Assembly (NCBI RefSeq): GCF_001310085.1
Contig: NZ_CP012643.1
Location: 4,656,001 to 4,720,000, forward strand
Length of the DNA: 64,000 bases
Direction of reading: 5' to 3'
DNA from: Rufibacter tibetensis
GTDB taxonomy: Bacteria; Bacteroidota; Bacteroidia; Cytophagales; Hymenobacteraceae
This document shows positions 1 to 64,000 of this stretch, in pieces. The notes beneath the pieces are model-generated. The model did no database searches. It was not told the DNA's origin and worked only from the letters and a program-made list of their open reading frames with translations. Each line of letters starts with the position of its first letter. Within the stretch, counting starts at the first letter, position 1. A program made the position numbers and the translations under genes.

Positions 1-299
1 TTGAGATTGATTGTGATAGTATCATTAACCTTATTTCTGATATTTGGGCAAAGGATAAGTAGTTCATCTTTATAAACCTCTATATCAGATATGTATGGGG
101 AAGAGTAAGATTCAAAAATCAAATCTTTCCTATTTTCCCCACCTTCAGAGTATTTAATTAGCCACTTGAATGAAGTAGTTGCGCCCCCGTCTAATACTTC
201 CCAAGAAATACAGTTTTCGTTCCAGTTAACTTCTTTTAGTATTTCAGGTTCACTACACGAAACCAGCAATATCAAAATCCATAAATACCAAATTTTCAT
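1..299 (-). CDS. Putative lipoprotein (partial, cut by window edge)
   Basis: A minus-strand frame opens at 299 and is still open at base 1, about 99 codons. It begins MKIWYLWILILLVSC, a signal peptide with a lipobox ending in Cys15, so the product is probably a lipid-anchored envelope protein. The visible part has no domain I recognise. It is the most distal cassette seen and follows a short-class attC-like site directly upstream. Function unknown. Confidence 0.7.
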   Translation of the reverse strand, partial: MKIWYLWILILLVSCSEPEILKEVNWNENCISWEVLDGGATTSFKWLIKYSEGGENRKDLIFESYSSPYISDIEVYKDELLILCPNIRNKVNDTITINL

Positions 300-312
300 T
301 TTTTATTTTATA

Positions 313-364
313 GCTAACGGACTGGGCTTTGCAGTGGCGCAGCTACCGTAAAGGTGTTGTTGTA
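313..364 (-). repeat. attC-like site, short class
   Basis: A 52-bp site with GCTAAC at its left edge and GTTGTA at its right edge; the arms around GGGCTTTGC and the internal CAGTGGCGCAGCT can fold. It separates two lipoprotein cassettes and matches the short class seen at 31230 and 32534. Confidence 0.75.
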
Positions 365-376
365 CTATAGTTGTTT

Positions 377-949
377 TTAATCGTAGTCTGTAAAATAGGA
401 ACTGTTACAATCAACCGCAGTGGGATTTATTTGCTCAATGACCCTTTTCTCATAATTTACTCTCCAAGCCCTTAATGTTCTTACGGCATTATCACTTTTT
501 TCCTTGGCCACTCCAAATGTAAGGAAATCACCTTTGCAGCTTGACTCACACAAATCAACAAAGTATTCATCCTTCTTAAGGCTTGGTATAGGTGTAGCAC
601 CGATGATTCTATAACCTTCAGTACCGTCTACCAAGCAAAGCATGAACTGCTCGCCCTTGCTAAGAATCAGGTATCCCAAACTGCCTTCTCCACTTAATAC
701 ATGTACAGTTTGCATTTGGTAACCTGGTAATAGTTTTTCAGTCTCATATAGTTGATTTTGCAATTCTGTTGTAGTATCAAGCTCTAATGAGGTAACTAAA
801 CAAGAGTCTAATCCGACTTCTGCTACATCCATTGGATTATCTGACTTAACAGTATTTTCAATTTTTTCTAGTTCAGATTTGTGATACTCTTCTGAAATAG
901 TAGTAGAGCAGCTACCTATCAGAAAAGTTAATAAAATGATAAAGTTTTT
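377..949 (-). CDS. Putative lipoprotein, unknown function
   Basis: 190 residues. I take the internal ATG at 949, which gives MKNFIILLTFLIGSC, a clear signal peptide and lipobox; six extra upstream codons would spoil the signal peptide. The mature protein is acidic, has no recognised domain, and contains a CESSCKGD motif in its second half. It occupies a single-gene cassette between a short-class site and the long-class site at 963. Probably lipid-anchored and facing the periplasm. Confidence 0.75.
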   Translation of the reverse strand, partial: KNFIILLTFLIGSCSTTISEEYHKSELEKIENTVKSDNPMDVAEVGLDSCLVTSLELDTTTELQNQLYETEKLLPGYQMQTVHVLSGEGSLGYLILSKGEQFMLCLVDGTEGYRIIGATPIPSLKKDEYFVDLCESSCKGDFLTFGVAKEKSDNAVRTLRAWRVNYEKRVIEQINPTAVDCNSSYFTDYD

Positions 950-962
950 CATCTCAATTGAG

Positions 963-1029
963 TACAACGTTTAGTGCATGAGGTGTGCAAGGCCGTCGGC
1001 CGAGGCATGGCTTATGCACCTTGTTGGAC
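963..1029 (-). repeat. attC-like site, long class
   Basis: About 67 bp running from TACAAC to GTTGGAC, with the loop GGCCGTCGGCCGA and stem arms TGCATGAGG / GGCTTATGCA. The 3' end of the next gene lies inside it. Confidence 0.85.
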
Positions 1030-1413
1030 TTTCGCACTGTTTTTGTTTTTTCTTTTAGCGAATCCACCACCTATCGCGCCAATTAATGCAGCGAATACAG
1101 AATTGAAGATTACTGCCGTTGCCCAAAATGCTGGAGTCATTTCATAGTCTGTCCCGATATTAGCTTCAAGATAGGTAGAAATTGATAAACCTATGGTTGC
1201 ATCAAAGAATCCCATGAAAACAGCATAGGTTACCCCTTTGCTAAAATTTGACTCACTTGTTACTAGATAAGCAACTGTGCCATATATAAGGTATGAAAAT
1301 GGAGATAGTAAACCGTAGTTGAAAGCAAACTGCCTTGAAGCAATAGAACCTAATGTATCGAGTATAACAACTGCTAAAAATCCACTTATCAAAATCTTAA
1401 ATGTATCCTTCAT
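1012..1413 (-). CDS. Small polytopic membrane protein (duplicated cassette gene, copy 1)
   Basis: 133 residues with about four hydrophobic segments (roughly 5-22, 35-55, 60-85, 95-120) and a basic C-terminus. The last residues, VQQGA, and the stop are encoded inside the attC-like site. A near-identical paralog lies at 21679-22080, and the similarity continues about 240 bp upstream of both, so a whole cassette was duplicated. Domain family not recognised; function unknown. Confidence 0.75.
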   Translation of the reverse strand: MKDTFKILISGFLAVVILDTLGSIASRQFAFNYGLLSPFSYLIYGTVAYLVTSESNFSKGVTYAVFMGFFDATIGLSISTYLEANIGTDYEMTPAFWATAVIFNSVFAALIGAIGGGFAKRKNKNSAKVQQGA

Positions 1414-1463
1414 TTCATGTGTTTATTTTATATGATGCTTGACTACTGTATTCTAAAATCCTT

Positions 1464-1589
1464 CTATTTAAAGGGTCTACCCTTTAAAACTAGTGAAGCT
1501 GAAGTAAGGGTAAGTACTCCGATGGGAATGAGCCAAACTATGCTCCGAAACAGCATGAACAATATTGGCAATATTAAGAATATAGCCAT
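1464..1589 (-). CDS. Short hydrophobic protein upstream of the membrane gene
   Basis: About 41 codons from an ATG at 1589 giving MAIFLILPILFMLF, two hydrophobic stretches and a basic tail. The frame extends further upstream, but that part reads into a decayed attC-like site, so I prefer the internal start. The same frame is present next to the paralogous cassette at 22131-22252, where it carries a stop codon. This supports real coding here, or at least an old shared ORF. Function unknown. Confidence 0.4.
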   Translation of the reverse strand: MAIFLILPILFMLFRSIVWLIPIGVLTLTSASLVLKGRPFK

Positions 1590-1630
1590 CGCTGAAAGTA
1601 TGCTGGCTATGCTTCCCGCTTCATCAATGT

Positions 1631-1701
1631 GTGCTGATAGTCTCGTGTCAATGTGGTGACAGTCAGTTGGCTGTATCATGGCTTATGCACAATGTTGTGT
1701 A
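1631..1701 (-). repeat. Decayed attC-like site
   Basis: The right half keeps ATGGCTTATGCACAATGTTGTG of the long class, but the left AAC has become GAT and the GGCCGTCGGCC loop is degraded. Probably no longer recombines. Confidence 0.5.
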
Positions 1702-1714
1702 CGGTTTCCTTTAG

Positions 1715-2116
1715 TTATACCTTTTCTCCCCGCCCTAGTCCATATATGCATTCATCCCCATTTATTATTGACCAGCACTCATATCCGCTTGAATCGGTAA
1801 GTATTTCAACGGTGAAATCATTTTCAAAACCAAGGTATAAGTCGCCTGTATTAACGTTCCTTTGGATTGTGGCCAATTTTTCTTCCAGGAGAGACTTCCT
1901 TAACTCAGTTTCCAGGTTTATTGGCGTTTTGTGCGCGTAGAGTTGCCCATGGTCTTTTGACGTCCATTTGATTCTTCCATTTTCCAGAAGCCGCCAGAAG
2001 CATTCAACTTGAACCCTCAGGTTATCTTCAAATACAAGGTGCCACACTTCACTTGCTTTAAAGAAGTAGCAGTCTATAAGTGCGAATCTTCCTTGTATTA
2101 TGGTTTCTTTATCCAT
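1715..2116 (-). CDS. Hypothetical cytoplasmic protein
   Basis: 133 residues, no signal peptide or membrane segment, mixed charge. It begins MDKETIIQGRF and has aromatic-rich strands (EVWHLVFED, VECFWRLLENG, YECWSIINGDE) suggesting a small mostly-beta fold of the kind seen in immunity-like proteins, though I cannot name a family. The site directly upstream (about 2120-2180) resembles a heavily decayed short-class attC. Confidence 0.6.
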   Translation of the reverse strand: MDKETIIQGRFALIDCYFFKASEVWHLVFEDNLRVQVECFWRLLENGRIKWTSKDHGQLYAHKTPINLETELRKSLLEEKLATIQRNVNTGDLYLGFENDFTVEILTDSSGYECWSIINGDECIYGLGRGEKV

Positions 2117-2197
2117 CTTTCATTGCGGCCAGTGAATTTGGCTTTGCTGTTGTAGCTAGTGTAAAGAAGTGGTAAGCACATGTGGTTCCAAATGTGT

Positions 2198-2758
2198 TTA
2201 TCTACTAATCCACCTGTTATGCATTCCCTCTGCTTCCCTGTAAATGACTTCCGCATCCCCGAAAACAATCAACGTTCCAGTATCAGACCAAGGAGAAATA
2301 GCTTTGTTCAAAGCGGTTTCTATATTATATCGCTTAGAGTCAATTATAGAGTTCTCTGATATAATGTAGCAATCATCGGTATTCCCAAGGTCTTTTATTC
2401 TTTCTTTAATTGCTCTGACTTCATCTCCATTGATTCTCTCAAACATACCTTCCTGGAAAATGCCAGCCTTAGATAAGTCTTTCGTGAACTTTGAGCGTGT
2501 TTTATCATTGCTGATGAAGCCCAAATACCTTTCTATTTTTGTACTGTTGATGAACCCCTTGATTACCTTCGCTTCTAAAGCTGTTTCTGGTGCCATATTC
2601 TTTGATAATAGGTTCCTTGGCAGAATTTGTTCTAAACAGGCGTACTTGAGCAGTTGACAATGGTATAGTTTAAGCACTAGGTGACCTGCTATTGATTCTT
2701 TATCCCTTCTTGAGAGATTTGATTGCCATCGAAATCTATTAAGTATTTTCTCTGGCAA
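2198..2758 (-). CDS. Hypothetical protein
   Basis: 186 residues, soluble, rich in Lys, Arg and Glu. It overlaps the 3' end of the upstream gene (2689-3270) by 70 bases in another frame, which suggests translational coupling in a two-gene cassette or a frame displaced by recombination. A start further in, at MAPETALEAK, would remove the overlap. No family recognised. Confidence 0.55.
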   Translation of the reverse strand: MPEKILNRFRWQSNLSRRDKESIAGHLVLKLYHCQLLKYACLEQILPRNLLSKNMAPETALEAKVIKGFINSTKIERYLGFISNDKTRSKFTKDLSKAGIFQEGMFERINGDEVRAIKERIKDLGNTDDCYIISENSIIDSKRYNIETALNKAISPWSDTGTLIVFGDAEVIYREAEGMHNRWISR

Positions 2759-3270
2759 AAGTCGGTTAACTCTATATGGTCTGCATTTAGTCTGAACGCT
2801 TCTTCATCATTAAGTGAGACAAAGATATCCGCACCCCCGAATTGCCACTTTATATTTCCTTTTTTGTCAAGGCGAGTAACTTCCATCTCCCCGTGAACTA
2901 CATAGCCTTCCTGTAAGTTGTAAATACCGAAGCAGGTTGCCTGGTCTGCTTGGGCTTGCCATTTCAGTTCCAGACTGGGCAGGGTAAGACAGAAAACCGT
3001 ATCACAACAGCATACTAAAATAGTATCGCTTCCTACCAGTGAAGAGTTTTCGGATATACCTGTTGCCCCACCTGAGCCGATAATCATACACCTGCTTATT
3101 AACCCCCCTTCCTGGTAAACCCTAACCCCGTGAGTAGAAGTCGGGTATTCCCGCGCACCAACACCAAAATGGTGCTTCTCATAATTGAAAATGTTGTCAG
3201 CTGAACCATATTCATAACTAGGTTCATCAAACACTTCAATCATCAAGTTCTGGTATCGGTACTGGTTCAT
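2689..3270 (-). CDS. Hypothetical WD/PQQ-like beta protein
   Basis: 193 residues, no signal peptide. Repeating segments such as LPSLELKWQAQADQ and LDKKGNIKWQFGGADIF resemble PQQ-like or WD beta-propeller blades, and CCCD lies near residue 87. It is too short for a full propeller, so it would form part of one or a smaller sheet. It precedes and overlaps the 2198-2758 gene. Function unknown. Confidence 0.6.
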   Translation of the reverse strand: MNQYRYQNLMIEVFDEPSYEYGSADNIFNYEKHHFGVGAREYPTSTHGVRVYQEGGLISRCMIIGSGGATGISENSSLVGSDTILVCCCDTVFCLTLPSLELKWQAQADQATCFGIYNLQEGYVVHGEMEVTRLDKKGNIKWQFGGADIFVSLNDEEAFRLNADHIELTDFCQRKYLIDFDGNQISQEGIKNQ

Positions 3271-3307
3271 TATCTAAAATGGCAGATGATGGCTCTAATG
3301 GTTATAC

Positions 3308-3889
3308 TTAGCCCTTATTACTTAAAGCTATATTCTCAGAATCCAGCACCCTAACAATGGTCTTCTCTGGTTTCCCTTTCACCTGGTGCTCAATCGTCAG
3401 TTCAGGCTGCTGCTTGGTACCTCCCCATCTACCGAACTTGGGCATGAAGAAAGGCCCTACCCTGAATAGTCTATAATCAATGGGCATGTCATAGGTACCC
3501 GTGGTCACATAGGCATAGTGGGAACAGTTGCATTCCTCTAACTCTGGGTCAGCGGGACCGTTACAGGCCAGGTAAACCCGAACCTCATAGTCATCTGAGC
3601 TGAAGGAGGTATCCGCTTCCGCTATGGCGAGTACCTCGGCAAACTCCAAGCCTTTGATTTCTGAGGAACTTACTTTTCCATAAAGCTTAGCGTTCACGGG
3701 AAAGGGAGATAAGCTCTCCTGTCCTTCCGTTTCAGTCACGCCCACTTCTGCGCCTGCTATCACATCCCGAAGGCTGTCAATGGTGGCTTCCTTGCTGGCA
3801 ATGTTTTTTTCAAGTTGGTGAACCTTGCCCTGGTTAGGATTACAGCTTAAAAGGCTGGCAAGAACAAGTATGGGTGACCACTTTCTCAT
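3308..3889 (-). CDS. Putative lipoprotein with N-terminal coiled coil
   Basis: Taking the ATG at 3889 gives a 193-residue protein starting MRKWSPILVLASLLSC, a signal peptide with lipobox. A short heptad-like segment follows (HQLEKNIASKEATIDSLRD), then a globular part with CNGPADPELEECNCSHY near the middle. Upstream in-frame codons have no signal character and would cover a decayed spacer. Likely an envelope protein of unknown role. Confidence 0.7.
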   Translation of the reverse strand: MRKWSPILVLASLLSCNPNQGKVHQLEKNIASKEATIDSLRDVIAGAEVGVTETEGQESLSPFPVNAKLYGKVSSSEIKGLEFAEVLAIAEADTSFSSDDYEVRVYLACNGPADPELEECNCSHYAYVTTGTYDMPIDYRLFRVGPFFMPKFGRWGGTKQQPELTIEHQVKGKPEKTIVRVLDSENIALSNKG

Positions 3890-3950
3890 TGATTGGAATT
3901 GAGTTAGCCGTTTGTCTATAAAACTTATGTGTGTTTTTGGTGGTGTAATG

Positions 3951-4388
3951 CTATTTCTCAACAAGAATAGGCCAGGTTTTTCCAGAACCAGTTTCCCTTG
4001 GTATGAACCTGTAGTTGCCAAGGTCCTTCAGCTTCAACCTCCAGATGAACCTTACTGTGGCTGTCTCCGTTACGAACTCTGTTTGGCTCGGGTCACACAT
4101 TTGCCCTATGTCCATGTAAATAGTATCAGCACTTCGGGTTAAAAAGCCAGTAAGTGGACAATATACAGGATGGATTTTTAGGAAGGATATCTCAGCGGAG
4201 TCTGAGTCCAGTTGGGTAACCTGAAGCTGATAGGCTTTATCGGTATCGTTGACATTCAACTTACCAAGTTCTCCCTTGGAGACTTCATGGTAATGGAAAT
4301 CAGAAGGTATCTTATTTTGGGAGCATCCTGAGTATGCACCAATCGAAAGGATAAACACGGTTATTCTGAAAAGTTGAAAAAGATTCAT
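3951..4388 (-). CDS. Putative lipoprotein
   Basis: 145 residues. The N-terminus (MNLFQLFRITVFILSIGAYSGC) is a signal peptide with lipobox YSGC. The mature part is beta-rich without a family I recognise. It is transcribed in the same direction as the lipoprotein at 3308, 61 bp away, with no well-kept attC between them, so the two may now share a transcript. Confidence 0.7.
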   Translation of the reverse strand: MNLFQLFRITVFILSIGAYSGCSQNKIPSDFHYHEVSKGELGKLNVNDTDKAYQLQVTQLDSDSAEISFLKIHPVYCPLTGFLTRSADTIYMDIGQMCDPSQTEFVTETATVRFIWRLKLKDLGNYRFIPRETGSGKTWPILVEK

Positions 4389-4407
4389 GCCTTTGATTTA
4401 CTTGACT

Positions 4408-4478
4408 GAGCCGTTAACTGATTGATACATGTCAGGCAAGTCAGTCAGTCTTGGCTGGCGTTCACACAGTGTAAGTAG
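4408..4478 (-). repeat. Decayed attC-like site
   Basis: AGCCGTTAACTG on the left and TGGCGTTCACACAGTG on the right keep the outline of the long class (compare 17429), but both core boxes and the loop are mutated. Confidence 0.45.
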
Positions 4479-4487
4479 CTGTATCAA

Positions 4488-4961
4488 CTACATCTGAGTG
4501 GCTGACCCATTCGCTTTACCATTTCGTTGAACATGGGAATTCACTTCATCCATAAACCTCTCCAAGCTTCCTTCCTTTTTAAGCCTTTCCAGTGTGAAGC
4601 GTTTGGTCTTCCTCCCGTAACAGACAACCATCATTTCCCCAGTTCTCAGGGATGCATACACCATGTACACACCGAAGACCAACGGCAGGAAAGGAAGCAG
4701 TATCTCTTCGATGTAAATCCTGTTGACCCGCTCGTCACTGAAGACCTCAAGCAGCACGAAGGCGTAGAAGATGGAGAAGGCGACACACGCCAATCCGATG
4801 ACGAGTATCGCCACCCAGTTATTCACGATTCTGCCCTTCCCGAAACGTATGGATTGGATGTGGCTGAATGGTACCGTCTCATAGTTGTACCTGCTTCTCA
4901 GCAAATGGATTCCTTCGGATGACAACCCGAACTCCGAGGTCTCAAACATGTATTTCCCCAT
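4488..4961 (-). CDS. Membrane protein with PH-like N-terminus
   Basis: 157 residues. An N-terminal beta segment (FETSEFGLSSEGIHLLRSRYNYETVPFSHIQSI) resembles PH-type domains of bacterial membrane proteins. Two membrane helices follow (about 48-72 and 85-105), then a basic cytoplasmic tail. Single gene between decayed sites at 4408 and 4978. Function unknown. Confidence 0.65.
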   Translation of the reverse strand: MGKYMFETSEFGLSSEGIHLLRSRYNYETVPFSHIQSIRFGKGRIVNNWVAILVIGLACVAFSIFYAFVLLEVFSDERVNRIYIEEILLPFLPLVFGVYMVYASLRTGEMMVVCYGRKTKRFTLERLKKEGSLERFMDEVNSHVQRNGKANGSATQM

Positions 4962-4977
4962 TTTAATTGGTATGTGC

Positions 4978-5031
4978 GTACGGAACAGTGTAAACAGCTT
5001 ATCATGCTGGCGTTTACATCCAGTTATAAGT
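4978..5031 (-). repeat. Decayed attC-like site
   Basis: GTGTAAACAGC on the left pairs with GCTGGCGTTTACA on the right, as in long-class sites, but the GGCCGTCGGCC loop has gone and the AAC is displaced. Confidence 0.45.
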
Positions 5032-5124
5032 GGAAATTTATACTTATATCATTTGTTGAGTTACGATTCGGTGCGCTTTAGTTAGGGTTTTGTCTTGTTG
5101 CTTGCTGTTTTTCTTCATGCGATT

Positions 5125-5622
5125 TCAAGGCAGTGTTATTCTCACGCTGTCAAATTTCAATATGTTTGGCGGCATGTTGAATCTTATTTGCCTGTCAGTA
5201 AATATAAGATTTGGGTCAAAGTTGAAGCCTTTCATGTGGTCTTGGAAAGGAATTAAATGCCCACCAGTTTCGCTTTGGAATAAATGCCCCGCAATAAGGT
5301 CGTAGTCGTTTTTAGACGTTCCAACTGGTATGCCAATCCATTTCTCATTCAGGTCGATATTGATGTATTTCAACATTCCTAAACTGTCATGTTCTGTCAA
5401 GCTTAATATATAATTATTTGCTGGGTCAGAATAAAAAACCTTGATGTGATTATTTACTTGGCCGTTTGTATAAACTGTAGCTGGCATTGGTTTACCATGG
5501 TGTTTTGCAGAGCCTGTTACCCATTTCAAGATTATAGGGTGGTTTATTGAAGTCAATCCAACAGCAACCGCAAAAAGGATAACCAAACCAAATGCGATTT
5601 TCAAAAGTCTACGCAGTGTCAT
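5125..5622 (-). CDS. Membrane-anchored hypothetical protein
   Basis: 165 residues. One N-terminal hydrophobic helix (about 8-26, basic before it) anchors or exports it; there is no lipobox. The rest is soluble and beta-rich, containing KWIGIPVGTSKNDYDLIAGHLF. No family recognised. It lies 15 bp from the stop side of the 5638 gene, same strand. Confidence 0.65.
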   Translation of the reverse strand: MTLRRLLKIAFGLVILFAVAVGLTSINHPIILKWVTGSAKHHGKPMPATVYTNGQVNNHIKVFYSDPANNYILSLTEHDSLGMLKYINIDLNEKWIGIPVGTSKNDYDLIAGHLFQSETGGHLIPFQDHMKGFNFDPNLIFTDRQIRFNMPPNILKFDSVRITLP

Positions 5623-5637
5623 TCTTTTTAGAAATCC

Positions 5638-6315
5638 TCAATTTAATTTTGACCGAAACTCAAAGCGTGTCCCTTTAAGGGCATCATCTATGTCAGCTAT
5701 TTTCTTGTCCAGGTCTCGCTTCATCACCAGGTATAGCTTTGTTCCTAACTGCCCTTTGTTCAATTGCTCCCTTTCGAAAGCCAGGCTACGTCTCTGTTCC
5801 GAAAGGGAATACTGCTGGAGTACCTGCGCCTTCTTTTCCAATATCTCAGCACTAGGCTGGTAGTCCTTTTCTGAAGACAGGGCGAAGGAGACTCCGCCAC
5901 GTTCATCAGCGGCAATTGACTGCCCGAACTGAAAAGACGGTGGCCTCCTGAGGATTTGCTTGAATCTCTCTGCGCCAATCCAGATATCCCCTTCCTGGGT
6001 TGCTATATTCCAGATTGTATCTCCTTCCCCATTCTTCTCCTTTATGATGTCCGCAATCTCAAAGCCATTGATAAAGCCAGCCTCTATCTCCATCTTCAGA
6101 TAGGAAGGCTGCTCAAAGACTAAGGTCGCTGGTGCCATCCAGAAGGTGTATGGCATCCCAGAGTCGCCTGGATGATTCCATTTCAGGATGTAGTCTAAAT
6201 CTAGGTAAATATCGTCTTCGAACCGTAAAGCATAGACAGGGCAATCATGCCACCCCATTTGGCCAAAGTCCGCCTCTGTCCATACCCACTTCTCTATTTT
6301 GTATTCATCCTCCAT
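5638..6315 (-). CDS. Hypothetical cytoplasmic protein
   Basis: 225 residues, no export signal. The start contains MGWHDCPVYALRFED followed by YLDLDYILKW, a pattern I associate with an unnamed family of small Bacteroidota proteins. The C-terminal 60 residues are strongly helical and charged (LEKKAQVLQQYSL onward), probably a coiled coil. Function unknown. Confidence 0.65.
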   Translation of the reverse strand: MEDEYKIEKWVWTEADFGQMGWHDCPVYALRFEDDIYLDLDYILKWNHPGDSGMPYTFWMAPATLVFEQPSYLKMEIEAGFINGFEIADIIKEKNGEGDTIWNIATQEGDIWIGAERFKQILRRPPSFQFGQSIAADERGGVSFALSSEKDYQPSAEILEKKAQVLQQYSLSEQRRSLAFEREQLNKGQLGTKLYLVMKRDLDKKIADIDDALKGTRFEFRSKLN

Positions 6316-6393
6316 GGATAATGTTTTGCAGGGCTTACGGCAACCGTTTTGAATAATTTGCGATACTGACGTTTACCCCAGATTAGGCTATGT

Positions 6394-7125
6394 TTACTGT
6401 AATTGAAGGTCTTTGAAGGGAAGCATTGTTCCTGACTGGGCATGCCTCACCCGTATCAGTTCCATCAGCAACCTGCCTTTGTCTATGTTCCTGTATTCCA
6501 TCCTCACGAAGCCATAGGCGGGATTGAAGTAGGATTTCAGTTCCGTCCGCTCGAAGTTGCTTTCGGTGAAACTCTCGATTTCAAAGCAGTCAACCTTTCC
6601 TATCTGTGTTTGCAGGGGCAGTTCCCTGGTGATTCTGTAAGTGCTGGCGAACGCTTCAGCCGTGTTGTCTGCCCACTCCGCGTACCCTTCTATGCTGTAG
6701 TGGCTCCCAACCAACAAATCCCAAGACCACCCATTGCCTTTCACCAATGGGTACTTGACCATTGGGAAGGGGCTTAACTCCAGTTTCTTGTACCTGCCAT
6801 CCCTCGGGGGGTGTATCCATACGGCAGTGTCATGCTCCGTGACTCCAGTGAAGTTACTCCCGAAGTCACCCCCTGTGGAAGACCATGAGCTATAAGTCTG
6901 GCCATACTTTTCATTGAAGATTTTACTGTTCGTGGTAAGGAACAAAGTGTCCAGCCCAGTAAGCCTTCCATCCATGTCAAAATGCGAGGCGAGGAAGGTG
7001 AACTCTCTGTCTCTTTTGTAGATGAACGGGCTTTCAGGTTCCTGGCTTTGGACACTCCCCTTTTTCTCGTCAGTGCATCCCATGAAGCTAGCCACGGTAA
7101 GAAGCATTAGGGTGTATGTTTTCAT
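6394..7125 (-). CDS. Putative lipoprotein
   Basis: 243 residues starting MKTYTLMLLTVASFMGC, a signal peptide with lipobox FMGC. The mature part is beta-rich with many aromatic residues. No catalytic motif is evident. About 230 bp of non-coding DNA separate it from the plus-strand gene at 7359; no clean attC remains there. Confidence 0.7.
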   Translation of the reverse strand: MKTYTLMLLTVASFMGCTDEKKGSVQSQEPESPFIYKRDREFTFLASHFDMDGRLTGLDTLFLTTNSKIFNEKYGQTYSSWSSTGGDFGSNFTGVTEHDTAVWIHPPRDGRYKKLELSPFPMVKYPLVKGNGWSWDLLVGSHYSIEGYAEWADNTAEAFASTYRITRELPLQTQIGKVDCFEIESFTESNFERTELKSYFNPAYGFVRMEYRNIDKGRLLMELIRVRHAQSGTMLPFKDLQLQ

Positions 7126-7358
7126 GGTACCGTGTTAAGCCTCTAAATATCCTGAACCTATAGGTGTACTAAGTAATCCATTCGTAAGCTCCTGCTGTAC
7201 CAACTGCCCCAAAGTCATGGTATATAGTAGGTTGCTGCCAACGGGGATTGACATGACAAATGGCCGTGATTCAAATTAAATGGTAAATACTTACCGCACA
7301 AAATAGATGCGACATACGTATGACAATCAAGCACTTGTCTTTTGATAGTTAAGCAGAT

Positions 7359-7568
7359 ATGAACAGATATACTTTCATTCTCGTGTTCTGTGTGGTGCTA
7401 CCACTCCTTTGGTACATCGCGGAACATGTCTACAAGCAGGATTACGCGGGAGTATTTCTTTTCTTCAGTGTCATTGTTGTAATCACCCTCAGAAGAAAGT
7501 ACCTAAGGCTTGAGAACATCTGGGATTCACCCTTGTCAGATATCCCAAAGTACTTCAGAGAGCCGTGA
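7359..7568 (+). CDS. Small membrane protein, opposite orientation to the array
   Basis: 69 residues with two membrane helices (about 5-22 and 28-45) and a basic, Pro-containing tail ending PKYFREP. The composition looks genuinely coding. It is one of only two credible plus-strand genes inside the array and overlaps the convergent gene at 7555 by 14 bases. It could be a cassette that entered in reverse or a small resident gene. Function unknown. Confidence 0.5.
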   Translation: MNRYTFILVFCVVLPLLWYIAEHVYKQDYAGVFLFFSVIVVITLRRKYLRLENIWDSPLSDIPKYFREP

Positions 7569-7989
7569 TGCTATACTTAATACCAATCGAACTACCTCCA
7601 CCCTTTGGGTCATAGGTAACCCAGGCACTGCCCCAAGTAAAGTTTCGGTCTGCGCCTATTTCCCCGCTCAGCCATTCTTCATAAATCACCGCATTCCTCC
7701 TTTCCCTTTGTTCATCCCAATAACCCCAGCCTCCACTTGATTTAAATGGAGAGCCGTCAACCACAAAGGAGACAGAATACAAGGACTCTTCATGATAGAT
7801 GAACGTCAAGTTGAGGAATCTGCCAGACTCTTCAACGTTTCTGACGATGTAGTGAATCCATCCATTGCCCAATTTCCTTTCCTCATGCTCTTCGCTTAAC
7901 TTCAAAGCTATTAATTCACTTAATGATGTTTTGGGTGAGACGATTTTGCCAGAGCCGAAAGTAAGGCTACCCGTATCTTTATCAATCAT
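7555..7989 (-). CDS. Hypothetical cytoplasmic protein
   Basis: 144 residues, no signal peptide. GNGWIHYIVRNVEESGRFLNLTFIYHEESLYSVSFV forms alternating strands, and the C-terminal segment carries WGSAWVTYDPKGGGSSIGI. This looks like a compact beta-sheet protein of the immunity-like type, but no family can be named. Convergent with the small membrane gene at 7359. Confidence 0.65.
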   Translation of the reverse strand: MIDKDTGSLTFGSGKIVSPKTSLSELIALKLSEEHEERKLGNGWIHYIVRNVEESGRFLNLTFIYHEESLYSVSFVVDGSPFKSSGGWGYWDEQRERRNAVIYEEWLSGEIGADRNFTWGSAWVTYDPKGGGSSIGIKYSITAL

Positions 7990-8022
7990 TGTATCAGAGG
8001 CAACGGTTAGGCTAAAAGGGTA

Positions 8023-8994
8023 TCAGTAATTCTTAGTTGGGGTTAGCGGATATGAGCTTTCACTTCTTACTTTTACGACACTGAGGATTACTTTCTGAAA
8101 GTCGTCCATGATGAAATCTGCCCAAAGCTTCGAGTAGATGTTGAATTTAGTGGTTAGCCTGTAAGTGCAACTAAGGGTCAGCTTGGTGGTATTTTTGCCA
8201 ATCTCCGTTACCTTATACCCTCCGTTTATCACGTCAAAGTATTCACCGCCTACCTCTACGTGCTTGTCAATCGCCTCTGGCGGTATATGGTCTACCAGGA
8301 TGTCATAAGCGAAGGAGTCATACATCTTCCATTCGGTAATCTTTTCCCTGAACCTGATACCTTTCTCCCAATTGATGTGCCTGACACCCCCTACCCTTTC
8401 CTCTGTTAATTGTGACTGGATGGGCTTTGGGATGCCTATGAAGTGGGCAAAGCTCCATTGAAGTTCTTCGTCTTTTATGGCAGGAACACTTTTGATGTTG
8501 TTCCACACGGTTTCTTTGCCTGCATTGATGGTTATTTCAGTGTCAACGGTACTGATGGAAGTGGGGCTGTCAAATTGATACTCAATGGGGGCAAAAAGGA
8601 AAGGTAAAGCCAGAAAAATGTTCAGCGTCTGCTGTTTACTCTTCAAACGTTCTAATATTCTTCCCATGGCCACACCGCCAAGACTGGCAGAGAGCATGAA
8701 AGCTGGCAGCAACATCACCACGCATATGGTCGCCTCCAGGTACGTGATTATGGTGGTGTACAGGAAGGCGAATACCGTCACCCAGGGCATACTAACCCTG
8801 AACAACCTGGATGCTTTTTGGCTTTCCGTGCCAAAGTAGACGGTTATGGCACCAATAACGGCTGGAACGGCAAACAGGAAGGCAATGGACATCGTCTTCA
8901 ACTGGCTGAAAACGTCAGTCTCGATAAGGAGCCGCACTGCCAAACCGTAGAGGGTGCCCAATACCAGCCCTATGATAATCGCTCTGTACTTCAT
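8023..8994 (-). CDS. Membrane protein with SRPBCC/START-like domain
   Basis: 323 residues. About four membrane helices occupy residues 5-125. The remainder resembles an SRPBCC (START-like) ligand-binding domain: it opens STVDTEITINAGKETVWNNIKSV, the typical first strand and helix, and later has GGVRHINWEKGIRFREKITEW and GGYKVTEIG. The fusion of a small membrane unit to an SRPBCC domain occurs in uncharacterised Bacteroidota proteins. Ligand unknown. Confidence 0.7.
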   Translation of the reverse strand: MKYRAIIIGLVLGTLYGLAVRLLIETDVFSQLKTMSIAFLFAVPAVIGAITVYFGTESQKASRLFRVSMPWVTVFAFLYTTIITYLEATICVVMLLPAFMLSASLGGVAMGRILERLKSKQQTLNIFLALPFLFAPIEYQFDSPTSISTVDTEITINAGKETVWNNIKSVPAIKDEELQWSFAHFIGIPKPIQSQLTEERVGGVRHINWEKGIRFREKITEWKMYDSFAYDILVDHIPPEAIDKHVEVGGEYFDVINGGYKVTEIGKNTTKLTLSCTYRLTTKFNIYSKLWADFIMDDFQKVILSVVKVRSESSYPLTPTKNY

Positions 8995-9033
8995 CGTTTT
9001 TCCTAATTGTTAACGGTTAAGCAGAAATGCGTT

Positions 9034-9588
9034 TCAGTGCTTTTTAGCCGTTGCCAAGGTCTGTTTCTCTATTTCTTTCAACTCATTGCGGATATAGGCA
9101 TCCCATTTCGCTTGCTCCGCTGGGTTGATTACCCCTGAGGTCTCTCGGTCATACCTATCCTGCAGCTCAAAGAGCATGTCCACATACTCCTGGAATATGG
9201 AAGCGACCCTTGCCTGGTTAGCCCCGTTTATTTTCTGTTTATTGATATGGAGTTCCAGCCTTTTCGCAACCAACTGTGAGATATCGAAATGAAGCTGCTC
9301 ATGGTTGAGAATGTAGTCGCTCCTGTAGCCTTCCTTCACCCAAGACCTGCCTGGGTACATAATCCCCCAGGCGGAGAAAGTATAGCCGCCCGTCCAGATG
9401 TTCACCTTTGCGGTTTTCATCTGGATGGTGGTTGATATCTCAGCCCTAGCCGAGTCCTTTCTGTTAGGAGCCGCCCTGAAGTTATCCCATGACAGTTTCT
9501 GCCCGTTTGTGTATACCAGGGAATCCTGGGCTTCGGAGGCAAAGGGAATCATCAACAGGCTTATGATTGCCGCAAGTATGATTTTCAT
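9034..9588 (-). CDS. DUF922-like putative zinc protease
   Basis: 184 residues from the ATG at 9588, which creates the signal peptide MKIILAAIISLLMIPFASEAQ; upstream in-frame codons lack signal character. WDNFRAAPN after the signal and LNHEQLHFDIS (about residues 92-102) match the DUF922 family, whose HExxHFD-type motif is taken to bind zinc. Predicted secreted or periplasmic. The stop falls inside a degraded attC-like spacer at 9009-9055. Confidence 0.7.
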   Translation of the reverse strand: MKIILAAIISLLMIPFASEAQDSLVYTNGQKLSWDNFRAAPNRKDSARAEISTTIQMKTAKVNIWTGGYTFSAWGIMYPGRSWVKEGYRSDYILNHEQLHFDISQLVAKRLELHINKQKINGANQARVASIFQEYVDMLFELQDRYDRETSGVINPAEQAKWDAYIRNELKEIEKQTLATAKKH

Positions 9589-9661
9589 TCTAATAGAACC
9601 TGTCACTGACTTCTGGGTAACAAGGTCTCCCTTGTTTTGTGAAAGCGTGAAGCCAGACCAT

Positions 9662-10498
9662 TTAGAGACATTGCAGGGTGAATTCCACTTTCTTTGTTGC
9701 AGAATCATAGAACACGTAGATTAGACCGACATCTCCCCACATCAATCCCGCGTTTTCCTCCGAGTCAAGCTGAAACAGAAGCCTCATATTGCCTCCTTGC
9801 TCGTTCTTTGGGGTACCTTCACCCTGAACCCATTTAGGGTAACCACCCAATTGGCTTTGGTAATCCTGTTCACCTGTTAATCTTTCCACCACACTGTCAT
9901 AGCTTTCCCAGGGTTCATCTGGATTGAGTGTGCAGGATAATTCAACTGCTGGCTCATTGTACAAGCTAATACCCTCCCAATCAGGCAGCGATTTCACGGG
10001 TTTGAGTTCTATTCCGCAGTACTTCGATATTCCCTGACCATCTGGCTTCTCAACCATCTTAATCTTATCGGTTTCCATGTGTTCGTAAATCTTCACCAAC
10101 CATCCCTCATTATCGGTTTCCCAGGGTGACTCTTCCCAATCATAGAAGAACTGCACCAATTTTATTTCCTCTGGCAGTTCTATCCCTTCTCCGTTGAACA
10201 GTTGGAAGATAAATTCAAGGTTCCCACCGCTTTTGCTCGTTGGCCATTCCTCCCCTTGCTCGAAATAGGGCTGCCCTCCGAAGTGGGAATCCAACTGGGA
10301 GAACTCAGGTGGCCTAGATGGTTCCTGGACTTCAACCTTTGTCGCATTCCTTATTGAAGAAATGACCATTTCCTCTAAATCCCCCAATGATTTTTTATTC
10401 ATCTCTTTGGACTGGGAATCGTGCTTCTCGGAACCTGTGTTTTCGTTCTTTTTATTTTCATCATCACTGACTCCAAAGATTTTACCCCAAATACTCAT
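9662..10498 (-). CDS. DUF1963 family protein (YwqG-like)
   Basis: 278 residues, cytoplasmic. After a polar N-terminal 45 residues comes a DUF1963 domain: FGGQPYFEQGEEWPTSKSGG then FIFQLFNGEG, repeated in part near the end as LGGYPKWVQGEGTP and MRLLFQLDSEE. DUF1963 proteins are small beta-rich proteins of unknown biochemical role, often found near polymorphic toxin or immunity genes. A typical cargo gene for such an array. Confidence 0.8.
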   Translation of the reverse strand: MSIWGKIFGVSDDENKKNENTGSEKHDSQSKEMNKKSLGDLEEMVISSIRNATKVEVQEPSRPPEFSQLDSHFGGQPYFEQGEEWPTSKSGGNLEFIFQLFNGEGIELPEEIKLVQFFYDWEESPWETDNEGWLVKIYEHMETDKIKMVEKPDGQGISKYCGIELKPVKSLPDWEGISLYNEPAVELSCTLNPDEPWESYDSVVERLTGEQDYQSQLGGYPKWVQGEGTPKNEQGGNMRLLFQLDSEENAGLMWGDVGLIYVFYDSATKKVEFTLQCL

Positions 10499-10575
10499 GG
10501 TCTTGATTTAAAAGTAATGGATGGCACACAACATACTGGCCTAAACAGAGGCATACCTGCCTAGGAGAACTGCAA

Positions 10576-10827
10576 CTAAGCAATACTGGAATGTAAGCCA
10601 GATGGTATAAGGCCATTGTCAGGCCGTGCTTTTTTATTTTTTATGGAGAAGCTGATTAACCCAGCAGCAAATAGTATTGCACCACCGACAAAGGGCAAGC
10701 CCGCTCCCACCAAATCTTCAAGAACGGGGGAGAACAGGAAAGGCAAACAGTAAATCATTCCAAACCCGCCTAAAACCATGGAGAGGCAAGAAGCTATCAA
10801 ACCCAGTCTTCTCATTTTTGCTTGCAT
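10576..10827 (-). CDS. Small membrane protein
   Basis: 83 residues with two membrane helices (about 8-30 and 40-60) and a basic linker plus polar tail. A start four codons later (MRRLGLIASC) is equally possible. Unknown function; lies between the DUF1963 and Coq4-like genes with no well-kept attC on either side. Confidence 0.55.
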   Translation of the reverse strand: MQAKMRRLGLIASCLSMVLGGFGMIYCLPFLFSPVLEDLVGAGLPFVGGAILFAAGLISFSIKNKKARPDNGLIPSGLHSSIA

Positions 10828-10893
10828 AACAATATGTATGTCTTTAGTCCCGATTACCCTTTTCCTTAAATCAGTTGTGTAGTACTTAGAATA

Positions 10894-11313
10894 TTAGTCT
10901 ATTTGCCAGTGCTTTATCGGTTGGGAAGCCAGCCCACTTTTGAAGTCTCGGTAGAATGTTCGCCATCTGTTGGGAAGCAGTAAGAAGCCGTATAAGAAGA
11001 TGGCAAGGCTTGGAACCGTGATATTGCCGTTCCCAAGCATGAAGGCTTGCATTCTTATCTCGTCAACTGGGTTCATCTTGTAGTCAAGAAGCACGTGCTT
11101 AAGGTCGTGGGATTCATAGCCTGGAACAAGCCGAAGCTTATTTTCTAGCAGGCAATTCGCAATGTCCTTCCCCAGTGTTCCTTCTTCCAATTCATTAAGA
11201 TTGTCTACTTTCTTCTGGTATTCTTTGGTATTACTGAACCTCTCGATTATCCAGACCGACAAGTGAAAAGAGAGAGTAATAATCAGTTGAGACAGGCTTG
11301 ATATCTTCTTCAT
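10894..11313 (-). CDS. Coq4-like family protein
   Basis: 139 residues. LEEGTLGKDIANCL, then YESHDLKHVLLDYKMNPVDEIRMQAFMLGNGN, follow the pattern of Coq4-related proteins: the EGTLG loop, the HDxxH metal-site motif and the dE..QaF.lGN helix. Eukaryotic Coq4 acts in ubiquinone synthesis; the role of short bacterial relatives is not established. Assignment rests on motif resemblance only. Confidence 0.55.
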   Translation of the reverse strand: MKKISSLSQLIITLSFHLSVWIIERFSNTKEYQKKVDNLNELEEGTLGKDIANCLLENKLRLVPGYESHDLKHVLLDYKMNPVDEIRMQAFMLGNGNITVPSLAIFLYGFLLLPNRWRTFYRDFKSGLASQPIKHWQID

Positions 11314-11410
11314 TCTTAAGATTATATTTTAGGCATAGCTCTTTGATTGTCATAGTGAGTGGGCCGAAGCTTGCGTTCACACAATTTCAGAAACAGCCAC
11401 CTTTTACTCT

Positions 11411-11848
11411 CTACCACTCCCTGTTGGCCATCAACTCTTCCGTATCGGCTTTAAACCCGTAAACCTCTGCGATGAAACCGAATTCCCCTCCGATGCTCTC
11501 CCTGGCGGCAGTCTCCAATTCGCTGCCGTTCCTGTAGAACTCTTCGGCAAGCTCGTTGAATTTGCCCGTTGAGGCATGGGTCAACACGTATAGCTCCTTC
11601 AGGTTCTTGGGCTTTTGGCTCTCAATCTGCAGGCATAGCTCTATCAGGATAGCTTTGCATTTGTCCACCAGGAAATCTGGGAAGAAATCGTCCTGGTACA
11701 TATCCACCAGGAACCCATGCCTTTTCACCTGCTTATTCTTGATGGATTTCTGGGTTATCTCTGTTTTTATAGGTATCCCTTGTGCGCTGAGATTGGTATT
11801 GCAGGTTACCAGGAAAGCGGTAATCAAGATTGGTATCAATAGTTTCAT
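11411..11848 (-). CDS. DUF5713-like protein with signal peptide
   Basis: 145 residues. KRHGFLVDMYQDDFFPDFLVDKCKAIL, LYVLTHASTGKFNELAEEFYRNGSELETAARE and a final YGFKADTEELMANREW follow the DUF5713 pattern closely. Unusually for that family, a signal peptide (MKLLIPILITAFLVTCNTNLSAQ) precedes the domain. It also contains a possible lipobox at VTC. Function unknown. Confidence 0.7.
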   Translation of the reverse strand: MKLLIPILITAFLVTCNTNLSAQGIPIKTEITQKSIKNKQVKRHGFLVDMYQDDFFPDFLVDKCKAILIELCLQIESQKPKNLKELYVLTHASTGKFNELAEEFYRNGSELETAARESIGGEFGFIAEVYGFKADTEELMANREW

Positions 11849-11937
11849 TATAGATGCTTGTGTGTTACTGATTCGTGTTACAATGGTGAAAGACTGCCCC
11901 CCAGAACATGGTTTTTACTCTTTGTTTGATGCAGATA

Positions 11938-12435
11938 TTACTTGTTTGCCACCTGCTCAGCAATCATTTTCATAAACCTAAGGTGGAAAATTCCCTCCAT
12001 TATCAGAGCATCAGTTTCATCTGTAGGGGTACTTAGAAATGAAGTCAAGTGATTTTTGGCACCTTCATTTAAAATGCCTTTCTTATATAAGCTTTGCACC
12101 AATGAACTATAGTTTTCAGCAATCTTATAATGCTCATTAAGCACAGGTACAACAGTATATATTACGTTGGAACCAGTTTTGGTGGAAAATCGCTCTTTCA
12201 CATCCTTAGGTAGTTCTTCAAAATGAAGCTGAGTCAATCGGTCGAATATTGCTTTTGTTTCTTTTATTCTTTCTCCCAATATTTCATTCTCTGCCGTTTC
12301 AAAGGAAGTCTCTGAGATAAGTCGATTTTGCTTGAATGTATACAATATTAGAATCAGCTTGTTTTCATCCATTTTTTGGGCAAAAGTTTTCGTAACGCTA
12401 AACAAGATGAAACAGGCTATCAGGGTAAACTTCAT
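11938..12435 (-). CDS. Secreted hypothetical protein
   Basis: 165 residues with a signal peptide (MKFTLIACFILFSVTKTFAQ) and cleavage after FAQ. The mature part is all helical and charged, like small periplasmic helical bundles. No family recognised. It is followed upstream by the unusually long attC-like site at 12453. Confidence 0.7.
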   Translation of the reverse strand: MKFTLIACFILFSVTKTFAQKMDENKLILILYTFKQNRLISETSFETAENEILGERIKETKAIFDRLTQLHFEELPKDVKERFSTKTGSNVIYTVVPVLNEHYKIAENYSSLVQSLYKKGILNEGAKNHLTSFLSTPTDETDALIMEGIFHLRFMKMIAEQVANK

Positions 12436-12452
12436 ATGATTCTTATTTGCAT

Positions 12453-12582
12453 CTAACGGTTAGTAGCTACCCGAAGGCGGCAATTCAGAAGCGATTCACT
12501 GTCACCCAAGAACAAACTTTGATGGAAAGATAAAGCTTGTTTTAACCAGAGAACCGCCACTTGTGGGTAGGTGCTGTTGGCT
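12453..12582 (-). repeat. Long attC-like site (130 bp)
   Basis: Runs from CTAACGG to GTTGGCT. TACCCGAAGGCGG near the left end pairs with CCGCCACTTGTGGGTA near the right end, leaving a long variable loop. Its size recalls long attC sites such as Vibrio repeats and differs from the 50-70 bp sites elsewhere here. Confidence 0.7.
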
Positions 12583-12594
12583 GTGGTTATCCTT

Positions 12595-13689
12595 CTATTC
12601 GCCCCTGTCCATCGATACGCTTATTAGTTTGTATCCCTTTTCTGTTTTAAGAAACTCAAACTGGTTTTGATAAATGCCTTTCCCTTTCTTATGGGGAATC
12701 ACTACCTGCATTACAGGGTATTTTTCAACCAAAAACGTACCGCAGTTATCAAAGTACATGTCATATTCTTTGCCCTCAAAAACCCCAGAGTTTAATCCGC
12801 CAAGCGTTATGGAAAAATCCTGGCCTAGCTCCTTGATTATTGAGAGCCTTTCCTTTATCAAAGAAAAGTGTTTCTCTAGGAGTTTTTTACTTGGTGTGAT
12901 TCTCCAGCCATCAGCATTTTCCCAGAATGCCAAATCCGTTGAAGCTTCCTGCTTTAGATTTTCAAGGGTAAAATTATCAAGCAAAGATTGCTGCAACCAG
13001 TAAGAAAAGTCTTTGCGGTAGCTTACAAACGAATGCCTTATCCCGTCAAAACCTGCAAAGTACTCCCTATTAGGGTCTTCTTCTGAGTTGTCTTGTAGGA
13101 GGTGAGAATAAAGGTCGAGGTCTAAGTCGAAGGTAAATTTTTCAATAATCGCAGTATTCGTTGTGTCAATCAGCATTGTCTTTCCGCCTGTCCAGCTGAA
13201 GTGGTTACAACCTGAGTGGTCATGCCCTTCCCTGAATTCTTTCTTTGCATCAATGAGTGCTATAACCAGGCCATTCTTCACTTGTGAGAGGTGGTTATAG
13301 ATAGCGGGAATAACCACCTTGCCGTTTCTGTTGAACATTCCTACTTTCTCTGTCCTAAGGTCTCTGAACCTTATGAAGCCTTCGCATTCGCAATCTGGGG
13401 TAGCCTCGACAGTATAGGCACTGTCTCTTCCAAAGGATTTACCTGATTTCGTCAGATAATAGAAGTCAGCATACACGCCTTCCCCTTCTGAGGCGATAAA
13501 CACATGGTCCAGTCGGTCTACCACGGACCTGTTTGAGAACTTTGGTTGAATTTGAACTCTCCCGTTTTGGTCTTTGAAGCCAAAGCTTTCTTCTTTCTTG
13601 TCCCAAAATACAGTCCAATGCTCTGACTGCTGGGAATAGGCTAAAGTCCCTATTAATAGAAAAATATAGGTAAGAATTATGGTCTTCAT
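12595..13689 (-). CDS. WG-repeat secreted protein
   Basis: 364 residues with a signal peptide (MKTIILTYIFLLIGTLAYSQ). At least two WG-type beta repeats are visible: ESFGFKDQNGRVQIQPKFSN (about 34-53) and KVGMFNRNGKVVIPAIYNHLSQVKNGL (about 110-136). An acidic middle and an alpha/beta C-terminal part follow. WG repeats usually mediate binding; no enzyme motif is evident. Largest single-gene cassette of this part of the array. Confidence 0.75.
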   Translation of the reverse strand: MKTIILTYIFLLIGTLAYSQQSEHWTVFWDKKEESFGFKDQNGRVQIQPKFSNRSVVDRLDHVFIASEGEGVYADFYYLTKSGKSFGRDSAYTVEATPDCECEGFIRFRDLRTEKVGMFNRNGKVVIPAIYNHLSQVKNGLVIALIDAKKEFREGHDHSGCNHFSWTGGKTMLIDTTNTAIIEKFTFDLDLDLYSHLLQDNSEEDPNREYFAGFDGIRHSFVSYRKDFSYWLQQSLLDNFTLENLKQEASTDLAFWENADGWRITPSKKLLEKHFSLIKERLSIIKELGQDFSITLGGLNSGVFEGKEYDMYFDNCGTFLVEKYPVMQVVIPHKKGKGIYQNQFEFLKTEKGYKLISVSMDRGE

Positions 13690-13690
13690 A

Positions 13691-13753
13691 TAACGAACTT
13701 GTGGAAAAGGTGACGAGGCCGTCGGCCGAAGCTGGCGTTTATACAGTGTTGGT
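13691..13753 (-). repeat. attC-like site, long class
   Basis: About 63 bp with TAACG left, GTTGGTG right and GGCCGTCGGCCGA loop; the left arm is partly mutated (CTTGTGGAAAAGG). Confidence 0.8.
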
Positions 13754-13765
13754 GGAAGTGCTTTT

Positions 13766-14257
13766 TTAATTCTTATCTTTTCTGAATATCATAACAGAAC
13801 CTTCATCAGGGTCACCATATTTAAAGATGATTCCGTTTGGTTTGTTTTCACCAAGTAGTCCCGCATTATTGTTTTCTTCAGGCACTGAATCTAATAATAT
13901 TCCCCAATGTTTCTTTATTCCGCTTGAGCCGTAATCAACACTTCCAACCCAGTCTATAGCCCATTTCCCTTTTTTCGAAATGCCGTTAATATAATTATAT
14001 TCTGCATTTGCAGAAGTCTTGAAATAAGGCATTTGGTTTAGCTCGAAAGTTTTATCTGCTTTGATAGTAATCGTGGGTCGGCTGCTTTTGATTTTATCTT
14101 TATCTAAATTATGATTTACAGTTTGTGTGTCAAATTCATAGACTCCAACTACGTCCTCTATACTTGGTTCTTCTGTAATATATTCATCCGCATAAGGGCT
14201 GTATAAGCAACTTGCCAGTAACACTACCAAAATACAGAGTAGGGCTATGTTTTTCAT
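13766..14257 (-). CDS. Putative lipoprotein
   Basis: 163 residues beginning MKNIALLCILVVLLASC, signal peptide plus lipobox LASC. The C-terminal half (SKKGKWAIDW, KHWGILLDSVPEENNN, NGIIFKYGDPDEGSVMIFRK) has the look of a lipocalin-like or META-like beta barrel used in Bacteroidota lipoproteins that report a threshold-type fold. No named family assigned. Confidence 0.7.
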   Translation of the reverse strand: MKNIALLCILVVLLASCLYSPYADEYITEEPSIEDVVGVYEFDTQTVNHNLDKDKIKSSRPTITIKADKTFELNQMPYFKTSANAEYNYINGISKKGKWAIDWVGSVDYGSSGIKKHWGILLDSVPEENNNAGLLGENKPNGIIFKYGDPDEGSVMIFRKDKN

Positions 14258-14278
14258 TTTTTCATAATTTGCATTACC

Positions 14279-14344
14279 ACCAACGGTTAGTACATAAAGT
14301 GAGCAAGGCGTAGCCGAAGCTTAGCTTATGTGCAGTGTTGGTGG
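14279..14344 (-). repeat. attC-like site, long class
   Basis: 66 bp, CCAACGG to GTTGGTG. Arms TACATAAAG / CTTATGTG are kept, and the loop is changed to GGCGTAGCCGA. Confidence 0.8.
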
Positions 14345-14367
14345 AAGCTATTCTTATAATAAGGGCA

Positions 14368-14697
14368 TCAAGCATCATTTACTAAATACTGTAAAAGTCT
14401 TTTAGCCTTACCCAATTCAGAATAATTTCCTTTTTCAAATTCGTCTTCAAAATATGAGTAGATTTCTACCCCATGACCTATTTCGAATAAATGATAGTAT
14501 TTAGTTCCTTCTATTTCAAATACTAAATCATCATCTACATCTTCGATAGGAAAGAAACAGACTTCTGATTGAATACTTAACTCTCCCTTCGCATAAGCAA
14601 AGATTGCTTCTGATTCATCATCTAAATTTTTCTCTTGATAAAGCTTTTGCAAGCATGCCTCACTACGTAAATACTTAACTAAATCTGCGAGATTCAT
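14368..14697 (-). CDS. Hypothetical acidic protein
   Basis: 109 residues from the ATG at 14697 (MNLADLVKYLRSE). An earlier in-frame ATG would translate 22 residues of the attC-like site, the same spurious peptide (LRPTA.HASCT) that precedes the gene at 28487, so I reject it. Acidic, soluble, with paired strands SEAIFAYAKGELSIQSEVCFFPIED. No family recognised. Confidence 0.65.
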   Translation of the reverse strand: MNLADLVKYLRSEACLQKLYQEKNLDDESEAIFAYAKGELSIQSEVCFFPIEDVDDDLVFEIEGTKYYHLFEIGHGVEIYSYFEDEFEKGNYSELGKAKRLLQYLVNDA

Positions 14698-14715
14698 TGT
14701 CTTTATCTTAGTTAC

Positions 14716-14784
14716 CACCAACGGTCTAGTGCATGAGGCGTGGAAGGCCGTCGGCCGTAGCATGGCTTATGTACAATGTTAGGT
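14716..14784 (-). repeat. attC-like site, long class
   Basis: 69 bp, CCAACGG to GTTAGGT, GGCCGTCGGCCG loop, arms AGTGCATGAGG / GGCTTATGTAC. The stop codon of the gene at 14779 is part of its ACCTAAC core box. Confidence 0.85.
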
Positions 14785-15603
14785 GTAGATTTTCTTTCTA
14801 TTTACTTTATCGCTTGAATAGTCTACGCGGGTGTCAGACTCGCACTTTATCGCCTCTAACTCGCTATTCATGATGGCGCTAATCACGGAGACTGCACCCG
14901 CTGCCAGGGTGAAGTGTAAGTCCGTGTCTGTATAGACAATCCATGATTTATCCATAGCATAAAGGTAACCTATGAAATCTTCCTTGAAGTAAGTGATGGC
15001 TTCTTCAAAGGAACACACCACAAGTTCCATTTCATTGATGTTGTTTGGAGGTATCTGGTAGACGCAAACTTGTTCGGTGTCGGTTGCAGCGCGTAAAACC
15101 GAAACCAGCTTAATAAAAACGGGTCGTGGCAGATAGCCTCCTTTCGGGAACCAGAGGTTCCGTGGGTACCCAATAACCTCAAATAGGGCTTCAAAGCTGG
15201 TTGGGTTAATTTCATTGTGAAATTTCAACCCGTATTTCTCCGCGATACTCTGCCATGTTACATATTCCCATTTTTTTAGATTAGGGTCTGTCATCCATAA
15301 TTTTTGGTTCAACCTTCCTAGCCTCCCGCTATTGGTTTCCCAAGGGTCAGTTGATTTTTGGGTACCTTGTTTGTAGTTGAAGGTGATAATTTCTGAGAGG
15401 ATTTCCTTAAACTCTATGTGATTCTCTAAAGTGTCTGGCTCATCAGCCGTGACTTCGAACGGATGGAATACCTTACAATAAGCCTCAAAAATGGGAGGCA
15501 CGCAGTTTCCTATGGTTACTCCCTCTTCCTCAAAGTTTTCTGGCTTTCGTGGGAGTATGCCATTCCAAATCCAATCAGCCGAATCTATATCCAGTTTTTT
15601 CAT
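14779..15603 (-). CDS. Hypothetical cytoplasmic protein
   Basis: 274 residues, no export signal. The N-terminus (SADWIWNGILPRKPENFE) and the C-terminal DKSWIVYTDTDLHFTLAAGA are characteristic-looking, and I recall similar unnamed Bacteroidota proteins with FPKGGYLPRPVF. The stop codon is supplied by the attC core box. It is the last cassette before the IS110 insertion, whose left end lies 30 bp upstream of its start. Function unknown. Confidence 0.7.
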   Translation of the reverse strand: MKKLDIDSADWIWNGILPRKPENFEEEGVTIGNCVPPIFEAYCKVFHPFEVTADEPDTLENHIEFKEILSEIITFNYKQGTQKSTDPWETNSGRLGRLNQKLWMTDPNLKKWEYVTWQSIAEKYGLKFHNEINPTSFEALFEVIGYPRNLWFPKGGYLPRPVFIKLVSVLRAATDTEQVCVYQIPPNNINEMELVVCSFEEAITYFKEDFIGYLYAMDKSWIVYTDTDLHFTLAAGAVSVISAIMNSELEAIKCESDTRVDYSSDKVNRKKIYT

Positions 15604-15689
15604 TCTTTAACTTACACCTAACGTACTGGGCTCGTATGTTAGCGGCAGTTGATTAAATTAGGCAAAGGAAACGAATTAACAATAAACCA

Positions 15690-15815
15690 AAAACCAGATA
15701 GAAGGGATAGGGTGTACTTGGCCAGACACATATCGATGATGTCGTCGTTTAGAATCTCCACCCTTCTATCAACTTTCTTAGAGCCTGGACAGTACCTGGG
15801 TCCATTTCAACGAGA
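15690..15815 (+). ncRNA. Predicted IS110 bridge RNA
   Basis: Two stem-loops lie in the order known from IS621. First, GATAGAAGGG (15697) pairs with CCCTTCTATC (15761). The enclosed loop carries GTACTTGGCC (15714-15723), close to the left target GTACTGGGCT, and CGTCGTTTAG (15743-15752), the reverse complement of the right target CTAAACGGCG with one mismatch. Second, GGAC/GTCC (15787-15803) encloses ACAGTACCT, identical to the element's right end at 16982-16990, followed by ACGAG complementary to the left end CTCGT. This is the expected arrangement of target and donor guides. RNA ends are estimated. Confidence 0.7.
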
Positions 15816-15872
15816 CCGAATCAAAAGCGAGCAAAGGCGATAAAGAGAGTTACCGGTTTTAAATGTACGCCA

Positions 15873-16931
15873 ATGAAACCACATGTACTAAAGCAGGCCC
15901 TGGGAATAGACGTGGCCAAAGACTCTCTTTCCCTTTGCTTGGGCACCCTGACGCAGGATCTGGAAAAGCAGTTTGTTGCCGGTGGTGACGTGGCCAATGA
16001 CCCCAAAGGTTTCCAAAGAATGGAGAAATGGCTAGCCAAGCTCGAAGTCCACAAGGAGAAACTGGTGGTCGTGATGGAAGCCACCGGGGTATACCATGAG
16101 GCCCTGGCGCTGTACCTGCACCAGAAAGGATATGCCGTCAGCGTGATGCAATCAGGACGGGTAAAGCGCTACGCCCAAAGCCTGAGCCAGCGCTCCAAGA
16201 CGGACGCCCTGGACAGCCGGATGCTGGCCATGCTGGGCTGCGAGCGGAAACTGACGCCTTGGTCCCCACCGGACGGGACGCTGCGGCACCTGAAAGCCCT
16301 GAGCAGGGAGCGCTCCTTCCTGCTCAAGGAGAAAAACGTGGAAAAAAACCGGCTGCACGCAATAGAAGCCTCTGCCTACGGCAACCCACGGGAGGTAAAG
16401 CGCCAGGCAAAGCGGCTGAAGCTGGTGGAGGCGCAGCTCCAGGAAATCGAGGGGGAGATGAAAGGGCTGGTAGCGCAGGATAAAGCTCTGGCCGGGAAGA
16501 TCCAGTGCCTGGAAAGCATACCGGGGGTATCTTTCATCTCGGCGGCGACGGTGGTTGGGGAGACCTGCGGCTTCAGCGAGATCACCAGCGCAAAGCAGCT
16601 GGCAAGCTATGCCGGGTATGATGTGGTGCTGAAGGAATCCGGCGCTTTCCGGGGCGACACCAAAATAAGCAAGAAAGGGAACAGCCACATCAGGAGCATA
16701 CTCCACATGCCTTCCATGACGGCCGTGCGGGTCAATCCGACCCTGAGGCAGTTCTACACCCGGCTAAAGCCCAACAAGGCAAAGCCTATAGTGGCCCTGG
16801 TGGCGGTACAGCGAAAACTGCTGCTGCTCATGTACAGTCTGTTCAAGAGAAATGAGTACTACGACCCGCTATTTGAAATAAAAAAACAGCAAGGGCCGAA
16901 ACCCTTGCTGCACAGGATAGAGGCAATTTAA
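15873..16931 (+). CDS. IS110-family transposase (DEDD recombinase)
   Basis: 352 residues. The N-terminal RuvC-like part shows the acidic set GIDVAKDSL (Asp about 13), VMEATGVYH (Glu about 72) and SKTDALDSR (Asp pair about 111-114). A helical linker follows, then the C-terminal Transposase_20-type domain with SIPGVSFISAATVVGE and FRGDTKISKKGNSHIRSIL, which holds the conserved serine. Full length for the family. It would act with the predicted bridge RNA encoded just upstream to insert at CT within attC stems. Codon use is GC-richer than in neighbouring cassettes. Confidence 0.92.
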   Translation: MKPHVLKQALGIDVAKDSLSLCLGTLTQDLEKQFVAGGDVANDPKGFQRMEKWLAKLEVHKEKLVVVMEATGVYHEALALYLHQKGYAVSVMQSGRVKRYAQSLSQRSKTDALDSRMLAMLGCERKLTPWSPPDGTLRHLKALSRERSFLLKEKNVEKNRLHAIEASAYGNPREVKRQAKRLKLVEAQLQEIEGEMKGLVAQDKALAGKIQCLESIPGVSFISAATVVGETCGFSEITSAKQLASYAGYDVVLKESGAFRGDTKISKKGNSHIRSILHMPSMTAVRVNPTLRQFYTRLKPNKAKPIVALVAVQRKLLLLMYSLFKRNEYYDPLFEIKKQQGPKPLLHRIEAI

Positions 16932-16988
16932 AAATTGACATCTTCCTAAGTTAGTTTGTCTAGATAAACTTGACTTTTGACACAGTAC

Positions 16989-17043
16989 CTAAACGGCGGG
17001 CGAGGCCGTCGGCCGAGACTGGCGTTTAGCCTAACCGTTAGCT
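16989..17043 (-). repeat. attC-like site, split by the IS110 element
   Basis: The right part of the attC (CTAAACGGCG ... GTTAGCT, with GGCCGTCGGCCGA loop). The missing left end, CACCTAACGTACTGGGCT, lies at 15615-15632 on the other side of the insertion sequence. Confidence 0.8.
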
Positions 17044-17069
17044 GTTGTTGTTCTTTTTTATGATATTTT

Positions 17070-17414
17070 CTAATACTCTTCTTCTAACTCTGATATTATA
17101 AGGTCAGGCTTTTCTACTGAATACCTAATCCTAATAGAATCGCCTTCATCAAGGTCTTTAGGATTTTTGTTCCAACCCAGCGTAGCCTCATACACCTTCT
17201 CACTAATTTTGTATTTAACTTGTATCGTCCGTCCCTTGTAATAATGAATGTCCGTTATAATGCCTTTTGAGTATTCATAGTTATTATTGACTGTGTTAAT
17301 TCTTATTTTGTGTTTCTCATCACCTCTTTCCATGAACCAATAAAGTGTTCCAATTATAGTAATGACTAATCCAATGTTAAATAAAACCAATTTTAACTTT
17401 TCACTCATTTTCAA
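17070..17414 (-). CDS. Small membrane-anchored protein, DUF3592-like
   Basis: 114 residues with one N-terminal membrane helix (about 8-27). The following domain (YEYSKGIITDIHYYKGRTIQVKYKISEKVYEATLG, then LDEGDSIRIRYSVEKPDLI) resembles DUF3592-type domains of small membrane proteins. Start at MKMSEK or two codons later. Role unknown. Confidence 0.65.
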   Translation of the reverse strand: MKMSEKLKLVLFNIGLVITIIGTLYWFMERGDEKHKIRINTVNNNYEYSKGIITDIHYYKGRTIQVKYKISEKVYEATLGWNKNPKDLDEGDSIRIRYSVEKPDLIISELEEEY

Positions 17415-17428
17415 TTTTATTCAATAAC

Positions 17429-17496
17429 AGCTAACGGTCTCGTGTAAACGGCGGCGAAGACCGTCGGCCGAGACTGGCGTTTAGGTGTTGTTAGCA
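17429..17496 (-). repeat. attC-like site, long class
   Basis: 68 bp, GCTAACGG to GTTAGCA, arms GTAAACGGCGGCG / GGCGTTTAG around CCGTCGGCCG. The next gene's last codons lie inside it. Confidence 0.88.
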
Positions 17497-18008
17497 CCTG
17501 TTTTTATTTTTTTTCCGCACCAAGGACAGAACTTAATAGATATTCCTGAAGTGCCTCCATCATGAATTAATATCCTGTATTGGCTTCCTTGTTCATCTCT
17601 ATCAAGTATTACATCTGGGCAGTCGTATACTGAATCATGGATTTCACATTTCTTGTTAAACTGTGAAGCCATCATTCTGCAACAAGACTTAATTCTTCTT
17701 TTTGACTCTGCCTCTTTCAGTACTTTATCGTACTTCCTTCTTATATCTTCCTTTGTAAAGTCGCTTATTTTTATCGTGAAATCCCCTTTTCTAAATGCTT
17801 GTTTGGCTTTTTGGTGTAGCAAACAATACATAGTCCATATAAAATAACCCTCCGCGGTACTTTCAGATTTTTCCTCAGCAGCGTTCCATATATCTATTAG
17901 GTTTTGTGAGTGGAAGCCAGTTGCACCTTGAACAAACCTTCCATCGCTTATGTCTAGCTGTTCAGGGAATAGCTGGTTTATTTGGTTATATATAGTTTCA
18001 AAATTCAT
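17481..18008 (-). CDS. Protein with DUF6980-like zinc domain
   Basis: 175 residues. A helical N-terminal part (1-100) precedes a Cys/His domain: CCRMMASQF, then CEIHDSVYDCPDVIL, IHDGGTSGISIKFCPWCGKKI. The spacing of CC, CxxH, DCPD and CPWCG matches the DUF6980 pattern, likely a structural zinc site. The final KTGANNT and the stop are encoded within the attC-like site, so the tail was set by the cassette junction. Confidence 0.7.
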   Translation of the reverse strand: MNFETIYNQINQLFPEQLDISDGRFVQGATGFHSQNLIDIWNAAEEKSESTAEGYFIWTMYCLLHQKAKQAFRKGDFTIKISDFTKEDIRRKYDKVLKEAESKRRIKSCCRMMASQFNKKCEIHDSVYDCPDVILDRDEQGSQYRILIHDGGTSGISIKFCPWCGKKIKTGANNT

Positions 18009-18021
18009 TATTTAAATTGGT

Positions 18022-18087
18022 GCTAACGTACTTGTGTAAACGGCGGCGACGGCCTTCGGCCTAATTGGCGTTTACACGTTGTTAGCT
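18022..18087 (-). repeat. attC-like site, long class
   Basis: 66 bp, GCTAACG to GTTAGCT, arms GTGTAAACGGCGG / TTGGCGTTTACAC, loop ACGGCCTTCGGCC. Confidence 0.88.
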
Positions 18088-18097
18088 GTGGTTTTTT

Positions 18098-18604
18098 TTA
18101 ACTTTCCCAAGTTATATGGTGTAGCTCACCTTCTGCATTAGTTTTAACAACTAAAAGCTGGTTACTAGGTTCCCCATCAATGTCGATTGAGTAGTCGAAA
18201 ACTCCAAAGTAATCTGTTTCATATTTCCCATCAGGGTATAATCCAACTCTTACTAATCTTAATTTATCGAGAAGTTGCCTTTCTTTTGAAGTGTTAGCGT
18301 CATCAATGTTGATGGTCCTAGACAATTCGTCCTCGTCTAATTCTTCAAGATGGAAGTTGATATAATCAAAAGCTTCACCATTCTCTTTGAAGTCGTTTTC
18401 AATTAGGAATTTATTCTGTTCACTAAACTCACTAATGTTCTCAAGGAAAGTCTTAATACTTTTATAAGTTCTTTCATCCGTTGACTTTCCTTTAAAATTA
18501 ATATCGATACTTATTATATCAGCATTCAGTATTGTTTCAACATGATAATATTCTTCCAAGGAAGAAAGGTCTATTTCTTTAAAATATGGTAATGAATTTT
18601 TCAT
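18098..18604 (-). CDS. DUF2004 family protein
   Basis: 168 residues, acidic and soluble. EEYYHVETILNADIISIDINFKGKS at the start, YINFHLEEL in the middle and LVRVGLYPDGKYETDYFGVFDYSI towards the end follow DUF2004. Members are small standalone proteins of unknown activity, often near toxin and immunity genes. One gene per cassette, with well-kept attC-like sites on both sides. Confidence 0.78.
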   Translation of the reverse strand: MKNSLPYFKEIDLSSLEEYYHVETILNADIISIDINFKGKSTDERTYKSIKTFLENISEFSEQNKFLIENDFKENGEAFDYINFHLEELDEDELSRTINIDDANTSKERQLLDKLRLVRVGLYPDGKYETDYFGVFDYSIDIDGEPSNQLLVVKTNAEGELHHITWES

Positions 18605-18626
18605 CTATTTAGTTTTTAAAATCACA

Positions 18627-18694
18627 CCTAACGGTCTCGTGCAAACAGCGTGCGAGGCCGTCGGCCGACGCATGGTGTTTGCACAATGTTGTGC
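18627..18694 (-). repeat. attC-like site, long class
   Basis: 68 bp, CCTAACGG to GTTGTGC, arms GTGCAAACAGCGTGCG / CGCATGGTGTTTGCAC with small bulges; a reference example for the class. Confidence 0.9.
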
Positions 18695-18703
18695 ATAGTA
18701 TTT

Positions 18704-19447
18704 TTATTTTTCAGCTTTCGGTATTTCTCCACTCACCCATTGCTTAACTTGTAATTCAGACCCAGGAAGCATCGCCATTTGCTTTGTCTTCAAGTCAATT
18801 ATGCAAAATGCTAATATGTGATAGTCAGCCTTATTATGTTTAGCGGCAAATTCATCATTTTCAGCTTTTGCAACATAGCCTAATATTCTTAGGATGTTGC
18901 CCTTTACTTCATAACCGCTTGTTACAAGTGAAGCTATCCAAATGGTATTTCCTCCTTCTAGTTTCACTTCATAATAAGGTTTGCCATTATGGGCAGAGTA
19001 AACTTGAGTCACTAGTCCATTAAATGCAATTATTTCCCCGCTTCGTTTTCCCATCTTGACAGCATCTGTTCCTGTAAAGTTAGTCGGGCAAGGAATAGCT
19101 CTACTTTTTGCAGCGGGTTCAACGGAATTGTCTAGTTCTGATTGGATAAGTTTTTTGATTTTGTCACAGTTGCTGTTGAGGGTGGAAACTATGCCACTTT
19201 TTATCTTTTCTAATGCACCTGGTTGTGTTAATATTTTTTGTTCTTCTGAATTTACTATACTAAAAATATTATTAAACTCTTTGTCGTAGCATCTATTAAA
19301 TTCAGGCTTAATCTCCGAATAAGAGGTTAAGTCGTCCTTAATGCAGTCGCAAATTTTGTCTGACACCTTTTTCGTAATGGTTTCTATGCTTTGGCTGTAG
19401 CCAGTCAAGCAGCACAATGACAATATTAAAGTCGCTATTTTTTTCAT
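18704..19447 (-). CDS. Secreted hypothetical protein
   Basis: 247 residues with a signal peptide (MKKIATLILSLCCLTGYSQ). The N-terminal domain has paired cysteines (KICDCIKDDL, RCYDKEF, NSNCDKI) typical of small helical periplasmic domains in Bacteroidota. The C-terminal 110 residues form a beta-rich part (SGEIIAFNGLVTQVYSAHNGKPYYEVKLEGGNTIWIASL) resembling an OB-like fold. Function unknown. Confidence 0.7.
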   Translation of the reverse strand: MKKIATLILSLCCLTGYSQSIETITKKVSDKICDCIKDDLTSYSEIKPEFNRCYDKEFNNIFSIVNSEEQKILTQPGALEKIKSGIVSTLNSNCDKIKKLIQSELDNSVEPAAKSRAIPCPTNFTGTDAVKMGKRSGEIIAFNGLVTQVYSAHNGKPYYEVKLEGGNTIWIASLVTSGYEVKGNILRILGYVAKAENDEFAAKHNKADYHILAFCIIDLKTKQMAMLPGSELQVKQWVSGEIPKAEK

Positions 19448-19460
19448 ATCTTATATTATG

Positions 19461-19525
19461 CACAACGGCTTGTATAAACGACGGCAAGGCCGTCGGCCGA
19501 AGCTGACGTTTATGCCTTGTTAGCG
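19461..19525 (-). repeat. attC-like site, long class
   Basis: 65 bp, CACAACGG to GTTAGCG, arms GTATAAACGACGGC / GCTGACGTTTATG, GGCCGTCGGCCGA loop. Confidence 0.88.
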
Positions 19526-19543
19526 GGTGTTTTTCTACCTTTT

Positions 19544-19975
19544 TTATATGTCATAATAGAGACCTAAGCCTAAGTCGCCAAACAATAACAGATGCCCAGC
19601 AATTAGTACAGGGAACAGGAATACAGCAGTCAATTTCTCTATCCGATTTAGCTCCTTGTCCTTAAAAATTGAGTTAACCAGAATCACGTATGATGGTACC
19701 AATCCAAGGAATAGTAGCAAATGAACCCATCCAAGCCCCTGACTGTCGTGGCTTCCCCCTGAATACAGCTTTATGCCAATGTCATGTAGAGCAATTAGCC
19801 CGTAAGTAATTAAAGATAATGGTATTGGGTTTATGGATGTGACCTTAAAGCAAACTAATGTCGTTACAATTATTAGTAGAACTGGTGTAAGCATCATTCC
19901 AGTCGGTGCAAAGGAATGAGCAAACAAAATATTTGCTATTACAAGTATAAATGCAATCGTAATTCTAATATTCAT
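19544..19975 (-). CDS. Small polytopic membrane protein
   Basis: 143 residues with about four membrane helices (5-25, 30-48, 55-75, 83-105) and a final hydrophobic segment. It is the first cassette after the internal leader copy at 19992, so it may have been the newest insertion when that leader headed the array. No family recognised. Confidence 0.7.
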   Translation of the reverse strand: MNIRITIAFILVIANILFAHSFAPTGMMLTPVLLIIVTTLVCFKVTSINPIPLSLITYGLIALHDIGIKLYSGGSHDSQGLGWVHLLLFLGLVPSYVILVNSIFKDKELNRIEKLTAVFLFPVLIAGHLLLFGDLGLGLYYDI

Positions 19976-19991
19976 ATTTTAAATACACGCT

Positions 19992-20481
19992 AACTACGGG
20001 ATATATGGAACAACTACGGTTATTGGCACTATGGATGGAAGTCTATCTATCCTTTTCAAACCTAAGTTTGAGTGGGTATGTACTAATCTATGTACCCTTA
20101 CCATACAATATATGATTATACAATATATGTAAATTCCTTAATCATATACCTTCTCACACCCATTTTCTTGCACTTATCACATATAAGCTGAGTTTCAATC
20201 AATTCATTGATGCTTGTAATACTATACTCTTGTATCCCTGGGGCATGAATTCTCATTTATGAGCAGTTTTAATCTTTGAACTTGGCACACCTGAAGGTAA
20301 AAGTGATAAAGGTTTAACCGTAACTATTCGGGTAAATCCGAATATAAGCGGTTATATGCGGATAGATTCGAAATCTGCTTATTATTAGCTTGCCTAAACA
20401 AACCTGAGTTGAAGGAGCCACTTCCCTGACTTAATCAATTTCAAAGCCAAACAAGAATTTAAAGCTTAGTTAAGGAAACGG
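19992..20481 (-). repeat. Internal second copy of the array leader (attI-like)
   Basis: Bases 19992-20192 are identical to 33510-33710, and similarity (roughly three quarters by eye) continues to about 20481, matching 33999. At the left edge both copies end ...CCCGTAGTT on the minus strand and then differ (GTTAGCG here, GTTGTGC there), the exact place where integron cassettes join. The inverted repeat of the other copy is present but degraded (CCGTAACTATTCGG then CCGAATA). No complete gene is visible in these 490 bp. It marks either fusion of two arrays or an older leader displaced into the array. Confidence 0.8.
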
Positions 20482-20624
20482 TCTATTGTTTCTCTATTGA
20501 GATTCAATATTTTCCCAATTTCTTTACTACTAGTCCTCGCATTAAAAGAGCTACTTCCACTAGTGACTTCGTAAAGCTGACTTAAGAACTCGAACCTCTG
20601 TCTTTTCTTTTCTTGTATATTCAT
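20466..20624 (-). pseudogene. Truncated winged-helix-like gene
   Basis: 52 codons from the ATG at 20624. The sequence KRQRFEFLSQLYEVTSGSS then SKEIGKILNLNRETIDRFLN resembles the first half of a small winged-helix protein common in bacteria; the second half, which usually reads on into a wing, is missing. The frame enters the leader repeat at about 20481 and ends at the first stop there, so the gene was cut by the recombination that placed the leader. Confidence 0.55.
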
Positions 20625-20644
20625 TTTCTGATTTAATATTTCCT

Positions 20645-20697
20645 TTACCGTTATCGTATAAACAGCGTGCGTGGTGGGCATTTACACAAAGCTGGAC
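20645..20697 (-). repeat. Decayed attC-like site
   Basis: CGTATAAACAGCGTGCG then GGGCATTTACAC keep the two arms, but the AAC and GTT core boxes and the loop are lost. Confidence 0.45.
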
Positions 20698-20736
20698 AAG
20701 TTACTTTTCTAATATTATTGTTTTAGGGAATAAACT

Positions 20737-21138
20737 TCAATGAAAATGAAAGCCTTTCCAAAAAGAGTGTCCATGAACTGTTTCCCATCCGATATCCCAT
20801 CCATATAGAGGAAACTCAAGGGCTATAAAAACCAGGAAATACATAACACTAATTAGGAACAACCTTCTACTAAGTTCTTTTCTCCTTATAAAAGCGGCAA
20901 TGGAAGCAATAAAGATTGTGAAACCCAAAAGATAGAATAAACATTGGCCGATGTACTTGTTGAGAGAATATCCAAGAGTCGCTACTCCGCTCTTTTGATA
21001 CTTCGGATAATTTACTACCACATCTGGGAATTCTTTAAGCAATGCCCATTGACCTATTATCACAAAGGCAAATACAAGAATTAATGAAATCAAAAAGGAA
21101 AGCCTCCACCCCATTTTATCTATTCTGTTTTGTTTCAT
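20737..21138 (-). CDS. Small polytopic membrane protein
   Basis: 133 residues with three or four membrane helices (about 12-32, 62-84, 90-112). The ends are rich in aromatic residues and His (HGHSFWKGFHFH). No recognised family. Flanked by a decayed attC on the left and a short unclear spacer on the right. Confidence 0.65.
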   Translation of the reverse strand: MKQNRIDKMGWRLSFLISLILVFAFVIIGQWALLKEFPDVVVNYPKYQKSGVATLGYSLNKYIGQCLFYLLGFTIFIASIAAFIRRKELSRRLFLISVMYFLVFIALEFPLYGWDIGWETVHGHSFWKGFHFH

Positions 21139-21152
21139 AGCTACAGTAAAGG

Positions 21153-21611
21153 CTATGGTAGCACCTTATTGCTTTCTAAATATTTATCACCTTGTTGACC
21201 CAGCACATATATGTCAATGTTCAACTCAAGCCCGCTCTCATTCAGGATATTCAAGAACTTCTTCTTGAAATACAGTCCAGGGTTGCACCCGTCATACATG
21301 TACTGCACAACAGAAAGCTCCATGTGATATTCACTGGACATATCTTTCAGCACCTCCACCCTTGGGGAAATGATTTCCTCTATAAAGTTCTCGACCTGGG
21401 TACCAATCCAACCGTTGCCGTATTCGGTTGACCTATATTCCCAATAGCTGTTCTCCCTGATTTTCTTGTGGTTATAATTGCCTCCAAAGGTGTATTCCTC
21501 CCCTTTGACCCAGAAAATGGAAGGGCTAAGACCAAGCAGGGTGCTTATTTCCTGATGCGCTACATCAAAGTCAAAGACCTTCAACTCAACTATATTCTGG
21601 TTAACCGTCAT
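21153..21611 (-). CDS. DUF4279-like protein
   Basis: 152 residues from the ATG at 21611 (MTVNQNIVELKVFDFDVAHQEIS). An earlier in-frame start would translate the attC-like spacer. EISTLLGLSPSIFWVKGEEY, then YWEYRSTEYGNGWIGTQVENFIEEII and a final LELNIDIYVLG fit DUF4279, small immunity-like proteins of unknown biochemical role. Soluble. Confidence 0.72.
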   Translation of the reverse strand: MTVNQNIVELKVFDFDVAHQEISTLLGLSPSIFWVKGEEYTFGGNYNHKKIRENSYWEYRSTEYGNGWIGTQVENFIEEIISPRVEVLKDMSSEYHMELSVVQYMYDGCNPGLYFKKKFLNILNESGLELNIDIYVLGQQGDKYLESNKVLP

Positions 21612-21631
21612 CAATAATTTAGTTGGTAAAG

Positions 21632-21696
21632 TAAATAACTGTTTCGTAAAAGCAGAGGCGATGTGGCCGTAGCATGGCTCAGGCACCTTGTTGGGT
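21632..21696 (-). repeat. attC-like site, partly decayed
   Basis: Keeps GTTGGGT at the right and AAC in AATAACTG at the left, but the loop is reduced to GTGGCCGTAGC. Confidence 0.6.
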
Positions 21697-22080
21697 CTTT
21701 GCTCTGTTTTTGTTTTTTCTTTTAGCAAACCCACCACCCATTGCACCAACTAATGCAGCGAGTAAAGAATTGAAAATTACTGCCGTTACCCAAAAAGCTA
21801 CAGTCATCTCATAGTCTGTACCAATATTAGCTTTAAGATAGGTAGAAATTAATAAACCTATGGTTGCCTCAAAGAATCCCATGAAAACAGCATATACTAC
21901 CCCTTTGCTAAATCTCGACACCCTTGTCACTAGATAAGCAACTGTGCCATATATAAGATATGAAAATGGAGATAGTAAACCGTAATTGAAAGCAAACTGC
22001 CTTGAAGCAATAGAACCTAATGTATCGAGTATAACAACCGCTAAAAATCCACTTATCAAAATCTTAAATGTACCCTTCAT
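21679..22080 (-). CDS. Small polytopic membrane protein (duplicated cassette gene, copy 2)
   Basis: 133 residues, about nine in ten identical by eye to the protein at 1012-1413, including the C-terminal basic patch and the attC-encoded QQGA end. Differences are scattered and conservative (SESNFSKG to RVSRFSKG, for example), so both copies were probably kept under selection. Likely an inner-membrane protein with four helices; family not recognised. Confidence 0.75.
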   Translation of the reverse strand: MKGTFKILISGFLAVVILDTLGSIASRQFAFNYGLLSPFSYLIYGTVAYLVTRVSRFSKGVVYAVFMGFFEATIGLLISTYLKANIGTDYEMTVAFWVTAVIFNSLLAALVGAMGGGFAKRKNKNRAKTQQGA

Positions 22081-22130
22081 TTCATGTGTTTGTTTTATAT
22101 GTTGCTTAACTACTGTATTCTAAAATCCTT

Positions 22131-22252
22131 CTATTGAAAATGTCCTCCCTTTGAAACCAGTGAAACTGAAGCAAGGGTAAGTACTGCGATGGAAATGAGC
22201 CAAATTATGGACTAAAACAACACGAACAATATTGGCAATATCAGGAATATGG
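22131..22252 (-). pseudogene. Remnant of small membrane ORF in the duplicated cassette
   Basis: Matches the 41-codon frame at 1464-1589 (VLTLASVSLVSKG here, VLTLTSASLVLKG there) but has an in-frame TAG at 22212-22214 and no upstream ATG in register. It shows that the duplicated unit was longer than the membrane gene alone and that only one part decayed. Confidence 0.5.
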
Positions 22253-22348
22253 TTTCACCCAAACGCCCCTATTCACCCATGCCTACCCAGAGAGAAGGGA
22301 TATTTTTCTGCTATGGTGCCTTTACCTAGGAGCAAGCACCTCTATGGT

Positions 22349-22729
22349 TTACCGTAGTTGAAGGGTTACACCTTTGTATTGGTCACCTGATTTCAGAAGG
22401 ACTTCTTCCTCCTTGTAGTAATATGGCTCCCATTTCTCAAGGACAGCCTCATTGCCAATCGTCCACCCCTTAGATTTGTAGCCATCGGGCAGATTGTAAT
22501 CCCTCAGGTTAACTTTTTCTTTGCTGGTCGGTGCTATTGCCCAGAATACACGTGAGTAGCCGTGCGCCCCATGGTCAAACTGATACTCTACTATCCTGTG
22601 TTTTTTATCGGGGGAGATTGAATCGGTCAGCAGAATGAACATTTCATCTTCCTCGTGATACCCTTTCTTGTTTTCTGAGCAGGAGATTAAAAGGAACATG
22701 AATGGCAAGAGATTCAGTATTTTCTTCAT
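22349..22729 (-). CDS. Putative lipoprotein
   Basis: 126 residues beginning MKKILNLLPFMFLLISC, signal peptide with lipobox. The mature part opens with acidic residues and has SPDKKHRIVEYQFDHGAHGYSRVFWAIAP, a beta-rich pattern shared by several unnamed small Bacteroidota proteins. Function unknown. Confidence 0.7.
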   Translation of the reverse strand: MKKILNLLPFMFLLISCSENKKGYHEEDEMFILLTDSISPDKKHRIVEYQFDHGAHGYSRVFWAIAPTSKEKVNLRDYNLPDGYKSKGWTIGNEAVLEKWEPYYYKEEEVLLKSGDQYKGVTLQLR

Positions 22730-22749
22730 GGTTACAAAGGAGGCTCAGC

Positions 22750-22808
22750 GATAGCATTAACAGTATGAAGGCCGTCGGCCGAAGCATAGCTTATGCACCT
22801 TGTTATGG
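22750..22808 (-). repeat. attC-like site, left core lost
   Basis: Right half intact (GGCCGTCGGCCGAAGCATAGCTTATGCACC then GTTATGG). The left core reads GCGATAGC rather than CTAACG. Confidence 0.65.
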
Positions 22809-22822
22809 TGCGTTATTTTCTG

Positions 22823-23311
22823 TCAAAAAGGTGTTCCCACATTTTTCTTGAACAACAAACAGAAGGCTTCGTCAGCCTGTCCATATAGCTTTTCGTAGCC
22901 ATCCAAGTTACTGATGTAATCATTCAGTTGGTTATTTGTCAATGTTGTTGCTAACTGCAAATCTGAAATCTCAAACGGAAATTGACTGTTGTTTGGATTA
23001 GGTGTATGCAAGAATAATGCGTCACTATAACTGTCAAAGTCTAGTATAATGGAATAGAGTTGAAAGTCAGTTTTTAATTTTCTTGTCTTTTCAACGAGTA
23101 AGTCAAAGTGTCTAAACAACTTGTCTAGGTGGGGTTTTCTTCTTTTGAAACTGTCATTGCCGTAACCTTTCCAGTCAAAGTGGAGATGCCAATTGTCTAA
23201 CCAGGTCTCGGGATTGTCAAAGTCCAGCCAAGTCGCTTTGTCAAGGTCGTTTCCAGTTGCAAGATTTCTATAATATCTTCTAAGTCCTCTGTGTTTCCTT
23301 AATCCGCTCAT
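22823..23311 (-). CDS. Hypothetical cytoplasmic protein
   Basis: 162 residues, basic N-terminus (MSGLRKHRGLRRYYRNL). It contains WLDNWHLHFDWKGYGNDSFKRRKPHLDKLFRHFDLL and later DFDSYSDALFLHTPNPN, a pattern that looks conserved but that I cannot attach to a named family. Soluble. Single gene cassette. Confidence 0.7.
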   Translation of the reverse strand: MSGLRKHRGLRRYYRNLATGNDLDKATWLDFDNPETWLDNWHLHFDWKGYGNDSFKRRKPHLDKLFRHFDLLVEKTRKLKTDFQLYSIILDFDSYSDALFLHTPNPNNSQFPFEISDLQLATTLTNNQLNDYISNLDGYEKLYGQADEAFCLLFKKNVGTPF

Positions 23312-23351
23312 GTCGATGTACTGTCCTCCTAAAAATGGCTATAGCGGTCGG

Positions 23352-23395
23352 GCTATAAAGCGTATGGATGCTTTTTTGCTGTTGTTAGTAGTTGT
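23352..23395 (-). repeat. attC-like site, short class, partly decayed
   Basis: GGGCTATAAAGCG pairs loosely with GCTTTTTTGC, ending GTTGTTAGTA; compare the short site at 32850. The stop codon of the ABC gene follows immediately. Confidence 0.5.
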
Positions 23396-24048
23396 TATAA
23401 TCTGGCATATCCCAGCGTTTCTATCTCTTCCGTGCTTTTCACCGAATGGATACTGCCATCAGCAAGCAGATACATATCATCGCTTATGTCCAATATGTGC
23501 CTGAACATGTGGTCGGTGAGCAACAGCCCTTTGTTGCTTTTCTCTTCGAGCAAAAACTCCTTCACTTTCTCGATTTGTATCGGGTTCAGATGGGTGAAAG
23601 GCTCGTCCAGCATGGCGAACTGCGACTTGGATTTTACGATGGCATAAATCTCCACCAGCCTACGGCCGCCCCCCGAGAGACTCTTCATCGATGAATTGTG
23701 TCTGCCGTTAAACTCTGGGAACCTCTTCTCGAAAGGTGCATACTCAAGGCCGAAGTCACTGAACACCCGTTTCAGGGAAAGCCAAGCAGGTATGAAGTTG
23801 AACTGAGGCAGGTAAAGCAGTAAATCAGGCCGCTTGAATGCCGCTGTTTGGAAAACACCGTCAAAACGGACTGACTGGCCACATTCCAGGCTGCCATAAA
23901 TCACTTTCATAAGGCAGGATTTTCCCTGCCCGTTTCTGCCCAACAGACCAGTTATCCTGCCTGTCTCACATTTCAGGTAGATGTCCGAGAGAATCCTACG
24001 CCCTCCTAATTCCAACAGGATGCTGTCTGCCTCTAGTCTGTGAACCAT
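23395..24048 (-). CDS. ABC transporter ATP-binding protein
   Basis: 217 residues, a single nucleotide-binding domain. Walker A is GRNGQGKS (about 36-43), the signature region is KSLSGGGRRLVEI (about 129), Walker B is FAMLDEP (about 150), and the switch His is in LLLTDHMFR. It would power a small ABC system at the inner membrane. The partner is probably the 104-residue membrane protein encoded 5 bp upstream. An ABC pair is unusual cargo for an integron-like array; substrate unknown. Confidence 0.85.
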   Translation of the reverse strand: MVHRLEADSILLELGGRRILSDIYLKCETGRITGLLGRNGQGKSCLMKVIYGSLECGQSVRFDGVFQTAAFKRPDLLLYLPQFNFIPAWLSLKRVFSDFGLEYAPFEKRFPEFNGRHNSSMKSLSGGGRRLVEIYAIVKSKSQFAMLDEPFTHLNPIQIEKVKEFLLEEKSNKGLLLTDHMFRHILDISDDMYLLADGSIHSVKSTEEIETLGYARL

Positions 24049-24053
24049 TCGAT

Positions 24054-24368
24054 TTAGTAGGGTAGATAGTTAAGGAACAGGAAAACCAAAAAGTCAAATG
24101 AGAGGGTCGAGGTCCATAGGTTTACTTTGGAAAAGCCCAGATTCAGGTAATAGAAATACTCATGCCTCTTGTAACTGTTCACAGACAGGAACATCACGCC
24201 AAGGGTCGCTACCTTGAACCAGAAGATTATCGGGTATATCCGCAAACCAGACTCTATGTTCAGACTTAGGCAAGCCAAGGTTATCACCATGGATGGAGCG
24301 GCAAAGGCCGTGTAGAAAGTCCATATTAATCGGACTGATTTAGTGAACCTCATTTTGCCTGCTGCCAA
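24054..24368 (-). CDS. Small membrane protein, likely ABC partner
   Basis: 104 residues with three hydrophobic segments (about 16-36, 45-63, 82-102). Its stop lies 5 bp before the ATP-binding gene, so the two are co-transcribed and probably form one complex. It is too short for a standard ABC permease, so it may be a reduced permease or an accessory subunit. Start at the first ATG or at MRFTKS five codons later. Confidence 0.65.
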   Translation of the reverse strand: MAAGKMRFTKSVRLIWTFYTAFAAPSMVITLACLSLNIESGLRIYPIIFWFKVATLGVMFLSVNSYKRHEYFYYLNLGFSKVNLWTSTLSFDFLVFLFLNYLPY

Positions 24369-24753
24369 TTATAAGGTAAACGGAGTAAATAGTTTTTTTA
24401 GCACTATGGATGCAGCTTTCACACACTCCTTTTCCCAAGTGGATATGGATAGTTAGGAGCGATTATCTGTTCCGCTTTCAAGGTATTTTGATATTCCAAT
24501 ATAGGTAAAGATTGTGATAACCTACAACCTAAACCTTATGCTTAGGCAAGTCTTCACGTAGGACAAAAAGAAGCTGCAAACTGGAAATGCAATAAGGGAA
24601 ACAGGGCTTATTTAGGCTTGAAATAACAAAGACAATATCAACAATATCCTTACCACTGATGGACTAGCCTTGAAGGAGAAAGGCATTGGCTTAACCTTTT
24701 GAATGAAGGTGCCAATTTTTTACCTTGGTTCAATAACCATAATAGGTATTGCC
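24369..24753. other. 385 bp without a recognisable gene
   Basis: I see no ORF of coding character on either strand and no clean attC-like site. The sequence contains several A/T runs and scattered stops. It separates the divergent ABC pair (minus) from the plus-strand gene at 24754 and could hold promoters for both. Confidence 0.5.
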
Positions 24754-25002
24754 ATGGAAAAGAATGTCACGTTGAACGGGGAATCAGTGTCCTTAAGGAT
24801 TGAGGTAAAACGGCTGGACAAGTACAACCATATCCTGGTACTGAACAACGTGGAATACCCAGTCAAGGTAATCACGGACAGCAGTGCGGGCGTTGAAACC
24901 CTCTCCTACTATGACTACCGAGGCCAAAAGGTAGTGGATGGCAACGGCAATCCTGTCAAGACGGACAGGGGGCTGGTTGAGTACTTGCTAAGCAAAAGCT
25001 AA
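24754..25002 (+). CDS. Hypothetical protein, opposite orientation to the array
   Basis: 82 residues from the ATG at 24754 (MEKNVTLNGESVSLRIEVKRLDKYNHI). Compact alternating-strand pattern, with YYDYRGQKVVDGNGNPVKTD near the C-terminus. An upstream in-frame start adds 17 hydrophobic residues and cannot be excluded. Composition looks coding. One of two plus-strand genes inside the array. Function unknown. Confidence 0.5.
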   Translation: MEKNVTLNGESVSLRIEVKRLDKYNHILVLNNVEYPVKVITDSSAGVETLSYYDYRGQKVVDGNGNPVKTDRGLVEYLLSKS

Positions 25003-25092
25003 ACAGGCCAGGAAGAACCTACTAGACTCTTATATGGTAATCTACCCCGTTTTCATTGCCTAAGAAGATTCACCTCAACGGCTGACCTTTGC

Positions 25093-25458
25093 CTAATCCT
25101 GCCAGACTGTTCTGATAAAAGTGGCGGTTGAGAACTCCACCCCGCCTATCTGGGTGTTGCCCGTAATCCCGCCCAGTCTCCCCAATTCGTTGCACTCCGA
25201 ATCGATTACCTGGCTTGATAGGTCTGCCCCGCAGGTTCCCATGTCAAAGACATACACTGTTTTTCCCTGGAAAGAATATTCCATCACGTTAGCCCCATCA
25301 TCATGGCATGCAGTCTTGCTGAACCGCTTTATACTTTTCTCAACGCACCTCGGAACCCCTTTCTCTATCTCAACCAGCTCGCAGCCGCTGAATACCAATG
25401 AGAATACAATAGCACAAAGTGGTAGGGTAAGCTTTATAAGCTTTAAGGGGTTTCTCAT
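25093..25458 (-). CDS. Lipoprotein, DUF6970-like
   Basis: 121 residues with a signal peptide and lipobox FSGC. The mature part (RCVEKSIKRFSKTACHDDGANVMEYSFQGKTVYVFDMGTCGADLSSQVIDSECNELGRLGGITG) follows the DUF6970 pattern: cysteines at intervals, a Y-x-Y/F-x-G-K-x-V-Y strand, a CNxLGxxGGI segment and a final F-x-x-T-V-W strand. Probably lipid-anchored in the envelope; function unknown. Confidence 0.65.
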   Translation of the reverse strand: MRNPLKLIKLTLPLCAIVFSLVFSGCELVEIEKGVPRCVEKSIKRFSKTACHDDGANVMEYSFQGKTVYVFDMGTCGADLSSQVIDSECNELGRLGGITGNTQIGGVEFSTATFIRTVWQD

Positions 25459-25482
25459 GTAAATCGATTAGTGGAAAAGACG

Positions 25483-25606
25483 ATAACGGTATCGCTAATC
25501 AAGTGACCCCTTCGGTGCCTGAAAGGTTGCCTAGTGAAATACTATATTTTCTTCAGAAACGAACCTTGCTAAAAGATGGCTTAGCTGCCGCATAGGTGCG
25601 GTTGTA
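25483..25606 (-). repeat. Long attC-like site (about 124 bp)
   Basis: AACGGTATCG at the left and GGCTTAGCTGCCGCATAGGTGCGGTTGTAG at the right, with about 75 bp between them. It may be a genuinely long site or a short-class site that gained an insertion. Confidence 0.5.
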
Positions 25607-25612
25607 GCTTTT

Positions 25613-26023
25613 TTACTTCTTGCTTCTCCAATTTTTATATCCCATTACATCTTTCCTTACTTTCCTTTTCCAGTCGTTTCCGTAAGCCTTTTGCAGGTGG
25701 TCAAGGATTACGAAGTTATATTCTTCCGTTAATGTATATTCAGGACCTGTACAGCCATCCTCTAAGTAGAAGACATTATACTTGCGTTCAAAAGTGCTAT
25801 CAGTACTATAAACTACTGGTGCTATTCCACTTCGAAGCAAAAGAAATGGCACATCATTCTTAATATCCTTATCTGCAAGTTCTCGAGCTTCATCAACCGT
25901 AGTAACAAACACTAACTTAATGGCACCACTATTATTGATGTCAGCGTCAGTCAGCTTTCTTGATTGCCCAAAACCCACAAATGAGATTAAGATTAATAAA
26001 CCTGCTAGGAAAAGATATTTCAT
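25613..26023 (-). CDS. Secreted protein with FEKKY-like domain
   Basis: 136 residues with a signal peptide (MKYLFLAGLLILISFVGFGQ). The C-terminal part, containing YLEDGCTGPEY then YNFVILDHLQKAYGNDWKRKVRKDVMGY, fits the FEKKY pattern (cysteine, YN.....L...yG..Wr..vr.DvxGy). Likely periplasmic or surface exposed. Function unknown. Confidence 0.65.
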   Translation of the reverse strand: MKYLFLAGLLILISFVGFGQSRKLTDADINNSGAIKLVFVTTVDEARELADKDIKNDVPFLLLRSGIAPVVYSTDSTFERKYNVFYLEDGCTGPEYTLTEEYNFVILDHLQKAYGNDWKRKVRKDVMGYKNWRSKK

Positions 26024-26036
26024 AATTTAAATACGG

Positions 26037-26089
26037 TACAACGCACTTGGCTATGCGGCGGCACAGCTAACCTATAGGTCTTGTTGTGC
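26037..26089 (-). repeat. attC-like site, short class
   Basis: 53 bp, TACAACG to GTTGTGC, arms GGCTATGCGGCGG / CAGCTAACCTATAGG. Confidence 0.8.
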
Positions 26090-26095
26090 AAAGCT

Positions 26096-26460
26096 TTACC
26101 ATTCTTTGGAAATCGCACAAATCCCGCTATCTACATACTTACTTACAAATGAAAGTGGCAGGTTCATTTCTTTCGAAGCGGTACCAATTTCCATCCCATC
26201 AAACCCCTCAAAAAGCAAATTGCCCTTTTGTCTTATTTCTAGGCTTTGAAACTCTTCTTCAACTTGTTCCATTCTTACAAGGTCACTTAGACGTTCTTTA
26301 TTTGCAGGTGTTAAGATTACTTGTTGGTAATAAAAAACTTACTTGGCTCCATTAGCTTGTGAAATTCCGTGTTACTAATGGATGGAGCCTGAATGAAACA
26401 AACAGCCCCATCTGGAACAAGCCTGATTATATCAATGAAGAAAATTTGAGTTTCAGTCAT
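26096..26460 (-). pseudogene. Frameshifted cassette gene
   Basis: An ATG at 26460 opens a 47-codon frame (MTETQIFFIDIIRLVPDGAV ... KLMEPSKFFITNK, stop). The coding character continues in another frame as QQVILTPANKERLSDLV ... VDSGICAISKEW, with a stop at 26096. The two join smoothly near 26321 if one base is lost or gained. The full product would be about 120 residues, soluble. The cassette is otherwise well bounded by short-class sites, so this is a recent inactivation or a sequencing error. Confidence 0.6.
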
Positions 26461-26484
26461 AAAGGATTCAATGATTCAAGTTTT

Positions 26485-26537
26485 ACCCAACGCACTAGGC
26501 TATGGCGCTTTTTAATGCGCTATAGGTGTTGTTGTGT
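26485..26537 (-). repeat. attC-like site, short class
   Basis: 53 bp, CCCAACG to GTTGTGT, arms GGCTATGGCGC / GCGCTATAGG around TTTTTAAT, a nearly perfect short hairpin. Confidence 0.82.
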
Positions 26538-26546
26538 GTAGCTTTT

Positions 26547-27023
26547 CTATTTTTTCCCAGAGATTCTAAAATCGTAATGCACCACACTGCCATTTGGGCA
26601 ACCATCACGCGGTTTTTCTACTTTTCTAAATCCCAGTTTTTTCAGTAAACCTTCTTGGGCATTGCTTTTAACTCGTATGGCTAATGAACTTGGAACCATT
26701 ACTTCTGCATAGTCACATCTTGTTAAAGGTTCTCTGTACCAAGACTCTTCTATATTCATTCCTTGTCCAACTAGAAAGCCAATTATTAGTTCTGGATGAT
26801 TTGTTCCGCCTATCTGGGTGACCCCATTACGTGTTATTCCTACAAAATCATAATAATTACCAACAGGATAACCACCAACCTTATTCGAATCTTGGGTAAT
26901 GATTAGAGATAAAAAAAACTTCTCCTGATATATTTCTACTGCTTTGTCAATTCTTTTTTGAGCCAACGCAGCAAAAGAAATCGATGAAACCAATATAAGT
27001 AGGAGAAGTAGGAATTTATTCAC
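26547..27023 (-). CDS. Secreted hypothetical protein
   Basis: 158 residues with a signal peptide (MNKFLLLLLILVSSISFAALAQ). Mature part soluble and mixed alpha/beta, with a final LLKKLGFRKVEKPRDGCPNG. No recognised family. Single-gene cassette. Confidence 0.7.
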   Translation of the reverse strand: MNKFLLLLLILVSSISFAALAQKRIDKAVEIYQEKFFLSLIITQDSNKVGGYPVGNYYDFVGITRNGVTQIGGTNHPELIIGFLVGQGMNIEESWYREPLTRCDYAEVMVPSSLAIRVKSNAQEGLLKKLGFRKVEKPRDGCPNGSVVHYDFRISGKK

Positions 27024-27050
27024 TTTATCTATTGGCTTTGAATTATAGAG

Positions 27051-27779
27051 TTACAAACAACGGCCTCGTGCATGAGGCGTGCTAGACCGTCGGCCGTAGC
27101 ATGGCTTATGTATCTTGTTAGCCAAAGTTATTTTAACCCCAGCATTTTCCAGGCACCAATCTGCTTGATTACACCAATCTTTCCCTTGATTGTAGAATCC
27201 TCTTTTAAAAATGCCTACAGGAAAGGCTATGTCTTTACTTTTGCCATTGTTGGTGATAATGGTAAATTCTTTGCAGTTACCAATGGTGTAGGTCTCCTTT
27301 GAAATAGGCTTGCTCTCTTCTTCTAAAACACTTTCAGGTGCATTAGGATTAGTCTCGCTTTCTTCGTTATGGTGATAGCTCACTAACTTAGCCCCAAACT
27401 CCAATGTTATTTTATTCCCCTCTAGTTTGTAGGTTCCCCTTCTCACGTAATGTCCTTCGCAGAGGTCATCGGACACAAACTGATTCTCTGTTATGAACAT
27501 CAAGTCAGCGTTGCAGCAATCACATGCCTCTGCTATTTCACAAACGTTTTCGTCAATTCCACCTCCCAGCACAAATGTTTTGCCTTTTAAATCAGTAATT
27601 CCAATAGGCGTAGTCGGATTGGTGTGTTCAACTTTGTTTATGAAATTACCTGAGTCAATTGAGGTAATCAGACTTGTTGTATCAGCATCTGCACTAGTAT
27701 CTGAAACTTGATTGTTCTCTTTAGTATCTGAACATGAATATAAAATGCTTAATAAAATGATGCTTACAATCCCTTTCAT
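27051..27779 (-). CDS. Putative lipoprotein whose C-terminus is encoded by attC
   Basis: 242 residues starting MKGIVSIILLSILYSC, signal peptide plus lipobox. A beta-rich domain follows (TPIGITDLKGKTFVLGGG, CCNADLMFITENQFVSDDLCEGHYVRRGTYKLEGNKITL), resembling lipocalin-like lipoproteins. The reading frame has no stop before the attC-like site, runs right through it (last residues ANKIHKPCYGRRSSTPHARG) and ends just beyond. The native end was therefore probably lost or replaced at the junction. Confidence 0.7.
   Translation of the reverse strand: MKGIVSIILLSILYSCSDTKENNQVSDTSADADTTSLITSIDSGNFINKVEHTNPTTPIGITDLKGKTFVLGGGIDENVCEIAEACDCCNADLMFITENQFVSDDLCEGHYVRRGTYKLEGNKITLEFGAKLVSYHHNEESETNPNAPESVLEEESKPISKETYTIGNCKEFTIITNNGKSKDIAFPVGIFKRGFYNQGKDWCNQADWCLENAGVKITLANKIHKPCYGRRSSTPHARGRCL
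27056..27123 (-). repeat. attC-like site, long class
   Basis: 68 bp, ACAACGG to GTTAGCC, arms TGCATGAGGCGTGC / GCATGGCTTATGTA, ACCGTCGGCCG loop. Fully translated as the tail of the overlapping lipoprotein gene. Confidence 0.85.
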
Positions 27780-27796
27780 TTATGATTTTAATTTTG

Positions 27797-27864
27797 GCTA
27801 ACGTCTAGTGCATGAGGCGGCTAGGCCATCGGCCGAAGCATGGCTTATGCACTAGACGTTAGGT
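27797..27864 (-). repeat. attC-like site, long class, most symmetrical
   Basis: 68 bp, GCTAACG to GTTAGGT. The outer arms CTAACGTCTAGTGCAT and ATGCACTAGACGTTAG pair perfectly, which is unusual in the series. Confidence 0.88.
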
Positions 27865-27886
27865 GTGGAGATTCTCCTTTTTTAAG

Positions 27887-28363
27887 TTAGTATACCCAGG
27901 TATTTTTATAGTGAACAGAATCATCTACCAACGTGATTTTCCTATCAGCAGAATCCATAGGCACAAAGCCATGTTGTTTATAGTTTTCTTTGGTTATTCC
28001 TTTTGGAAAGGTTCGAGAAACAATAATGCTTCGGCTATTTGAGGTCATTAGTGTATCTCTATACACCTTCTCTAGTTTCTTTTCTCCTTTATAGTATATG
28101 GAAACTTCAATGAGTTTGATACTGTCAGGATAGTAAAAGTGCTTCCAGAATGAATGAGTCCAACTAGTGTTAATCCCAGTTTCTACAACTAACTCCCCGT
28201 TTAACTTCACTTCTAATCTTTCTTCAGGATAAAGCTCGGGGCTTATTACTGAAAAATTTGCTAACTCATTTTCCTGAACTTCATAGTCCTTCCTTTCCTG
28301 CTCCTGAGTACAGCTACCTATCCAAAAGAAGCAAAAAGCACCGATGAATAATTTTTTAGTCAA
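27887..28363 (-). CDS. Putative lipoprotein
   Basis: 158 residues beginning MTKKLFIGAFCFFWIGSC, signal peptide with lipobox IGSC. The mature part is beta-rich (RLEVKLNGELVVETGINTSW, LIEVSIYYKGEKKLEKVYRDTL). No named family. Flanked on both sides by well-kept long-class sites. Confidence 0.7.
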   Translation of the reverse strand: MTKKLFIGAFCFFWIGSCTQEQERKDYEVQENELANFSVISPELYPEERLEVKLNGELVVETGINTSWTHSFWKHFYYPDSIKLIEVSIYYKGEKKLEKVYRDTLMTSNSRSIIVSRTFPKGITKENYKQHGFVPMDSADRKITLVDDSVHYKNTWVY

Positions 28364-28390
28364 AGCTTATTTTCATTAACTCTCTTCTCA

Positions 28391-28458
28391 CCTAACGGTT
28401 AGGCTAAACGACGGCTGTCGCCGTCGGCTGGAGATGACGTTTAGCCTAACCGTTAGCC
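28391..28458 (-). repeat. attC-like site, long class
   Basis: 68 bp, CCTAACGGTTAGG to CCTAACCGTTAGC, with arms GGCTAAACGACGGC / GATGACGTTTAGCC. It carries CTAAACGACG, an exact match for the IS110 right target guide at 15743. Confidence 0.88.
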
Positions 28459-28486
28459 TTAGTTATTTTTTACAGGAGGTGTGAAG

Positions 28487-28705
28487 TTATTCTTCTTTTT
28501 CTTTTCCCCATATTTTGTCCACTTGCGAATCTTTAACAAAAAAGTAAAGCAATCCGCCACAAGCAATTCCAGCCGCTAAAACTGCTATTAAGTGCGTTTT
28601 TATATCTTCGGAGGTTTCGAGTTCTCCCTTTATAAATCCATTAATCGTTAATGTAAATGCCATAAAGATTCCGAATGCTAGACTTAGCTTGGCTTTTCTA
28701 TTCAT
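28487..28705 (-). CDS. Small membrane protein
   Basis: 72 residues from the ATG at 28705 (MNRKAKLSLAFGIFMAFTL). Two membrane helices (about 7-22 and 37-57) and a charged tail. The in-frame extension upstream translates the attC-like site and is rejected. No family recognised. Confidence 0.65.
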   Translation of the reverse strand: MNRKAKLSLAFGIFMAFTLTINGFIKGELETSEDIKTHLIAVLAAGIACGGLLYFFVKDSQVDKIWGKEKEE

Positions 28706-28774
28706 TGTTGTCGAGTTATTGATTTTCTGATGACTTTTGTAAGTATCAGTTTGATTTCTATTTATTTTAGTTAA

Positions 28775-28843
28775 GGCTAACGGTATCGTGCATGAGGCGT
28801 GCAAGGCCGTCGGCCGTAGCATGATTTTTATACAGTGTTGTAG
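28775..28843 (-). repeat. attC-like site, long class
   Basis: 69 bp, GCTAACGG to GTTGTAG, GGCCGTCGGCCG loop. The two arms differ (CGTGCATGAGG against ATGATTTTTATACAG), as if assembled from two site types. Confidence 0.82.
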
Positions 28844-28852
28844 CACGTTTTT

Positions 28853-29326
28853 CTAAAAGTTTATTTTGATGAATACTTTTTTAATTTTCTCCAGCAAAGT
28901 CGGCTTAAATACGTGCAGATTATCTTCGTATGCCTGTTCAGTATAAGTTCTACCAATATATTCCCTACCTTCTTTGTCCTTCAAGGTCGCTGTACAAGTC
29001 AGGAGCTTTTGTTCTCTGAACTTTTTGGAAATGAAAATATCAAACTTCGCTTCTGTGATAAAGTCATTCTCAAATCCTTCGCTCTCCAACGTCCTACTGA
29101 TAGTTTCCCTGAGTCTTTGGAACCATATTGTAATTGGTTTAATATCTAAATCTAGTGGATTTACTGTACCAGTAAATAAGTCCAACGATAGCTCATTTAT
29201 TCCCTTTTCAGTTGCCGCACACCATATCCAGTCAGCCATGTACCCTTTGTTGTAGTAGAACAAGGTACTGAAATACTGCTGAGTTAATGAGTTCGGCAAT
29301 CCGTTAAGGTTCTTTCGCTTAGGCAA
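28853..29326 (-). CDS. Hypothetical cytoplasmic protein
   Basis: 157 residues, no export signal. YMADWIWCAATEKGINELSLDLF and a C-terminal basic amphipathic end (LLEKIKKVFIKINF). A beta strand pair, AKFDIFISKKFREQKLLTCTATLKDKEG, lies in the middle. No family recognised. Confidence 0.68.
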   Translation of the reverse strand: MPKRKNLNGLPNSLTQQYFSTLFYYNKGYMADWIWCAATEKGINELSLDLFTGTVNPLDLDIKPITIWFQRLRETISRTLESEGFENDFITEAKFDIFISKKFREQKLLTCTATLKDKEGREYIGRTYTEQAYEDNLHVFKPTLLEKIKKVFIKINF

Positions 29327-29346
29327 TTTTTATATTTTAAATGTGC

Positions 29347-29412
29347 TACAACGGACTAGTATAAAAGACGGCGAGGCCGTCGGCCGATGCTGACTTTTAT
29401 ACAGTGTTGTAG
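29347..29412 (-). repeat. attC-like site, long class
   Basis: 66 bp, ACAACGG to GTTGTAG, arms GTATAAAAGACGGCG / TGCTGACTTTTATAC. Confidence 0.87.
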
Positions 29413-29421
29413 TTAGTTTTT

Positions 29422-29958
29422 TTATTTCACATTATAACTTTCAAGCACCATAAAGCCAAATGCCCCTTTCTTTATTGTCAAGGTGACAAAATCCGATTCT
29501 TCCACTTTGGCAGTACTGCTGTAGCCGAAAACCAACTCTTTCTCTTCCCCGAAGTAATCAAATCTGACCAATGGCATTCTTTTACTTTTGTTAGACGTTC
29601 CTGGCATCGAGGACTTTTCTTTGATAGGGAAGGTGAATTGCTTTGAGTCCCTTCCAGCCAAGTAGAAGTTTCCTGCCATGAAGATATAGCAAGCTATGAA
29701 TCCGAAAGAGAGAAGGCTCTGCATCAATGGGTAAAAGAACCCTCTTACGTTATAGACTTCTTTATATTTTCTCTGTAGAAGTAGATAAGTTAGAACTCCA
29801 ACACCAAGTATGATTGAAAGCGGAATAGTAGAGTCAATAATCGTGCTTCTGTAAATATCTATCTGGAGAACCATTAATATCATCCCTGTGAAAATGGTCA
29901 CGCCAAAGAACCATTTCCAGTATAACTTATCTTTCAGGTCTGATTGTTTTTTGTCCAA
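29422..29958 (-). CDS. Polytopic membrane protein
   Basis: 178 residues with about four membrane helices in the first 105 (15-33, 40-60, 72-95), then a soluble beta domain (MPLVRFDYFGEEKELVFGYSSTAKVEESDFVTLTIKKG) resembling the DUF3592-type module. Similar in plan to the smaller protein at 17070. Function unknown. Confidence 0.68.
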   Translation of the reverse strand: MDKKQSDLKDKLYWKWFFGVTIFTGMILMVLQIDIYRSTIIDSTIPLSIILGVGVLTYLLLQRKYKEVYNVRGFFYPLMQSLLSFGFIACYIFMAGNFYLAGRDSKQFTFPIKEKSSMPGTSNKSKRMPLVRFDYFGEEKELVFGYSSTAKVEESDFVTLTIKKGAFGFMVLESYNVK

Positions 29959-29978
29959 TTTTCCTATTCAAAATTAAC

Positions 29979-30046
29979 TACAACGGTCTCGTATAAAAAA
30001 CGTGCGAGGCCGTCGGCCGAAGCATGATTTTTATACAATGTTGTGC
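29979..30046 (-). repeat. attC-like site, long class
   Basis: 68 bp, ACAACGG to GTTGTGC, arms CGTATAAAAAACGTGCG / GCATGATTTTTATAC. Confidence 0.87.
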
Positions 30047-30057
30047 GGAGTGATTTT

Positions 30058-30510
30058 TTATTTTTTTAACGCTCCCATTATATCTTGGTCATAATCATAT
30101 CCAGCTTCATTTGGGAAAATCCCTTCAATGTCGGGGTAAATCACTTGCAAGTATTTAAATTCTTTGTCTCCATAAATTTTAATGCTTGAGAGAACATACT
30201 CTTTTAAATTTGTAATTGGAACGTCGATAAGGTAAACAGGAAATCTATCTGTCAAAAAGTTAAGTTTTTCATTCAGAGAAATTTCTTTCCCGTCCTTAAA
30301 TGCTTCAACATAGTTTTCAATAATTTCAGAGCAAAGTCCCTTGGGTAGAGACGAAATAAATATTTCTGGAATTTTATAAGTCTGGTAAATCCCTGTTGAG
30401 TAGCAAAATCCTGGAGAGTCGCTTTCTAAGATATTGGTCACATGGTAACCGTATTCTTTTATGTTGTTATTTAGCTTTTCAAAATATTCTTTTATTTGCT
30501 CGTCTGTCAT
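30058..30510 (-). CDS. DUF4262 family protein
   Basis: 150 residues. YGYHVTNILESDSPGFCYSTGIYQTYKIPEIFISSLPK and YLQVIYPDIEGIFPNEAGYD are the two hallmark blocks of DUF4262 (…pgFaYTvGL…PElii… and lQv.yPD..G.fP). Members are standalone bacterial proteins of unknown function. Soluble, single-gene cassette. Confidence 0.82.
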   Translation of the reverse strand: MTDEQIKEYFEKLNNNIKEYGYHVTNILESDSPGFCYSTGIYQTYKIPEIFISSLPKGLCSEIIENYVEAFKDGKEISLNEKLNFLTDRFPVYLIDVPITNLKEYVLSSIKIYGDKEFKYLQVIYPDIEGIFPNEAGYDYDQDIMGALKK

Positions 30511-30544
30511 TTCTTAACCTTACTTCATAAATTTATTCATTACG

Positions 30545-30609
30545 CACAACGTCTAGTATAAACGATGGCGAAGGCCGTCGGCCGAGGTGACGTTTATACC
30601 TTGTTAGCA
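30545..30609 (-). repeat. attC-like site, long class
   Basis: 65 bp, CACAACG to GTTAGCA, arms GTATAAACGATGGCG / GTGACGTTTATAC. Confidence 0.87.
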
Positions 30610-30618
30610 CATGTATTT

Positions 30619-31221
30619 TTATCCAGCGTAGTCTAAACTATTTAAAAGTAATTTCTCTCTTTCTACTGATAAATAGTAAATAGTCATAGACTCTGCGCAT
30701 CCAATGTCAGCGTCAACCAAGAACCTATTATCTATGGAGAGAGCGAACTCACTGGCGTTTTCTCGAAGGCTTAAGGTAAGTCCGTCTGGACACTCGTTGC
30801 TGTCTGGTTTGTATCCTTTAGGTGCGGAATCAAAGGAATATTTCTTCTCAAACTCCTTGTTATCTTTCAGTGAGTCCAGATTAATTGACTTGAGAAAGTC
30901 TACAAGAATTTCTTTGCTTGGCTGGGGGAAACTTAATCTCTGCCCTGCTGTCATTTGGACGGTGTCTTTCGAGGTGTAAGAATTGACTTGGGTAATCAGT
31001 TCATCTATCTGCTTATAGTCGCCTCTTATAATCTGTTCCCTTACCTCCGATAAGGGTTTTAGGCTTTCTGTGGCAGTTTGTTCTTTGGACTCCCTCTCAG
31101 GGTTGATTGAAGGGCTTTCCTTGGATTCAACGACAGATGTTTCTGTTTTGGTCCTGCCATCAGAGCAGCTTGATATTAAGAGAATTAAAGCGGCCAGAAA
31201 GAGGCTCAATTTTTTATTCAT
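30619..31221 (-). CDS. Putative lipoprotein
   Basis: 200 residues starting MNKKLSLFLAALILLISSC, signal peptide with lipobox. A low-complexity Ser/Glu/Thr linker (about 20-55) is followed by a helical domain (LSEVREQIIRGDYKQIDELITQV) and a C-terminal part with two cysteines. Typical of surface lipoproteins with a tether. No family recognised. Confidence 0.7.
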   Translation of the reverse strand: MNKKLSLFLAALILLISSCSDGRTKTETSVVESKESPSINPERESKEQTATESLKPLSEVREQIIRGDYKQIDELITQVNSYTSKDTVQMTAGQRLSFPQPSKEILVDFLKSINLDSLKDNKEFEKKYSFDSAPKGYKPDSNECPDGLTLSLRENASEFALSIDNRFLVDADIGCAESMTIYYLSVEREKLLLNSLDYAG

Positions 31222-31229
31222 TTATGAGT

Positions 31230-31282
31230 AGTAACGTACTTGGCTTTGCGGTGGCGAAACTGCCGTGAAGGTGTTGTTGTAT
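31230..31282 (-). repeat. attC-like site, short class
   Basis: 53 bp, GTAACG to GTTGTAT, arms GGCTTTGCGGTGGC / AACTGCCGTGAAGG. Confidence 0.8.
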
Positions 31283-31286
31283 GGAG

Positions 31287-31769
31287 TTATTTCTCAAACT
31301 TTTGAATAGAAAGGCTTAAATCTTGTTGTGAGAGTGTAAAACTCACTGCCCAATGAAAATCTTCGTCTATTATGGCAAATATCCCATCTCCACCTTGGTC
31401 TGCCTTATCATGACTTAATGAGTGAATTATGAACTTTAACCAACTCTGTTCAATATTTATGTATCCAATACCCAAATATTGGTTTATGGCTTGGTCTATC
31501 ACGTTTACTCTGAACCAAAGCAACCTTCTGTCATAGCCTGTTTCTCTATATTCGAGTTGTTTTGATTTTAGGAAGTTAGTTACCTCATTAATTTCATATG
31601 ACAGCTTTCTGATGCTGAGAAAGTCATTTCTCGCAATGTTTATAGGGATATTGATTTCTGTAGTTTTTTCTCCAATCTCTTCTAAATCAATACCATTTTC
31701 ATCTGTTATGTAATTAGAGATTATCTTTTTTTCATAAAATCCTAATTTGCTCTTTCCTATATTACTCAT
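31287..31769 (-). CDS. Hypothetical cytoplasmic protein
   Basis: 160 residues, soluble. The C-terminal half (LLWFRVNVIDQAINQYLGIGYINIEQSWLKFIIHSLSHDKADQGGDGIFAIIDEDFHWAVSFTLS) alternates helix and strand and looks immunity-like, but I cannot name a family. Short-class site on one side and the unusual site at 31797 on the other. Confidence 0.68.
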   Translation of the reverse strand: MSNIGKSKLGFYEKKIISNYITDENGIDLEEIGEKTTEINIPINIARNDFLSIRKLSYEINEVTNFLKSKQLEYRETGYDRRLLWFRVNVIDQAINQYLGIGYINIEQSWLKFIIHSLSHDKADQGGDGIFAIIDEDFHWAVSFTLSQQDLSLSIQKFEK

Positions 31770-31796
31770 TTTTTATTTTAATTATTATAATTTCAT

Positions 31797-31846
31797 ACAA
31801 CTACTGTATATAAGGAGCAGTTCCGCTTATTGGCACTGTAGCTCTA
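31797..31846 (-). repeat. attC-like site, third class, related to the leader end
   Basis: AACTACTGTATATAAGGAGC then CGCTTATTGGCACTGTAG. CTAC..GT and AATAAG pair with CTTATA and AC.GTAG with bulges. It aligns with the last 45 bp of the leader at 33510 (AACTACGGGATATATGG ... TTATTGGCACTATGG), so leader end and this site share ancestry. It overlaps the end of the Imm53 gene. Confidence 0.65.
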
Positions 31847-31967
31847 TCTCAACTGACCAGCCAGGATTGTCAACCGTTGTGATTTTGATTCCAAAGCCAT
31901 GTTCCCAATCCCCATCACAGTTGTTCCTATACCAATCCTGTATCCGCTCTAGTAGAGATTTGGTCAT
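31827..31967 (-). CDS. Imm53-family immunity protein, truncated
   Basis: 46 residues from the ATG at 31967. LLERIQDWYRNNCDGDWEHG then FGIKITTVDNPGWSVEIEL is the conserved N-terminal block of Imm53, an immunity family of polymorphic toxin systems normally about twice this length. The last residues and the stop are formed by the attC-like site at 31797, so recombination has removed the C-terminal half. This is the clearest hint that the array stores immunity-type genes. Confidence 0.72.
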   Translation of the reverse strand: MTKSLLERIQDWYRNNCDGDWEHGFGIKITTVDNPGWSVEIELQCQ

Positions 31968-31985
31968 CTTTTTATTTTAATTAAC

Positions 31986-32053
31986 CCTAACGGACTCGTG
32001 TAAACAACGTGCTAGGCCGTCGGCCGTGGCATGGTGTTTACACAATGTTAGGG
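31986..32053 (-). repeat. attC-like site, long class
   Basis: 68 bp, CCTAACGG to GTTAGGG, arms CGTGTAAACAACGTGC / GCATGGTGTTTACAC, GGCCGTCGGCCG loop. Confidence 0.88.
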
Positions 32054-32071
32054 GCAGTAATTTTTATTTTT

Positions 32072-32521
32072 TTAATGTGCCAAACAAGCCTCACTATATC
32101 CAATAACTTCTTGTTGTTCCAATTCAGTTAGATATTCTCTAATAGGATTGTAATCTACGTTAGAGGGAACGTCAACTGAAAAGTATTTAGAAAGGTGACT
32201 TAATTCAGAAGCGCATCCAAAATCTTTCAGCCGATTCCGCACCTTTTCAACATCTTCTTCTTTATAACAGAATACTTGAAGTGTGCTGTTTCCTGATTCT
32301 TTAACAAGTCCTTTTACAACTAATCTATCATCTTCCAATTCTGCGTGAACTATGTCTTCGCTGGAATAGCTTTTCACAAAAAAGGGTATGTTCTTCAATT
32401 TGTAAAGGCCTTCTTTCTCGTCCTCTACAGCCGCCCAAACACTCTCTATATAATCCTCGTCGAGAATGTCGTTGAAGAACTCAAAGTAAACTTTTATGTA
32501 TTCTTCTGATTTCTCTTTCAT
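32072..32521 (-). CDS. DUF4265 family protein
   Basis: 149 residues. IESVWAAVEDEKEGLYKLKNIPFFVKSYSSEDIVHAELEDDRLVVKGLVKESGNSTLQVF is the DUF4265 signature (VEslWA ... y.ldNiPFfa ... gDiv.a ... vv..SGnst..v). Standalone soluble proteins of this family are widespread and have no established activity. Long-class site upstream gives way to a short-class site at 32534. Confidence 0.82.
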   Translation of the reverse strand: MKEKSEEYIKVYFEFFNDILDEDYIESVWAAVEDEKEGLYKLKNIPFFVKSYSSEDIVHAELEDDRLVVKGLVKESGNSTLQVFCYKEEDVEKVRNRLKDFGCASELSHLSKYFSVDVPSNVDYNPIREYLTELEQQEVIGYSEACLAH

Positions 32522-32533
32522 TATTATTTATTG

Positions 32534-32588
32534 CCCCTAACGTACTTGGCTATGCAGCGGCAGAGCTGCTGTATAGGTGTTGTTATGG
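32534..32588 (-). repeat. attC-like site, short class
   Basis: 55 bp, CCTAACG to GTTATGG, arms GGCTATGCAGCGGCAG / AGCTGCTGTATAGG; the best example of the short class. Confidence 0.83.
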
Positions 32589-32616
32589 GTAGTTGTTCTT
32601 CCATGATTATTATCCC

Positions 32617-32811
32617 TCACTTAAATAGCTTAACTACTATATCATAAATCCCAAAAACTCCTATCATCAAGAAAATAAGACCACTTATAAAGTTGCGCGC
32701 CCCTGTCCAAAATAAAGTTTCATAAGAATTATATTTCCAAAACTTGTGCTTTATCAGGATAAAGATTCCAAGAGGAATACACAGTATGCTTAAAAGATGG
32801 CCAGAATGCAT
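32617..32811 (-). CDS. Small membrane protein
   Basis: 64 residues with two membrane helices (about 5-22 and 38-60) and a short basic loop (KHKFWKYNSYE). The second cassette from the leader. Function unknown. Confidence 0.65.
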   Translation of the reverse strand: MHSGHLLSILCIPLGIFILIKHKFWKYNSYETLFWTGARNFISGLIFLMIGVFGIYDIVVKLFK

Positions 32812-32849
32812 ATGAAGTATAAACTATCATTTTTTACTTTCAAATTACC

Positions 32850-32900
32850 CATAACGTTTTGGCTAAAAAGCGTTTTAATGCTTTTTAGGTGTTGTTGTGG
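32850..32900 (-). repeat. attC-like site, short class
   Basis: 51 bp, ATAACG to GTTGTGG, arms GGCTAAAAAGCG / TGCTTTTTAGG around TTTTAA; nearly perfect hairpin. Confidence 0.82.
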
Positions 32901-32904
32901 TAAG

Positions 32905-33495
32905 TTATTCACAAAAATCTTCTTTCATCTTGCTAATAACTTCGGTACCAAACTTTTCCTTCATTCCCAATTGCTCTGCTTTTTCTATATCTCTGCAAGC
33001 TGAAGCGGTTCTACCCATACCATGGTATGCCACTGCTCTATTCGCATAAATTTCAGGCAAAGTAGGTTTGATTTCAACGGCTCTATTAAAATCTTCTAAT
33101 GCAGATGTAAATTGGTATGCATGAGCGTATGCTAACCCTCTGTTTAGAAGTGCAGGAATATAGTCTTCATCGATTTGAAGACATCTGCCAAAATCAATTA
33201 TAGCTTCTTGGTTGTCTCCTAAGCGTTGATAGGCGACACCTCTATTTAAGTATAATTGTATATTGCCGCCATACTTTTTCTCTGCTAGGTTGAATTTTTG
33301 CATTGCTTCAGGGATTTTACCTTCTTTCAGCAATTTTATGGCTTCTTGAAGTATTGGATGCTTATCCCATTCAAAACTGCCTGCCACTTCTTCATCAGCA
33401 TCATGGTATTGGACATTATCCTCCACTTTGACAGATTCGTCATTACAGCTTAAAATGGCACCTATTATTAATAGGCATAGGATTCGTATTTTCAT
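32905..33495 (-). CDS. TPR-repeat lipoprotein (first cassette)
   Basis: 196 residues from the ATG at 33495 (MKIRILCLLIIGAILSC), signal peptide and lipobox; an upstream in-frame start would lie inside the leader and is rejected. At least three tetratricopeptide repeats occupy about 60-165 (for example YLNRGVAYQRLGDNQEAIIDFGRCLQI and ALLNRGLAYAHAYQFTSALEDF). Probably a lipid-anchored scaffold. As the first gene after the leader it should be the most recent acquisition. Confidence 0.8.
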   Translation of the reverse strand: MKIRILCLLIIGAILSCNDESVKVEDNVQYHDADEEVAGSFEWDKHPILQEAIKLLKEGKIPEAMQKFNLAEKKYGGNIQLYLNRGVAYQRLGDNQEAIIDFGRCLQIDEDYIPALLNRGLAYAHAYQFTSALEDFNRAVEIKPTLPEIYANRAVAYHGMGRTASACRDIEKAEQLGMKEKFGTEVISKMKEDFCE

Positions 33496-33574
33496 TTTTA
33501 ATTTAGCACAACTACGGGATATATGGAACAACTACGGTTATTGGCACTATGGATGGAAGTCTATCTATCCTTTT

Positions 33575-33582
33575 CAAACCTA
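33575..33582 (-). promoter_or_regulatory. Candidate -7 element of the cassette promoter
   Basis: On the minus strand this reads TAGGTTTG, matching the Bacteroidota TAnnTTTG box, about 80 bp before the first cassette start and pointing into the array. It is conserved in the second leader copy. No convincing -33 box is seen, so this is tentative. Confidence 0.3.
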
Positions 33583-33832
33583 AGTTTGAGTGGGTATGTA
33601 CTAATCTATGTACCCTTACCATACAATATATGATTATACAATATATGTAAATTCCTTAATCATATACCTTCTCACACCCATTTTCTTGCACTTATCACAT
33701 ATAAGCTGAGCTTCAAACAAATCCATGATGATTATTATACTTCATTCTTTAATCCAAGAGGCATGGATTCTCTTTCATGAGCGGTTTCAGTCGTGGAACT
33801 TGGCACACCTGAAGATTAAAGTAACTAATATT

Positions 33833-33872
33833 TATCCGTAACTATTCGGGTATATCCGAATAGTTACGGATA
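33833..33872. promoter_or_regulatory. Perfect 17-bp inverted repeat in the leader
   Basis: TATCCGTAACTATTCGG, a 6-base spacer GTATAT, and its exact reverse complement. It lies between the array and the recombinase gene. The copy near 20310 keeps only the left arm and part of the right. It could be a recombinase crossover site, since serine recombinases bind such dyads, or an operator. Confidence 0.65.
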
Positions 33873-34083
33873 TAAGCGGATAGATTTGGAATCTGCTAGA
33901 TAATAGCTTGTCTTATCAAACATTAGTTGAACTGGGCACTACTTTCCTGATTGAATCAATTTCAAAAGCTGAATAAGAACTTAAAGCTTAGTTAAAGAAA
34001 CGAATGTATACCCTACTCCCCTACCCTCTTTTCACGATAGACGCTGGTTTGCAGCAATGGCACTTCAAAAAGTAAAGAAACTC

Positions 34084-34134
34084 AGTTAAATATTCAAAGT
34101 AATTTTATATATTTGCATAACGAGATATTTAACT
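34084..34134 (+). promoter_or_regulatory. Promoter and flanking inverted repeat of the serine recombinase
   Basis: TATATTTG at 34108-34115 fits the Bacteroidota -7 box. It lies midway between AGTTAAATAT (34084) and its exact complement ATATTTAACT (34125), 13 bp before the ATG. The arrangement suggests self-regulation by the recombinase or another dimer. Confidence 0.5.
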
Positions 34135-34146
34135 AAATCCCTCTTT

Positions 34147-34719
34147 ATGCTAATAGGCTACGCCAGGATTTCCACAATTCTTCAGAATGCTGATTTGCAA
34201 CACGACACGCTCTCTCTTGCTGGGTGCGAAAAAATATTCACCGATAAGATTTCAGGTACTGTCACGGAGAGACCTGCTCTAACTAAGGTGAAGGAGATTC
34301 TGAGACGTGGGGATACTTTGGTGGTATGGCGGTTGGATAGATTAGGCAGGTCATTGAAAGACCTTATAGATTGGATGAACTACCTGGAGAGCGAAGGCAT
34401 AGCCCTGAAAAGTTTGCAGGAGTCCATAGATACCAGCACCGCCACAGGAAAGCTGGTATTCCACATCTTCGCCTCCATGGCTGAGTTCGAGCGGAACCTT
34501 ATAAAAGAACGCACAATGGCTGGTCTTTCTGCTGCCAGAGCTAGGGGTCGTGTGGGTGGTCGCCCAAAGAAGATGAACGAGGACAAGAGAAAGCTCGCTG
34601 TTCGTCTTTATAATGAGAAACACCATTCAATAGATGCTATCTGTGAGATGATGGGTATTTCAAAGCCTACTCTTTACAGCTATGTGAAAAGCGAATCGCG
34701 AAATTTAGAAATCAATTGA
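34147..34719 (+). CDS. Small serine recombinase (resolvase/invertase family)
   Basis: 190 residues, full length for the family. The catalytic domain starts IGYARIST with nucleophile Ser9 and Arg7; WRLDRLGRSLKDL supplies Arg65 and Arg68, and the E-helix reads FHIFASMAEFERNLIKERT. After the RGRVGGRPKKM linker a Hin-type helix-turn-helix (IDAICEMMGISKPTLYSYV) ends the protein. It is divergent from the cassette array and separated from it only by the leader, exactly where an integron would have intI. Such enzymes invert or resolve DNA at dyad sites. Whether it acts on the array is not known. Confidence 0.93.
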   Translation: MLIGYARISTILQNADLQHDTLSLAGCEKIFTDKISGTVTERPALTKVKEILRRGDTLVVWRLDRLGRSLKDLIDWMNYLESEGIALKSLQESIDTSTATGKLVFHIFASMAEFERNLIKERTMAGLSAARARGRVGGRPKKMNEDKRKLAVRLYNEKHHSIDAICEMMGISKPTLYSYVKSESRNLEIN

Positions 34720-34806
34720 TAAAAGGTGCAATATCAACAATGGCAGTCGTATCAGAAGGAGGGGCAACACTTAACATGCCGCCTCTCCCCTATTCTAAAA
34801 ATATTA

Positions 34807-35046
34807 TCACTGTTCAGGTGTTTCTCCTTCTTTTTTCTTTCTGCCTCGGTAGCCTCCCCGCCCGCTTTTCTTCTCCAGCTCACCGTTCTTAGCGTTGGCA
34901 ATAAGGATTTCTATTTCATTCAGCACAATCCGCTGGTTGTTGACGAACTTGTCTAGCTGGCTTATCATGGCCTCCAGCAAATCCTTGTTCTTCTGCGCTT
35001 CCTTCAGGGTCTGTACAATCACATCAATATCCGTTGTCTTACCCAT
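34807..35046 (-). CDS. Small helical protein with basic tail
   Basis: 79 residues: a single long helix or coiled coil (VIVQTLKEAQKNKDLLEAMISQLDKFVNNQRIVLNEIEILIANAK) followed by a Gly/Arg/Lys-rich tail (KKSGRGGYRGRKKK) typical of nucleic-acid binding. Convergent with the recombinase, divergent from the methyltransferase. Function unknown. Confidence 0.6.
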   Translation of the reverse strand: MGKTTDIDVIVQTLKEAQKNKDLLEAMISQLDKFVNNQRIVLNEIEILIANAKNGELEKKSGRGGYRGRKKKEGETPEQ

Positions 35047-35115
35047 AGCTTTGCTTCTATATTTTATTTTGATTATTTATGCAATGATAACATATTTAAT
35101 CAAAAGCTGAATCAG

Positions 35116-36060
35116 TTGAACGTTCTAAGTTTGTTTGATGGCATCAGTTGCGGCAGGCTCGCCCTGCAATCATCGGGAATCAAGATTAACAGATATTTCG
35201 CAAGCGAAATAGACAGTGCCGCCATTCATGTATCAAAGAAGAATTTCCCTGACACAATCCATATTGGTGACGTATCAAAGGTGTCTTTCAAAGACGGTCG
35301 TTTGATAACCGAGACTGGAACGTTTGATACAGGTTTGATAGACCTGGTTATTGGCGGACCTCCCTGCCAGTCTTTTTCAAAGCGTGGCAATCAGATGAAC
35401 TTTGATGATAGCAGGGGCAAACTTTTCCATGAGTTTGAGCGGCTTCTAAAAGAAACCAAAGCCCCCCTGTTTCTGATGGAGAACGTGAAGATGAACAGAA
35501 AGCACCAGGATGTAATCAGCGGTATATTAGGTGTTGAACCCATCGAGATAAACTCTGCCCTGGTGACCGCACAGAACAGGGCAAGGCTCTACTGGACCAA
35601 CATCGCAAACGTACAGCAACCCGCTGACAAAGGGATAAGGTTGCAGGAAATACTTGAAAGCGGTTATACCGAGAAGGAGAAGTCTTTCTGCATCACCGCC
35701 ACCTACGGCAATGCCACGGTCCAGAACTACTTCATCAACAGCGAGAGGCAGCTCAAATTCATCCACCCCGTCAAAAAGAACGGCAGCAGGTATTACCTGC
35801 ACGACAGAATCCAAGTAGATATCTACCCAGATAAAGGACTTGAGCGAAACTACTACAGCCTCCAACTTCTAAAACCTTATACTACCAGACTTTCCTGTGC
35901 GGAGGTGGAGAGACTTCAGGGTATACCTGTCGGCTATACTGAGGGCGTTCCAAACCACCAGCGGTACAAACTCATAGGCAATGCCTGGACCGTGCCCGTA
36001 ATCTCCCACATCTTCACAGGTATAAGTTGTGACACTGTAGCTAATGGCTGCTTTCAGTAA
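35116..36060 (+). CDS. DNA (cytosine-5) methyltransferase, orphan
   Basis: 314 residues from a TTG start that places motif I (VLSLFDGISCGRLAL) at the N-terminus. Motif IV is GGPPCQSFSKRGNQ with catalytic Cys84, motif VI MENVKMN (Glu122), motif VIII AQNRARLYW, and motifs IX-X ERLQGIP ... IGNAWTVPVI. Complete for a compact phage-type enzyme. It transfers a methyl group from SAM to cytosine C5. No restriction enzyme is adjacent, though nuclease genes lie 2-4 kb downstream. Target site unknown. Confidence 0.92.
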   Translation: MNVLSLFDGISCGRLALQSSGIKINRYFASEIDSAAIHVSKKNFPDTIHIGDVSKVSFKDGRLITETGTFDTGLIDLVIGGPPCQSFSKRGNQMNFDDSRGKLFHEFERLLKETKAPLFLMENVKMNRKHQDVISGILGVEPIEINSALVTAQNRARLYWTNIANVQQPADKGIRLQEILESGYTEKEKSFCITATYGNATVQNYFINSERQLKFIHPVKKNGSRYYLHDRIQVDIYPDKGLERNYYSLQLLKPYTTRLSCAEVERLQGIPVGYTEGVPNHQRYKLIGNAWTVPVISHIFTGISCDTVANGCFQ

Positions 36061-36512
36061 CTCGTTGGCTTCAGCACGAATTCCTGGAACTGCATCACAT
36101 AATGGCTTACCTCGCCCGAATCGTTGGGTATCTCAAAATCTACCTTTATCATCTCTAGTTTGACCTTCACCCCCATGGTGGTGTACACCCCGAGCTGCCC
36201 GTCAAAGTAAACCAAAAGCACATTAATGCTTTGCGGGATAACGCAACTGTCTGATTCCAAGAATTGGTACATGGCAAACTCGTAGTCCTCACTGTCAGCA
36301 ACGATGTGGTAGACGCAATCGCAGCTCCCCAGCTGCCCTACTACCTCTACCCTGTACAGACCGTCTATGCCCATTATCTCCAAGGGTTCTGGTAAGGCGA
36401 GCAGAAAACCGTCCTGCTCAACGATACCTGGAATACTAGGTAACTCGGAATAGTCACTATAGAATTCACCGAAAGTTTTGTTTTCAAGTTTCAGTTTCCT
36501 ACGCTTCTCCAT
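36054..36512 (-). CDS. Hypothetical protein
   Basis: 152 residues, soluble and beta-rich (FLLALPEPLEIMGIDGLYRVEVVGQLGSCDCVYHIVADSEDYEFAMYQF). It overlaps the methyltransferase stop by 7 bases, convergently, and is preceded by an overlapping small gene on its own strand. No family recognised. Confidence 0.65.
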   Translation of the reverse strand: MEKRRKLKLENKTFGEFYSDYSELPSIPGIVEQDGFLLALPEPLEIMGIDGLYRVEVVGQLGSCDCVYHIVADSEDYEFAMYQFLESDSCVIPQSINVLLVYFDGQLGVYTTMGVKVKLEMIKVDFEIPNDSGEVSHYVMQFQEFVLKPTSY

Positions 36513-36678
36513 CTTCGTTCCCCTCCTGCATAGCCTTTAGTTTATCCGTGAGCGTCTTCAAGGACCAGGTGATTATCTGACCCTTGGTGACTTTCTTCTT
36601 CACTTTTCTGGACAAAAGCATCTTGAGCGTCTCAAGATGCTCGTCCGTTGCATCGGTGATTTTTACTGAGCGGTTCAT
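36499..36678 (-). CDS. Small ribbon-helix-helix-like protein
   Basis: 59 residues from the ATG at 36678 (MNRSVKITDATDEHLETLKMLLSRKVKKKVTKGQIITWSLKTLTDKL). A short strand followed by two helices fits ribbon-helix-helix regulators or mobilisation accessory proteins. It overlaps the next gene by 14 bases, so the two are probably translated together. An earlier start adds an AT-rich leader peptide and seems less likely. Confidence 0.55.
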   Translation of the reverse strand: MNRSVKITDATDEHLETLKMLLSRKVKKKVTKGQIITWSLKTLTDKLKAMQEGNEDGEA

Positions 36679-37037
36679 CATATAGATATTCTTTTCTTTT
36701 AGGGTATATATCAATATTTGAAACCGCTTTTCTCCACTTCTCCACTAATCCACCGAAAACGACTTTATATAGATAGAGTAAAAAAGAAGGAGCCATGATT
36801 TTTCTACTAATCCTCTCACCTAAAATATATTCGTGAAAGTAGAGAACGTCAAGCTTAGCTCATTTCAGGTTGTCAAGCCAAGATACTGCGGGCATTCTTG
36901 ATTCGGTTTAGCTACTTCATGGTTCACACTGTTCCTTGGCTAAGAATTTGTTACTATATTGTATTTTCAACATATTTAACAAACTGGCTTATAGCTTTTC
37001 TTGCATGAAAACCGATTGAACAGCCACCCATGAGCCG
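36679..37037. other. 359 bp intergenic, no gene seen
   Basis: AT-rich divergent spacer between the small regulator-like gene and the L,D-transpeptidase. No hairpin, repeat or RNA gene that I can recognise; probably holds the two promoters. Confidence 0.5.
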
Positions 37038-37556
37038 ATGGCAATGAGGAAAACATCAGGGTTGATATTCCTTGCTCTCCTTGCAGGACTTGTTGCCTAC
37101 TACTTTTACCCAGAACCAAAACCTGAAGGCACCACCATAGATAAACTTATAGTGCTTAAATCCGAGAGAAAGCTTCTAGCCTTCTCCAATGGCAAGCTCA
37201 AGAAAACCTATACAATCTCTTTAGGCAGAAACCCAAAGGGAGACAAGCAATATGAAGGTGATTCCAGGACCCCAGAAGGTAGTTACACTATCAACGATAA
37301 GAACCCAAACAGCGGATACCACAAGAACCTGGGGGTCTCCTACCCTGATTCTGAGGATATCAGGCAGGCCAAGATGCTAGGCAAGCCTGCGGGTGGAGCC
37401 ATAAAAATACATGGCCTTCGTAACGGAACTGGATTTGTAGGCAAGTTCCACAGGTTGATGGACTGGACACAAGGCTGTATGGCTGTCACCAATGAAGAGG
37501 TTGATGAATTGTATAGCTCAGTTCCATTGGGTACGCCTATACTTATTGAACCATGA
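37038..37556 (+). CDS. L,D-transpeptidase (YkuD family)
   Basis: 172 residues. One N-terminal membrane anchor (about 8-24) precedes a YkuD domain: LIVLKSERKLLAFSNGKLKKTYTISLG, RTPEGSYTI, KIHGLRNG (His125) and DWTQGCMAVTNEEVDEL (catalytic Cys147). These enzymes cross-link peptidoglycan stems or attach proteins to them in the periplasm. It precedes the nuclease operon by 130 bp; no functional link is evident. Confidence 0.9.
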   Translation: MAMRKTSGLIFLALLAGLVAYYFYPEPKPEGTTIDKLIVLKSERKLLAFSNGKLKKTYTISLGRNPKGDKQYEGDSRTPEGSYTINDKNPNSGYHKNLGVSYPDSEDIRQAKMLGKPAGGAIKIHGLRNGTGFVGKFHRLMDWTQGCMAVTNEEVDELYSSVPLGTPILIEP

Positions 37557-37685
37557 AATAATAACACAAATCATCTAGCCACTATGGAGGATTTGGCCAG
37601 CAAACTCAGAACCAAAGGCGATAACATCAAACAGTTTCTGTTCATCTTCGCAAACAAACTCAAAACGTTTTAACGAAACATTTAC

Positions 37686-39290
37686 ATGGAAACCATACTC
37701 AATGATGGGTACTGCCCAGAATGCCTTATAAACGGCAGAAGCGTAAGCCTCCAACTCAATAATGAAGACTTCTGGGAATGCCCAGAGACAAACCTACAAT
37801 TGGCGGTGTATGGCATTGAGGCAGTAACGTTGAAGTTCAGGGGTGTTGGTCAGTTCAGAAGTAAAGCTACCTATGGCTCTGACCAAATAGACGGGGCTAT
37901 TCTTTTCCGTTCTAAAGGAGTCTCCACGGACTCAGACAGGTCTGCATTCAGCTCTGAGGAAGAGCTAAGGGAATACCTTACCAATGAAGTTGAGCCGCAG
38001 AAAGAGTTTAACCTATCTAATCTGGCGGACTCCTATGCGAAATACAGATATGGAAACCCATTCACCCATGAAAACTCCCCCCTGCCCTACCAACGGCAAT
38101 CCAGGTTCTTTAATATTGACTTTGAGAATAAGGAGATAATAAGGAAGCTGGAAATACGTGATGCGGAAGAGGGTGTGGAATCTCTACGCTCATACACGCA
38201 CCTCTATAGTCTGTTGATGAATCTGTTTCAACGGTATCAAGACGGTAACATAAACTGGCTACCAGAAATGGGCATGAGCCTTAATCAACTTGAATTGTGC
38301 AACAAGCACCTTCATAATCAACCAGAGCCAGTAACCAATGTGGAAGACAAAACTATCCTGCGGAAGAGGCTTATGGATTTCATTGTAGACCTTATTGAAA
38401 TCATCTACCACGGCAAGGCCATTGAAGCTACTACTGTACATTCTATGTCATACCAAAATTCTTCAACTGTACCTAAGGCTGATTTCACACTTACCTTGCA
38501 GGATATCCTGAACCTAAAGACTGACCTGTTCAGGAACGCCAAGGTGAAACTGGTTCGCCATAAGGATAACAGGAAAGAGTACCGTGAACTGATTAGGGGT
38601 AAGTCAACGCTGCTCGAATACCAAAGACAGCAGAGCAAGGAAGTCTTCAAAGGATGTGATTACATCATCTCGTTCATAGGCCAAGAAAGCACCAAATCCC
38701 TCCTTTTCGGCATTTACAAAGTGAACGGGATAGAAAAGCGGGAGAACTACTTCTACTATGATTTGGAGCAGGTGCATGAACTGGATTACCTCTATGACCG
38801 AGTGGTGATTGATTGGGGCGCAAGTGCAATCACGTGGCACCAATGGTATGACAAACAGCCAAAGGAAATCGTGCAGATACTACCTAAAGGTTACTTAGGC
38901 TCCTTCCCTGGCTTGCTAAATTTTGTGCTTGACTTTGACGAGCTTGAAAAGCTCATTGAAAACCCTGACGCCAATCAAGATTGGAAAAATCACCTGTCTT
39001 CTGTCAACGGAGTCTATATGATATGGGATACCAAGACGGGAAACCAGTATATCGGCTCAGCATACGGTAAAGACGGTGTATGGCAGCGATGGAGCGAATA
39101 TGTTACCTCTAACCATGGCGGAAATAAGAAACTTATTGAGCTTTGCGCTGAAACTGGTTACCACAGAAACTTCCGCTTTTCCTTACTTCAATCCTTGCCG
39201 AGTAATATGGACAAGAAGGAAGTGATTGCCATTGAATCACTGCTGAAGCAAAAACTCGGCACAAGGGTTCATGGATTGAACTCGAACTGA
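37686..39290 (+). CDS. Large protein with C-terminal GIY-YIG nuclease domain
   Basis: 534 residues. The last 95 residues are a GIY-YIG domain: GVYMIWDTKTGNQYIGSAYG (about 442-461), RWSEYV with the catalytic Arg, and EVIAIESLLKQKLGT with the metal-binding Glu. The first 440 residues have no family I recognise. They begin with a possible zinc site (CPECLINGRS ... FWECPE) and contain a section with FIGQESTKSLLFGIYKVNG and DWGASAITWHQWYDKQPKEIV. First gene of a four-gene operon (gaps 18, 43 and 7 bp). A restriction or defence nuclease is plausible. Confidence 0.8.
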   Translation: METILNDGYCPECLINGRSVSLQLNNEDFWECPETNLQLAVYGIEAVTLKFRGVGQFRSKATYGSDQIDGAILFRSKGVSTDSDRSAFSSEEELREYLTNEVEPQKEFNLSNLADSYAKYRYGNPFTHENSPLPYQRQSRFFNIDFENKEIIRKLEIRDAEEGVESLRSYTHLYSLLMNLFQRYQDGNINWLPEMGMSLNQLELCNKHLHNQPEPVTNVEDKTILRKRLMDFIVDLIEIIYHGKAIEATTVHSMSYQNSSTVPKADFTLTLQDILNLKTDLFRNAKVKLVRHKDNRKEYRELIRGKSTLLEYQRQQSKEVFKGCDYIISFIGQESTKSLLFGIYKVNGIEKRENYFYYDLEQVHELDYLYDRVVIDWGASAITWHQWYDKQPKEIVQILPKGYLGSFPGLLNFVLDFDELEKLIENPDANQDWKNHLSSVNGVYMIWDTKTGNQYIGSAYGKDGVWQRWSEYVTSNHGGNKKLIELCAETGYHRNFRFSLLQSLPSNMDKKEVIAIESLLKQKLGTRVHGLNSN

Positions 39291-39308
39291 AAACACACCT
39301 GTACAACC

Positions 39309-40262
39309 ATGGTAAATATTGACAACATTATATTCGAGGAACCACGGAAGACCTTCATGGAGATTCTGAAGGTGAACCAACGGGAAGTACCCTTCGCCAA
39401 TCTATTAGGCTTCTTCTTCAGACCGAGGGAAAGGCATGGTCTCAATAAATTGTTCCTTGAAGCACTACTTAACACATGGTGTTCTGACATTGGGCATGCA
39501 GATAATGGTGACGGTGAAAGCATCGTCAGGAACAGAGGTTACAAGAATAACTTAACGAGCCGATTAGCAAATGGAAGTATAGAATCTTCATCAATACTAG
39601 TTAAGGTGGAGCAACCGACTGGACTTGAAAAAAGGATAGATATTCTGATTGAATCTGATGATTTTGTGGTTTGCATTGAATTTAAAATCAACCATGACCT
39701 TGATAATCCGCTTGAAGAATATAAGCGATATGTCATTGAGAATTACCCTGGCAAACTACACTTCTATATTGTACTGACTCCTTTCAAAAAAGAAGCAATC
39801 GGTGAAGCCCGAAGGTACTTCGGACAGCATACAGAGTTCAAACAAGTTATTTTGAGTCATTTTTTCCTACAGGTAAAGGAGGAACTCCACCGCTTCCATA
39901 CTAATGAAAACGAAGTAAATGAATACTACAGGTACTTCACTGATTTTGTGCAGACAGTTGAGAACAGAAAGATTAAGACTCTCAGGTCTCAGGCGTTTAA
40001 GACCCTTCAAGGTGAACTAAACAAGAGTGGCTTGAATTGCGAGTATCACACAAAGAACGGTGGCTTCCTTGAAATAAAAGTCAAAAATGAGGCTTCAAAA
40101 ATCCGCCTCAAACCCGATGGGTGGCAGCTTGAAAAATGGGTAAACAAAAAGCTGACAGACTACACATTGCTTCTTGATAAGAGTACTGGTTTTGAGCAAT
40201 TACTAGGTGAAATCAAAGCATTTCATAAGCTTATCAAAACCACAGTAAGCTTAGTAGATTGA
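39309..40262 (+). CDS. PD-(D/E)XK nuclease family protein
   Basis: 317 residues. The core RIDILIESDDFVVCIEFKIN (about 108-127) gives the D...ExK triad of the restriction-endonuclease fold, followed by DLDNPLEEYKRYVIENY and YIVLTPFK as in bacterial PD-(D/E)XK_9-type proteins. Soluble, no other domain visible. It lies 18 bp after the GIY-YIG gene, so a DNA-cutting role in the same system is likely by context. Confidence 0.8.
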   Translation: MVNIDNIIFEEPRKTFMEILKVNQREVPFANLLGFFFRPRERHGLNKLFLEALLNTWCSDIGHADNGDGESIVRNRGYKNNLTSRLANGSIESSSILVKVEQPTGLEKRIDILIESDDFVVCIEFKINHDLDNPLEEYKRYVIENYPGKLHFYIVLTPFKKEAIGEARRYFGQHTEFKQVILSHFFLQVKEELHRFHTNENEVNEYYRYFTDFVQTVENRKIKTLRSQAFKTLQGELNKSGLNCEYHTKNGGFLEIKVKNEASKIRLKPDGWQLEKWVNKKLTDYTLLLDKSTGFEQLLGEIKAFHKLIKTTVSLVD

Positions 40263-40305
40263 TAATTATTAAATAAGCAGACCATTCTCAATACTAATTG
40301 CATAA

Positions 40306-41055
40306 ATGCCTATCTACCATAAATTTTTAAACAAAAACTGGGGCAATGGCTTCCAGACTCATAACTCAATATTGGACACTGTTCCCTATGAGCCAGAAGC
40401 AATTTTCATTGGCACATTCAACCATGGTTGGGATTGGAACAATGCTGAATTCTTCTACGGTCGTGGCATGTATATGTGGACTATCCTGTCCAACCTCTTC
40501 CTGCATAATCAAAATTTAGAAGTTCAACGGGTCATAGCAGGGAATGACATTGTGCCATTTGAAATATGCCAGCGGGGCAAAATTATCTTTGCAGATATCG
40601 TGAAAGGCACAAAGCCGCATATACTTACTCAACAGGAAGGGAATAGTATTATCGTAAATAACAACTATATATGGGATGATTATGGGGATGACCATTTAGA
40701 TACAATGGGAGCAAATGAGTGGCTGGATGATAACGTGGAAGATATAGTGAAATTCATAAACTCTACGGAATCCATTAAGCACATCTACTTTACTTTCAAA
40801 TCTGGTGGTTGGTTAGTTGATAAACTCAATTTGATAATTGCTCAAACTCCCACAGTTACAGCCTGCTCTATCTTCACCCCTACGGGAAGCGGCTTCAGAC
40901 AGAATCTTATGCAATACCCTGCACGTGCATGGTCACTTGCCCATTGCTGGGTATGGAACGGCTTACCGCACGAAACTCCTATTAACAAACCTAGTTATGG
41001 TCACTTCAACCACGATTGGCTCATAACCAATGAGGTAAATCCCAACAATTTTTGA
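40306..41055 (+). CDS. Uracil-DNA-glycosylase-superfamily-like protein
   Basis: 249 residues. AIFIGTFNHGWDW at about 33-45 and FFYGRGMYMWTILSNLF at about 48-64 correspond to the motif-1 loop and the N-x-F-W helix of the UDG fold (family proteins have IGxxPG ... NxFWxxL). The distal CSIFTPTGSG loop resembles the DNA-intercalating motif. Key residues differ from true glycosylases (FNHG for PG). It could be a glycosylase or a nucleic-acid sensor with that fold. Third gene of the operon. Confidence 0.5.
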   Translation: MPIYHKFLNKNWGNGFQTHNSILDTVPYEPEAIFIGTFNHGWDWNNAEFFYGRGMYMWTILSNLFLHNQNLEVQRVIAGNDIVPFEICQRGKIIFADIVKGTKPHILTQQEGNSIIVNNNYIWDDYGDDHLDTMGANEWLDDNVEDIVKFINSTESIKHIYFTFKSGGWLVDKLNLIIAQTPTVTACSIFTPTGSGFRQNLMQYPARAWSLAHCWVWNGLPHETPINKPSYGHFNHDWLITNEVNPNNF

Positions 41056-41062
41056 AATTATT

Positions 41063-41899
41063 GTGATAACAGACCAAGACACCGATTTCCTTTACCTGGC
41101 TGATACACTACCCAAGATGTATCTAGCTTTCTACAAGTGTTTTGAACGAACCTTGAATGAGGCAGGAATAGAATTTTATCTTCTTCCCAACACTAAAGAT
41201 GTTTGGGCGGTGGATTATATGCCTATTCAGGTGACCAGAGACGAATTCGTTCAGTTCGCCTACAACCCAAGTTATCTTCAGCCTAAGGTATGGCAGAAGA
41301 CCATATCAAACGTGGACAACATTTGCACTTCTATAAACATACAGCCTAAGAAATCAAGAATACTAGTTGACGGTGGCAACGTGGTGAAAGCCACAGACAA
41401 GGTTATCATGTGCCATAGCGTGTTCACCGAGAACCCCAATGTACCAGAGAAGCAACTAATAAAGGAATTGATGGAGCTTTTCCAGGTTGACCAGCTTATC
41501 TTCATCCCAACACAGCCCAAGGACTTCACTGGCCATGCTGACGGTATAGTTCGGTTCCTAGACGATAAGACTGTGTTGATAAACAAATACACAAAGGAGG
41601 ATAAGGGGTTCGGTTTAACCGTCAAGACGGCACTCCACAACGCTGGGCTGGATTGGGTGGAGATTCCATACAACCCCTATTCAAATGCCAAATACAAACA
41701 TTCTAACGGGATTTACATCAACTACCTACAGATGAAGGATTCTTTAATACTTCCTGTTTTCGGTCAGAAAGAAGACGAAGAAGTAGTAAGGCTGTTTGAG
41801 CAGCTATTCCCTAAATTGAAGATTGCAACGGTTAACAGCAATGAGTTAGCCTATGCAGGTGGTATCTTAAATTGTATCACCTGGAACATCAAACTTTAA
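41063..41899 (+). CDS. Agmatine/peptidylarginine-deiminase-like protein
   Basis: 278 residues from a GTG start 7 bp after the preceding gene. It follows the PAD_porph/agmatine deiminase plan: DVWAVDYMPIQV (usually DxWxRDxGP), DGGNVV, FTGHADGIVRFLDD (His158, Asp160) and AGGILNCITWN with candidate nucleophile Cys271. The Arg of the first motif is replaced by Val, and the protein is shorter than biosynthetic agmatine deiminases (about 340-370). It probably acts on a guanidino group, but its place in a nuclease operon suggests a specialised substrate. Confidence 0.78.
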   Translation: MITDQDTDFLYLADTLPKMYLAFYKCFERTLNEAGIEFYLLPNTKDVWAVDYMPIQVTRDEFVQFAYNPSYLQPKVWQKTISNVDNICTSINIQPKKSRILVDGGNVVKATDKVIMCHSVFTENPNVPEKQLIKELMELFQVDQLIFIPTQPKDFTGHADGIVRFLDDKTVLINKYTKEDKGFGLTVKTALHNAGLDWVEIPYNPYSNAKYKHSNGIYINYLQMKDSLILPVFGQKEDEEVVRLFEQLFPKLKIATVNSNELAYAGGILNCITWNIKL

Positions 41900-42116
41900 T
41901 TTTTTGCAAGAATTTTCTCAGTTTTATTTCTTAGGCGATGGTCACTTTATTAGAAAATAATTCTAATTACCATTAGAAATAATCTACAAACATTGTGCAT
42001 AAGTTGCCATAGCAAGAAGACAATAGCAGAGAATCAGAAACCTATAGCATTTGATGCACTGTCAGAAAAGCTAAAAGGATTATTGAAATAAAAACAAAGG
42101 TGAGCTGCAAAGCAGC

Positions 42117-43034
42117 TTATGACATACCGTTTGCTCTCCTTATCATATCAAGGTAATCTTGATAACTTTGTTTACTATAGTTTAATGATTTTGCTAAACC
42201 TTCTATTCCTGGAAATAAAATTTCAGAATTTATATTCATTTCTCTTAAATGTTTAAGAACTGATAATTGAATTTCTTTTGGTATGTTAATTTTCAACAGA
42301 CTTAGTTGGCCTCTTACGAATGAATTTGCACCTGCAATAAGGTCTTGAATATCTACAATATTAGGGTCATTGTTACCTAAATAATCAGACAAATTATCCA
42401 TAAATGAATTCTGTATATTTGTAGGCATTATAAATAGACCTTGTTGTCTATAAAGTCTTTCATTGATATTCTTTGGATGTACCAATACAAGTTTATTTAT
42501 TGTATTGCCTACTTCTTTAATATACTTATTAGCTAATTCTAAAGAGAATGCATCTAATTCCTGTGCTGAAGCAGATGTTTTTTGCTTTTCTCTTCTAAAC
42601 TCAGTATAAGTGTTATAGTTTACAACATATTTGTTTAATGCCCATACAGCAGAGTCCGTTGAACTTTCAAAGATTGCCATAAATGTTGCAACAAATAATG
42701 AATCAGAAAAGTCTACTAATCTTGTGCATGCACCATAATGTTGCATGATTGATAGCCATTCTACATAATCATCTTCGTTTATATTTTTGGATTTAAATAG
42801 AGAATATTTCCATTGGAATTCTTCTATCATTTGCATTTCTTGAGAATGCATAAAAGGTGTACGTGTTTGCTCTGAATATAAACGATTCATTAATCGCTCA
42901 AGTGAAGATGTTATTTTCCAATCTTTGTTAGATTGGCCTCTAAATACTAAATCATCTAATAACTTATCACTTAGTTTAAATATATCTTTCCAATCATTTA
43001 ACGAAGTTTCCAAAAATGAGCGGGATTCTTGCAT
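42117..43034 (-). CDS. FRG-domain protein
   Basis: 305 residues. DLVFRGQSNKDWKITSSLERL (about 28-48) is the FRG motif that names the domain, and MQHYGACTRLVDFSDSLFVATFMAIFE (about 98-124) its second block. FRG proteins are common near toxin, phage and defence genes; activity is not established. Monocistronic, opposite to the deiminase operon, in AT-rich DNA. No partner toxin is obvious next to it. Confidence 0.82.
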   Translation of the reverse strand: MQESRSFLETSLNDWKDIFKLSDKLLDDLVFRGQSNKDWKITSSLERLMNRLYSEQTRTPFMHSQEMQMIEEFQWKYSLFKSKNINEDDYVEWLSIMQHYGACTRLVDFSDSLFVATFMAIFESSTDSAVWALNKYVVNYNTYTEFRREKQKTSASAQELDAFSLELANKYIKEVGNTINKLVLVHPKNINERLYRQQGLFIMPTNIQNSFMDNLSDYLGNNDPNIVDIQDLIAGANSFVRGQLSLLKINIPKEIQLSVLKHLREMNINSEILFPGIEGLAKSLNYSKQSYQDYLDMIRRANGMS

Positions 43035-43214
43035 GGTTATTTAACTTTTAGATTGATTTATTAGCTGAGTAAAATAGTTGTTTTGCTTATAAATATCACA
43101 AAATACAATAATAAAACTTTATTTGAAAAATAATATATCAAACGTTTATTATCATACAGCAATGGGGATAGTTAGTTTGAAGAATAGGCTTCAAGCATAC
43201 TACCATCTTCTTAA

Positions 43215-43451
43215 CTAAAAATCTTCATCTGTGTCCTCTTCCTGTGATGCATCAAGGGCTATACTCTTCTTATAGATATTGATTATCCTTTGATATTCTT
43301 TCAAGGCATCGGCAGCCCATATATCGCTTTTATTACGTGGCGGTGTGAACAGAACATCAAACAAGCCCTCTATATCAAATTCTGAGTTCTGCAATGGGTC
43401 TTCATGCTGGAATACGGCATTCTTTTCCTTTCTGTGATTATGGTATTTCAT
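43215..43451 (-). CDS. Small acidic hypothetical protein
   Basis: 78 residues, acidic C-terminus (ASQEEDTDEDF) and basic N-terminus (MKYHNHRKEK). FDVLFTPPRNKSDIWAADALKEYQRIINIYKK forms a central helix. No family recognised; possibly a small regulator. Confidence 0.5.
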   Translation of the reverse strand: MKYHNHRKEKNAVFQHEDPLQNSEFDIEGLFDVLFTPPRNKSDIWAADALKEYQRIINIYKKSIALDASQEEDTDEDF

Positions 43452-43909
43452 ATCTGTGTAGTGTTGTTTCTTCTTATATATTCAGAATCAGACACTACAT
43501 GACCATTGGACTACCTTTCATTGAGGCATAAAGCTTGAGCTACCCTGCATTTTATACAACATAATGATATATACTATACCTATTAATATCATTAAATCTT
43601 ATCCTGGATGATGATAATGTATACTTAATCAATAAGCAAGTATTTAAAAAACGGTAGTATTACCCTATTACATAATACCTATCTTCTACCTTCTATACTG
43701 GTGAAATATCTTACCTAACCATATTAATCTTTCATAAACCAAATAATTCCAACCATAAATTTTATCTATGTATCACCACTGATTCAATAATCGTTTCTCA
43801 TACCCAAAATGAGAAACGGCACATGTATGAAATTTAAATGAAATAGAATAAAACTTAATAGATGTAGCTTGTATAATATGATATATAAACTAAAATATAA
43901 CATAAACAA
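43452..43909. other. 458 bp AT-rich regulatory or origin-like spacer
   Basis: No gene is seen. Very rich in A and T, with many short ATTAA/TATAC motifs, and ending with the perfect inverted repeat at 43792 ahead of the overlapping ribbon-helix-helix and polymerase-like genes. The composition would suit a plasmid-type replication origin. Confidence 0.4.
43792..43818. promoter_or_regulatory. 10-bp perfect inverted repeat upstream of the polymerase-like gene
   Basis: CGTTTCTCAT, spacer ACCCAAA, ATGAGAAACG. It lies about 90 bp before the GTG of the ribbon-helix-helix-like gene, a natural place for its operator; an origin element is the alternative. Confidence 0.5.
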
Positions 43910-44104
43910 GTGAAAGAGATTACAGAAAAGGAATGCACGGTAGTAAGGGTTAACACTTACACAAGAGAGAGATTGAACAAGCTAAGGAAAAAGATTAGCA
44001 AAGACACAGGGTTTAACATATCAACAGATGCACTGATTAACCTCATTATAGATGGCTTTGACCACCAAAAAATAAGGTTGGTCAATGTCACTGAATGTAA
44101 ATAA
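43910..44104 (+). CDS. Small ribbon-helix-helix-like regulator
   Basis: 64 residues from a GTG start. TVVRVNTYTRERLNKLRKKISKDTGFNISTDALINLIIDGFD gives one strand and two helices typical of ribbon-helix-helix repressors. Its end overlaps the polymerase-like gene by 20 bases, so translation is likely coupled and it may control that gene through the repeat at 43792. Confidence 0.6.
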   Translation: MKEITEKECTVVRVNTYTRERLNKLRKKISKDTGFNISTDALINLIIDGFDHQKIRLVNVTECK

Positions 44105-45452
44105 CCAGAACCTAAAATATCACTTCGTACCAGCAAACCTAAGCATCAACGACCTCAATGTAGCTCTTACGGGTAAGCCAGGTGTTGGACTAATCACCCA
44201 TAAAGCGTTGAACTTCTACACACTTATTGTGAAGAAGCTAATCAATAACATCCTATTCGATGATGGCAAAAGCAAGTGGGTGTGCATCAACCACCTTGAG
44301 AGAAGGTGTCTATTAGGAAAAGACTATAAGGAAACTATCAAACTGCTTGTAAATGCTGAGTTACTGTTGGAAGACCCAAAATGGATTCATTTCAAGGGCG
44401 GTAAAAATAACGAGACTAAGAAATACGCACTACCTACACATTTACTTAAAGGAGATAAGGTATTTCAGCAGGTCAAGATATCCAACAAGACTTCAATCCA
44501 GAAGATGATTGCAAGGTTCAATAACCTCAGGCTGAAGAATTCGAAGCATGAGTTCTGGCGCAACAAGATGATTCATGCCAGCAAAAGGTTGCTACTCCAT
44601 GATAATGAAGAATCACGTGCCGCAGTACAGGCGCACATAGACAAGGTGAACAGCAGTAACCGTAGGTTCAAGCTTCGCCTAAGCGCAAAAGAAATCGTAG
44701 ATGTGTTCAACTATAGTGCGCTTGACCAAGGCAACATTGACCCATTCGGGAAGCGTGTGCATACCAGGGTGACCAACATGGCAAAGGGTATCAGGAGGTT
44801 CCTTTACTTCGATAACAGACCTAATGAGAAGTTAGGGTGCGTTGACATCGTGAACAGCCAGCCAGTGTTTATGAGCATCGCAACACCAGCAATCATCCAC
44901 CAGTTTACACCTGAATTGATAGAGGCCATGCCCACTGTGGCGAAATATCACAATGACCCAGAGGTACTACAATTTAAGCAGATTTGCGGTGACGGTTCAA
45001 TCTATGAACATATAATGGACTATTTCTCTGCAAAGGGCATTAAGATAACACGTGACCAAGCCAAGCCTATTGCCTATACATGCTTCTTCGGCAACTACAT
45101 CCCCTATGAACTAGATAAACTGAAGACTGAACACAAAAAAATGGCTTACCAGTTCTTAAAGGATGAATACAATGGAATGTACAGGATGTTCAGAGAAATG
45201 AAGCTGGGTAAGTGGTCTGAGAACAACGGCAATAGACAAAAAGACTACGCCAATAACTGCATGCTTGCCCAAAGATTGGAGAGTTCAATCTTCTTCACCA
45301 TCATAGTACCCGCTGTGTGGGATGCGGGTTATCATGACATCACAACCATTCACGATAGTATCATGGCTCCTGAGCAGGACTGTGATGCTATCAAGCAGGT
45401 TATGATGAACGAGTTCAAGAAGTTGAATATTAAGTTGAAGCTATCGTCTTAA
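44085..45452 (+). CDS. Divergent family A DNA polymerase-like protein
   Basis: 455 residues. Three blocks match the palm and fingers of family A polymerases. Motif A is CVDIVNSQPVFMS (Asp253, Gln258), preceded by KRVHTRVTNMAKGIRRFL like the GR.....N..k..R segment. Motif B is RDQAKPIAYTCFFGN (about 323-337). Motif C is TTIHDSIMAPEQD (His421, Asp422). No exonuclease domain is present; the first 200 residues are basic, helical and unrecognised. It may be the replication protein of a former plasmid or integrated element. Confidence 0.68.
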   Translation: MSLNVNNQNLKYHFVPANLSINDLNVALTGKPGVGLITHKALNFYTLIVKKLINNILFDDGKSKWVCINHLERRCLLGKDYKETIKLLVNAELLLEDPKWIHFKGGKNNETKKYALPTHLLKGDKVFQQVKISNKTSIQKMIARFNNLRLKNSKHEFWRNKMIHASKRLLLHDNEESRAAVQAHIDKVNSSNRRFKLRLSAKEIVDVFNYSALDQGNIDPFGKRVHTRVTNMAKGIRRFLYFDNRPNEKLGCVDIVNSQPVFMSIATPAIIHQFTPELIEAMPTVAKYHNDPEVLQFKQICGDGSIYEHIMDYFSAKGIKITRDQAKPIAYTCFFGNYIPYELDKLKTEHKKMAYQFLKDEYNGMYRMFREMKLGKWSENNGNRQKDYANNCMLAQRLESSIFFTIIVPAVWDAGYHDITTIHDSIMAPEQDCDAIKQVMMNEFKKLNIKLKLSS

Positions 45453-45499
45453 CGTCACTGTAGAGGCTCATATGAACTATTGACAACTCCGAATTAGGA

Positions 45500-45547
45500 T
45501 TTGAAAACAAGACATTCGTTTTCAAACAAAATGAATCAAGTTTTCAA
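45500..45547. repeat. Three 9-bp repeats after the polymerase-like gene
   Basis: TTTGAAAAC (45500), its complement GTTTTCAAA (45518) and a second GTTTTCAAA (45539). The first two form a hairpin, but no T-tract follows. Possibly iteron-like binding sites or a weak terminator. Confidence 0.4.
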
Positions 45548-45594
45548 AGTGATAACCTAGTAAAAGCCATTACCTAGTATATACAATCATGAAG

Positions 45595-45885
45595 TCATAT
45601 CAGGTCTTTTGCGTTCAAGCAGAAGACCTGATATCCTTTTACCTGTTTCTCTTCCAAAAATTGTTCGGCTTCCTCCCTCAAATCGAAGAGCATGGCTGAG
45701 CTAACGAGTACAGTAGTTGTAAATGCCCATCTACCATTTTGGCTCAAGGCGTTTTTTACAAAGAAAGGAAGTTCGGAATTTGGCCTGGGCAATTCTATTA
45801 TGACCCATTTCCCAGTGAAGTTTACCGCAAAATGTTCCGATTGATAATATCTTTTCTTATCTTCAATATAGCTACTGCCTTTCAT
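45595..45885 (-). CDS. Small hypothetical protein
   Basis: 96 residues, soluble: YYQSEHFAVNFTGKWVIIELPRPNSELPFF then a helix EEAEQFLEEKQ and a final strand GYQVFCL. Its last 12 codons and stop form a perfect 12-bp hairpin (see next entry). No family recognised. Confidence 0.55.
   Translation of the reverse strand: MKGSSYIEDKKRYYQSEHFAVNFTGKWVIIELPRPNSELPFFVKNALSQNGRWAFTTTVLVSSAMLFDLREEAEQFLEEKQVKGYQVFCLNAKDLI
45597..45634. terminator. Hairpin overlapping a gene's 3' end
   Basis: ATATCAGGTCTT and its exact complement AAGACCTGATAT flank a 14-base loop inside the end of the 45595 gene. There is no T-tract on the minus side, so it may stabilise the 3' end or stop convergent transcripts rather than act as a classic terminator. 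Confidence 0.4.
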
Positions 45886-46027
45886 TGCATCTTTCAGTTT
45901 TTACCAATTATACCCATCCGTTATGATAAACATAAGCAAAGATTCTTATGTTCAAACTAATGGCACTATACGTTATCATAATCAACTTAATCAATGTTAA
46001 TCATTTAATAATTAAGATTATATTAAA

Positions 46028-46585
46028 ATGAAAAAAGATATAAATAACGCAAACAACAAAGAAAGCATATTGAAAGAAAAGAAAGAAAGGTTTTCAACGT
46101 ACTTATCTGTAATTACAGTTATTCTTAGCTTAGCAGCTTTTGTAATAAGCATGATAACACTGCTTGACCAACATAAAATGCAAGCTTATACATACTGGCA
46201 AGATTATTTGAACTTAGCTGTAGAGAACCCTAAGCTGGCAAATGGATTAACTACAATCGATAAAATAAGTATAATTGAGATTGCAAAAATGGAGCCTGGT
46301 ACGCCAGGCCACATAGATTCTACCCGTGATAAATTTGTAGAATATGCATGGTTCGTCACCAATACACTTAATGCCGCGGAAATTGTACATAATCTTCATA
46401 GCAGAGACAAATATTGGAGAGAAACGATATTAGACGTCCTGAAAAAACATACAGCTTTTTACAAGAGCCGCAGCTTCAACTTCGAAGATTACGAAGAAGA
46501 CTTTCAGGCTATAATCAAAAATGCTATCGCAAAGAAGATGGCAGAAGATAAAGAGAGAGCAATAAAAAATGGAAAAATAAATTAA
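46028..46585 (+). CDS. Single-pass membrane protein
   Basis: 185 residues: charged N-terminus, one membrane helix (about 28-48, VITVILSLAAFVISMITLL), then a helical cytoplasmic or periplasmic domain with paired charges. DQHKMQAYTYWQDYLNLAVENPKLANG recalls small membrane-bound accessory proteins of unknown role. Monocistronic. Confidence 0.6.
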   Translation: MKKDINNANNKESILKEKKERFSTYLSVITVILSLAAFVISMITLLDQHKMQAYTYWQDYLNLAVENPKLANGLTTIDKISIIEIAKMEPGTPGHIDSTRDKFVEYAWFVTNTLNAAEIVHNLHSRDKYWRETILDVLKKHTAFYKSRSFNFEDYEEDFQAIIKNAIAKKMAEDKERAIKNGKIN

Positions 46586-46708
46586 CAAATCACCAATTCA
46601 AACAATCAAAATGATTTAATATATATCTTAAAAGATATTTTTAAATCATTTTATACTAATAAATTCATATACAATACTATGTACATCAATTAAGTACACT
46701 AAAACATA

Positions 46709-47482
46709 TCAAATGTTATCAAGCTCCCAAGCGTCTGAATCACCTTCATAAGCTTCATAGAATGACATTTCATCCCAACTAGAATAACCATATCTACTTG
46801 GCCTTGAGTCTTCATCATTCGAATGGTCTTCAACAACCAGAGACTCAAATTTATCAATCTTAGCTTTATTTAGCTCTTTAATTCTATCAGGAAAACTGTA
46901 TCGCCCAATTTCAATGTTAGGGCTATACTCGTATAATCCCCCTTCCTTACGAACAACATCGACTCCGATAAACTTTGAGATTCGCATATTCTCAAGTTCG
47001 CTTATTTCATCAGCAGGTATAAAGAACCCAGCTATGTTTTCTATGCACCAAGATATGTATTGTGGGTCTGCCCCTACGGGTAACCTTTTGGCATAGTCCT
47101 GGCTGAACTTAGCCAGCGATAAAAATCCACCAAACTCTGCCCCTGTCCTCTGATTTCCGATGGACAGGCAATAAGCTATATCAGATTCTACATTATTTGT
47201 TATTTCCGCTAAAGAACTACCATACGAAACTTCACTTCCATCAACTCCTTCTTCATAAAAGGATAGGGTTCTGATTTCATGTTCGGTCACATCAAACTTG
47301 TCCACACATTGAAAAGAAGTCGTGTCAATGTAATCTTCATAATGAAGCCTTAAACTACCATTAAGAATTAAGTCTGCATAATCTTTTAACAGAACTCTGT
47401 CAATATTAAGTGTTCCTCTGTATACATCCAAAAGCTTCAATCCTTTGTATTTTCCAAACCCTAAAATATCTTGAATGTGCAT
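46709..47482 (-). CDS. Hypothetical protein with ExoX-C-like start
   Basis: 257 residues. The first 40 residues, ILGFGKYKGLKLLDVYRGTLNIDRVLLKDYADLI, resemble the small FGKYKG domain found at the C-terminus of ExoX-type nucleases. The rest is acidic (final DSWELD-type segment) and unrecognised. No nuclease core is present. Function unknown. Confidence 0.55.
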   Translation of the reverse strand: MHIQDILGFGKYKGLKLLDVYRGTLNIDRVLLKDYADLILNGSLRLHYEDYIDTTSFQCVDKFDVTEHEIRTLSFYEEGVDGSEVSYGSSLAEITNNVESDIAYCLSIGNQRTGAEFGGFLSLAKFSQDYAKRLPVGADPQYISWCIENIAGFFIPADEISELENMRISKFIGVDVVRKEGGLYEYSPNIEIGRYSFPDRIKELNKAKIDKFESLVVEDHSNDEDSRPSRYGYSSWDEMSFYEAYEGDSDAWELDNI

Positions 47483-47644
47483 GTTGTTAGTTTATAGATG
47501 AATCACTGTGAACAAATGACTACAAAGCTTTATAATGAAGTTAGATTTTGTAGAGCTTCTACTTTCAAGAATAATAATTTATTTATAATAAATATAAAAT
47601 AATATTATACAATCATGGTAGTATCCATTTTCCATAATTCAGAT

Positions 47645-47686
47645 AAAAGCAGAAGAGGTTGCCCGAATGATGTGGCAACCTCTTCT
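47645..47686 (-). terminator. Rho-independent terminator
   Basis: A 13-bp perfect hairpin, AGAAGAGGTTGCC / GGCAACCTCTTCT, followed on the minus strand by GCTTTTATCT. It lies 55 bp after the stop of the 47741 gene and should end its transcript. Confidence 0.75.
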
Positions 47687-47740
47687 GTTTAATTAACATG
47701 AATATCAATGAGGACGAATATTAGGCGGCAACTTGGTCTA

Positions 47741-48679
47741 TCAAATGCCTGCTAAAGTATGTATTTCTGAGTTTTGCTCCGCCCTGGCATACAACTGCTG
47801 GAAATCATTGGCATTAAGGTGGTAGAAACACAGTTGCTTGGGATAAGGATACCCCCCTTCATTCGCCTTTAGGTAATCCATAAATCCATTATAGTCGTGT
47901 CGCAACCAAGGGCATAGACCAATAACAGCTATTTTGTTGCTGGTGCAGTATTGGAGAATCTGCTCAAAACTAAAATCTTTTACATACTGTACCTTCTTTT
48001 CAACACTTTTCAGGTTTTTGATTTCACTGGGGCTACAACGAACGAACAACGCGTCTAACTTATGGCTGTCTTCCCAAATGTTCCTACGTTGCACTGTTAC
48101 CGTTCTATCCCCTACCCTGAAAGTCGCTGGTTTGCCAGGTTGTTTGGTCACGCGCCACACAAAGCACTCCTTAGGGTAATTGGAGAAAATCTTTGGGTCT
48201 AAGAAATCAGTGTCATTTACATCTAAACTAGTTGTCGTTTGCGGTAGGTTGAAATACCTTTTCCATTTACTCTGCCCATAGTAGCCTGGGCAAGCGATGT
48301 GCAAGTATTCATCCTTCATGATTGGAAGAATGTTGCTTAAACTCCAATTATTATTTAGACTATAGTGCCCCCCACCCTCGCTCAAACCTTCATTTATACA
48401 GACAAAACCTTCGAACTCAGCACCTATTTCTTTGAATAAAGCCGTAGCTAATGTGGCTGTAAGACCTACACAAACAATCTTGTCTTCAATTTCAATAACT
48501 TCATTGAAATTGCTATCAACCAGAACCACGTTGTCATACGGAAGCTCTGAATACCCTTCTCTTATTCTGGTACCCGAAGCATAATACACCAAGTTCCTGC
48601 CATTCTTCAACCTTTCACTCAATTGTGACTTTAATTCGTCTTTGATATTTTGGGCTAAGTTAATAGAAGGTCTGTGCAT
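47741..48679 (-). CDS. Hypothetical protein, 312 residues
   Basis: Soluble, mixed alpha/beta. NLVYYASGTRIREGYSELPYDNVVLVDSNFNEVIEIEDKIVCVGLTATLA suggests a Rossmann-like first half; later blocks include NEGLSEGGGHYSL, ACPGYYGQSKWKRYF and IGLCPWLRHDYNGFM. None matches a family I know. It has its own terminator and stands alone in AT-rich DNA, a good candidate for an uncharacterised island gene. Confidence 0.7.
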   Translation of the reverse strand: MHRPSINLAQNIKDELKSQLSERLKNGRNLVYYASGTRIREGYSELPYDNVVLVDSNFNEVIEIEDKIVCVGLTATLATALFKEIGAEFEGFVCINEGLSEGGGHYSLNNNWSLSNILPIMKDEYLHIACPGYYGQSKWKRYFNLPQTTTSLDVNDTDFLDPKIFSNYPKECFVWRVTKQPGKPATFRVGDRTVTVQRRNIWEDSHKLDALFVRCSPSEIKNLKSVEKKVQYVKDFSFEQILQYCTSNKIAVIGLCPWLRHDYNGFMDYLKANEGGYPYPKQLCFYHLNANDFQQLYARAEQNSEIHTLAGI

Positions 48680-49075
48680 AGATTAAAGTTAGGTTAGAGA
48701 TAAACTTTACGAAATAATGGGAAGTTTTTTTACTATAAAGATAGCTAAATAATCACTAACATCCTAACATTTGTTCTTATAAACATCCAGTCTTAAAGAG
48801 TTTGCCTTGTAATCAAAGCTTTTAAATTTTAAAATTCAGGCATTCATCTTCCAATTGATAACTTAATTTACACCTCAATATGGTATTAAATTTATTTTCC
48901 ACTAAAAGAAAAACGATTGAAGCTTATTTAGGATAAAATTCAAAGTAATATTTATCATTTTAAATGATTAAAATAAACTAAGATTGTTTGCCGATGTTAA
49001 TCTGTGCTTTATTTTTTTTTTGGGAAGGACGCTTTCTCAATGAAATACTCTATAAATTAAATATATTTAAATTGA
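48680..49075. other. 396 bp AT-rich spacer, no gene seen
   Basis: Very A/T-rich with a run of T near 49015. No ORF of coding character, no repeat with a clear partner. Confidence 0.5.
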
Positions 49076-49672
49076 TTAGTTAAGTTCTTTGTTTAAAGCA
49101 ATCAATACAGATATCACAATCATTACTAATATCCAAATCGCATACAATCTATCTTTTCTCCTTGAGGAATACGCATTATGGTGATACAGATAAGAAGCAA
49201 CTTTTGTAATAACCTCTTGAAAATTACTATTCTGACTTATTGTTGATTTTTCCTTAAGATAACTTTCACTCAAGTATTTACAAACATCATCTGCTTCTGT
49301 TATTCCCTGTTTGAAAAAGGGCTCGTTAACTAAAATAGTGAATTCATTTTTACCCTCGAACTTAAACACAAGAATTGAATCAGTCCTTAACTCAATTTTA
49401 AATGCGTACCTTTTATCATTGGTTTTAATTATTAGTATATCGTTCCCTATATACTCCCATGTTGTTTCCTCAACCTTTCCTTTTCTGTTTATAATTAGAT
49501 TTTTCTTGTCTTTAAATATAAAAGCCACGGAATCTTCCTCAATCCAATTTATAATAATCCAAACTTTATTTCTAATTAATGAATATAGTTCGTTTACGTT
49601 TGCTGAAGGGTTTAAAGATGAATTTAGGCTCATTCTATTAGTTTTAAAAAAATTATGATAATATACTGGCAT
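49076..49672 (-). CDS. Tail-anchored hypothetical protein
   Basis: 198 residues with a single hydrophobic helix at the C-terminus (IWILVMIVISVLIAL), so probably a tail-anchored membrane protein. The soluble part alternates strands (VWIIINWIEEDSVAFIFKDKKNLIINRKGKVEETTWEYIG). The start may instead be MSLNSSLNPS, 13 codons downstream. No family recognised. Confidence 0.6.
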   Translation of the reverse strand: MPVYYHNFFKTNRMSLNSSLNPSANVNELYSLIRNKVWIIINWIEEDSVAFIFKDKKNLIINRKGKVEETTWEYIGNDILIIKTNDKRYAFKIELRTDSILVFKFEGKNEFTILVNEPFFKQGITEADDVCKYLSESYLKEKSTISQNSNFQEVITKVASYLYHHNAYSSRRKDRLYAIWILVMIVISVLIALNKELN

Positions 49673-50098
49673 TAATAAATCAACTTAACAATTCTAATTT
49701 TTTTTACATTTACCTTATAAATCAAAATACAATAGTTATCTACCCATATACATGATAACTTAAAACAACATAAAAGGCAAAAATAATGTTATCAAAGTTA
49801 TATACAAACACCATTTATAAATCCCTTAATTTTATTAAGCACCCAGTGTCTATGAGTAAGTTCTAAGACTTTAGAACAAAATTATCTATTTTCAAAAAAA
49901 CAACTTTCAAAAGAAACCTCATTATAAATTATAGCAATGATAAAGTCATTCACTAAATCGATAACATTGGTGTTCTATTTATAATTACATATTGAATTTT
50001 AATGTTAAAAAATATAGTTTCACTTAGTCATTATCTCACTTGATTGATGAAACCATTCATCTGGTATTGAAAACAGTTTACTATTTTAAAATTTATAT
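49673..50098. other. 426 bp AT-rich spacer, no gene seen
   Basis: Strongly A/T-rich, ending 0-60 bp before the zinc-ribbon gene. I see no RNA gene or clear promoter box. Confidence 0.45.
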
Positions 50099-50434
50099 AT
50101 GGGTAACATCATCCAAGCTTCATGCACTTGCGGTCTTGAGTCAGAGCAAATCTTCCAAGGTATTGGGTTCCAGTACTATGAAACTAGAATCAGGCTTGAG
50201 CCAGCATACTGCGACCTCTGCGGCATTGTATCAGGAAAAGACATGGGCAAGAACTTTTGCAAGTGCCCGAAATGCCGAAAGAAGATGAAGTTCTACTATG
50301 AAGGATTGGAAGCTGATGATAATGAAGATTCAGACTTCCCGTCTTCAGAGTACTTGGAAAGCAAAGAGCATTGGCACTGCCCCAAATGCAAAGATGAAAA
50401 CCTAATTTTTGGTTCTATGGGTTGCTGGGATTGA
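50099..50434 (+). CDS. Zinc-ribbon protein
   Basis: 111 residues with three Cys pairs: CTCG near the start, CDLC (about 41), CKCPKC (about 59) and CPKC (about 98). These would form one or two zinc ribbons with an acidic linker between them (ADDNEDSDFPSSEYLES). Small zinc-ribbon proteins of this type often bind nucleic acids or larger complexes. Followed by the TAAC tandem repeat. Confidence 0.65.
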   Translation: MGNIIQASCTCGLESEQIFQGIGFQYYETRIRLEPAYCDLCGIVSGKDMGKNFCKCPKCRKKMKFYYEGLEADDNEDSDFPSSEYLESKEHWHCPKCKDENLIFGSMGCWD

Positions 50435-50435
50435 T

Positions 50436-50459
50436 TAACTAACTAACTAACTAACTAAC
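50436..50459. repeat. Tandem repeat (TAAC)6
   Basis: Six perfect TAAC units directly after the zinc-ribbon stop. Because TAAC repeats place TAA in every frame, the tract stops translation in all three frames before the next gene. It is also a simple-sequence tract liable to slip. Confidence 0.85.
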
Positions 50460-50490
50460 CTCCTTTGTATTCTACAAGGTTTGAAACCAT

Positions 50491-51768
50491 ATGATAAATG
50501 AGATACCACAAGAGTTAAGGGAAAGCAGTGGTGTGTACCAGATTGTGAACCTAATCAACGGGAAAATTTACATAGGCTCTACAAAGCTCTTCAAGGTCCG
50601 TTATCAGAAGCATAAATTTGAGCTATTAGCCAAAAAGCACCCCAACAAACACCTTCAGAACTCCTATATCAAATTCGGTGAAGAGAATTTCGTTTTCAGA
50701 GTTATTTATACTCATATGAGGACTTCTGAGGAAACAGATAAACAGTTTCTTGACAGGCTACTTAAAATAGAGAATGAGTTAATCCTTAAGAACAAGTCCA
50801 ATGTGAAAGAATTTGGTTATAACCTAAGAATAAGTGCCTACTCAAACAATGGTATAAGCCACTCAGAAGATGCATTGACAAGAGTCAAGGGGAAAAAGCT
50901 AAGCGTGGAAACCAGGCTAAAGATGTCAGTTGCAAGAACAGGCGAGAAGCACCATTCTCTTTCGATTAATGAAAAGATAGCCAAAGAAATCAGGTTACTC
51001 ATAAGCTTGGGGTATAGGAATCAGAACATTGCGAATCATTTTAACATCTCTAAATCAATCGTCAATGACATCAAGAACAATGGCTCCTGGAAGCACATCG
51101 TGATTGAGGAATCTGATTTGGAAAGTTATACCCCACCTTCGTTTAGCAGAAGCCCTTCAAGGCTTAACGCTGATGAAGTAATTGTTTTGAAGCTGCTTAT
51201 CGAACAAAATATAAGGCCAGTAATAATTGCTGAGTTCCTTGGAATCAAACCACGCACCATCTCTGACATCAAATGCAAAAAAACATATAGTCATATAAGC
51301 CTTTCCGAATCAGACAGAATGAAGTATGGCAAGTTGATAGACTTCCAAGAACTCAAAAGCATAGAACAAGATAGGGCTGATAAGAAAAGGGGAATCAGAA
51401 AGGCAGTCGCAAGAAAAGGTAGCTCAAACAACCAATCCAAGTTAAAGGAAGAGCAGGTTTTGGAGATTATGGCTCAAATTCTTGCAGGAAATACCTTAAC
51501 TGACATAGCCCAATCCTACGGAGTATCCATGCACAGTATATCAAAAATTAAGTCAGGTAACAACTGGGCGCATTTAACGGGTTTTGAAAAGCAGCGGAGT
51601 GGACCACTCAAAGGTGAAAACAATCCTAACTTTAAGCATTCAAAAGAAACAGTAAATAGAATCTTACAAATGGCAAAGAATGGGGATTCAACAAAAAGTA
51701 TTTGCGAGAGTCTTGGTTTAGAAAAAACGTTTGTGAATCGTGTGAAAGCGGGTAAAATCAAAAGATGA
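50491..51768 (+). CDS. GIY-YIG homing-endonuclease-like protein with NUMOD/HTH repeats
   Basis: 425 residues. GIY-YIG domain first (SGVYQIVNLINGKIYIGSTKLFKVRYQKHKFEL, residues 12-45). A NUMOD3-like motif follows (HSEDALTRVKGKKLSVETRLKMSVARTGEKHHSL, about 129-162), then at least three helix-turn-helix repeats (for example LGYRNQNIANHFNISKSIVNDIKNNGSW and NTLTDIAQSYGVSMHSISKIKSGNNW). The layout is that of Seg-like homing endonucleases. It heads a three-gene run with HNH and HIT genes. Confidence 0.85.
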   Translation: MINEIPQELRESSGVYQIVNLINGKIYIGSTKLFKVRYQKHKFELLAKKHPNKHLQNSYIKFGEENFVFRVIYTHMRTSEETDKQFLDRLLKIENELILKNKSNVKEFGYNLRISAYSNNGISHSEDALTRVKGKKLSVETRLKMSVARTGEKHHSLSINEKIAKEIRLLISLGYRNQNIANHFNISKSIVNDIKNNGSWKHIVIEESDLESYTPPSFSRSPSRLNADEVIVLKLLIEQNIRPVIIAEFLGIKPRTISDIKCKKTYSHISLSESDRMKYGKLIDFQELKSIEQDRADKKRGIRKAVARKGSSNNQSKLKEEQVLEIMAQILAGNTLTDIAQSYGVSMHSISKIKSGNNWAHLTGFEKQRSGPLKGENNPNFKHSKETVNRILQMAKNGDSTKSICESLGLEKTFVNRVKAGKIKR

Positions 51769-51801
51769 TATTTGCATGGTGTACTCTAATCTCTTTCACC
51801 G

Positions 51802-52821
51802 ATGGTAAAGTTCCAGGTAAATGACCCTTCCCTAGAATCTCAATGGAGAGCAATCATTCTGTTCGGGAAAAACTCCGCCACCTACAAGTTCGCATTCGCC
51901 AAGACCCTGCTCGGGTTAGCGGAAAATAGAATAACCCATGCTACGCTGACTGACCTTGCTGAGCCGTTTTCAAAGCACGTAGTGGAACATCTTAAGCTGA
52001 ACGACAAACAGGGCAATGCATCATCAAGCAAGTTCCTAGATACGTGTAGAGCCTTTATCTCGAAACAAATCACGAATGAAGAGCTACTTATTCAGACAGA
52101 GAAGCTCGGCTTTGTTAACGTGGTGGATGCTTTTCAGATAGTAAACAGAGACATAGTGCCTACACCTTTCTACCATAAGAACTACACCAACGGCAAGAAG
52201 GAGATTGTAATCACTGATAATTTTCTGAAACTAAAAGAATCCTTCCATTTCCAAAACTTTGGTCAAGAAACAGAGGCTCGCTGGAATCTTGTGGAGACCG
52301 CCTGGAACCTGAACATTAAACCAAACCTGCTGGAAGTACAGTATGACGAAGTAAAGGAACTGTTCTTCCTTGAAGACAAACTGATGCGCAGGGTTGACAT
52401 CACCTCTGTGCGGGATTCGCTCAACGGTTACCAGAAAGGCAAGTGCTTCTACAGCTTTCAGGACATTTCGGTCAACAGCCTCTCCCCTAACCTCTGCGAA
52501 GTAGACCATTTCCTGCCACACATGAACAAGCGGCACCACCTACCCTCCAATATAAACGGGGTATGGAACCTTGTCTTGGCAGATAAAGATATCAATAAGG
52601 AGAAGCTTGCCAGGGTGCCTGAGGTGAAGTACCTCCACCGACTTTACAACCGAAACGAGTTCTTCATAGAGAGCAAACATCCCCTTTCCGAGACCATCGT
52701 CAACCAAACGGGAGATACGCCTGAGAAACGCAGACGTTTCCTTGAGTACCACTACAACATAGCCTTGCAGAACTCCATCCATACCTGGAGACCATCCGTT
52801 GAACTCCCATCCACTTTCTGA
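51802..52821 (+). CDS. HNH endonuclease family protein
   Basis: 339 residues. The HNH core is CEVDHFLPHMNKRHHLPSNINGVWNLVLADKDINKEK (about 231-268) with the DH pair at 233-234 and the later N, preceded by a Cys site (GKCFYSFQ). The first 200 residues are unrecognised and mostly helical. It starts 33 bp after the GIY-YIG gene and ends 3 bp before the HIT gene, so the three share one transcript. Confidence 0.85.
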   Translation: MVKFQVNDPSLESQWRAIILFGKNSATYKFAFAKTLLGLAENRITHATLTDLAEPFSKHVVEHLKLNDKQGNASSSKFLDTCRAFISKQITNEELLIQTEKLGFVNVVDAFQIVNRDIVPTPFYHKNYTNGKKEIVITDNFLKLKESFHFQNFGQETEARWNLVETAWNLNIKPNLLEVQYDEVKELFFLEDKLMRRVDITSVRDSLNGYQKGKCFYSFQDISVNSLSPNLCEVDHFLPHMNKRHHLPSNINGVWNLVLADKDINKEKLARVPEVKYLHRLYNRNEFFIESKHPLSETIVNQTGDTPEKRRRFLEYHYNIALQNSIHTWRPSVELPSTF

Positions 52822-52824
52822 CCC

Positions 52825-53190
52825 ATGAGTGTTTTCTTACAGTTACCCAAAGACAGAATCATTTTCCAAGACGAGTTATTCTTCATAATCAGGGATAAGT
52901 ACCCAGTATCACCAGGTCACTCACTTATCATTTCAAACCAGCTAAGGGCAGACTATTTCGATTTAACGAATGATGAAAAGTTTCATCTACCTAAGGTAAT
53001 TGAAAAATGCAAGCAGTTTATAGAGCAGGATTTCACACCAGATGGATACAACATCGGCATGAACTGCGGAGAGGTTGCTGGGCAGACGGTGATGCATTTC
53101 CATTGCCACCTTATACCAAGGTTTAAAGGTGACATGGCGGACCCAAGGGGTGGCGTTCGTCATTCAGTGGAAGGAAAAGGATACTATTAA
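52825..53190 (+). CDS. HIT-family hydrolase
   Basis: 121 residues, full length for the family. The histidine triad reads HFHCHLIPR (His91, 93, 95), preceded by GYNIGMNCGEVAGQTVMH. HIT proteins cleave nucleotide phosphoramidates, Ap4A or similar small nucleotides. Coupled to an HNH nuclease, it may process a nucleotide signal or a cleavage product; this is inference from position only. Confidence 0.9.
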   Translation: MSVFLQLPKDRIIFQDELFFIIRDKYPVSPGHSLIISNQLRADYFDLTNDEKFHLPKVIEKCKQFIEQDFTPDGYNIGMNCGEVAGQTVMHFHCHLIPRFKGDMADPRGGVRHSVEGKGYY

Positions 53191-53245
53191 GTAATCGCAT
53201 AAGTTTACTAGCGAACCTTATAGCACGAAAGAATGAACGTAAAAT

Positions 53246-53602
53246 CTATTTGATGATTTTAATCCCTGCTCCTACCACTACCCTGTTTAGGGTTGCTAGG
53301 AATTCCTCAAACTGCTCAGGAAATGAATTAGAGCCATAAGAATTGATTCTGATGCCTTTTCCTTTGCATTTCAACTCCCATTGGGTACCATCACACACAA
53401 AGATGTTGTCATATCTCTTTTCCCAACGGCTGTTTCTAAGGAAATCAGTTAGTTGTTCCCAATCTTTGCTACCATACAAGCTGATTAACTTACAATTGTC
53501 AGAAGGTAATCCTTGGTATTCTGAACAGTGCAACATAGAACATACAAGTTTCAGTCTGAATTCATCTCTTCCGTAGCCACCGAGGTAGAAGTCAAAAGTC
53601 AT
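53246..53602 (-). CDS. Hypothetical protein
   Basis: 118 residues: YLGGYGRDEFRLKLVCSMLHCSEYQGLPSDNCKLISLYGSKDWEQLTDFL then a strand-turn-strand part. Soluble, three cysteines in the first half. Convergent with the HIT gene, 55 bp between stops. No family recognised. Confidence 0.6.
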   Translation of the reverse strand: MTFDFYLGGYGRDEFRLKLVCSMLHCSEYQGLPSDNCKLISLYGSKDWEQLTDFLRNSRWEKRYDNIFVCDGTQWELKCKGKGIRINSYGSNSFPEQFEEFLATLNRVVVGAGIKIIK

Positions 53603-54028
53603 AAGTGTTAAAAATGCAAGAATTTATTTGGCTCCTATTTACAAATTTGACCGTATATTAACATGATTCTAACGGCAGTATCTGTTACGAAACCTGTTAC
53701 AAAACCACATAACTTACTGATTATAAATATGTATCACTTTCTGCATCGGAAAGTAAAATATAATCTTATTTAATAGGATAGATTAAAATAAAAAGTTTAA
53801 ACAAAAGAGAACCTATGTCTTATTGAGATAATAAGTTACAGGTTACCTTTTGTTTAGACTTGTTTGATAGTTCAATATATCCCTACAAACTTTAAATCCT
53901 ACAACATATTTGATTGGTACAGTCTTGAGGTACTATCAAAAGTTAACCCTGTACTATGTACGTTGGTTTAACCCAAAATAAATTAAGGGCACATAAGCTC
54001 AATTCGTTCCTTCTACATCAATCTACAG
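53603..54028. other. 426 bp AT-rich spacer, no gene seen
   Basis: Contains the near-repeat GTTACGAAACCTGTTACAAAACC and other A/T-rich stretches. No tRNA cloverleaf or ORF of coding character was found by eye. Confidence 0.45.
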
Positions 54029-54178
54029 TTATTCCTTCCTGTCAACCTCATCTTCATTCCTTGCTCCATTGCGCTTAGCATTTCTTTCTGCCGCTTTAAG
54101 GCGCTCCTCATTTACTTTTCTTTCTTTAAATTCTTTCTGGCGTTGCTTCCTTTGCTGGTCTTCGGATCTGGTACCCAT
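54029..54178 (-). CDS. Small charged protein (49 residues)
   Basis: An ATG at 54178 opens MGTRSEDQQRKQRQKEFKER, continuing KVNEERLKAAERNAKRNG to a TAA at 54029. Almost a single highly charged helix, of the kind seen in small nucleic-acid- or ribosome-associated proteins. Short but with clean coding composition in otherwise non-coding DNA. Confidence 0.5.
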   Translation of the reverse strand: MGTRSEDQQRKQRQKEFKERKVNEERLKAAERNAKRNGARNEDEVDRKE

Positions 54179-54767
54179 CTTTTAGTTTTTTTGTAGAATC
54201 AGATAAGAAAAAGTTTAACTAATATACTTACTCCTTTTTACTACATGAGAATAACCACTCATAAAAAAGCAAATAGAAAATTGACCCTTTGTCTTCTGAG
54301 TGGCTGAGGGGAACGAATATTCTTGAAGTAGTTCCTTAAAATACTTTGTTTTAGTTTTCTCCTACAACATTTGAACTAAATAATGTATGGCCCAATTGCC
54401 CATAGATATCATGCAAATTTTAGATTAAACTTTTTTCCCCAAGCCGTTTACTTCTATCTATTTACTACTTGAAGACTTTGAAGATAAACTATTTTAAATA
54501 CAGCTAACTAAAAAATTAAAAACAAACCCAAAGCTTTTAATCAGCCTCTAAAACTGTTTTATCATGCAGAAGTAGTCCACAGCTCTGTCACTTTCTAACT
54601 TCCTTCTATTCAGGTGTTCTTACTAACCTGTGTTACAATGTTGTCAAAGTAGCTTATTAAAAGACCTTGTAATTTATAATCCTACATAAAATTTATATTA
54701 TTTATTTGCCTTTTCTTTTTTTTTAAGGATAAATATTATTAAAATTGTTCAAAATAAAATTAATATT
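54179..54767. other. 589 bp AT-rich spacer, no gene seen
   Basis: Long A/T-rich stretch between the small charged gene and the 54768 gene. No repeat, RNA gene or credible ORF recognised; it probably carries the promoters of both flanking genes. Confidence 0.45.
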
Positions 54768-55193
54768 ATGAAAGATTCAATTATAATAGGACAATACTTA
54801 AGACTACAACAAGGCCTAAAGTTGGATGAGCTTCAGAGAATGGTTAAAAACCAGAACCTTCTAAAATTAGTAAAGAACGAAGTAATTGAACCAGGAGAGT
54901 ACATTTCTACTACTTCCTTTGTGGAGGAAACTTCTTTCTATGGCCAATATCTCGCGAACCTGATTTTTGTAGGGTTTGACAAAGACAGTTTTTACTTTAT
55001 TGATGTGGATGGCTACCTCATCAAGAGTGATTACGTGGTTACTACCATCAACTCTGAATCTACCATTGTGTTAACCAGCACCAGTGTTCACTCATCTGAA
55101 GATGCCGCAGATGCGCTTCAGTTAAACTTAGCTACCAACATTAATAGTTTAATCAGAAGAAATATTTCAACGAAGCAATTGGCTGTTGTATAA
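54768..55193 (+). CDS. Hypothetical protein
   Basis: 141 residues, soluble: DSIIIGQYLRLQQGLKLDELQRMV, then strands LIFVGFDKDSFYFIDVDGYLIKSDYVV and a Ser/Thr-rich segment (VLTSTSVHSSEDAADALQLNLATNINSLI). No family recognised. Ends with the terminator at 55232, which closes the accessory island on its right side. Confidence 0.6.
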   Translation: MKDSIIIGQYLRLQQGLKLDELQRMVKNQNLLKLVKNEVIEPGEYISTTSFVEETSFYGQYLANLIFVGFDKDSFYFIDVDGYLIKSDYVVTTINSESTIVLTSTSVHSSEDAADALQLNLATNINSLIRRNISTKQLAVV

Positions 55194-55231
55194 CTTCCTT
55201 CTATGCTTTAATATAAATGTAAAATGTAAAA

Positions 55232-55256
55232 GAAAGCCTCTTCAGGGGCTTTTTTG
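55232..55256 (+). terminator. Rho-independent terminator
   Basis: AAGCC ... GGCTT hairpin followed by TTTTTTG, 40 bp after the 54768 gene's stop. Confidence 0.65.
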
Positions 55257-55429
55257 TTGATTGGAAGTTTCTTCACCATAGAAGTTTATAAAAATTCATC
55301 ACTTAGGAGAAGCATTACCCTATGAGCCATCTTGAGCAAAAAACTTTATCTTAGACCTTGGTTGAGTCTTAACTTCATCGTTACATAATTTTGTCGGCTA
55401 CCCAATTGCACCCAAAAAATCAAGATAAA

Positions 55430-56671
55430 ATGAGTTACAATTCAGTACAACAACTACGTACAGACTTTCCGGCGTTAAGAGAAACAGAACAAAGAAAACC
55501 ATTCATTTTTTTTGACGGCCCAGGCGGGACACAGATGGCGCAACAGGCAATAGATGGCATGCTGACCTATATTACTGAAGGCATGGCGAATCTACATGGC
55601 GCTTTTGGGACAAGTGTCAAAACCGATGCTTTGTTGGAAGACGGGAGAAAAGCAGTGGCTGACCTGTTGAACTGCTCACCCAGAGAAGTAGCTTTTGGAC
55701 AGAACATGACTTCGTTGGCTTTTTCCATTGCCCGTAGCTTAGGTTCTTTTATATCTGCACAGGACGAGATTGTAGTCACTGAGTTGGACCACCGCGCAAA
55801 CGTGGACCCCTGGGTGACCCTAGCCAGGGATAAAGGTGCCACTGTTAAGTACATCCCCGTAAACCCCTCAACCTACTCCCTTGAATTGGAGCACCTGCCT
55901 GAGATTTTCACGGAGAAAACCAAATTGGTGGCGGTGGGCCTTTCCTCTAATGTTACCGGCACGGTCACCAACATTGCCAAAATTATTTCGCGGGCGAAAG
56001 AAGTGAATGCTTTGGTGGTCATTGATGCGGTGCACGCGGTTCCGCACCTTCCCATCGACTTTAAACAACTGGGTTGTGATGTGCTCCTTTGTTCCGCTTA
56101 TAAGTTTTTCGGACCTCATATAGGAATTTCCGCAATCGCCTCTTCCCTGTTTGAGAAATTGCCGGTGTACAAGTTGGCTCCTGCTCCACAGGAAATACCT
56201 GACAAACTAGAAACTGGAACACAAAACCATGAAGCCATTGCAGGGTTGATCGGAGCCATCTCCTTCATAGAACAATTGGGGGAAGGTACTACCAGAAGAG
56301 AACGGCTTACGTCTGGGATGGAACGCATCGCGGCCCATGAGCAGGAGTTGACCAACCGGGTAGAACAGTTCCTGATGAGTATTACAGAGGTGAAGCTGTA
56401 CCGCGCACCGGCAGACACTCCTAAAACGCCCACCTTTGCCTTCACGCTTGAGAACACAAATGCCCGCGAAGTTACCCAATGGTTTGCGGAGAACTACAAC
56501 ATGTGCATTGCAGACGGGCACTTCTACGCTTCCACCATGGCAGAAAAGTTGGGGGTGAATCCAATGGGTGGCTGGATTAGAATTGGTTTAGCTCCTTACA
56601 ACACCCTTGAGGAAGTAGAGTTGTTTGAGAGAGGCTTACAGGAATTCATCTCTACAAAACTTAGAAAATAG
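55430..56671 (+). CDS. Cysteine-desulfurase-like class V aminotransferase
   Basis: 413 residues from the ATG at 55430 (MSYNSVQQLRTDFPAL); a TTG start 13 codons upstream is less likely. Fold-type I PLP enzyme: DGPGGTQM at the N-terminus, TELDHRANVDPW, VIDAVHAVPHLPIDFKQLGCDVLLCSAYKFFGPHIG with the Asp and the PLP Lys, then NPMGGWIRIGLAPYNTLEEVE. This matches the SufS-like family of cysteine desulfurase homologs lacking a clear role in Fe-S assembly. Typical core-genome gene for Bacteroidota. Confidence 0.88.
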   Translation: MSYNSVQQLRTDFPALRETEQRKPFIFFDGPGGTQMAQQAIDGMLTYITEGMANLHGAFGTSVKTDALLEDGRKAVADLLNCSPREVAFGQNMTSLAFSIARSLGSFISAQDEIVVTELDHRANVDPWVTLARDKGATVKYIPVNPSTYSLELEHLPEIFTEKTKLVAVGLSSNVTGTVTNIAKIISRAKEVNALVVIDAVHAVPHLPIDFKQLGCDVLLCSAYKFFGPHIGISAIASSLFEKLPVYKLAPAPQEIPDKLETGTQNHEAIAGLIGAISFIEQLGEGTTRRERLTSGMERIAAHEQELTNRVEQFLMSITEVKLYRAPADTPKTPTFAFTLENTNAREVTQWFAENYNMCIADGHFYASTMAEKLGVNPMGGWIRIGLAPYNTLEEVELFERGLQEFISTKLRK

Positions 56672-56787
56672 CTGACCTAAAAGCTCCATGTACTAAACTG
56701 ACACTAATTTCTGCTGCGGTTCAACTATAATCTTCTGCGCTTCAGGGCTACTTTCTGTAATTTGCACCGGAAACAAGGTGTAAAGAA

Positions 56788-57543
56788 GTGCTGGAAATAA
56801 TATTTGAAGACGCGCAGTATGTGGCCATCAACAAACCAAACGGCTTGCTGGTGCACCGCACGCGCATTGCGGAAGAGAAAAAAGAGTTTGCCTTGCAGAT
56901 TCTCCGGGACCAGTTGGGGATCAAACTTCACCCCTTGCACCGCCTGGACCGGGGAACTTCAGGCGTACTGCTGTTCGGGAAATCGCCGGAAGCAACTGCA
57001 CCAGTGGTAAAAGCCTTTGCTGAGCGGCAGCCCGATAAAACCTACTTCGCCATTGTGCGGGGCTACGCACCGGAGGAAGGCACCATAGACAATCCCATCA
57101 GGCCAGACAAAGACCACCAACACAAAGAGGCGCAGGATGCCATCACGCACTTCAGCCGTCTTGCCACGGTGGAGCTACCAATTCCGGTGGGGAGGTACCA
57201 AACCGCACGGTACAGCTTAGTGAAAATCAAACCTGAGACTGGCCGAATGCACCAGATCAGGAAGCATTTTGCACACCTTCGGCATTACATCATCGGTGAT
57301 AAAAAGCACGGCGACTGGCGTCACAACCTTATGTTTCTGGGGACGCTTGGCTCGCCCAGCATGTTGCTGCATGCGGCTTCTTTGAAGTTTGAGCACCCTT
57401 TTACCAGAGAGACCGTAGAAATCAAAGCGCAGCTCCCTGAAAACACGAGGCGCCTTTGTGAGCAGTTTGGTTGGCAAAACATATTAGCAGCACAAGAGGC
57501 CCTTCCTCAACCAATACCTTCCGTCACAAGCTCTTCTTTGTAG
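56788..57543 (+). CDS. truC: RluA-family pseudouridine synthase, TruC-like
   Basis: 251 residues from a GTG start. HRLDRGTSGVLLFGKS (about 52-67) holds the catalytic Asp in the HRLDxxTSG motif, and AINKPNGLLVHRTRIAEEKKEFALQ and GRMHQIRKHFAHLRH complete the family pattern. Single-domain and short, like TruC, which makes pseudouridine 65 in certain tRNAs. The exact target cannot be proved by sequence alone. Confidence 0.82.
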   Translation: MLEIIFEDAQYVAINKPNGLLVHRTRIAEEKKEFALQILRDQLGIKLHPLHRLDRGTSGVLLFGKSPEATAPVVKAFAERQPDKTYFAIVRGYAPEEGTIDNPIRPDKDHQHKEAQDAITHFSRLATVELPIPVGRYQTARYSLVKIKPETGRMHQIRKHFAHLRHYIIGDKKHGDWRHNLMFLGTLGSPSMLLHAASLKFEHPFTRETVEIKAQLPENTRRLCEQFGWQNILAAQEALPQPIPSVTSSSL

Positions 57544-57604
57544 TAGAGAAGTATTCATCCTATAACTTTTAGAAGTTTTTTTGACAAAAGAAGAGTAAAA
57601 ACGG

Positions 57605-58639
57605 TCACACCTTTACCACCACCTTGCCCACGGTTTTCCCTCTTTGAAACAGGTGAATGGCTGCGTGCATTTCGTCAAAAGGATAGACATGCCCAATGTG
57701 CTGCGGTTCTAACTGGAGAACTTGTAGCTCCTGGAGCAACTGGTGCATCATATCGGTTTGCTCGTACAGGTAGATGAGGTTGAAGCCCATTAGAGACTTG
57801 TTTTCAGTAGGCAACCGTAAAGGATCTATTTTGGGCCGCTGTAGAAATTTCCAAAATAGTTTTGGGTAATTGGGTTTGGGGCTATGGCTGGAGAAACTGG
57901 CGTTGCCGTACACCACCATCCGGCCCATAGGAGCCATTATTTTCCACCCTTGCGCCAGTACTTTTCCGCCAATGCATTCCATGATCAACTGCAGCGGACG
58001 GTTACCTAAGGCATTCTTCAGCTTTTGGGGAAAGTCATTGCCCCGAAGAATGACGGCATCATAAGCTTCTTCCTTCAGGAGGAAATCAACTTTGCTGGCC
58101 TGGCCCACAGTGCCGATGGTGTATGCCTCGTACTTCTTACAAATTCTGTTCGCCAAAATCCCTACGCCCCCGGCAGCACTATGTATGAGCACGTTCATTC
58201 CCTTCTGCAGATTCCCCAGTAGGGTAAGCGCGTAATAAGCAGTTAATCCTTGCACCAGAAACCCAGCCCCTTCTTCAAAACTCCAGGCATCGGGCAAGGT
58301 AATCACGTACCTACGGCTGATGTTGATGTGCGACACATACCCCCCGAACTTCGTCACGCCCATAACCCTGTCTCCTACATTCCACTCCTGCACCGCATCT
58401 CCAACTGCTATGATTTCCCCAGAAAACTCAAGACCGGGAATGAAAGAACCTTTGGGCGTGGCGCTGTAGAGTCCCTGCATGGCAAAGACATCAGCGAAGT
58501 TCAGGCCTATGGCTTTTACCTGAACACAGACTTCTTCCTCTCCAGGCGGCTGTAATTCTTCCTTCTGCAGGGTAAGGTTGTTGATGGAACCTGCTTTGGG
58601 CATGCGGTACACGAGGCGTTCAATCTTATGGTCAGCCAT
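57605..58639 (-). CDS. Zinc-independent MDR oxidoreductase (quinone-oxidoreductase-like)
   Basis: 344 residues. N-terminal GroES-like domain with GLNFADVFAMQGLYSATPKGSFIPGLEFSGEI, then a Rossmann domain with HSAAGGVGILANRICKKY (NADPH-binding AAGGVG). It lacks the zinc cysteines of alcohol dehydrogenases and resembles VAT-1/QOR-type enones or quinone reductases. Cytosolic. Convergent with the pseudouridine synthase. Confidence 0.85.
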   Translation of the reverse strand: MADHKIERLVYRMPKAGSINNLTLQKEELQPPGEEEVCVQVKAIGLNFADVFAMQGLYSATPKGSFIPGLEFSGEIIAVGDAVQEWNVGDRVMGVTKFGGYVSHINISRRYVITLPDAWSFEEGAGFLVQGLTAYYALTLLGNLQKGMNVLIHSAAGGVGILANRICKKYEAYTIGTVGQASKVDFLLKEEAYDAVILRGNDFPQKLKNALGNRPLQLIMECIGGKVLAQGWKIMAPMGRMVVYGNASFSSHSPKPNYPKLFWKFLQRPKIDPLRLPTENKSLMGFNLIYLYEQTDMMHQLLQELQVLQLEPQHIGHVYPFDEMHAAIHLFQRGKTVGKVVVKV

Positions 58640-58783
58640 CTTATGATTTGGGGCTAGTTTCTACAATCATTAGCAAAACGGTACTATACAGGATAGGTTA
58701 GAAGATTTTGTAAACGGTTATATTATAAGGGAACTTCGATGACTGATGTGAAATGAAGTATAAAAATTGTATTCAGCCAATTA

Positions 58784-58996
58784 AGCGAAGATTCTCCCTT
58801 TGAGAGGAGATAAAGAGGGGTGTTAACACAGGAGAGCAGGCATTCCAGAACTTATTTCAACAGCAATGCCCCTTGAATAAAGTAACAAAACATAATAATA
58901 AAGGCGTAGACCAGCAGATGGAAACACCCCTCTTCAGAGCTGTGCTCGCTGCCTCAAACTCACGTTTGGGCAATCCTCAAGGGGAGAATCTTCGCT
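58784..58996. repeat. MITE-like element
   Basis: 213 bp bounded by 21-bp inverted repeats, AGCGAAGATTCTCCCTTTGAG and its complement with one mismatch. A second inner pair, GAGGGGTGTT (about 58813) and AACACCCCTC (about 58923), makes the whole nearly a hairpin. No coding capacity. It lies in a 520-bp spacer with no other feature. Likely a non-autonomous miniature transposon. Confidence 0.65.
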
Positions 58997-59077
58997 GATA
59001 AATGCCCCGTTGTTCTTTAGGAACCTAAGTACCCAAAATGGCTATATACAAGCTCATCTTTTATACAGAGGTCTACA

Positions 59078-59134
59078 TAAAAAATCTCCCGTTTTACCCC
59101 CTCTTTTTGCAATAAGAGGAGTAAAACGGGAGAT
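59078..59134 (-). terminator. Rho-independent terminator
   Basis: ATCTCCCGTTTTAC pairs exactly with GTAAAACGGGAGAT, with an inner CCTCTT / AAGAGG pair. On the minus strand a run of six T follows, about 30 bp after the stop of the 59160 gene. Confidence 0.85.
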
Positions 59135-59159
59135 AAACTTAAAGTTAGAATACCAGTGC

Positions 59160-62100
59160 TTAGTTGAAGATACCCAGCGAAACGATATGGTCTTTGCTGC
59201 CATCGGTTACCCAGGCGTCTAGCTGAGCGGGTTCTTTCATTTGCTGGCCCCTTTGACGAGGAACCGCAATGTAGCCGCACTTGATGTCTGCCAATGCCGA
59301 CATGTCACTCCACAGCTTCTCAATCTGAGCTACTGGGTAAATGTCTTCCTGGCCGTGGCCCCAACGGTATTTCACATCTTTGATGGTCACGTAGGTAGGC
59401 ATACGGTGGGCCACACTTCTAACAGCTTTCGCCAGCACAGCGGCATCGCCTTTCAGATCAGCACGGGTTAAGCCAAACAACGCCAGCAACGGATCAATCT
59501 GGATCCAGGTGGTCATGGTGTTGTAGTAGCTTAGGTTCAGCTCGTCTTCTTCCCTTGGCTGGGCCAAGCCTTCCAATAGACGTACCTTCCCGTTCACGCG
59601 GGCCAGTCCACCACCGCGGTCCTCAATGCGACGAGGCACCACCTCAAAGGTAAGTACATTGCCAGAGTCCAAGTGATGGCCTAAAGCGGCCGGGTTGATA
59701 TCAGCACCAAGGGTATCAATGTTGTGGAGCATGATGGTTTCCAACTGTGGATTCTCTTCCAGTATCTGAGCCAACACTCCGTTCCGAAGCATGTTAGAGA
59801 CTTCGTACCAGTGCCCTAGCGGCGAGAACCGTTGTGAGGCAATATTGTCTACGTAATCAGAACCTTCGCCTTTACCCTTGGCCCAGTTGATCATGGCACC
59901 CCGGCCAGCTTCACGCACCTTTTGCTTGTTTTCGTCCAGGGTTTCCTGCGGCATTTCTTCCCACAGGAAGCGCAAGTCACGCTCTGTTGGCACATACCGT
60001 TGCCCAATGGAACGGCCCGGAGACAAATACACAGGTCCAGCATAGCCAAACTTTTGGGTAAGCTCCAGTTGCTTTCTGATCGGCTCATGGGTCAGGTAAC
60101 TGGTGGCCACAATGTGCGGAATCAGGGCGCCGTATTTAGTTGCGATGGATTTGGTCTTGGCCAAGTGAATCTCCAGGAAACTGCGGTGTACCCCGTCAAT
60201 TTCCACGAACGGGTTCAAGGCTTTGATCACCCCGGCTCCTTTGGTCCACCGGCTACCTACGCCTGCCGCCAAGCTCAACACGCCTACTTTCCCGGCTCTG
60301 ATGGCCTCTTCACCGGTCTTCGCTTCCCCATTCAGATTCTCTAAGTGGGCCAGGTCTGATGGCTGCACATCTTCAATAGATGTCTCATTAGGCAAACGGT
60401 TGCGCGACAAGCCAATCAGGCCTTTTTGCAGCTGCTCTCTTATTTCTTCGTGCTGGATAAAGTCAAAGCCATTGTCTTTCTTGATGGCGTCTGCTTTCTG
60501 GTTTTCGTTTCCGCGGTTGTTTTGCGAAGACGGGTCAGAAACCTTGAACAGGTTACTAATGATGGTGCGCAGCAACGGGTACGCCAGGTTGTTCTTTTCG
60601 CAGTACGTGGTAAAGAAATCAATCTCTGCGCGGCGCACATACGAAATGGACTGCGGGTCTTTCCGGACAAGTTCAGACACGTGAATTCCGTAGTACTGCT
60701 CCGGCATAAGCGCCTCTGCACCTTGCCGCAGGTAAGACCAAGAGCCTTTGTTATTGACGCGCCAGTTGTAGACCACCGGCTCCATGGCAAACGGAAGCGA
60801 GTCAGACAATTCAGCTTTGGTAGCCCGCAGAATGTCCAGCACCTTGCGTTTATGCTCCTCATACTGGTCTGGGTTCACAAACATGCCCATACCTCCGCCA
60901 GACATACCGCCCAGCATCAGGAAGCCTAGGTAATTCTCCCCAAACTCCTTCTTCGCTTTCTTAATAATCTGCTCCGTGAAGTAGGTAGAAGCCCAAGGAA
61001 TAATGGTCTTGATTGGGTACTCCCAGTTGTGCGCCGTATTAGCGGCCAATTTCCGGATATCGCCTTCTTTCAGGGCAGCCAGGATGTTGTCAAAAATTTG
61101 GTTTGTTTTCTGACGGGCCTCCCACTCTTTCTCGCCTCTGAGCAGGTACTTTTCAGTTACCATTTCCAGGATTGGACCCACGTTGGAAGCCATGCCGCCG
61201 TGCATAAGCACCAGCGAGTTCATGATCTTCTCGGCCATTTCAGGGTGAATGTCTTCTCCCTGCAATACCCGGTGCCGTGGCAACAACGTACCCCGACTAA
61301 TGCGGAACTCTGGATCGCCTTCCTGGGCAAAGGTACCCTGTATGGCTTTAATACCTGGCCAAACGCCACCGGAGTCTTGCCAACCACCACCGGAGCCGCC
61401 AATCCACTCGCCCAGAATAGCGCGTGACGCCACTAAACGCCGTTCGCTTTCCTCTAAGCCGCCCACCAGATTCTTCGTCTGGCCGGTGGCGCGCATAAGT
61501 AAGCTGATAATGGATCCCAGCAAGTTGGTAGAAACTGCAAAACGCGATCCTTTCGGGATGTCGTTTACTTTGGTCACCAATTCAATTCCCATTCCCGGGG
61601 CCACAATGCGGGCCAGGATCTGGGTAAGTGATTGGTTAGTGCCTTCAAAGGAAGGTGGAATTAAACCAGAGGCAATTACCCCAGCCTTGATCAAACTCAG
61701 GTAATCATTCCCAAAGTTGAACAGGTCCTCCAGTTCCGTAATATCCTTAGAGGTATTCAAGTCAATGCTGGTCAGGCGAAGGACCTGCTCCGGGATGACC
61801 CGCACATAAGATTGCAAGGGCGGTTTAATGTCTTTGTCGCGGCCAAATACGCCTAGGTCAATGGAGATGTTCAGCACGCGGGCACCCTCGGGGTAGTCCA
61901 TACCCAAGAAGAAAATGTCTGACCAGCCGCTGTGGGTTAAGTCCATCCGCACGGCCGTTTGCTCTTCCAGAACAGGGTAAAACAGAGAACCTTCCTGCCG
62001 CTGCAACAAAGAAGGATGCACCTTGATGGGGTGCTCTTCCTGGTGCCCTACTCTGAACATCCACTGGTTTCCTTTGCTGGAGCGCACGCTTTTCCGTACC

Positions 62101-62492
62101 TGGTCGGCAAGGATCTGGAAAGACAAGTGATGGTAGCTTTCGGCTAAGCCGCTGAACAAAGTAGCATTAGGCCCATGGGTGTCTATTTCCTTCAGGAAGG
62201 TAGAAATGGCGTGTTCAAAACGGCGGGAAAGTAAATCCTCAAACCCGGCGTAAGGTATTTTCCCGGTGGCAGGCGTGTCAGCGGCTTCCATTAAGAAGAA
62301 CCGGTATCCGGCAAACAGGAACAGGATGGCCCGTACCTTGTCGTATAAACTTGGGGTGGTTTTCCTAAATTCATCCAGTTCCCGCAACGCCCTGAACAGT
62401 TCCTTGGAGGACATGCCCCGGCTTAACTGGAAAAAGGAACGGTCACGTAAGGCGGGGTCAGGAGAAGTAATGGTTTGTATAAAAATGTTCAT
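59160..62492 (-). CDS. GHMP-kinase-like / UDPGP-type uridylyltransferase fusion
   Basis: 1110 residues. The N-terminal two thirds are GHMP-kinase-like: GGSGGGWQDSGGVWPG (about 364-379) and LMLGGMSGGGMGMFV (about 533-547) resemble the nucleotide loop and motif 3. The C-terminal third is a UDPGP-type sugar-nucleotide transferase: VGVLSLAAGVGSRWTKGAGVIKALNPFVEID (about 735-765) and MLHNIDTLGADINPAA. The order is the reverse of Bacteroides Fkp (pyrophosphorylase first). It probably phosphorylates and then activates a sugar; the sugar is unknown. Followed by a strong terminator. Confidence 0.8.
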   Translation of the reverse strand: MNIFIQTITSPDPALRDRSFFQLSRGMSSKELFRALRELDEFRKTTPSLYDKVRAILFLFAGYRFFLMEAADTPATGKIPYAGFEDLLSRRFEHAISTFLKEIDTHGPNATLFSGLAESYHHLSFQILADQVRKSVRSSKGNQWMFRVGHQEEHPIKVHPSLLQRQEGSLFYPVLEEQTAVRMDLTHSGWSDIFFLGMDYPEGARVLNISIDLGVFGRDKDIKPPLQSYVRVIPEQVLRLTSIDLNTSKDITELEDLFNFGNDYLSLIKAGVIASGLIPPSFEGTNQSLTQILARIVAPGMGIELVTKVNDIPKGSRFAVSTNLLGSIISLLMRATGQTKNLVGGLEESERRLVASRAILGEWIGGSGGGWQDSGGVWPGIKAIQGTFAQEGDPEFRISRGTLLPRHRVLQGEDIHPEMAEKIMNSLVLMHGGMASNVGPILEMVTEKYLLRGEKEWEARQKTNQIFDNILAALKEGDIRKLAANTAHNWEYPIKTIIPWASTYFTEQIIKKAKKEFGENYLGFLMLGGMSGGGMGMFVNPDQYEEHKRKVLDILRATKAELSDSLPFAMEPVVYNWRVNNKGSWSYLRQGAEALMPEQYYGIHVSELVRKDPQSISYVRRAEIDFFTTYCEKNNLAYPLLRTIISNLFKVSDPSSQNNRGNENQKADAIKKDNGFDFIQHEEIREQLQKGLIGLSRNRLPNETSIEDVQPSDLAHLENLNGEAKTGEEAIRAGKVGVLSLAAGVGSRWTKGAGVIKALNPFVEIDGVHRSFLEIHLAKTKSIATKYGALIPHIVATSYLTHEPIRKQLELTQKFGYAGPVYLSPGRSIGQRYVPTERDLRFLWEEMPQETLDENKQKVREAGRGAMINWAKGKGEGSDYVDNIASQRFSPLGHWYEVSNMLRNGVLAQILEENPQLETIMLHNIDTLGADINPAALGHHLDSGNVLTFEVVPRRIEDRGGGLARVNGKVRLLEGLAQPREEDELNLSYYNTMTTWIQIDPLLALFGLTRADLKGDAAVLAKAVRSVAHRMPTYVTIKDVKYRWGHGQEDIYPVAQIEKLWSDMSALADIKCGYIAVPRQRGQQMKEPAQLDAWVTDGSKDHIVSLGIFN

Positions 62493-62555
62493 CTGCCTCT
62501 TATATAAGCGTATGTGGGCTCTTGTGAAGCGCCCAACTGCTTTCTTCTGTAAAAC

Positions 62556-63506
62556 CTATTTAACTTTCCGCTGATTGGCTTCGGCCAGCAGATCTACCAT
62601 GGAAGTGAGGGTTTCATCATGCGCCTCTCCGGCCAAGCCTAAGGCAATCTGCGCCTGGAGCAAACCTTGTTTTTTGCTGAGGTCGTAGCGGTTCCCTTTC
62701 ACTTCAAGGGCCAGGTATTTCTCAGCAATAGCCAGTTCCTGTAAAGCGGTGGTTAATTGAATGTTCTGGCTGCCGCTTTCAATCTGGGTTTGTAGCCTGG
62801 CGAACACGTTAGGCGTCAGCACGTGCATCCCGAAAAAGCAGAGATAGTATCCGTTTCGCAAACCAGGCGTTTGCAGTTCTAGCTCAGCGGTGCTTAAAGA
62901 AGGTTTTTCAATGATCCGGTCAATTTGGTACACGCCTTTCTGATTAGGAAGGTGCTTGCCGGTAAGGGTTCCATAGCGGTGAATCTGGTGCTCAATGGTG
63001 GGGTTCACTGCCGAAACGGCGCATTCTTCCTGCACTGCCAGTTCAATCAACTGGGCGGCAGAGCGCTGGGTTGGATTGTTAGATACGTACAAGTGATCAC
63101 CCAAAAGCAATAGGAAAGGCTCATCTTTCACGAAGTCACGGGCGCAGTACACGGCATGTCCGTAACCTAGGGGTTCGCTTTGTTCTACAAACTGAATGCA
63201 GGTACGCAGCTGATCTACTTTCTCTGCCTCTTCTTTGGCCCAGTCTGTGTTTTTGAATGATTCAAGCAGGTTGTCGCGCAACGAAGTGAATGCCTCCAGA
63301 TAGCGGGGACCATCGCCGGGGGCGCAGATCACGCAGATTTCCTCTATGCCACTGGCCAGCGCCTCTTCGGCAATAATTTGAATAGTAGGTTTTGGGAGTC
63401 CGTCAATGTCAACGACCGGCAACATGGCTTTTTGAACGGTATCAGCAACCGGATACAATCTAGCGCCTCGGGCCGCCGCTGTTATGACAGCTTTTCTTAC
63501 TTTCAT
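62556..63506 (-). CDS. GalU-like UTP-glucose-1-phosphate uridylyltransferase
   Basis: 316 residues from the ATG at 63506 (MKVRKAVITAAARGARLYPVADTVQKAMLPVVD). The nucleotide-binding loop is AAARGARLYPVADTVQKAMLP, in which Ala replaces Gly of the GxGTR motif. LLLGDHLYVSN gives the metal Asp, and IIEKPSL follows. It makes UDP-glucose or a related UDP-sugar from UTP and sugar-1-phosphate. Same strand and 63 bp upstream of the fusion gene, so the two form one operon. Confidence 0.85.
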   Translation of the reverse strand: MKVRKAVITAAARGARLYPVADTVQKAMLPVVDIDGLPKPTIQIIAEEALASGIEEICVICAPGDGPRYLEAFTSLRDNLLESFKNTDWAKEEAEKVDQLRTCIQFVEQSEPLGYGHAVYCARDFVKDEPFLLLLGDHLYVSNNPTQRSAAQLIELAVQEECAVSAVNPTIEHQIHRYGTLTGKHLPNQKGVYQIDRIIEKPSLSTAELELQTPGLRNGYYLCFFGMHVLTPNVFARLQTQIESGSQNIQLTTALQELAIAEKYLALEVKGNRYDLSKKQGLLQAQIALGLAGEAHDETLTSMVDLLAEANQRKVK

Positions 63507-64000
63507 AGTGAATGGATAGGTGTTGTTGATGTAGTAACGACAGTTCTTGGGTAACAATCAAATATAATGGTATTTCCCAAGAAATGATGCCAACGTTGAA
63601 GTAACTCCCTGGGTTTGATTTATCACTTCTCCATCTTTAAGCTGCACCTGGTAAAAAAATTACTTGAATAAGAAGCTTTTGTCAATACTTTTTCTCTGTT
63701 AATCAACAACATACCTAGCGAGACTCACAGATTTGAATAGAAAACCAGGTATGTTTTGCAAGTCCAGAGTTTTAGAAGAGATTTTTTCATAATCAGCTAA
63801 AAACAGGAAACCATCTACCCATCACCACGGGGACTAGAACATAACCATTATGAAATTTTAAACTGTTAGTGGCCTCTCTTACTCAGTTATAGTTACCCAT
63901 AGTCATCACTTGTGAAAAGCACCTGTTCAGCAGTTCTAAGGAATGCTAGACCTTGCTTTTTACCACTTCTGATTCAGGATAAACACTGATTTTTTTTTGG
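63507..64000. other. 494 bp intergenic, no gene seen
   Basis: AT-rich upstream region of the nucleotide-sugar operon; should contain its promoter. I see no RNA gene, repeat or ORF of coding character. Confidence 0.5.

Follow-up and report, generated by a model that had tools for sequence, protein, structure and literature searches.

A constant deiminase-like gene with interchangeable DNA-attacking partners: a four-gene cluster of Rufibacter tibetensis and a candidate restriction module

Brig1 is a glycosylase of the UDG superfamily directed against phages with modified bases; it alone accounts for the immunity of its operon, and the word 'deiminase' does not occur in its description (PMC11078745). 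In Brig3-BapA, the gene of a UDG-superfamily glycosylase comes first and overlaps the gene of a second enzyme, the ASCH-like BapA, which strips the base modification by removing glucose and so alters the base for the glycosylase. The pair lies in a defence-island setting and is adjoined by an ORF with predicted ADP-ribosylglycohydrolase activity, which was ruled out by its authors for the tested defence (PMC13160076).

A search of titles and abstract openings in the open-access literature yielded no paper that couples a deiminase to a glycosylase or an HNH nuclease. To our knowledge, guanidine-modifying enzymes belong to arginine metabolism or protein citrullination, where their substrates are small molecules or arginine in proteins, and we know of none that acts on DNA or in its restriction.

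Here we describe a cluster of four genes from Rufibacter tibetensis (NZ_CP012643.1). It lies in a window of 64,000 nt (positions 4,656,001 to 4,720,000, forward strand), which is the whole stretch of DNA that was analysed. The cluster represents one version of a bacterial module in which the deiminase-like gene 4 is constant. The four ORFs of the original prediction were confirmed with their coordinates, their common plus strand and their gaps of 18, 43 and 7 bp (Table 1); no ORF that overlaps them exceeds 131 aa. Strand and spacing fit the single transcript proposed there, promoter- and terminator-like sites are rarer than in shuffled sequences, and the spacing suggests that genes 1-4 are transcribed together. 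Pfam and PADLOC bore out the labels GIY-YIG, PD-(D/E)XK and deiminase-like, while the label UDG-like for gene 3 was reached via relatives alone.

Table 1. Features of the four-gene cluster in the window
Feature	Coordinates	Strand	Remarks
Gene 1: UzuN (residues 1-253) and Uzume/UzuA core, C-terminal GIY-YIG	37686..39290	+	534 aa; ORF list, PADLOC
UzuN domain of gene 1, residues 1-253	37686..38444	+	Domain envelope; conserved W-L-P-E/Q-M-G-M-S (alignment A6)
GIY-YIG domain of gene 1, residues 441-526	39006..39263	+	Pfam PF01541; motif by eye
Gene 2: PD-(D/E)XK nuclease, PDDEXK_4 / PADLOC PDC-S26, optional member	39309..40262	+	317 aa
Gene 3: divergent UDG-superfamily protein, gene-4 partner, predicted via relatives	40306..41055	+	249 aa
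Gene 4: short guanidine-modifying enzyme (PAD_porph / agmatine deiminase superfamily), constant component	41063..41899	+	278 aa, GTG start

The product of gene 1 matches PADLOC UzuA with residues 268-534 (E 4.6e-92) over the full length of the model (positions 2-278 of 278), and this Uzume nuclease half is an already known candidate defence protein. The GIY-YIG domain scores 22.5 bits in Pfam (E 1.4e-4), just under the gathering score of 22.6; G-V-Y, Y-I-G, R, E and N, spotted by eye in the translation, are taken to be its motif. Gene 1 differs from Uzume by an additional N-terminal domain of about 250 residues, for which the name UzuN is coined here. The fusion partners of UzuN are GIY-YIG, a PacI-like HNH domain (L037/L076) and an unassigned domain (L091). 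The C-terminal part of the L091 protein appeared UDG-like by eye, with no support from hhalign or Pfam. None of 119 pattern stretches in viral contigs was confirmed as UzuN.

The full-length form of gene 1 was found in four genomes, all from the family sample of 150, and in each of them a UDG-like gene and gene 4 lie downstream on the same strand. They follow directly in G012 and G034, after gene 2 in the window and after a 229-aa gene in G060. The plain Uzume core differs in being mostly without gene 4, which is absent within four genes in seven of the 13 family genomes with the core.

Gene 2 matches Pfam PDDEXK_4 (E 9.2e-13) and PADLOC PDC-S26 (E 2.3e-29). A close relative is present in only two of the 150 family genomes, the window's genome counted, and any match in six; in G060 the relative is located after gene 4. 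Because of this rarity and of the Uzume cores lacking gene 4, a fixed four-gene system was rejected. The idea that the genes belong together holds for full-length gene 1 with the UDG-like gene and gene 4, but not for a fixed set of four. Relatives of the gene-1 core and of gene 2 occur elsewhere too, and those of the UDG-like gene mostly apart from gene 4; it is gene 4 with a partner that recurs.

Gene 4 matches PAD_porph (PF04371) with 102.3 bits (E 4.1e-29, cut-off 25). D51, D103, H158, D160 and C271 are kept in 111-113 of 113 homologues; catalytic roles of D51, H158, D160 and C271 are presumed from general knowledge. Judged from its sequence, gene 4 encodes an enzyme of the guanidine-modifying superfamily with its predicted catalytic residues intact. 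The changed arginine motif pointed out in the original prediction is real (W-A-V-D for W-x-R-D) but not unusual, since the position is Val in 48 and Arg in 59 of the 113 homologues. The protein shares superfamily and catalytic residues with the agmatine deiminase and PAD_porph enzymes, whose solved chains are longer (330-389 versus 278 residues). A Prevotella/Bacteroidales group of homologues (L143, L147, L148, L150) carries a hydrophobic N-terminal extension.

Directly upstream of gene 4 and on the same strand, one of three DNA-damaging folds is encoded in 73 of 113 distinct loci: an alkyladenine DNA glycosylase (AAG) fold in 33, a PacI-like HNH nuclease in 21 and a UDG of the gene-3 type in 19. 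The three folds are unrelated and have only the ability to attack DNA in common. Partner and gene 4 overlap by four bases in 28 of these 73 loci, and in an additional locus (L034) an HNH domain and gene 4 are fused in a single ORF. A 292-aa ORF adjoining this fusion was considered by eye as a nucleotide-modification domain; Pfam gave nothing useful. The gene-4 tree shows 22 partner changes. Between close relatives homology starts at the gene-4 start codon, the upstream gene is unrelated, and the 300 bases upstream of the start are at or near chance similarity.

None of the three partners lies within two genes of gene 4 in 37 of the 113 loci, and one gene-4 clade is largely without partner. The 37 loci, together with the occurrence of gene-1 and gene-2 relatives elsewhere, would agree with a linkage by chance, or a passive one within defence islands, and with gene 4 as an unrelated metabolic gene. 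This was rejected as very unlikely on a within-locus control, in which partners account for 75 of the 339 ORFs located no more than two genes from gene 4 and for 1 of the 565 that lie at least four genes away; the gene overlaps, the HNH-gene 4 fusion and the repeated exchange at one junction also argue against it. The recurring unit, gene 4 with one DNA-attacking partner, is well supported as a partnership.

In the window the partner would be gene 3. Gene 3 itself gave no match in Pfam or PADLOC, including PF03167. Its relatives point to the UDG superfamily: PF03167 is matched by 6 of 20 family members at E ≤0.05 (best 2e-10), three of the relatives (L103, L104, L107) pass the Pfam cut-off, and profile A2 matches PDB 2l3f (E 7.6e-10). 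By hhalign the gene-3 clade is linked to L054-like proteins (98.6%) and these to L103-like proteins (98.0%). Only through these relatives can gene 3 be placed, with uncertainty, as a divergent member of the superfamily. In motif 1, the L054-like relatives, L053, L103, L104 and L107 carry R-N (or H-N) ahead of the final W, which gene 3, L051, L033/L036 and L069/L070 lack; this Asn is counted among the catalytic residues of the motif. Glycosylase activity of gene 3 is unsure, as it has no R-N ahead of the motif-1 F-W or L-W, unlike many relatives. An AF2 model of gene 3 from 13 sequences was poor (pLDDT 52.5) and had no significant match in the PDB (lowest E 0.12; a UNG2 entry came 19th, with probability 0.28), so nothing was concluded from this structure. 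The 229-aa gene of L035 matched UDG weakly (E 0.0056), unsupported by hhalign.

The AAG-type partner (cluster C) had no meaningful sequence match in the PDB and none to a solved AAG; its fold was therefore modelled. The four best PDB matches of the AF2 model of the L084 protein (pLDDT 89.8) are all human AAG (MPG), with probabilities of 0.98-1.00, a best E of 6.7e-5, moderate TM scores of 0.38-0.47 and only 13-14% identity. E-x-Y, two Asp and one Arg are invariant in the family. The HNH partners (cluster A) match the nuclease part of the type II enzyme R.PacI by profile (E 9.2e-13) and share with it a D-R ... C-x-x-C-N stretch; they differ from R.PacI in being paired with gene 4.

The solved relatives of gene 4 in the PDB (6b10, 2jer) go by the name of agmatine deiminase or (putative) peptidyl-arginine deiminase. 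These names would suit an infection-triggered metabolite switch, in which gene 4 would have a small molecule or protein arginine as its substrate, for instance agmatine or a metabolite altered by the phage, and the partner would be controlled by the reaction product or by the gene-4 protein itself. The partner swaps would be explained if one fixed regulator served exchangeable effectors, and the hydrophobic extension might be a sensor. We regard this switch as rather unlikely. Gene 4 reaches 61.3 bits against the agmatine deiminase model TIGR03380 (best stretch residues 213-275), far under the equivalog cut-off of 381.8, and it stands with DNA-attacking partners. A common DNA substrate fits better with the HNH fusion and with recurrent partners confined to DNA-base and DNA-cutting folds.

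The neighbours of gene 4 match 166 PADLOC families, as against two for the arbitrary-gene control; this defence-island enrichment upheld the predicted defence setting. Restriction-type neighbours of gene 4 include, in L031 and L032, genes for an OLD-type ATPase and a UvrD-type helicase whose domain content is Gabija-like, and in L108 an HsdM gene that follows gene 4. HsdS-like (L096), HsdR-like (L159) and GIY-YIG-like (L160) genes were seen nearby by eye. A recurrent partnership with an FRG gene or a C5 methyltransferase was not noticed in passing at gene-4 loci.

AAG and family-6 UDG enzymes remove damaged or deaminated purines, and guanine oxidation gives rise to guanidine-bearing lesions. 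Gene 4 and its partner might thus form a DNA-repair pair with no role in defence, the partner removing such purines and gene 4 handling a guanidine-containing guanine lesion. AAG and UDG are classical repair folds, and some modules adjoin housekeeping-type genes (dnaX-, xseA- and permease-like in L078, L074 and L093). Such a pair is unlikely in view of the patchy occurrence of gene 4 (51 of 150 family genomes) with apparently decayed copies in G124, G015 and G108, and of its presence in MAGs recorded as Planctomycetota, Omnitrophota and Cloacimonadota, with lower-identity matches among plasmid sequences and those of phages or viruses. The PacI-like nuclease as an equal partner and the neighbours matching defence models likewise speak against repair.

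Mobility and the tight pairing with a nuclease or glycosylase recall type II restriction-modification, to which PacI belongs. Gene 4 could accordingly alter the host DNA so that the resident partner spares it, the pair being a selfish addiction unit. We consider this quite improbable: in 295 genomes, counted by eye, the partner families often lack an adjacent gene 4 (UDG in 35 of 39 places, HNH in 6 of 9, AAG in 5 of 14) and hence seem to be tolerated alone, and deimination of host bases would presumably be mutagenic.

We tentatively prefer, with somewhat less than even confidence, to see in gene 4 and its partner the two components of a restriction module that attacks phage DNA, most probably DNA with modified bases; the targets would probably be viruses carrying chemically altered DNA. 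By its Cys-His-Asp chemistry, gene 4 would hydrolyse a group that resembles an amidine or guanidine on one of the bases in the invading DNA. A UDG-type or AAG-type partner would then excise the altered base, and a PacI-like HNH partner would instead cut the DNA there. In the window, the UzuN-GIY-YIG protein, optionally with gene 2, may recognise the target or turn abasic sites into breaks. The partnership, the gene overlaps, the fusion, the partner exchange, the neighbours matching defence models and the precedent of Brig3-BapA speak for this reading. Against it speak the 37 loci devoid of a partner, the frequent occurrence of the partner families apart from gene 4, the known substrates of guanidine-modifying enzymes, the R-N missing from gene 3, the moderate AAG match, the housekeeping-type neighbours and the rarity of the window's form of gene 1.

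This restriction module would resemble Brig3-BapA in having the glycosylase gene first, a defence-island setting and, putatively, a second enzyme that tailors the base. The same order with overlap occurs at many gene-4 loci; the window has a 7-bp gap. Two gene-4 homologues are fused to an ADP-ribosylglycohydrolase domain (Pfam), comparable to the ORF reported beside brig3-bapA. The differences are the PAD_porph chemistry of gene 4, in contrast to that of BapA, and a partner that is interchangeable among unrelated folds. It is possible, though doubtful, that gene 4 represents a new class: a zinc-free, cysteine-based deiminase that edits bases of duplex DNA as the first step common to at least three unrelated DNA-destroying folds, which bacteria would swap as interchangeable units. 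The edited group would then be an amidine or guanidine borne by a hypermodified base, or else the guanidine moiety within guanine.

That a constant deiminase keeps changing between UDG-, AAG- and PacI-type partners suggests one problem, and one helper, common to several folds, and it opens the question of the substrate to direct testing. Should DNA prove to be what gene 4 acts on, its base-editing chemistry would be new and would offer a lead to modified phage bases as yet undescribed in Bacteroidota.

The constant component among its loci is gene 4, the PAD_porph (Pfam) deiminase-like gene at the 3' end of the window's operon. At E 1e-3 it is matched in 51 of 150 family genomes, and the UDG-like gene 3 in 10 of 150. 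Forty neighbourhoods were examined from the family search, and the best 80 of at least 474 gene-4 relatives in genome_contigs, plus 13 in viral_contigs, were all mapped. The window and 133 loci (L031-L163) yielded 113 with a distinct, strong, near-full gene-4 domain; 21 loci, being copies of a counted locus, truncated or without gene 4, were left out. Directly upstream of gene 4 on the same strand lies an AAG-like gene (33 of 113), a PacI-like HNH gene (21) or a UDG-like gene (19), otherwise another gene (26), an opposite-strand gene (11) or a contig edge (2), and in L034 HNH and gene 4 are fused in a single ORF; as the loci were found via gene 4, these counts give the partner frequency of gene 4, not the gene-4 frequency of the partners. 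Partner and gene 4 overlap by 4 bases in 28 of 73 pairs and by 14 bases in 9 of 73. A partner lies within two genes on either side at 76 of the 113 loci and none at 37; in the same loci partners make up 75 of 339 ORFs within two genes of gene 4 versus 1 of 565 at four or more genes.

A tree built by a quick method from the 113 gene-4 domains, with L059 scored as AAG, implies no fewer than 22 switches of partner type. The clearest exchanges are found in Cyclobacteriaceae, where loci with UDG (L103, L104) and with HNH (L106, L108) share 82-89% DNA identity in gene 4 and 83-96% in its first 90 bases, the 300 bases upstream being 56-60% identical, near the level of random pairs (mean 55%, sd 4.5, 145 pairs). 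L086/L088 follow the same pattern (85%, 90% and 57%), and the window with R. hautae (76%, 68% and 56%) and L055/L062 (78%, 63% and 48%) agree with it, though with weaker gene-4 starts. Beyond these seven, no different-partner pair reaches 75% identity. Upstream identity is 74-99% in 20 of 21 same-partner pairs; the remaining one, L114/L161 (54%), is not closely related, with 36% identity between the proteins. The homology break sits at the gene-4 start.

The HNH partner profile matches R.PacI (E 9.2e-13). The AAG-like family gave no meaningful PDB match by sequence; an AF2 model of its L084 protein (32 sequences, pLDDT 89.8, pTM 0.89) found human AAG as the first four matches of a fold search (probability 0.98-1.00, best E 6.7e-5, TM 0.38-0.47), the fifth match having a probability of 0.18. 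Invariant residues of the family include E-x-Y and an Arg, which by eye appear to correspond to AAG's own. The UDG-like profile matches PDB 2l3f (E 7.6e-10), labelled uncharacterised there and a putative UDG; 6 of 20 members match PF03167 with E values of at most 0.05, the lowest being 2e-10, and its gathering score is exceeded by L103, L104 and L107. Gene 3 has no domain match of its own in Pfam or PADLOC, its own AF2 model is poor and the conserved Arg-Asn of many UDG-like relatives is absent from it. Through relatives it probably joins the UDG superfamily, its clade aligning by hhalign with an L054-like group (98.6%) and this group with an L103-like one (98.0%), and it is regarded as a putative glycosylase.

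A reverse count covered 295 class genomes sampled in a single draw, adjacency being read by eye from the listed places. AAG places adjoin gene 4 on the same strand in 9 of 14 cases, one of these (G373, contig 13) lying downstream and matching weakly (E 1.6e-6); for HNH the figure is 3 of 9, and for UDG it is 4 of 39, namely the four best-matching places, among them the window's. Of 29 gene-4 places in this draw (E 1e-30 or better), 16 have a same-strand partner neighbour. The partner families also occur without gene 4, the UDG-like most often, which argues against a toxin requiring gene 4 as antidote.

Asp51, His158, Asp160 and Cys271 of gene 4 are conserved in 111-113 of 113 homologues; in this superfamily the two Asp bind the guanidine group that the Cys attacks. 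Solved agmatine deiminases are longer than gene 4, which scores far under the cut-off of the agmatine deiminase model. The recurrent partners all attack DNA yet differ in fold, so that the simplest common factor would be DNA that gene 4 prepares as their substrate. The same logic, with other enzymes, is described in PMC13160076 for the anti-phage pair Brig3-BapA, encoded by overlapping genes, in which BapA strips glucose from a base that Brig3 then excises. On these grounds it is tentatively preferred over the rival readings, a metabolite-switch role for gene 4 and a repair role or an R-M-like role for the pair, that gene 4 would tailor a base in DNA and the partner would then excise the tailored base or cut the DNA.

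The four open reading frames originally predicted for the operon, and the gaps between them, were matched exactly by ORF calling in the window, which lies in genome G000 (5.4 Mb, 3 contigs). The C-terminal ~270 residues of gene 1 match UzuA, the PADLOC model of Uzume, over its full length; the N-terminal ~250 residues are a separate domain, named UzuN. Gene 2 is PDDEXK_4 / PDC-S26 (Pfam, PADLOC). Four of the 150 family genomes (G000, G012, G034, G060) carry gene 1 in its full length, and in each of them a UDG-like gene and gene 4 lie downstream; in a fifth (G007) UzuN is joined to a PacI-like domain instead of GIY-YIG, gene 4 again being downstream. The Uzume core without UzuN was found in 9 further genomes of the 150, of which 7 have no UDG-like gene and no gene 4 within four genes; a UDG-like ORF and a gene-4 homologue are also present at the G085 core locus, and in G020 the Uzume gene is absent from the ORF calls used for this count. 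Among the other family genomes a close relative of gene 2 occurs in G060 only, sited after gene 4, so gene order varies. The recombinase-like and methyltransferase genes upstream of the operon are a possible island border.

Coordinates of features in the window and in mapped loci
Locus	Positions	Strand	Feature
Window	34147-34719	+	Serine recombinase-like ORF; covers almost all of the Mpi-family invertase model, scoring below cut-off
Window	35116-36060	+	C5 DNA methyltransferase
Window	37582-37673 (approximate)	+	~29-codon ORF between YkuD gene and gene 1, by eye; leader or remnant
Window	37686-41899	+	Operon, genes 1-4
Window	42117-43034	-	FRG-domain protein just past operon; Pfam E 1.8e-20, PADLOC PDC-S15
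Window	44085-45452	+	455-aa ORF near the next; no Pfam, PADLOC or NCBIfam match
Window	46028-46585	+	185-aa protein; PADLOC Drt1b/RTasTM, E 1.4e-17
L033	7620-8699		~355-aa family directly 3' of gene 4; weak HNH match, E 0.0036, below cut-off
L037	5537-6616		Same ~355-aa family
L049	3778-4839		Same ~355-aa family
L049	4883-6838	-	Gene-4 domain fused to ADP-ribosylglycohydrolase
L050	4326-6290	+	Gene-4 domain fused to ADP-ribosylglycohydrolase
L184	8104-9783		Bacteroides phage DAC19, distant gene-4 relative immediately after HNH endonuclease gene
L186	5704-6756		Bacteroides phage SJC03, distant gene-4 relative
L204	5084-7792	+	Stand-alone Uzume gene, then ORF resembling DndC/PAPS-reductase-type protein by eye

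Fusions to ADP-ribosylglycohydrolase come from two family genomes. In L031 and L032 an OLD-family ATPase-TOPRIM gene and a UvrD-like helicase gene, by domain content a putative Gabija pair, are followed by the HNH-gene 4 pair. HsdM lies directly downstream of gene 4 in L108, and upstream genes judged by eye are HsdS-like (L096), HsdR-like (L159) and GIY-YIG-like (L160). Gene-4 homologues of L143, L147, L148 and L150 (Prevotella/Bacteroidales; 423-440 aa) carry an N-terminal extension with a hydrophobic segment and are preceded, by eye, by a small lipoprotein-like gene. Two Flammeovirga plasmids encode gene 4, then a PacI-like gene, and seven phage records hold a gene-4 relative at 28% identity; those of phages DAC19 and SJC03 may serve counter-defence or homing.

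For the genomic setting, 109 of 257 gene-4 neighbour proteins (63 loci; no more than two per locus, none further than four ORFs away, length 120-700 aa, gene 4 and its partners left out) were compared with a control of 109 out of 147 proteins encoded in 20 arbitrary 12-kb stretches, taken from 20 class genomes that include the window's own. At E 1e-8 the neighbours match 166 PADLOC families versus 2 for the control, whose genomes differ from those of the gene-4 loci, the counts being of families, not proteins. None of the first 25 PADLOC families, those listed, is matched by more than two of the 109 neighbour proteins; names among the matches listed are IetA, HEC-06, Orf5, type I specificity and SspE. 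Some modules adjoin housekeeping-type genes. Phage defence by glycosylases is already known; in open-access PMC text no paper was found on a deiminase paired with these DNA-attacking partners, and within that literature, both the pairing with a deiminase and the swapping between three unrelated folds seem to be novel. That gene 4 and its partner act together in defence, as such, is considered likely.
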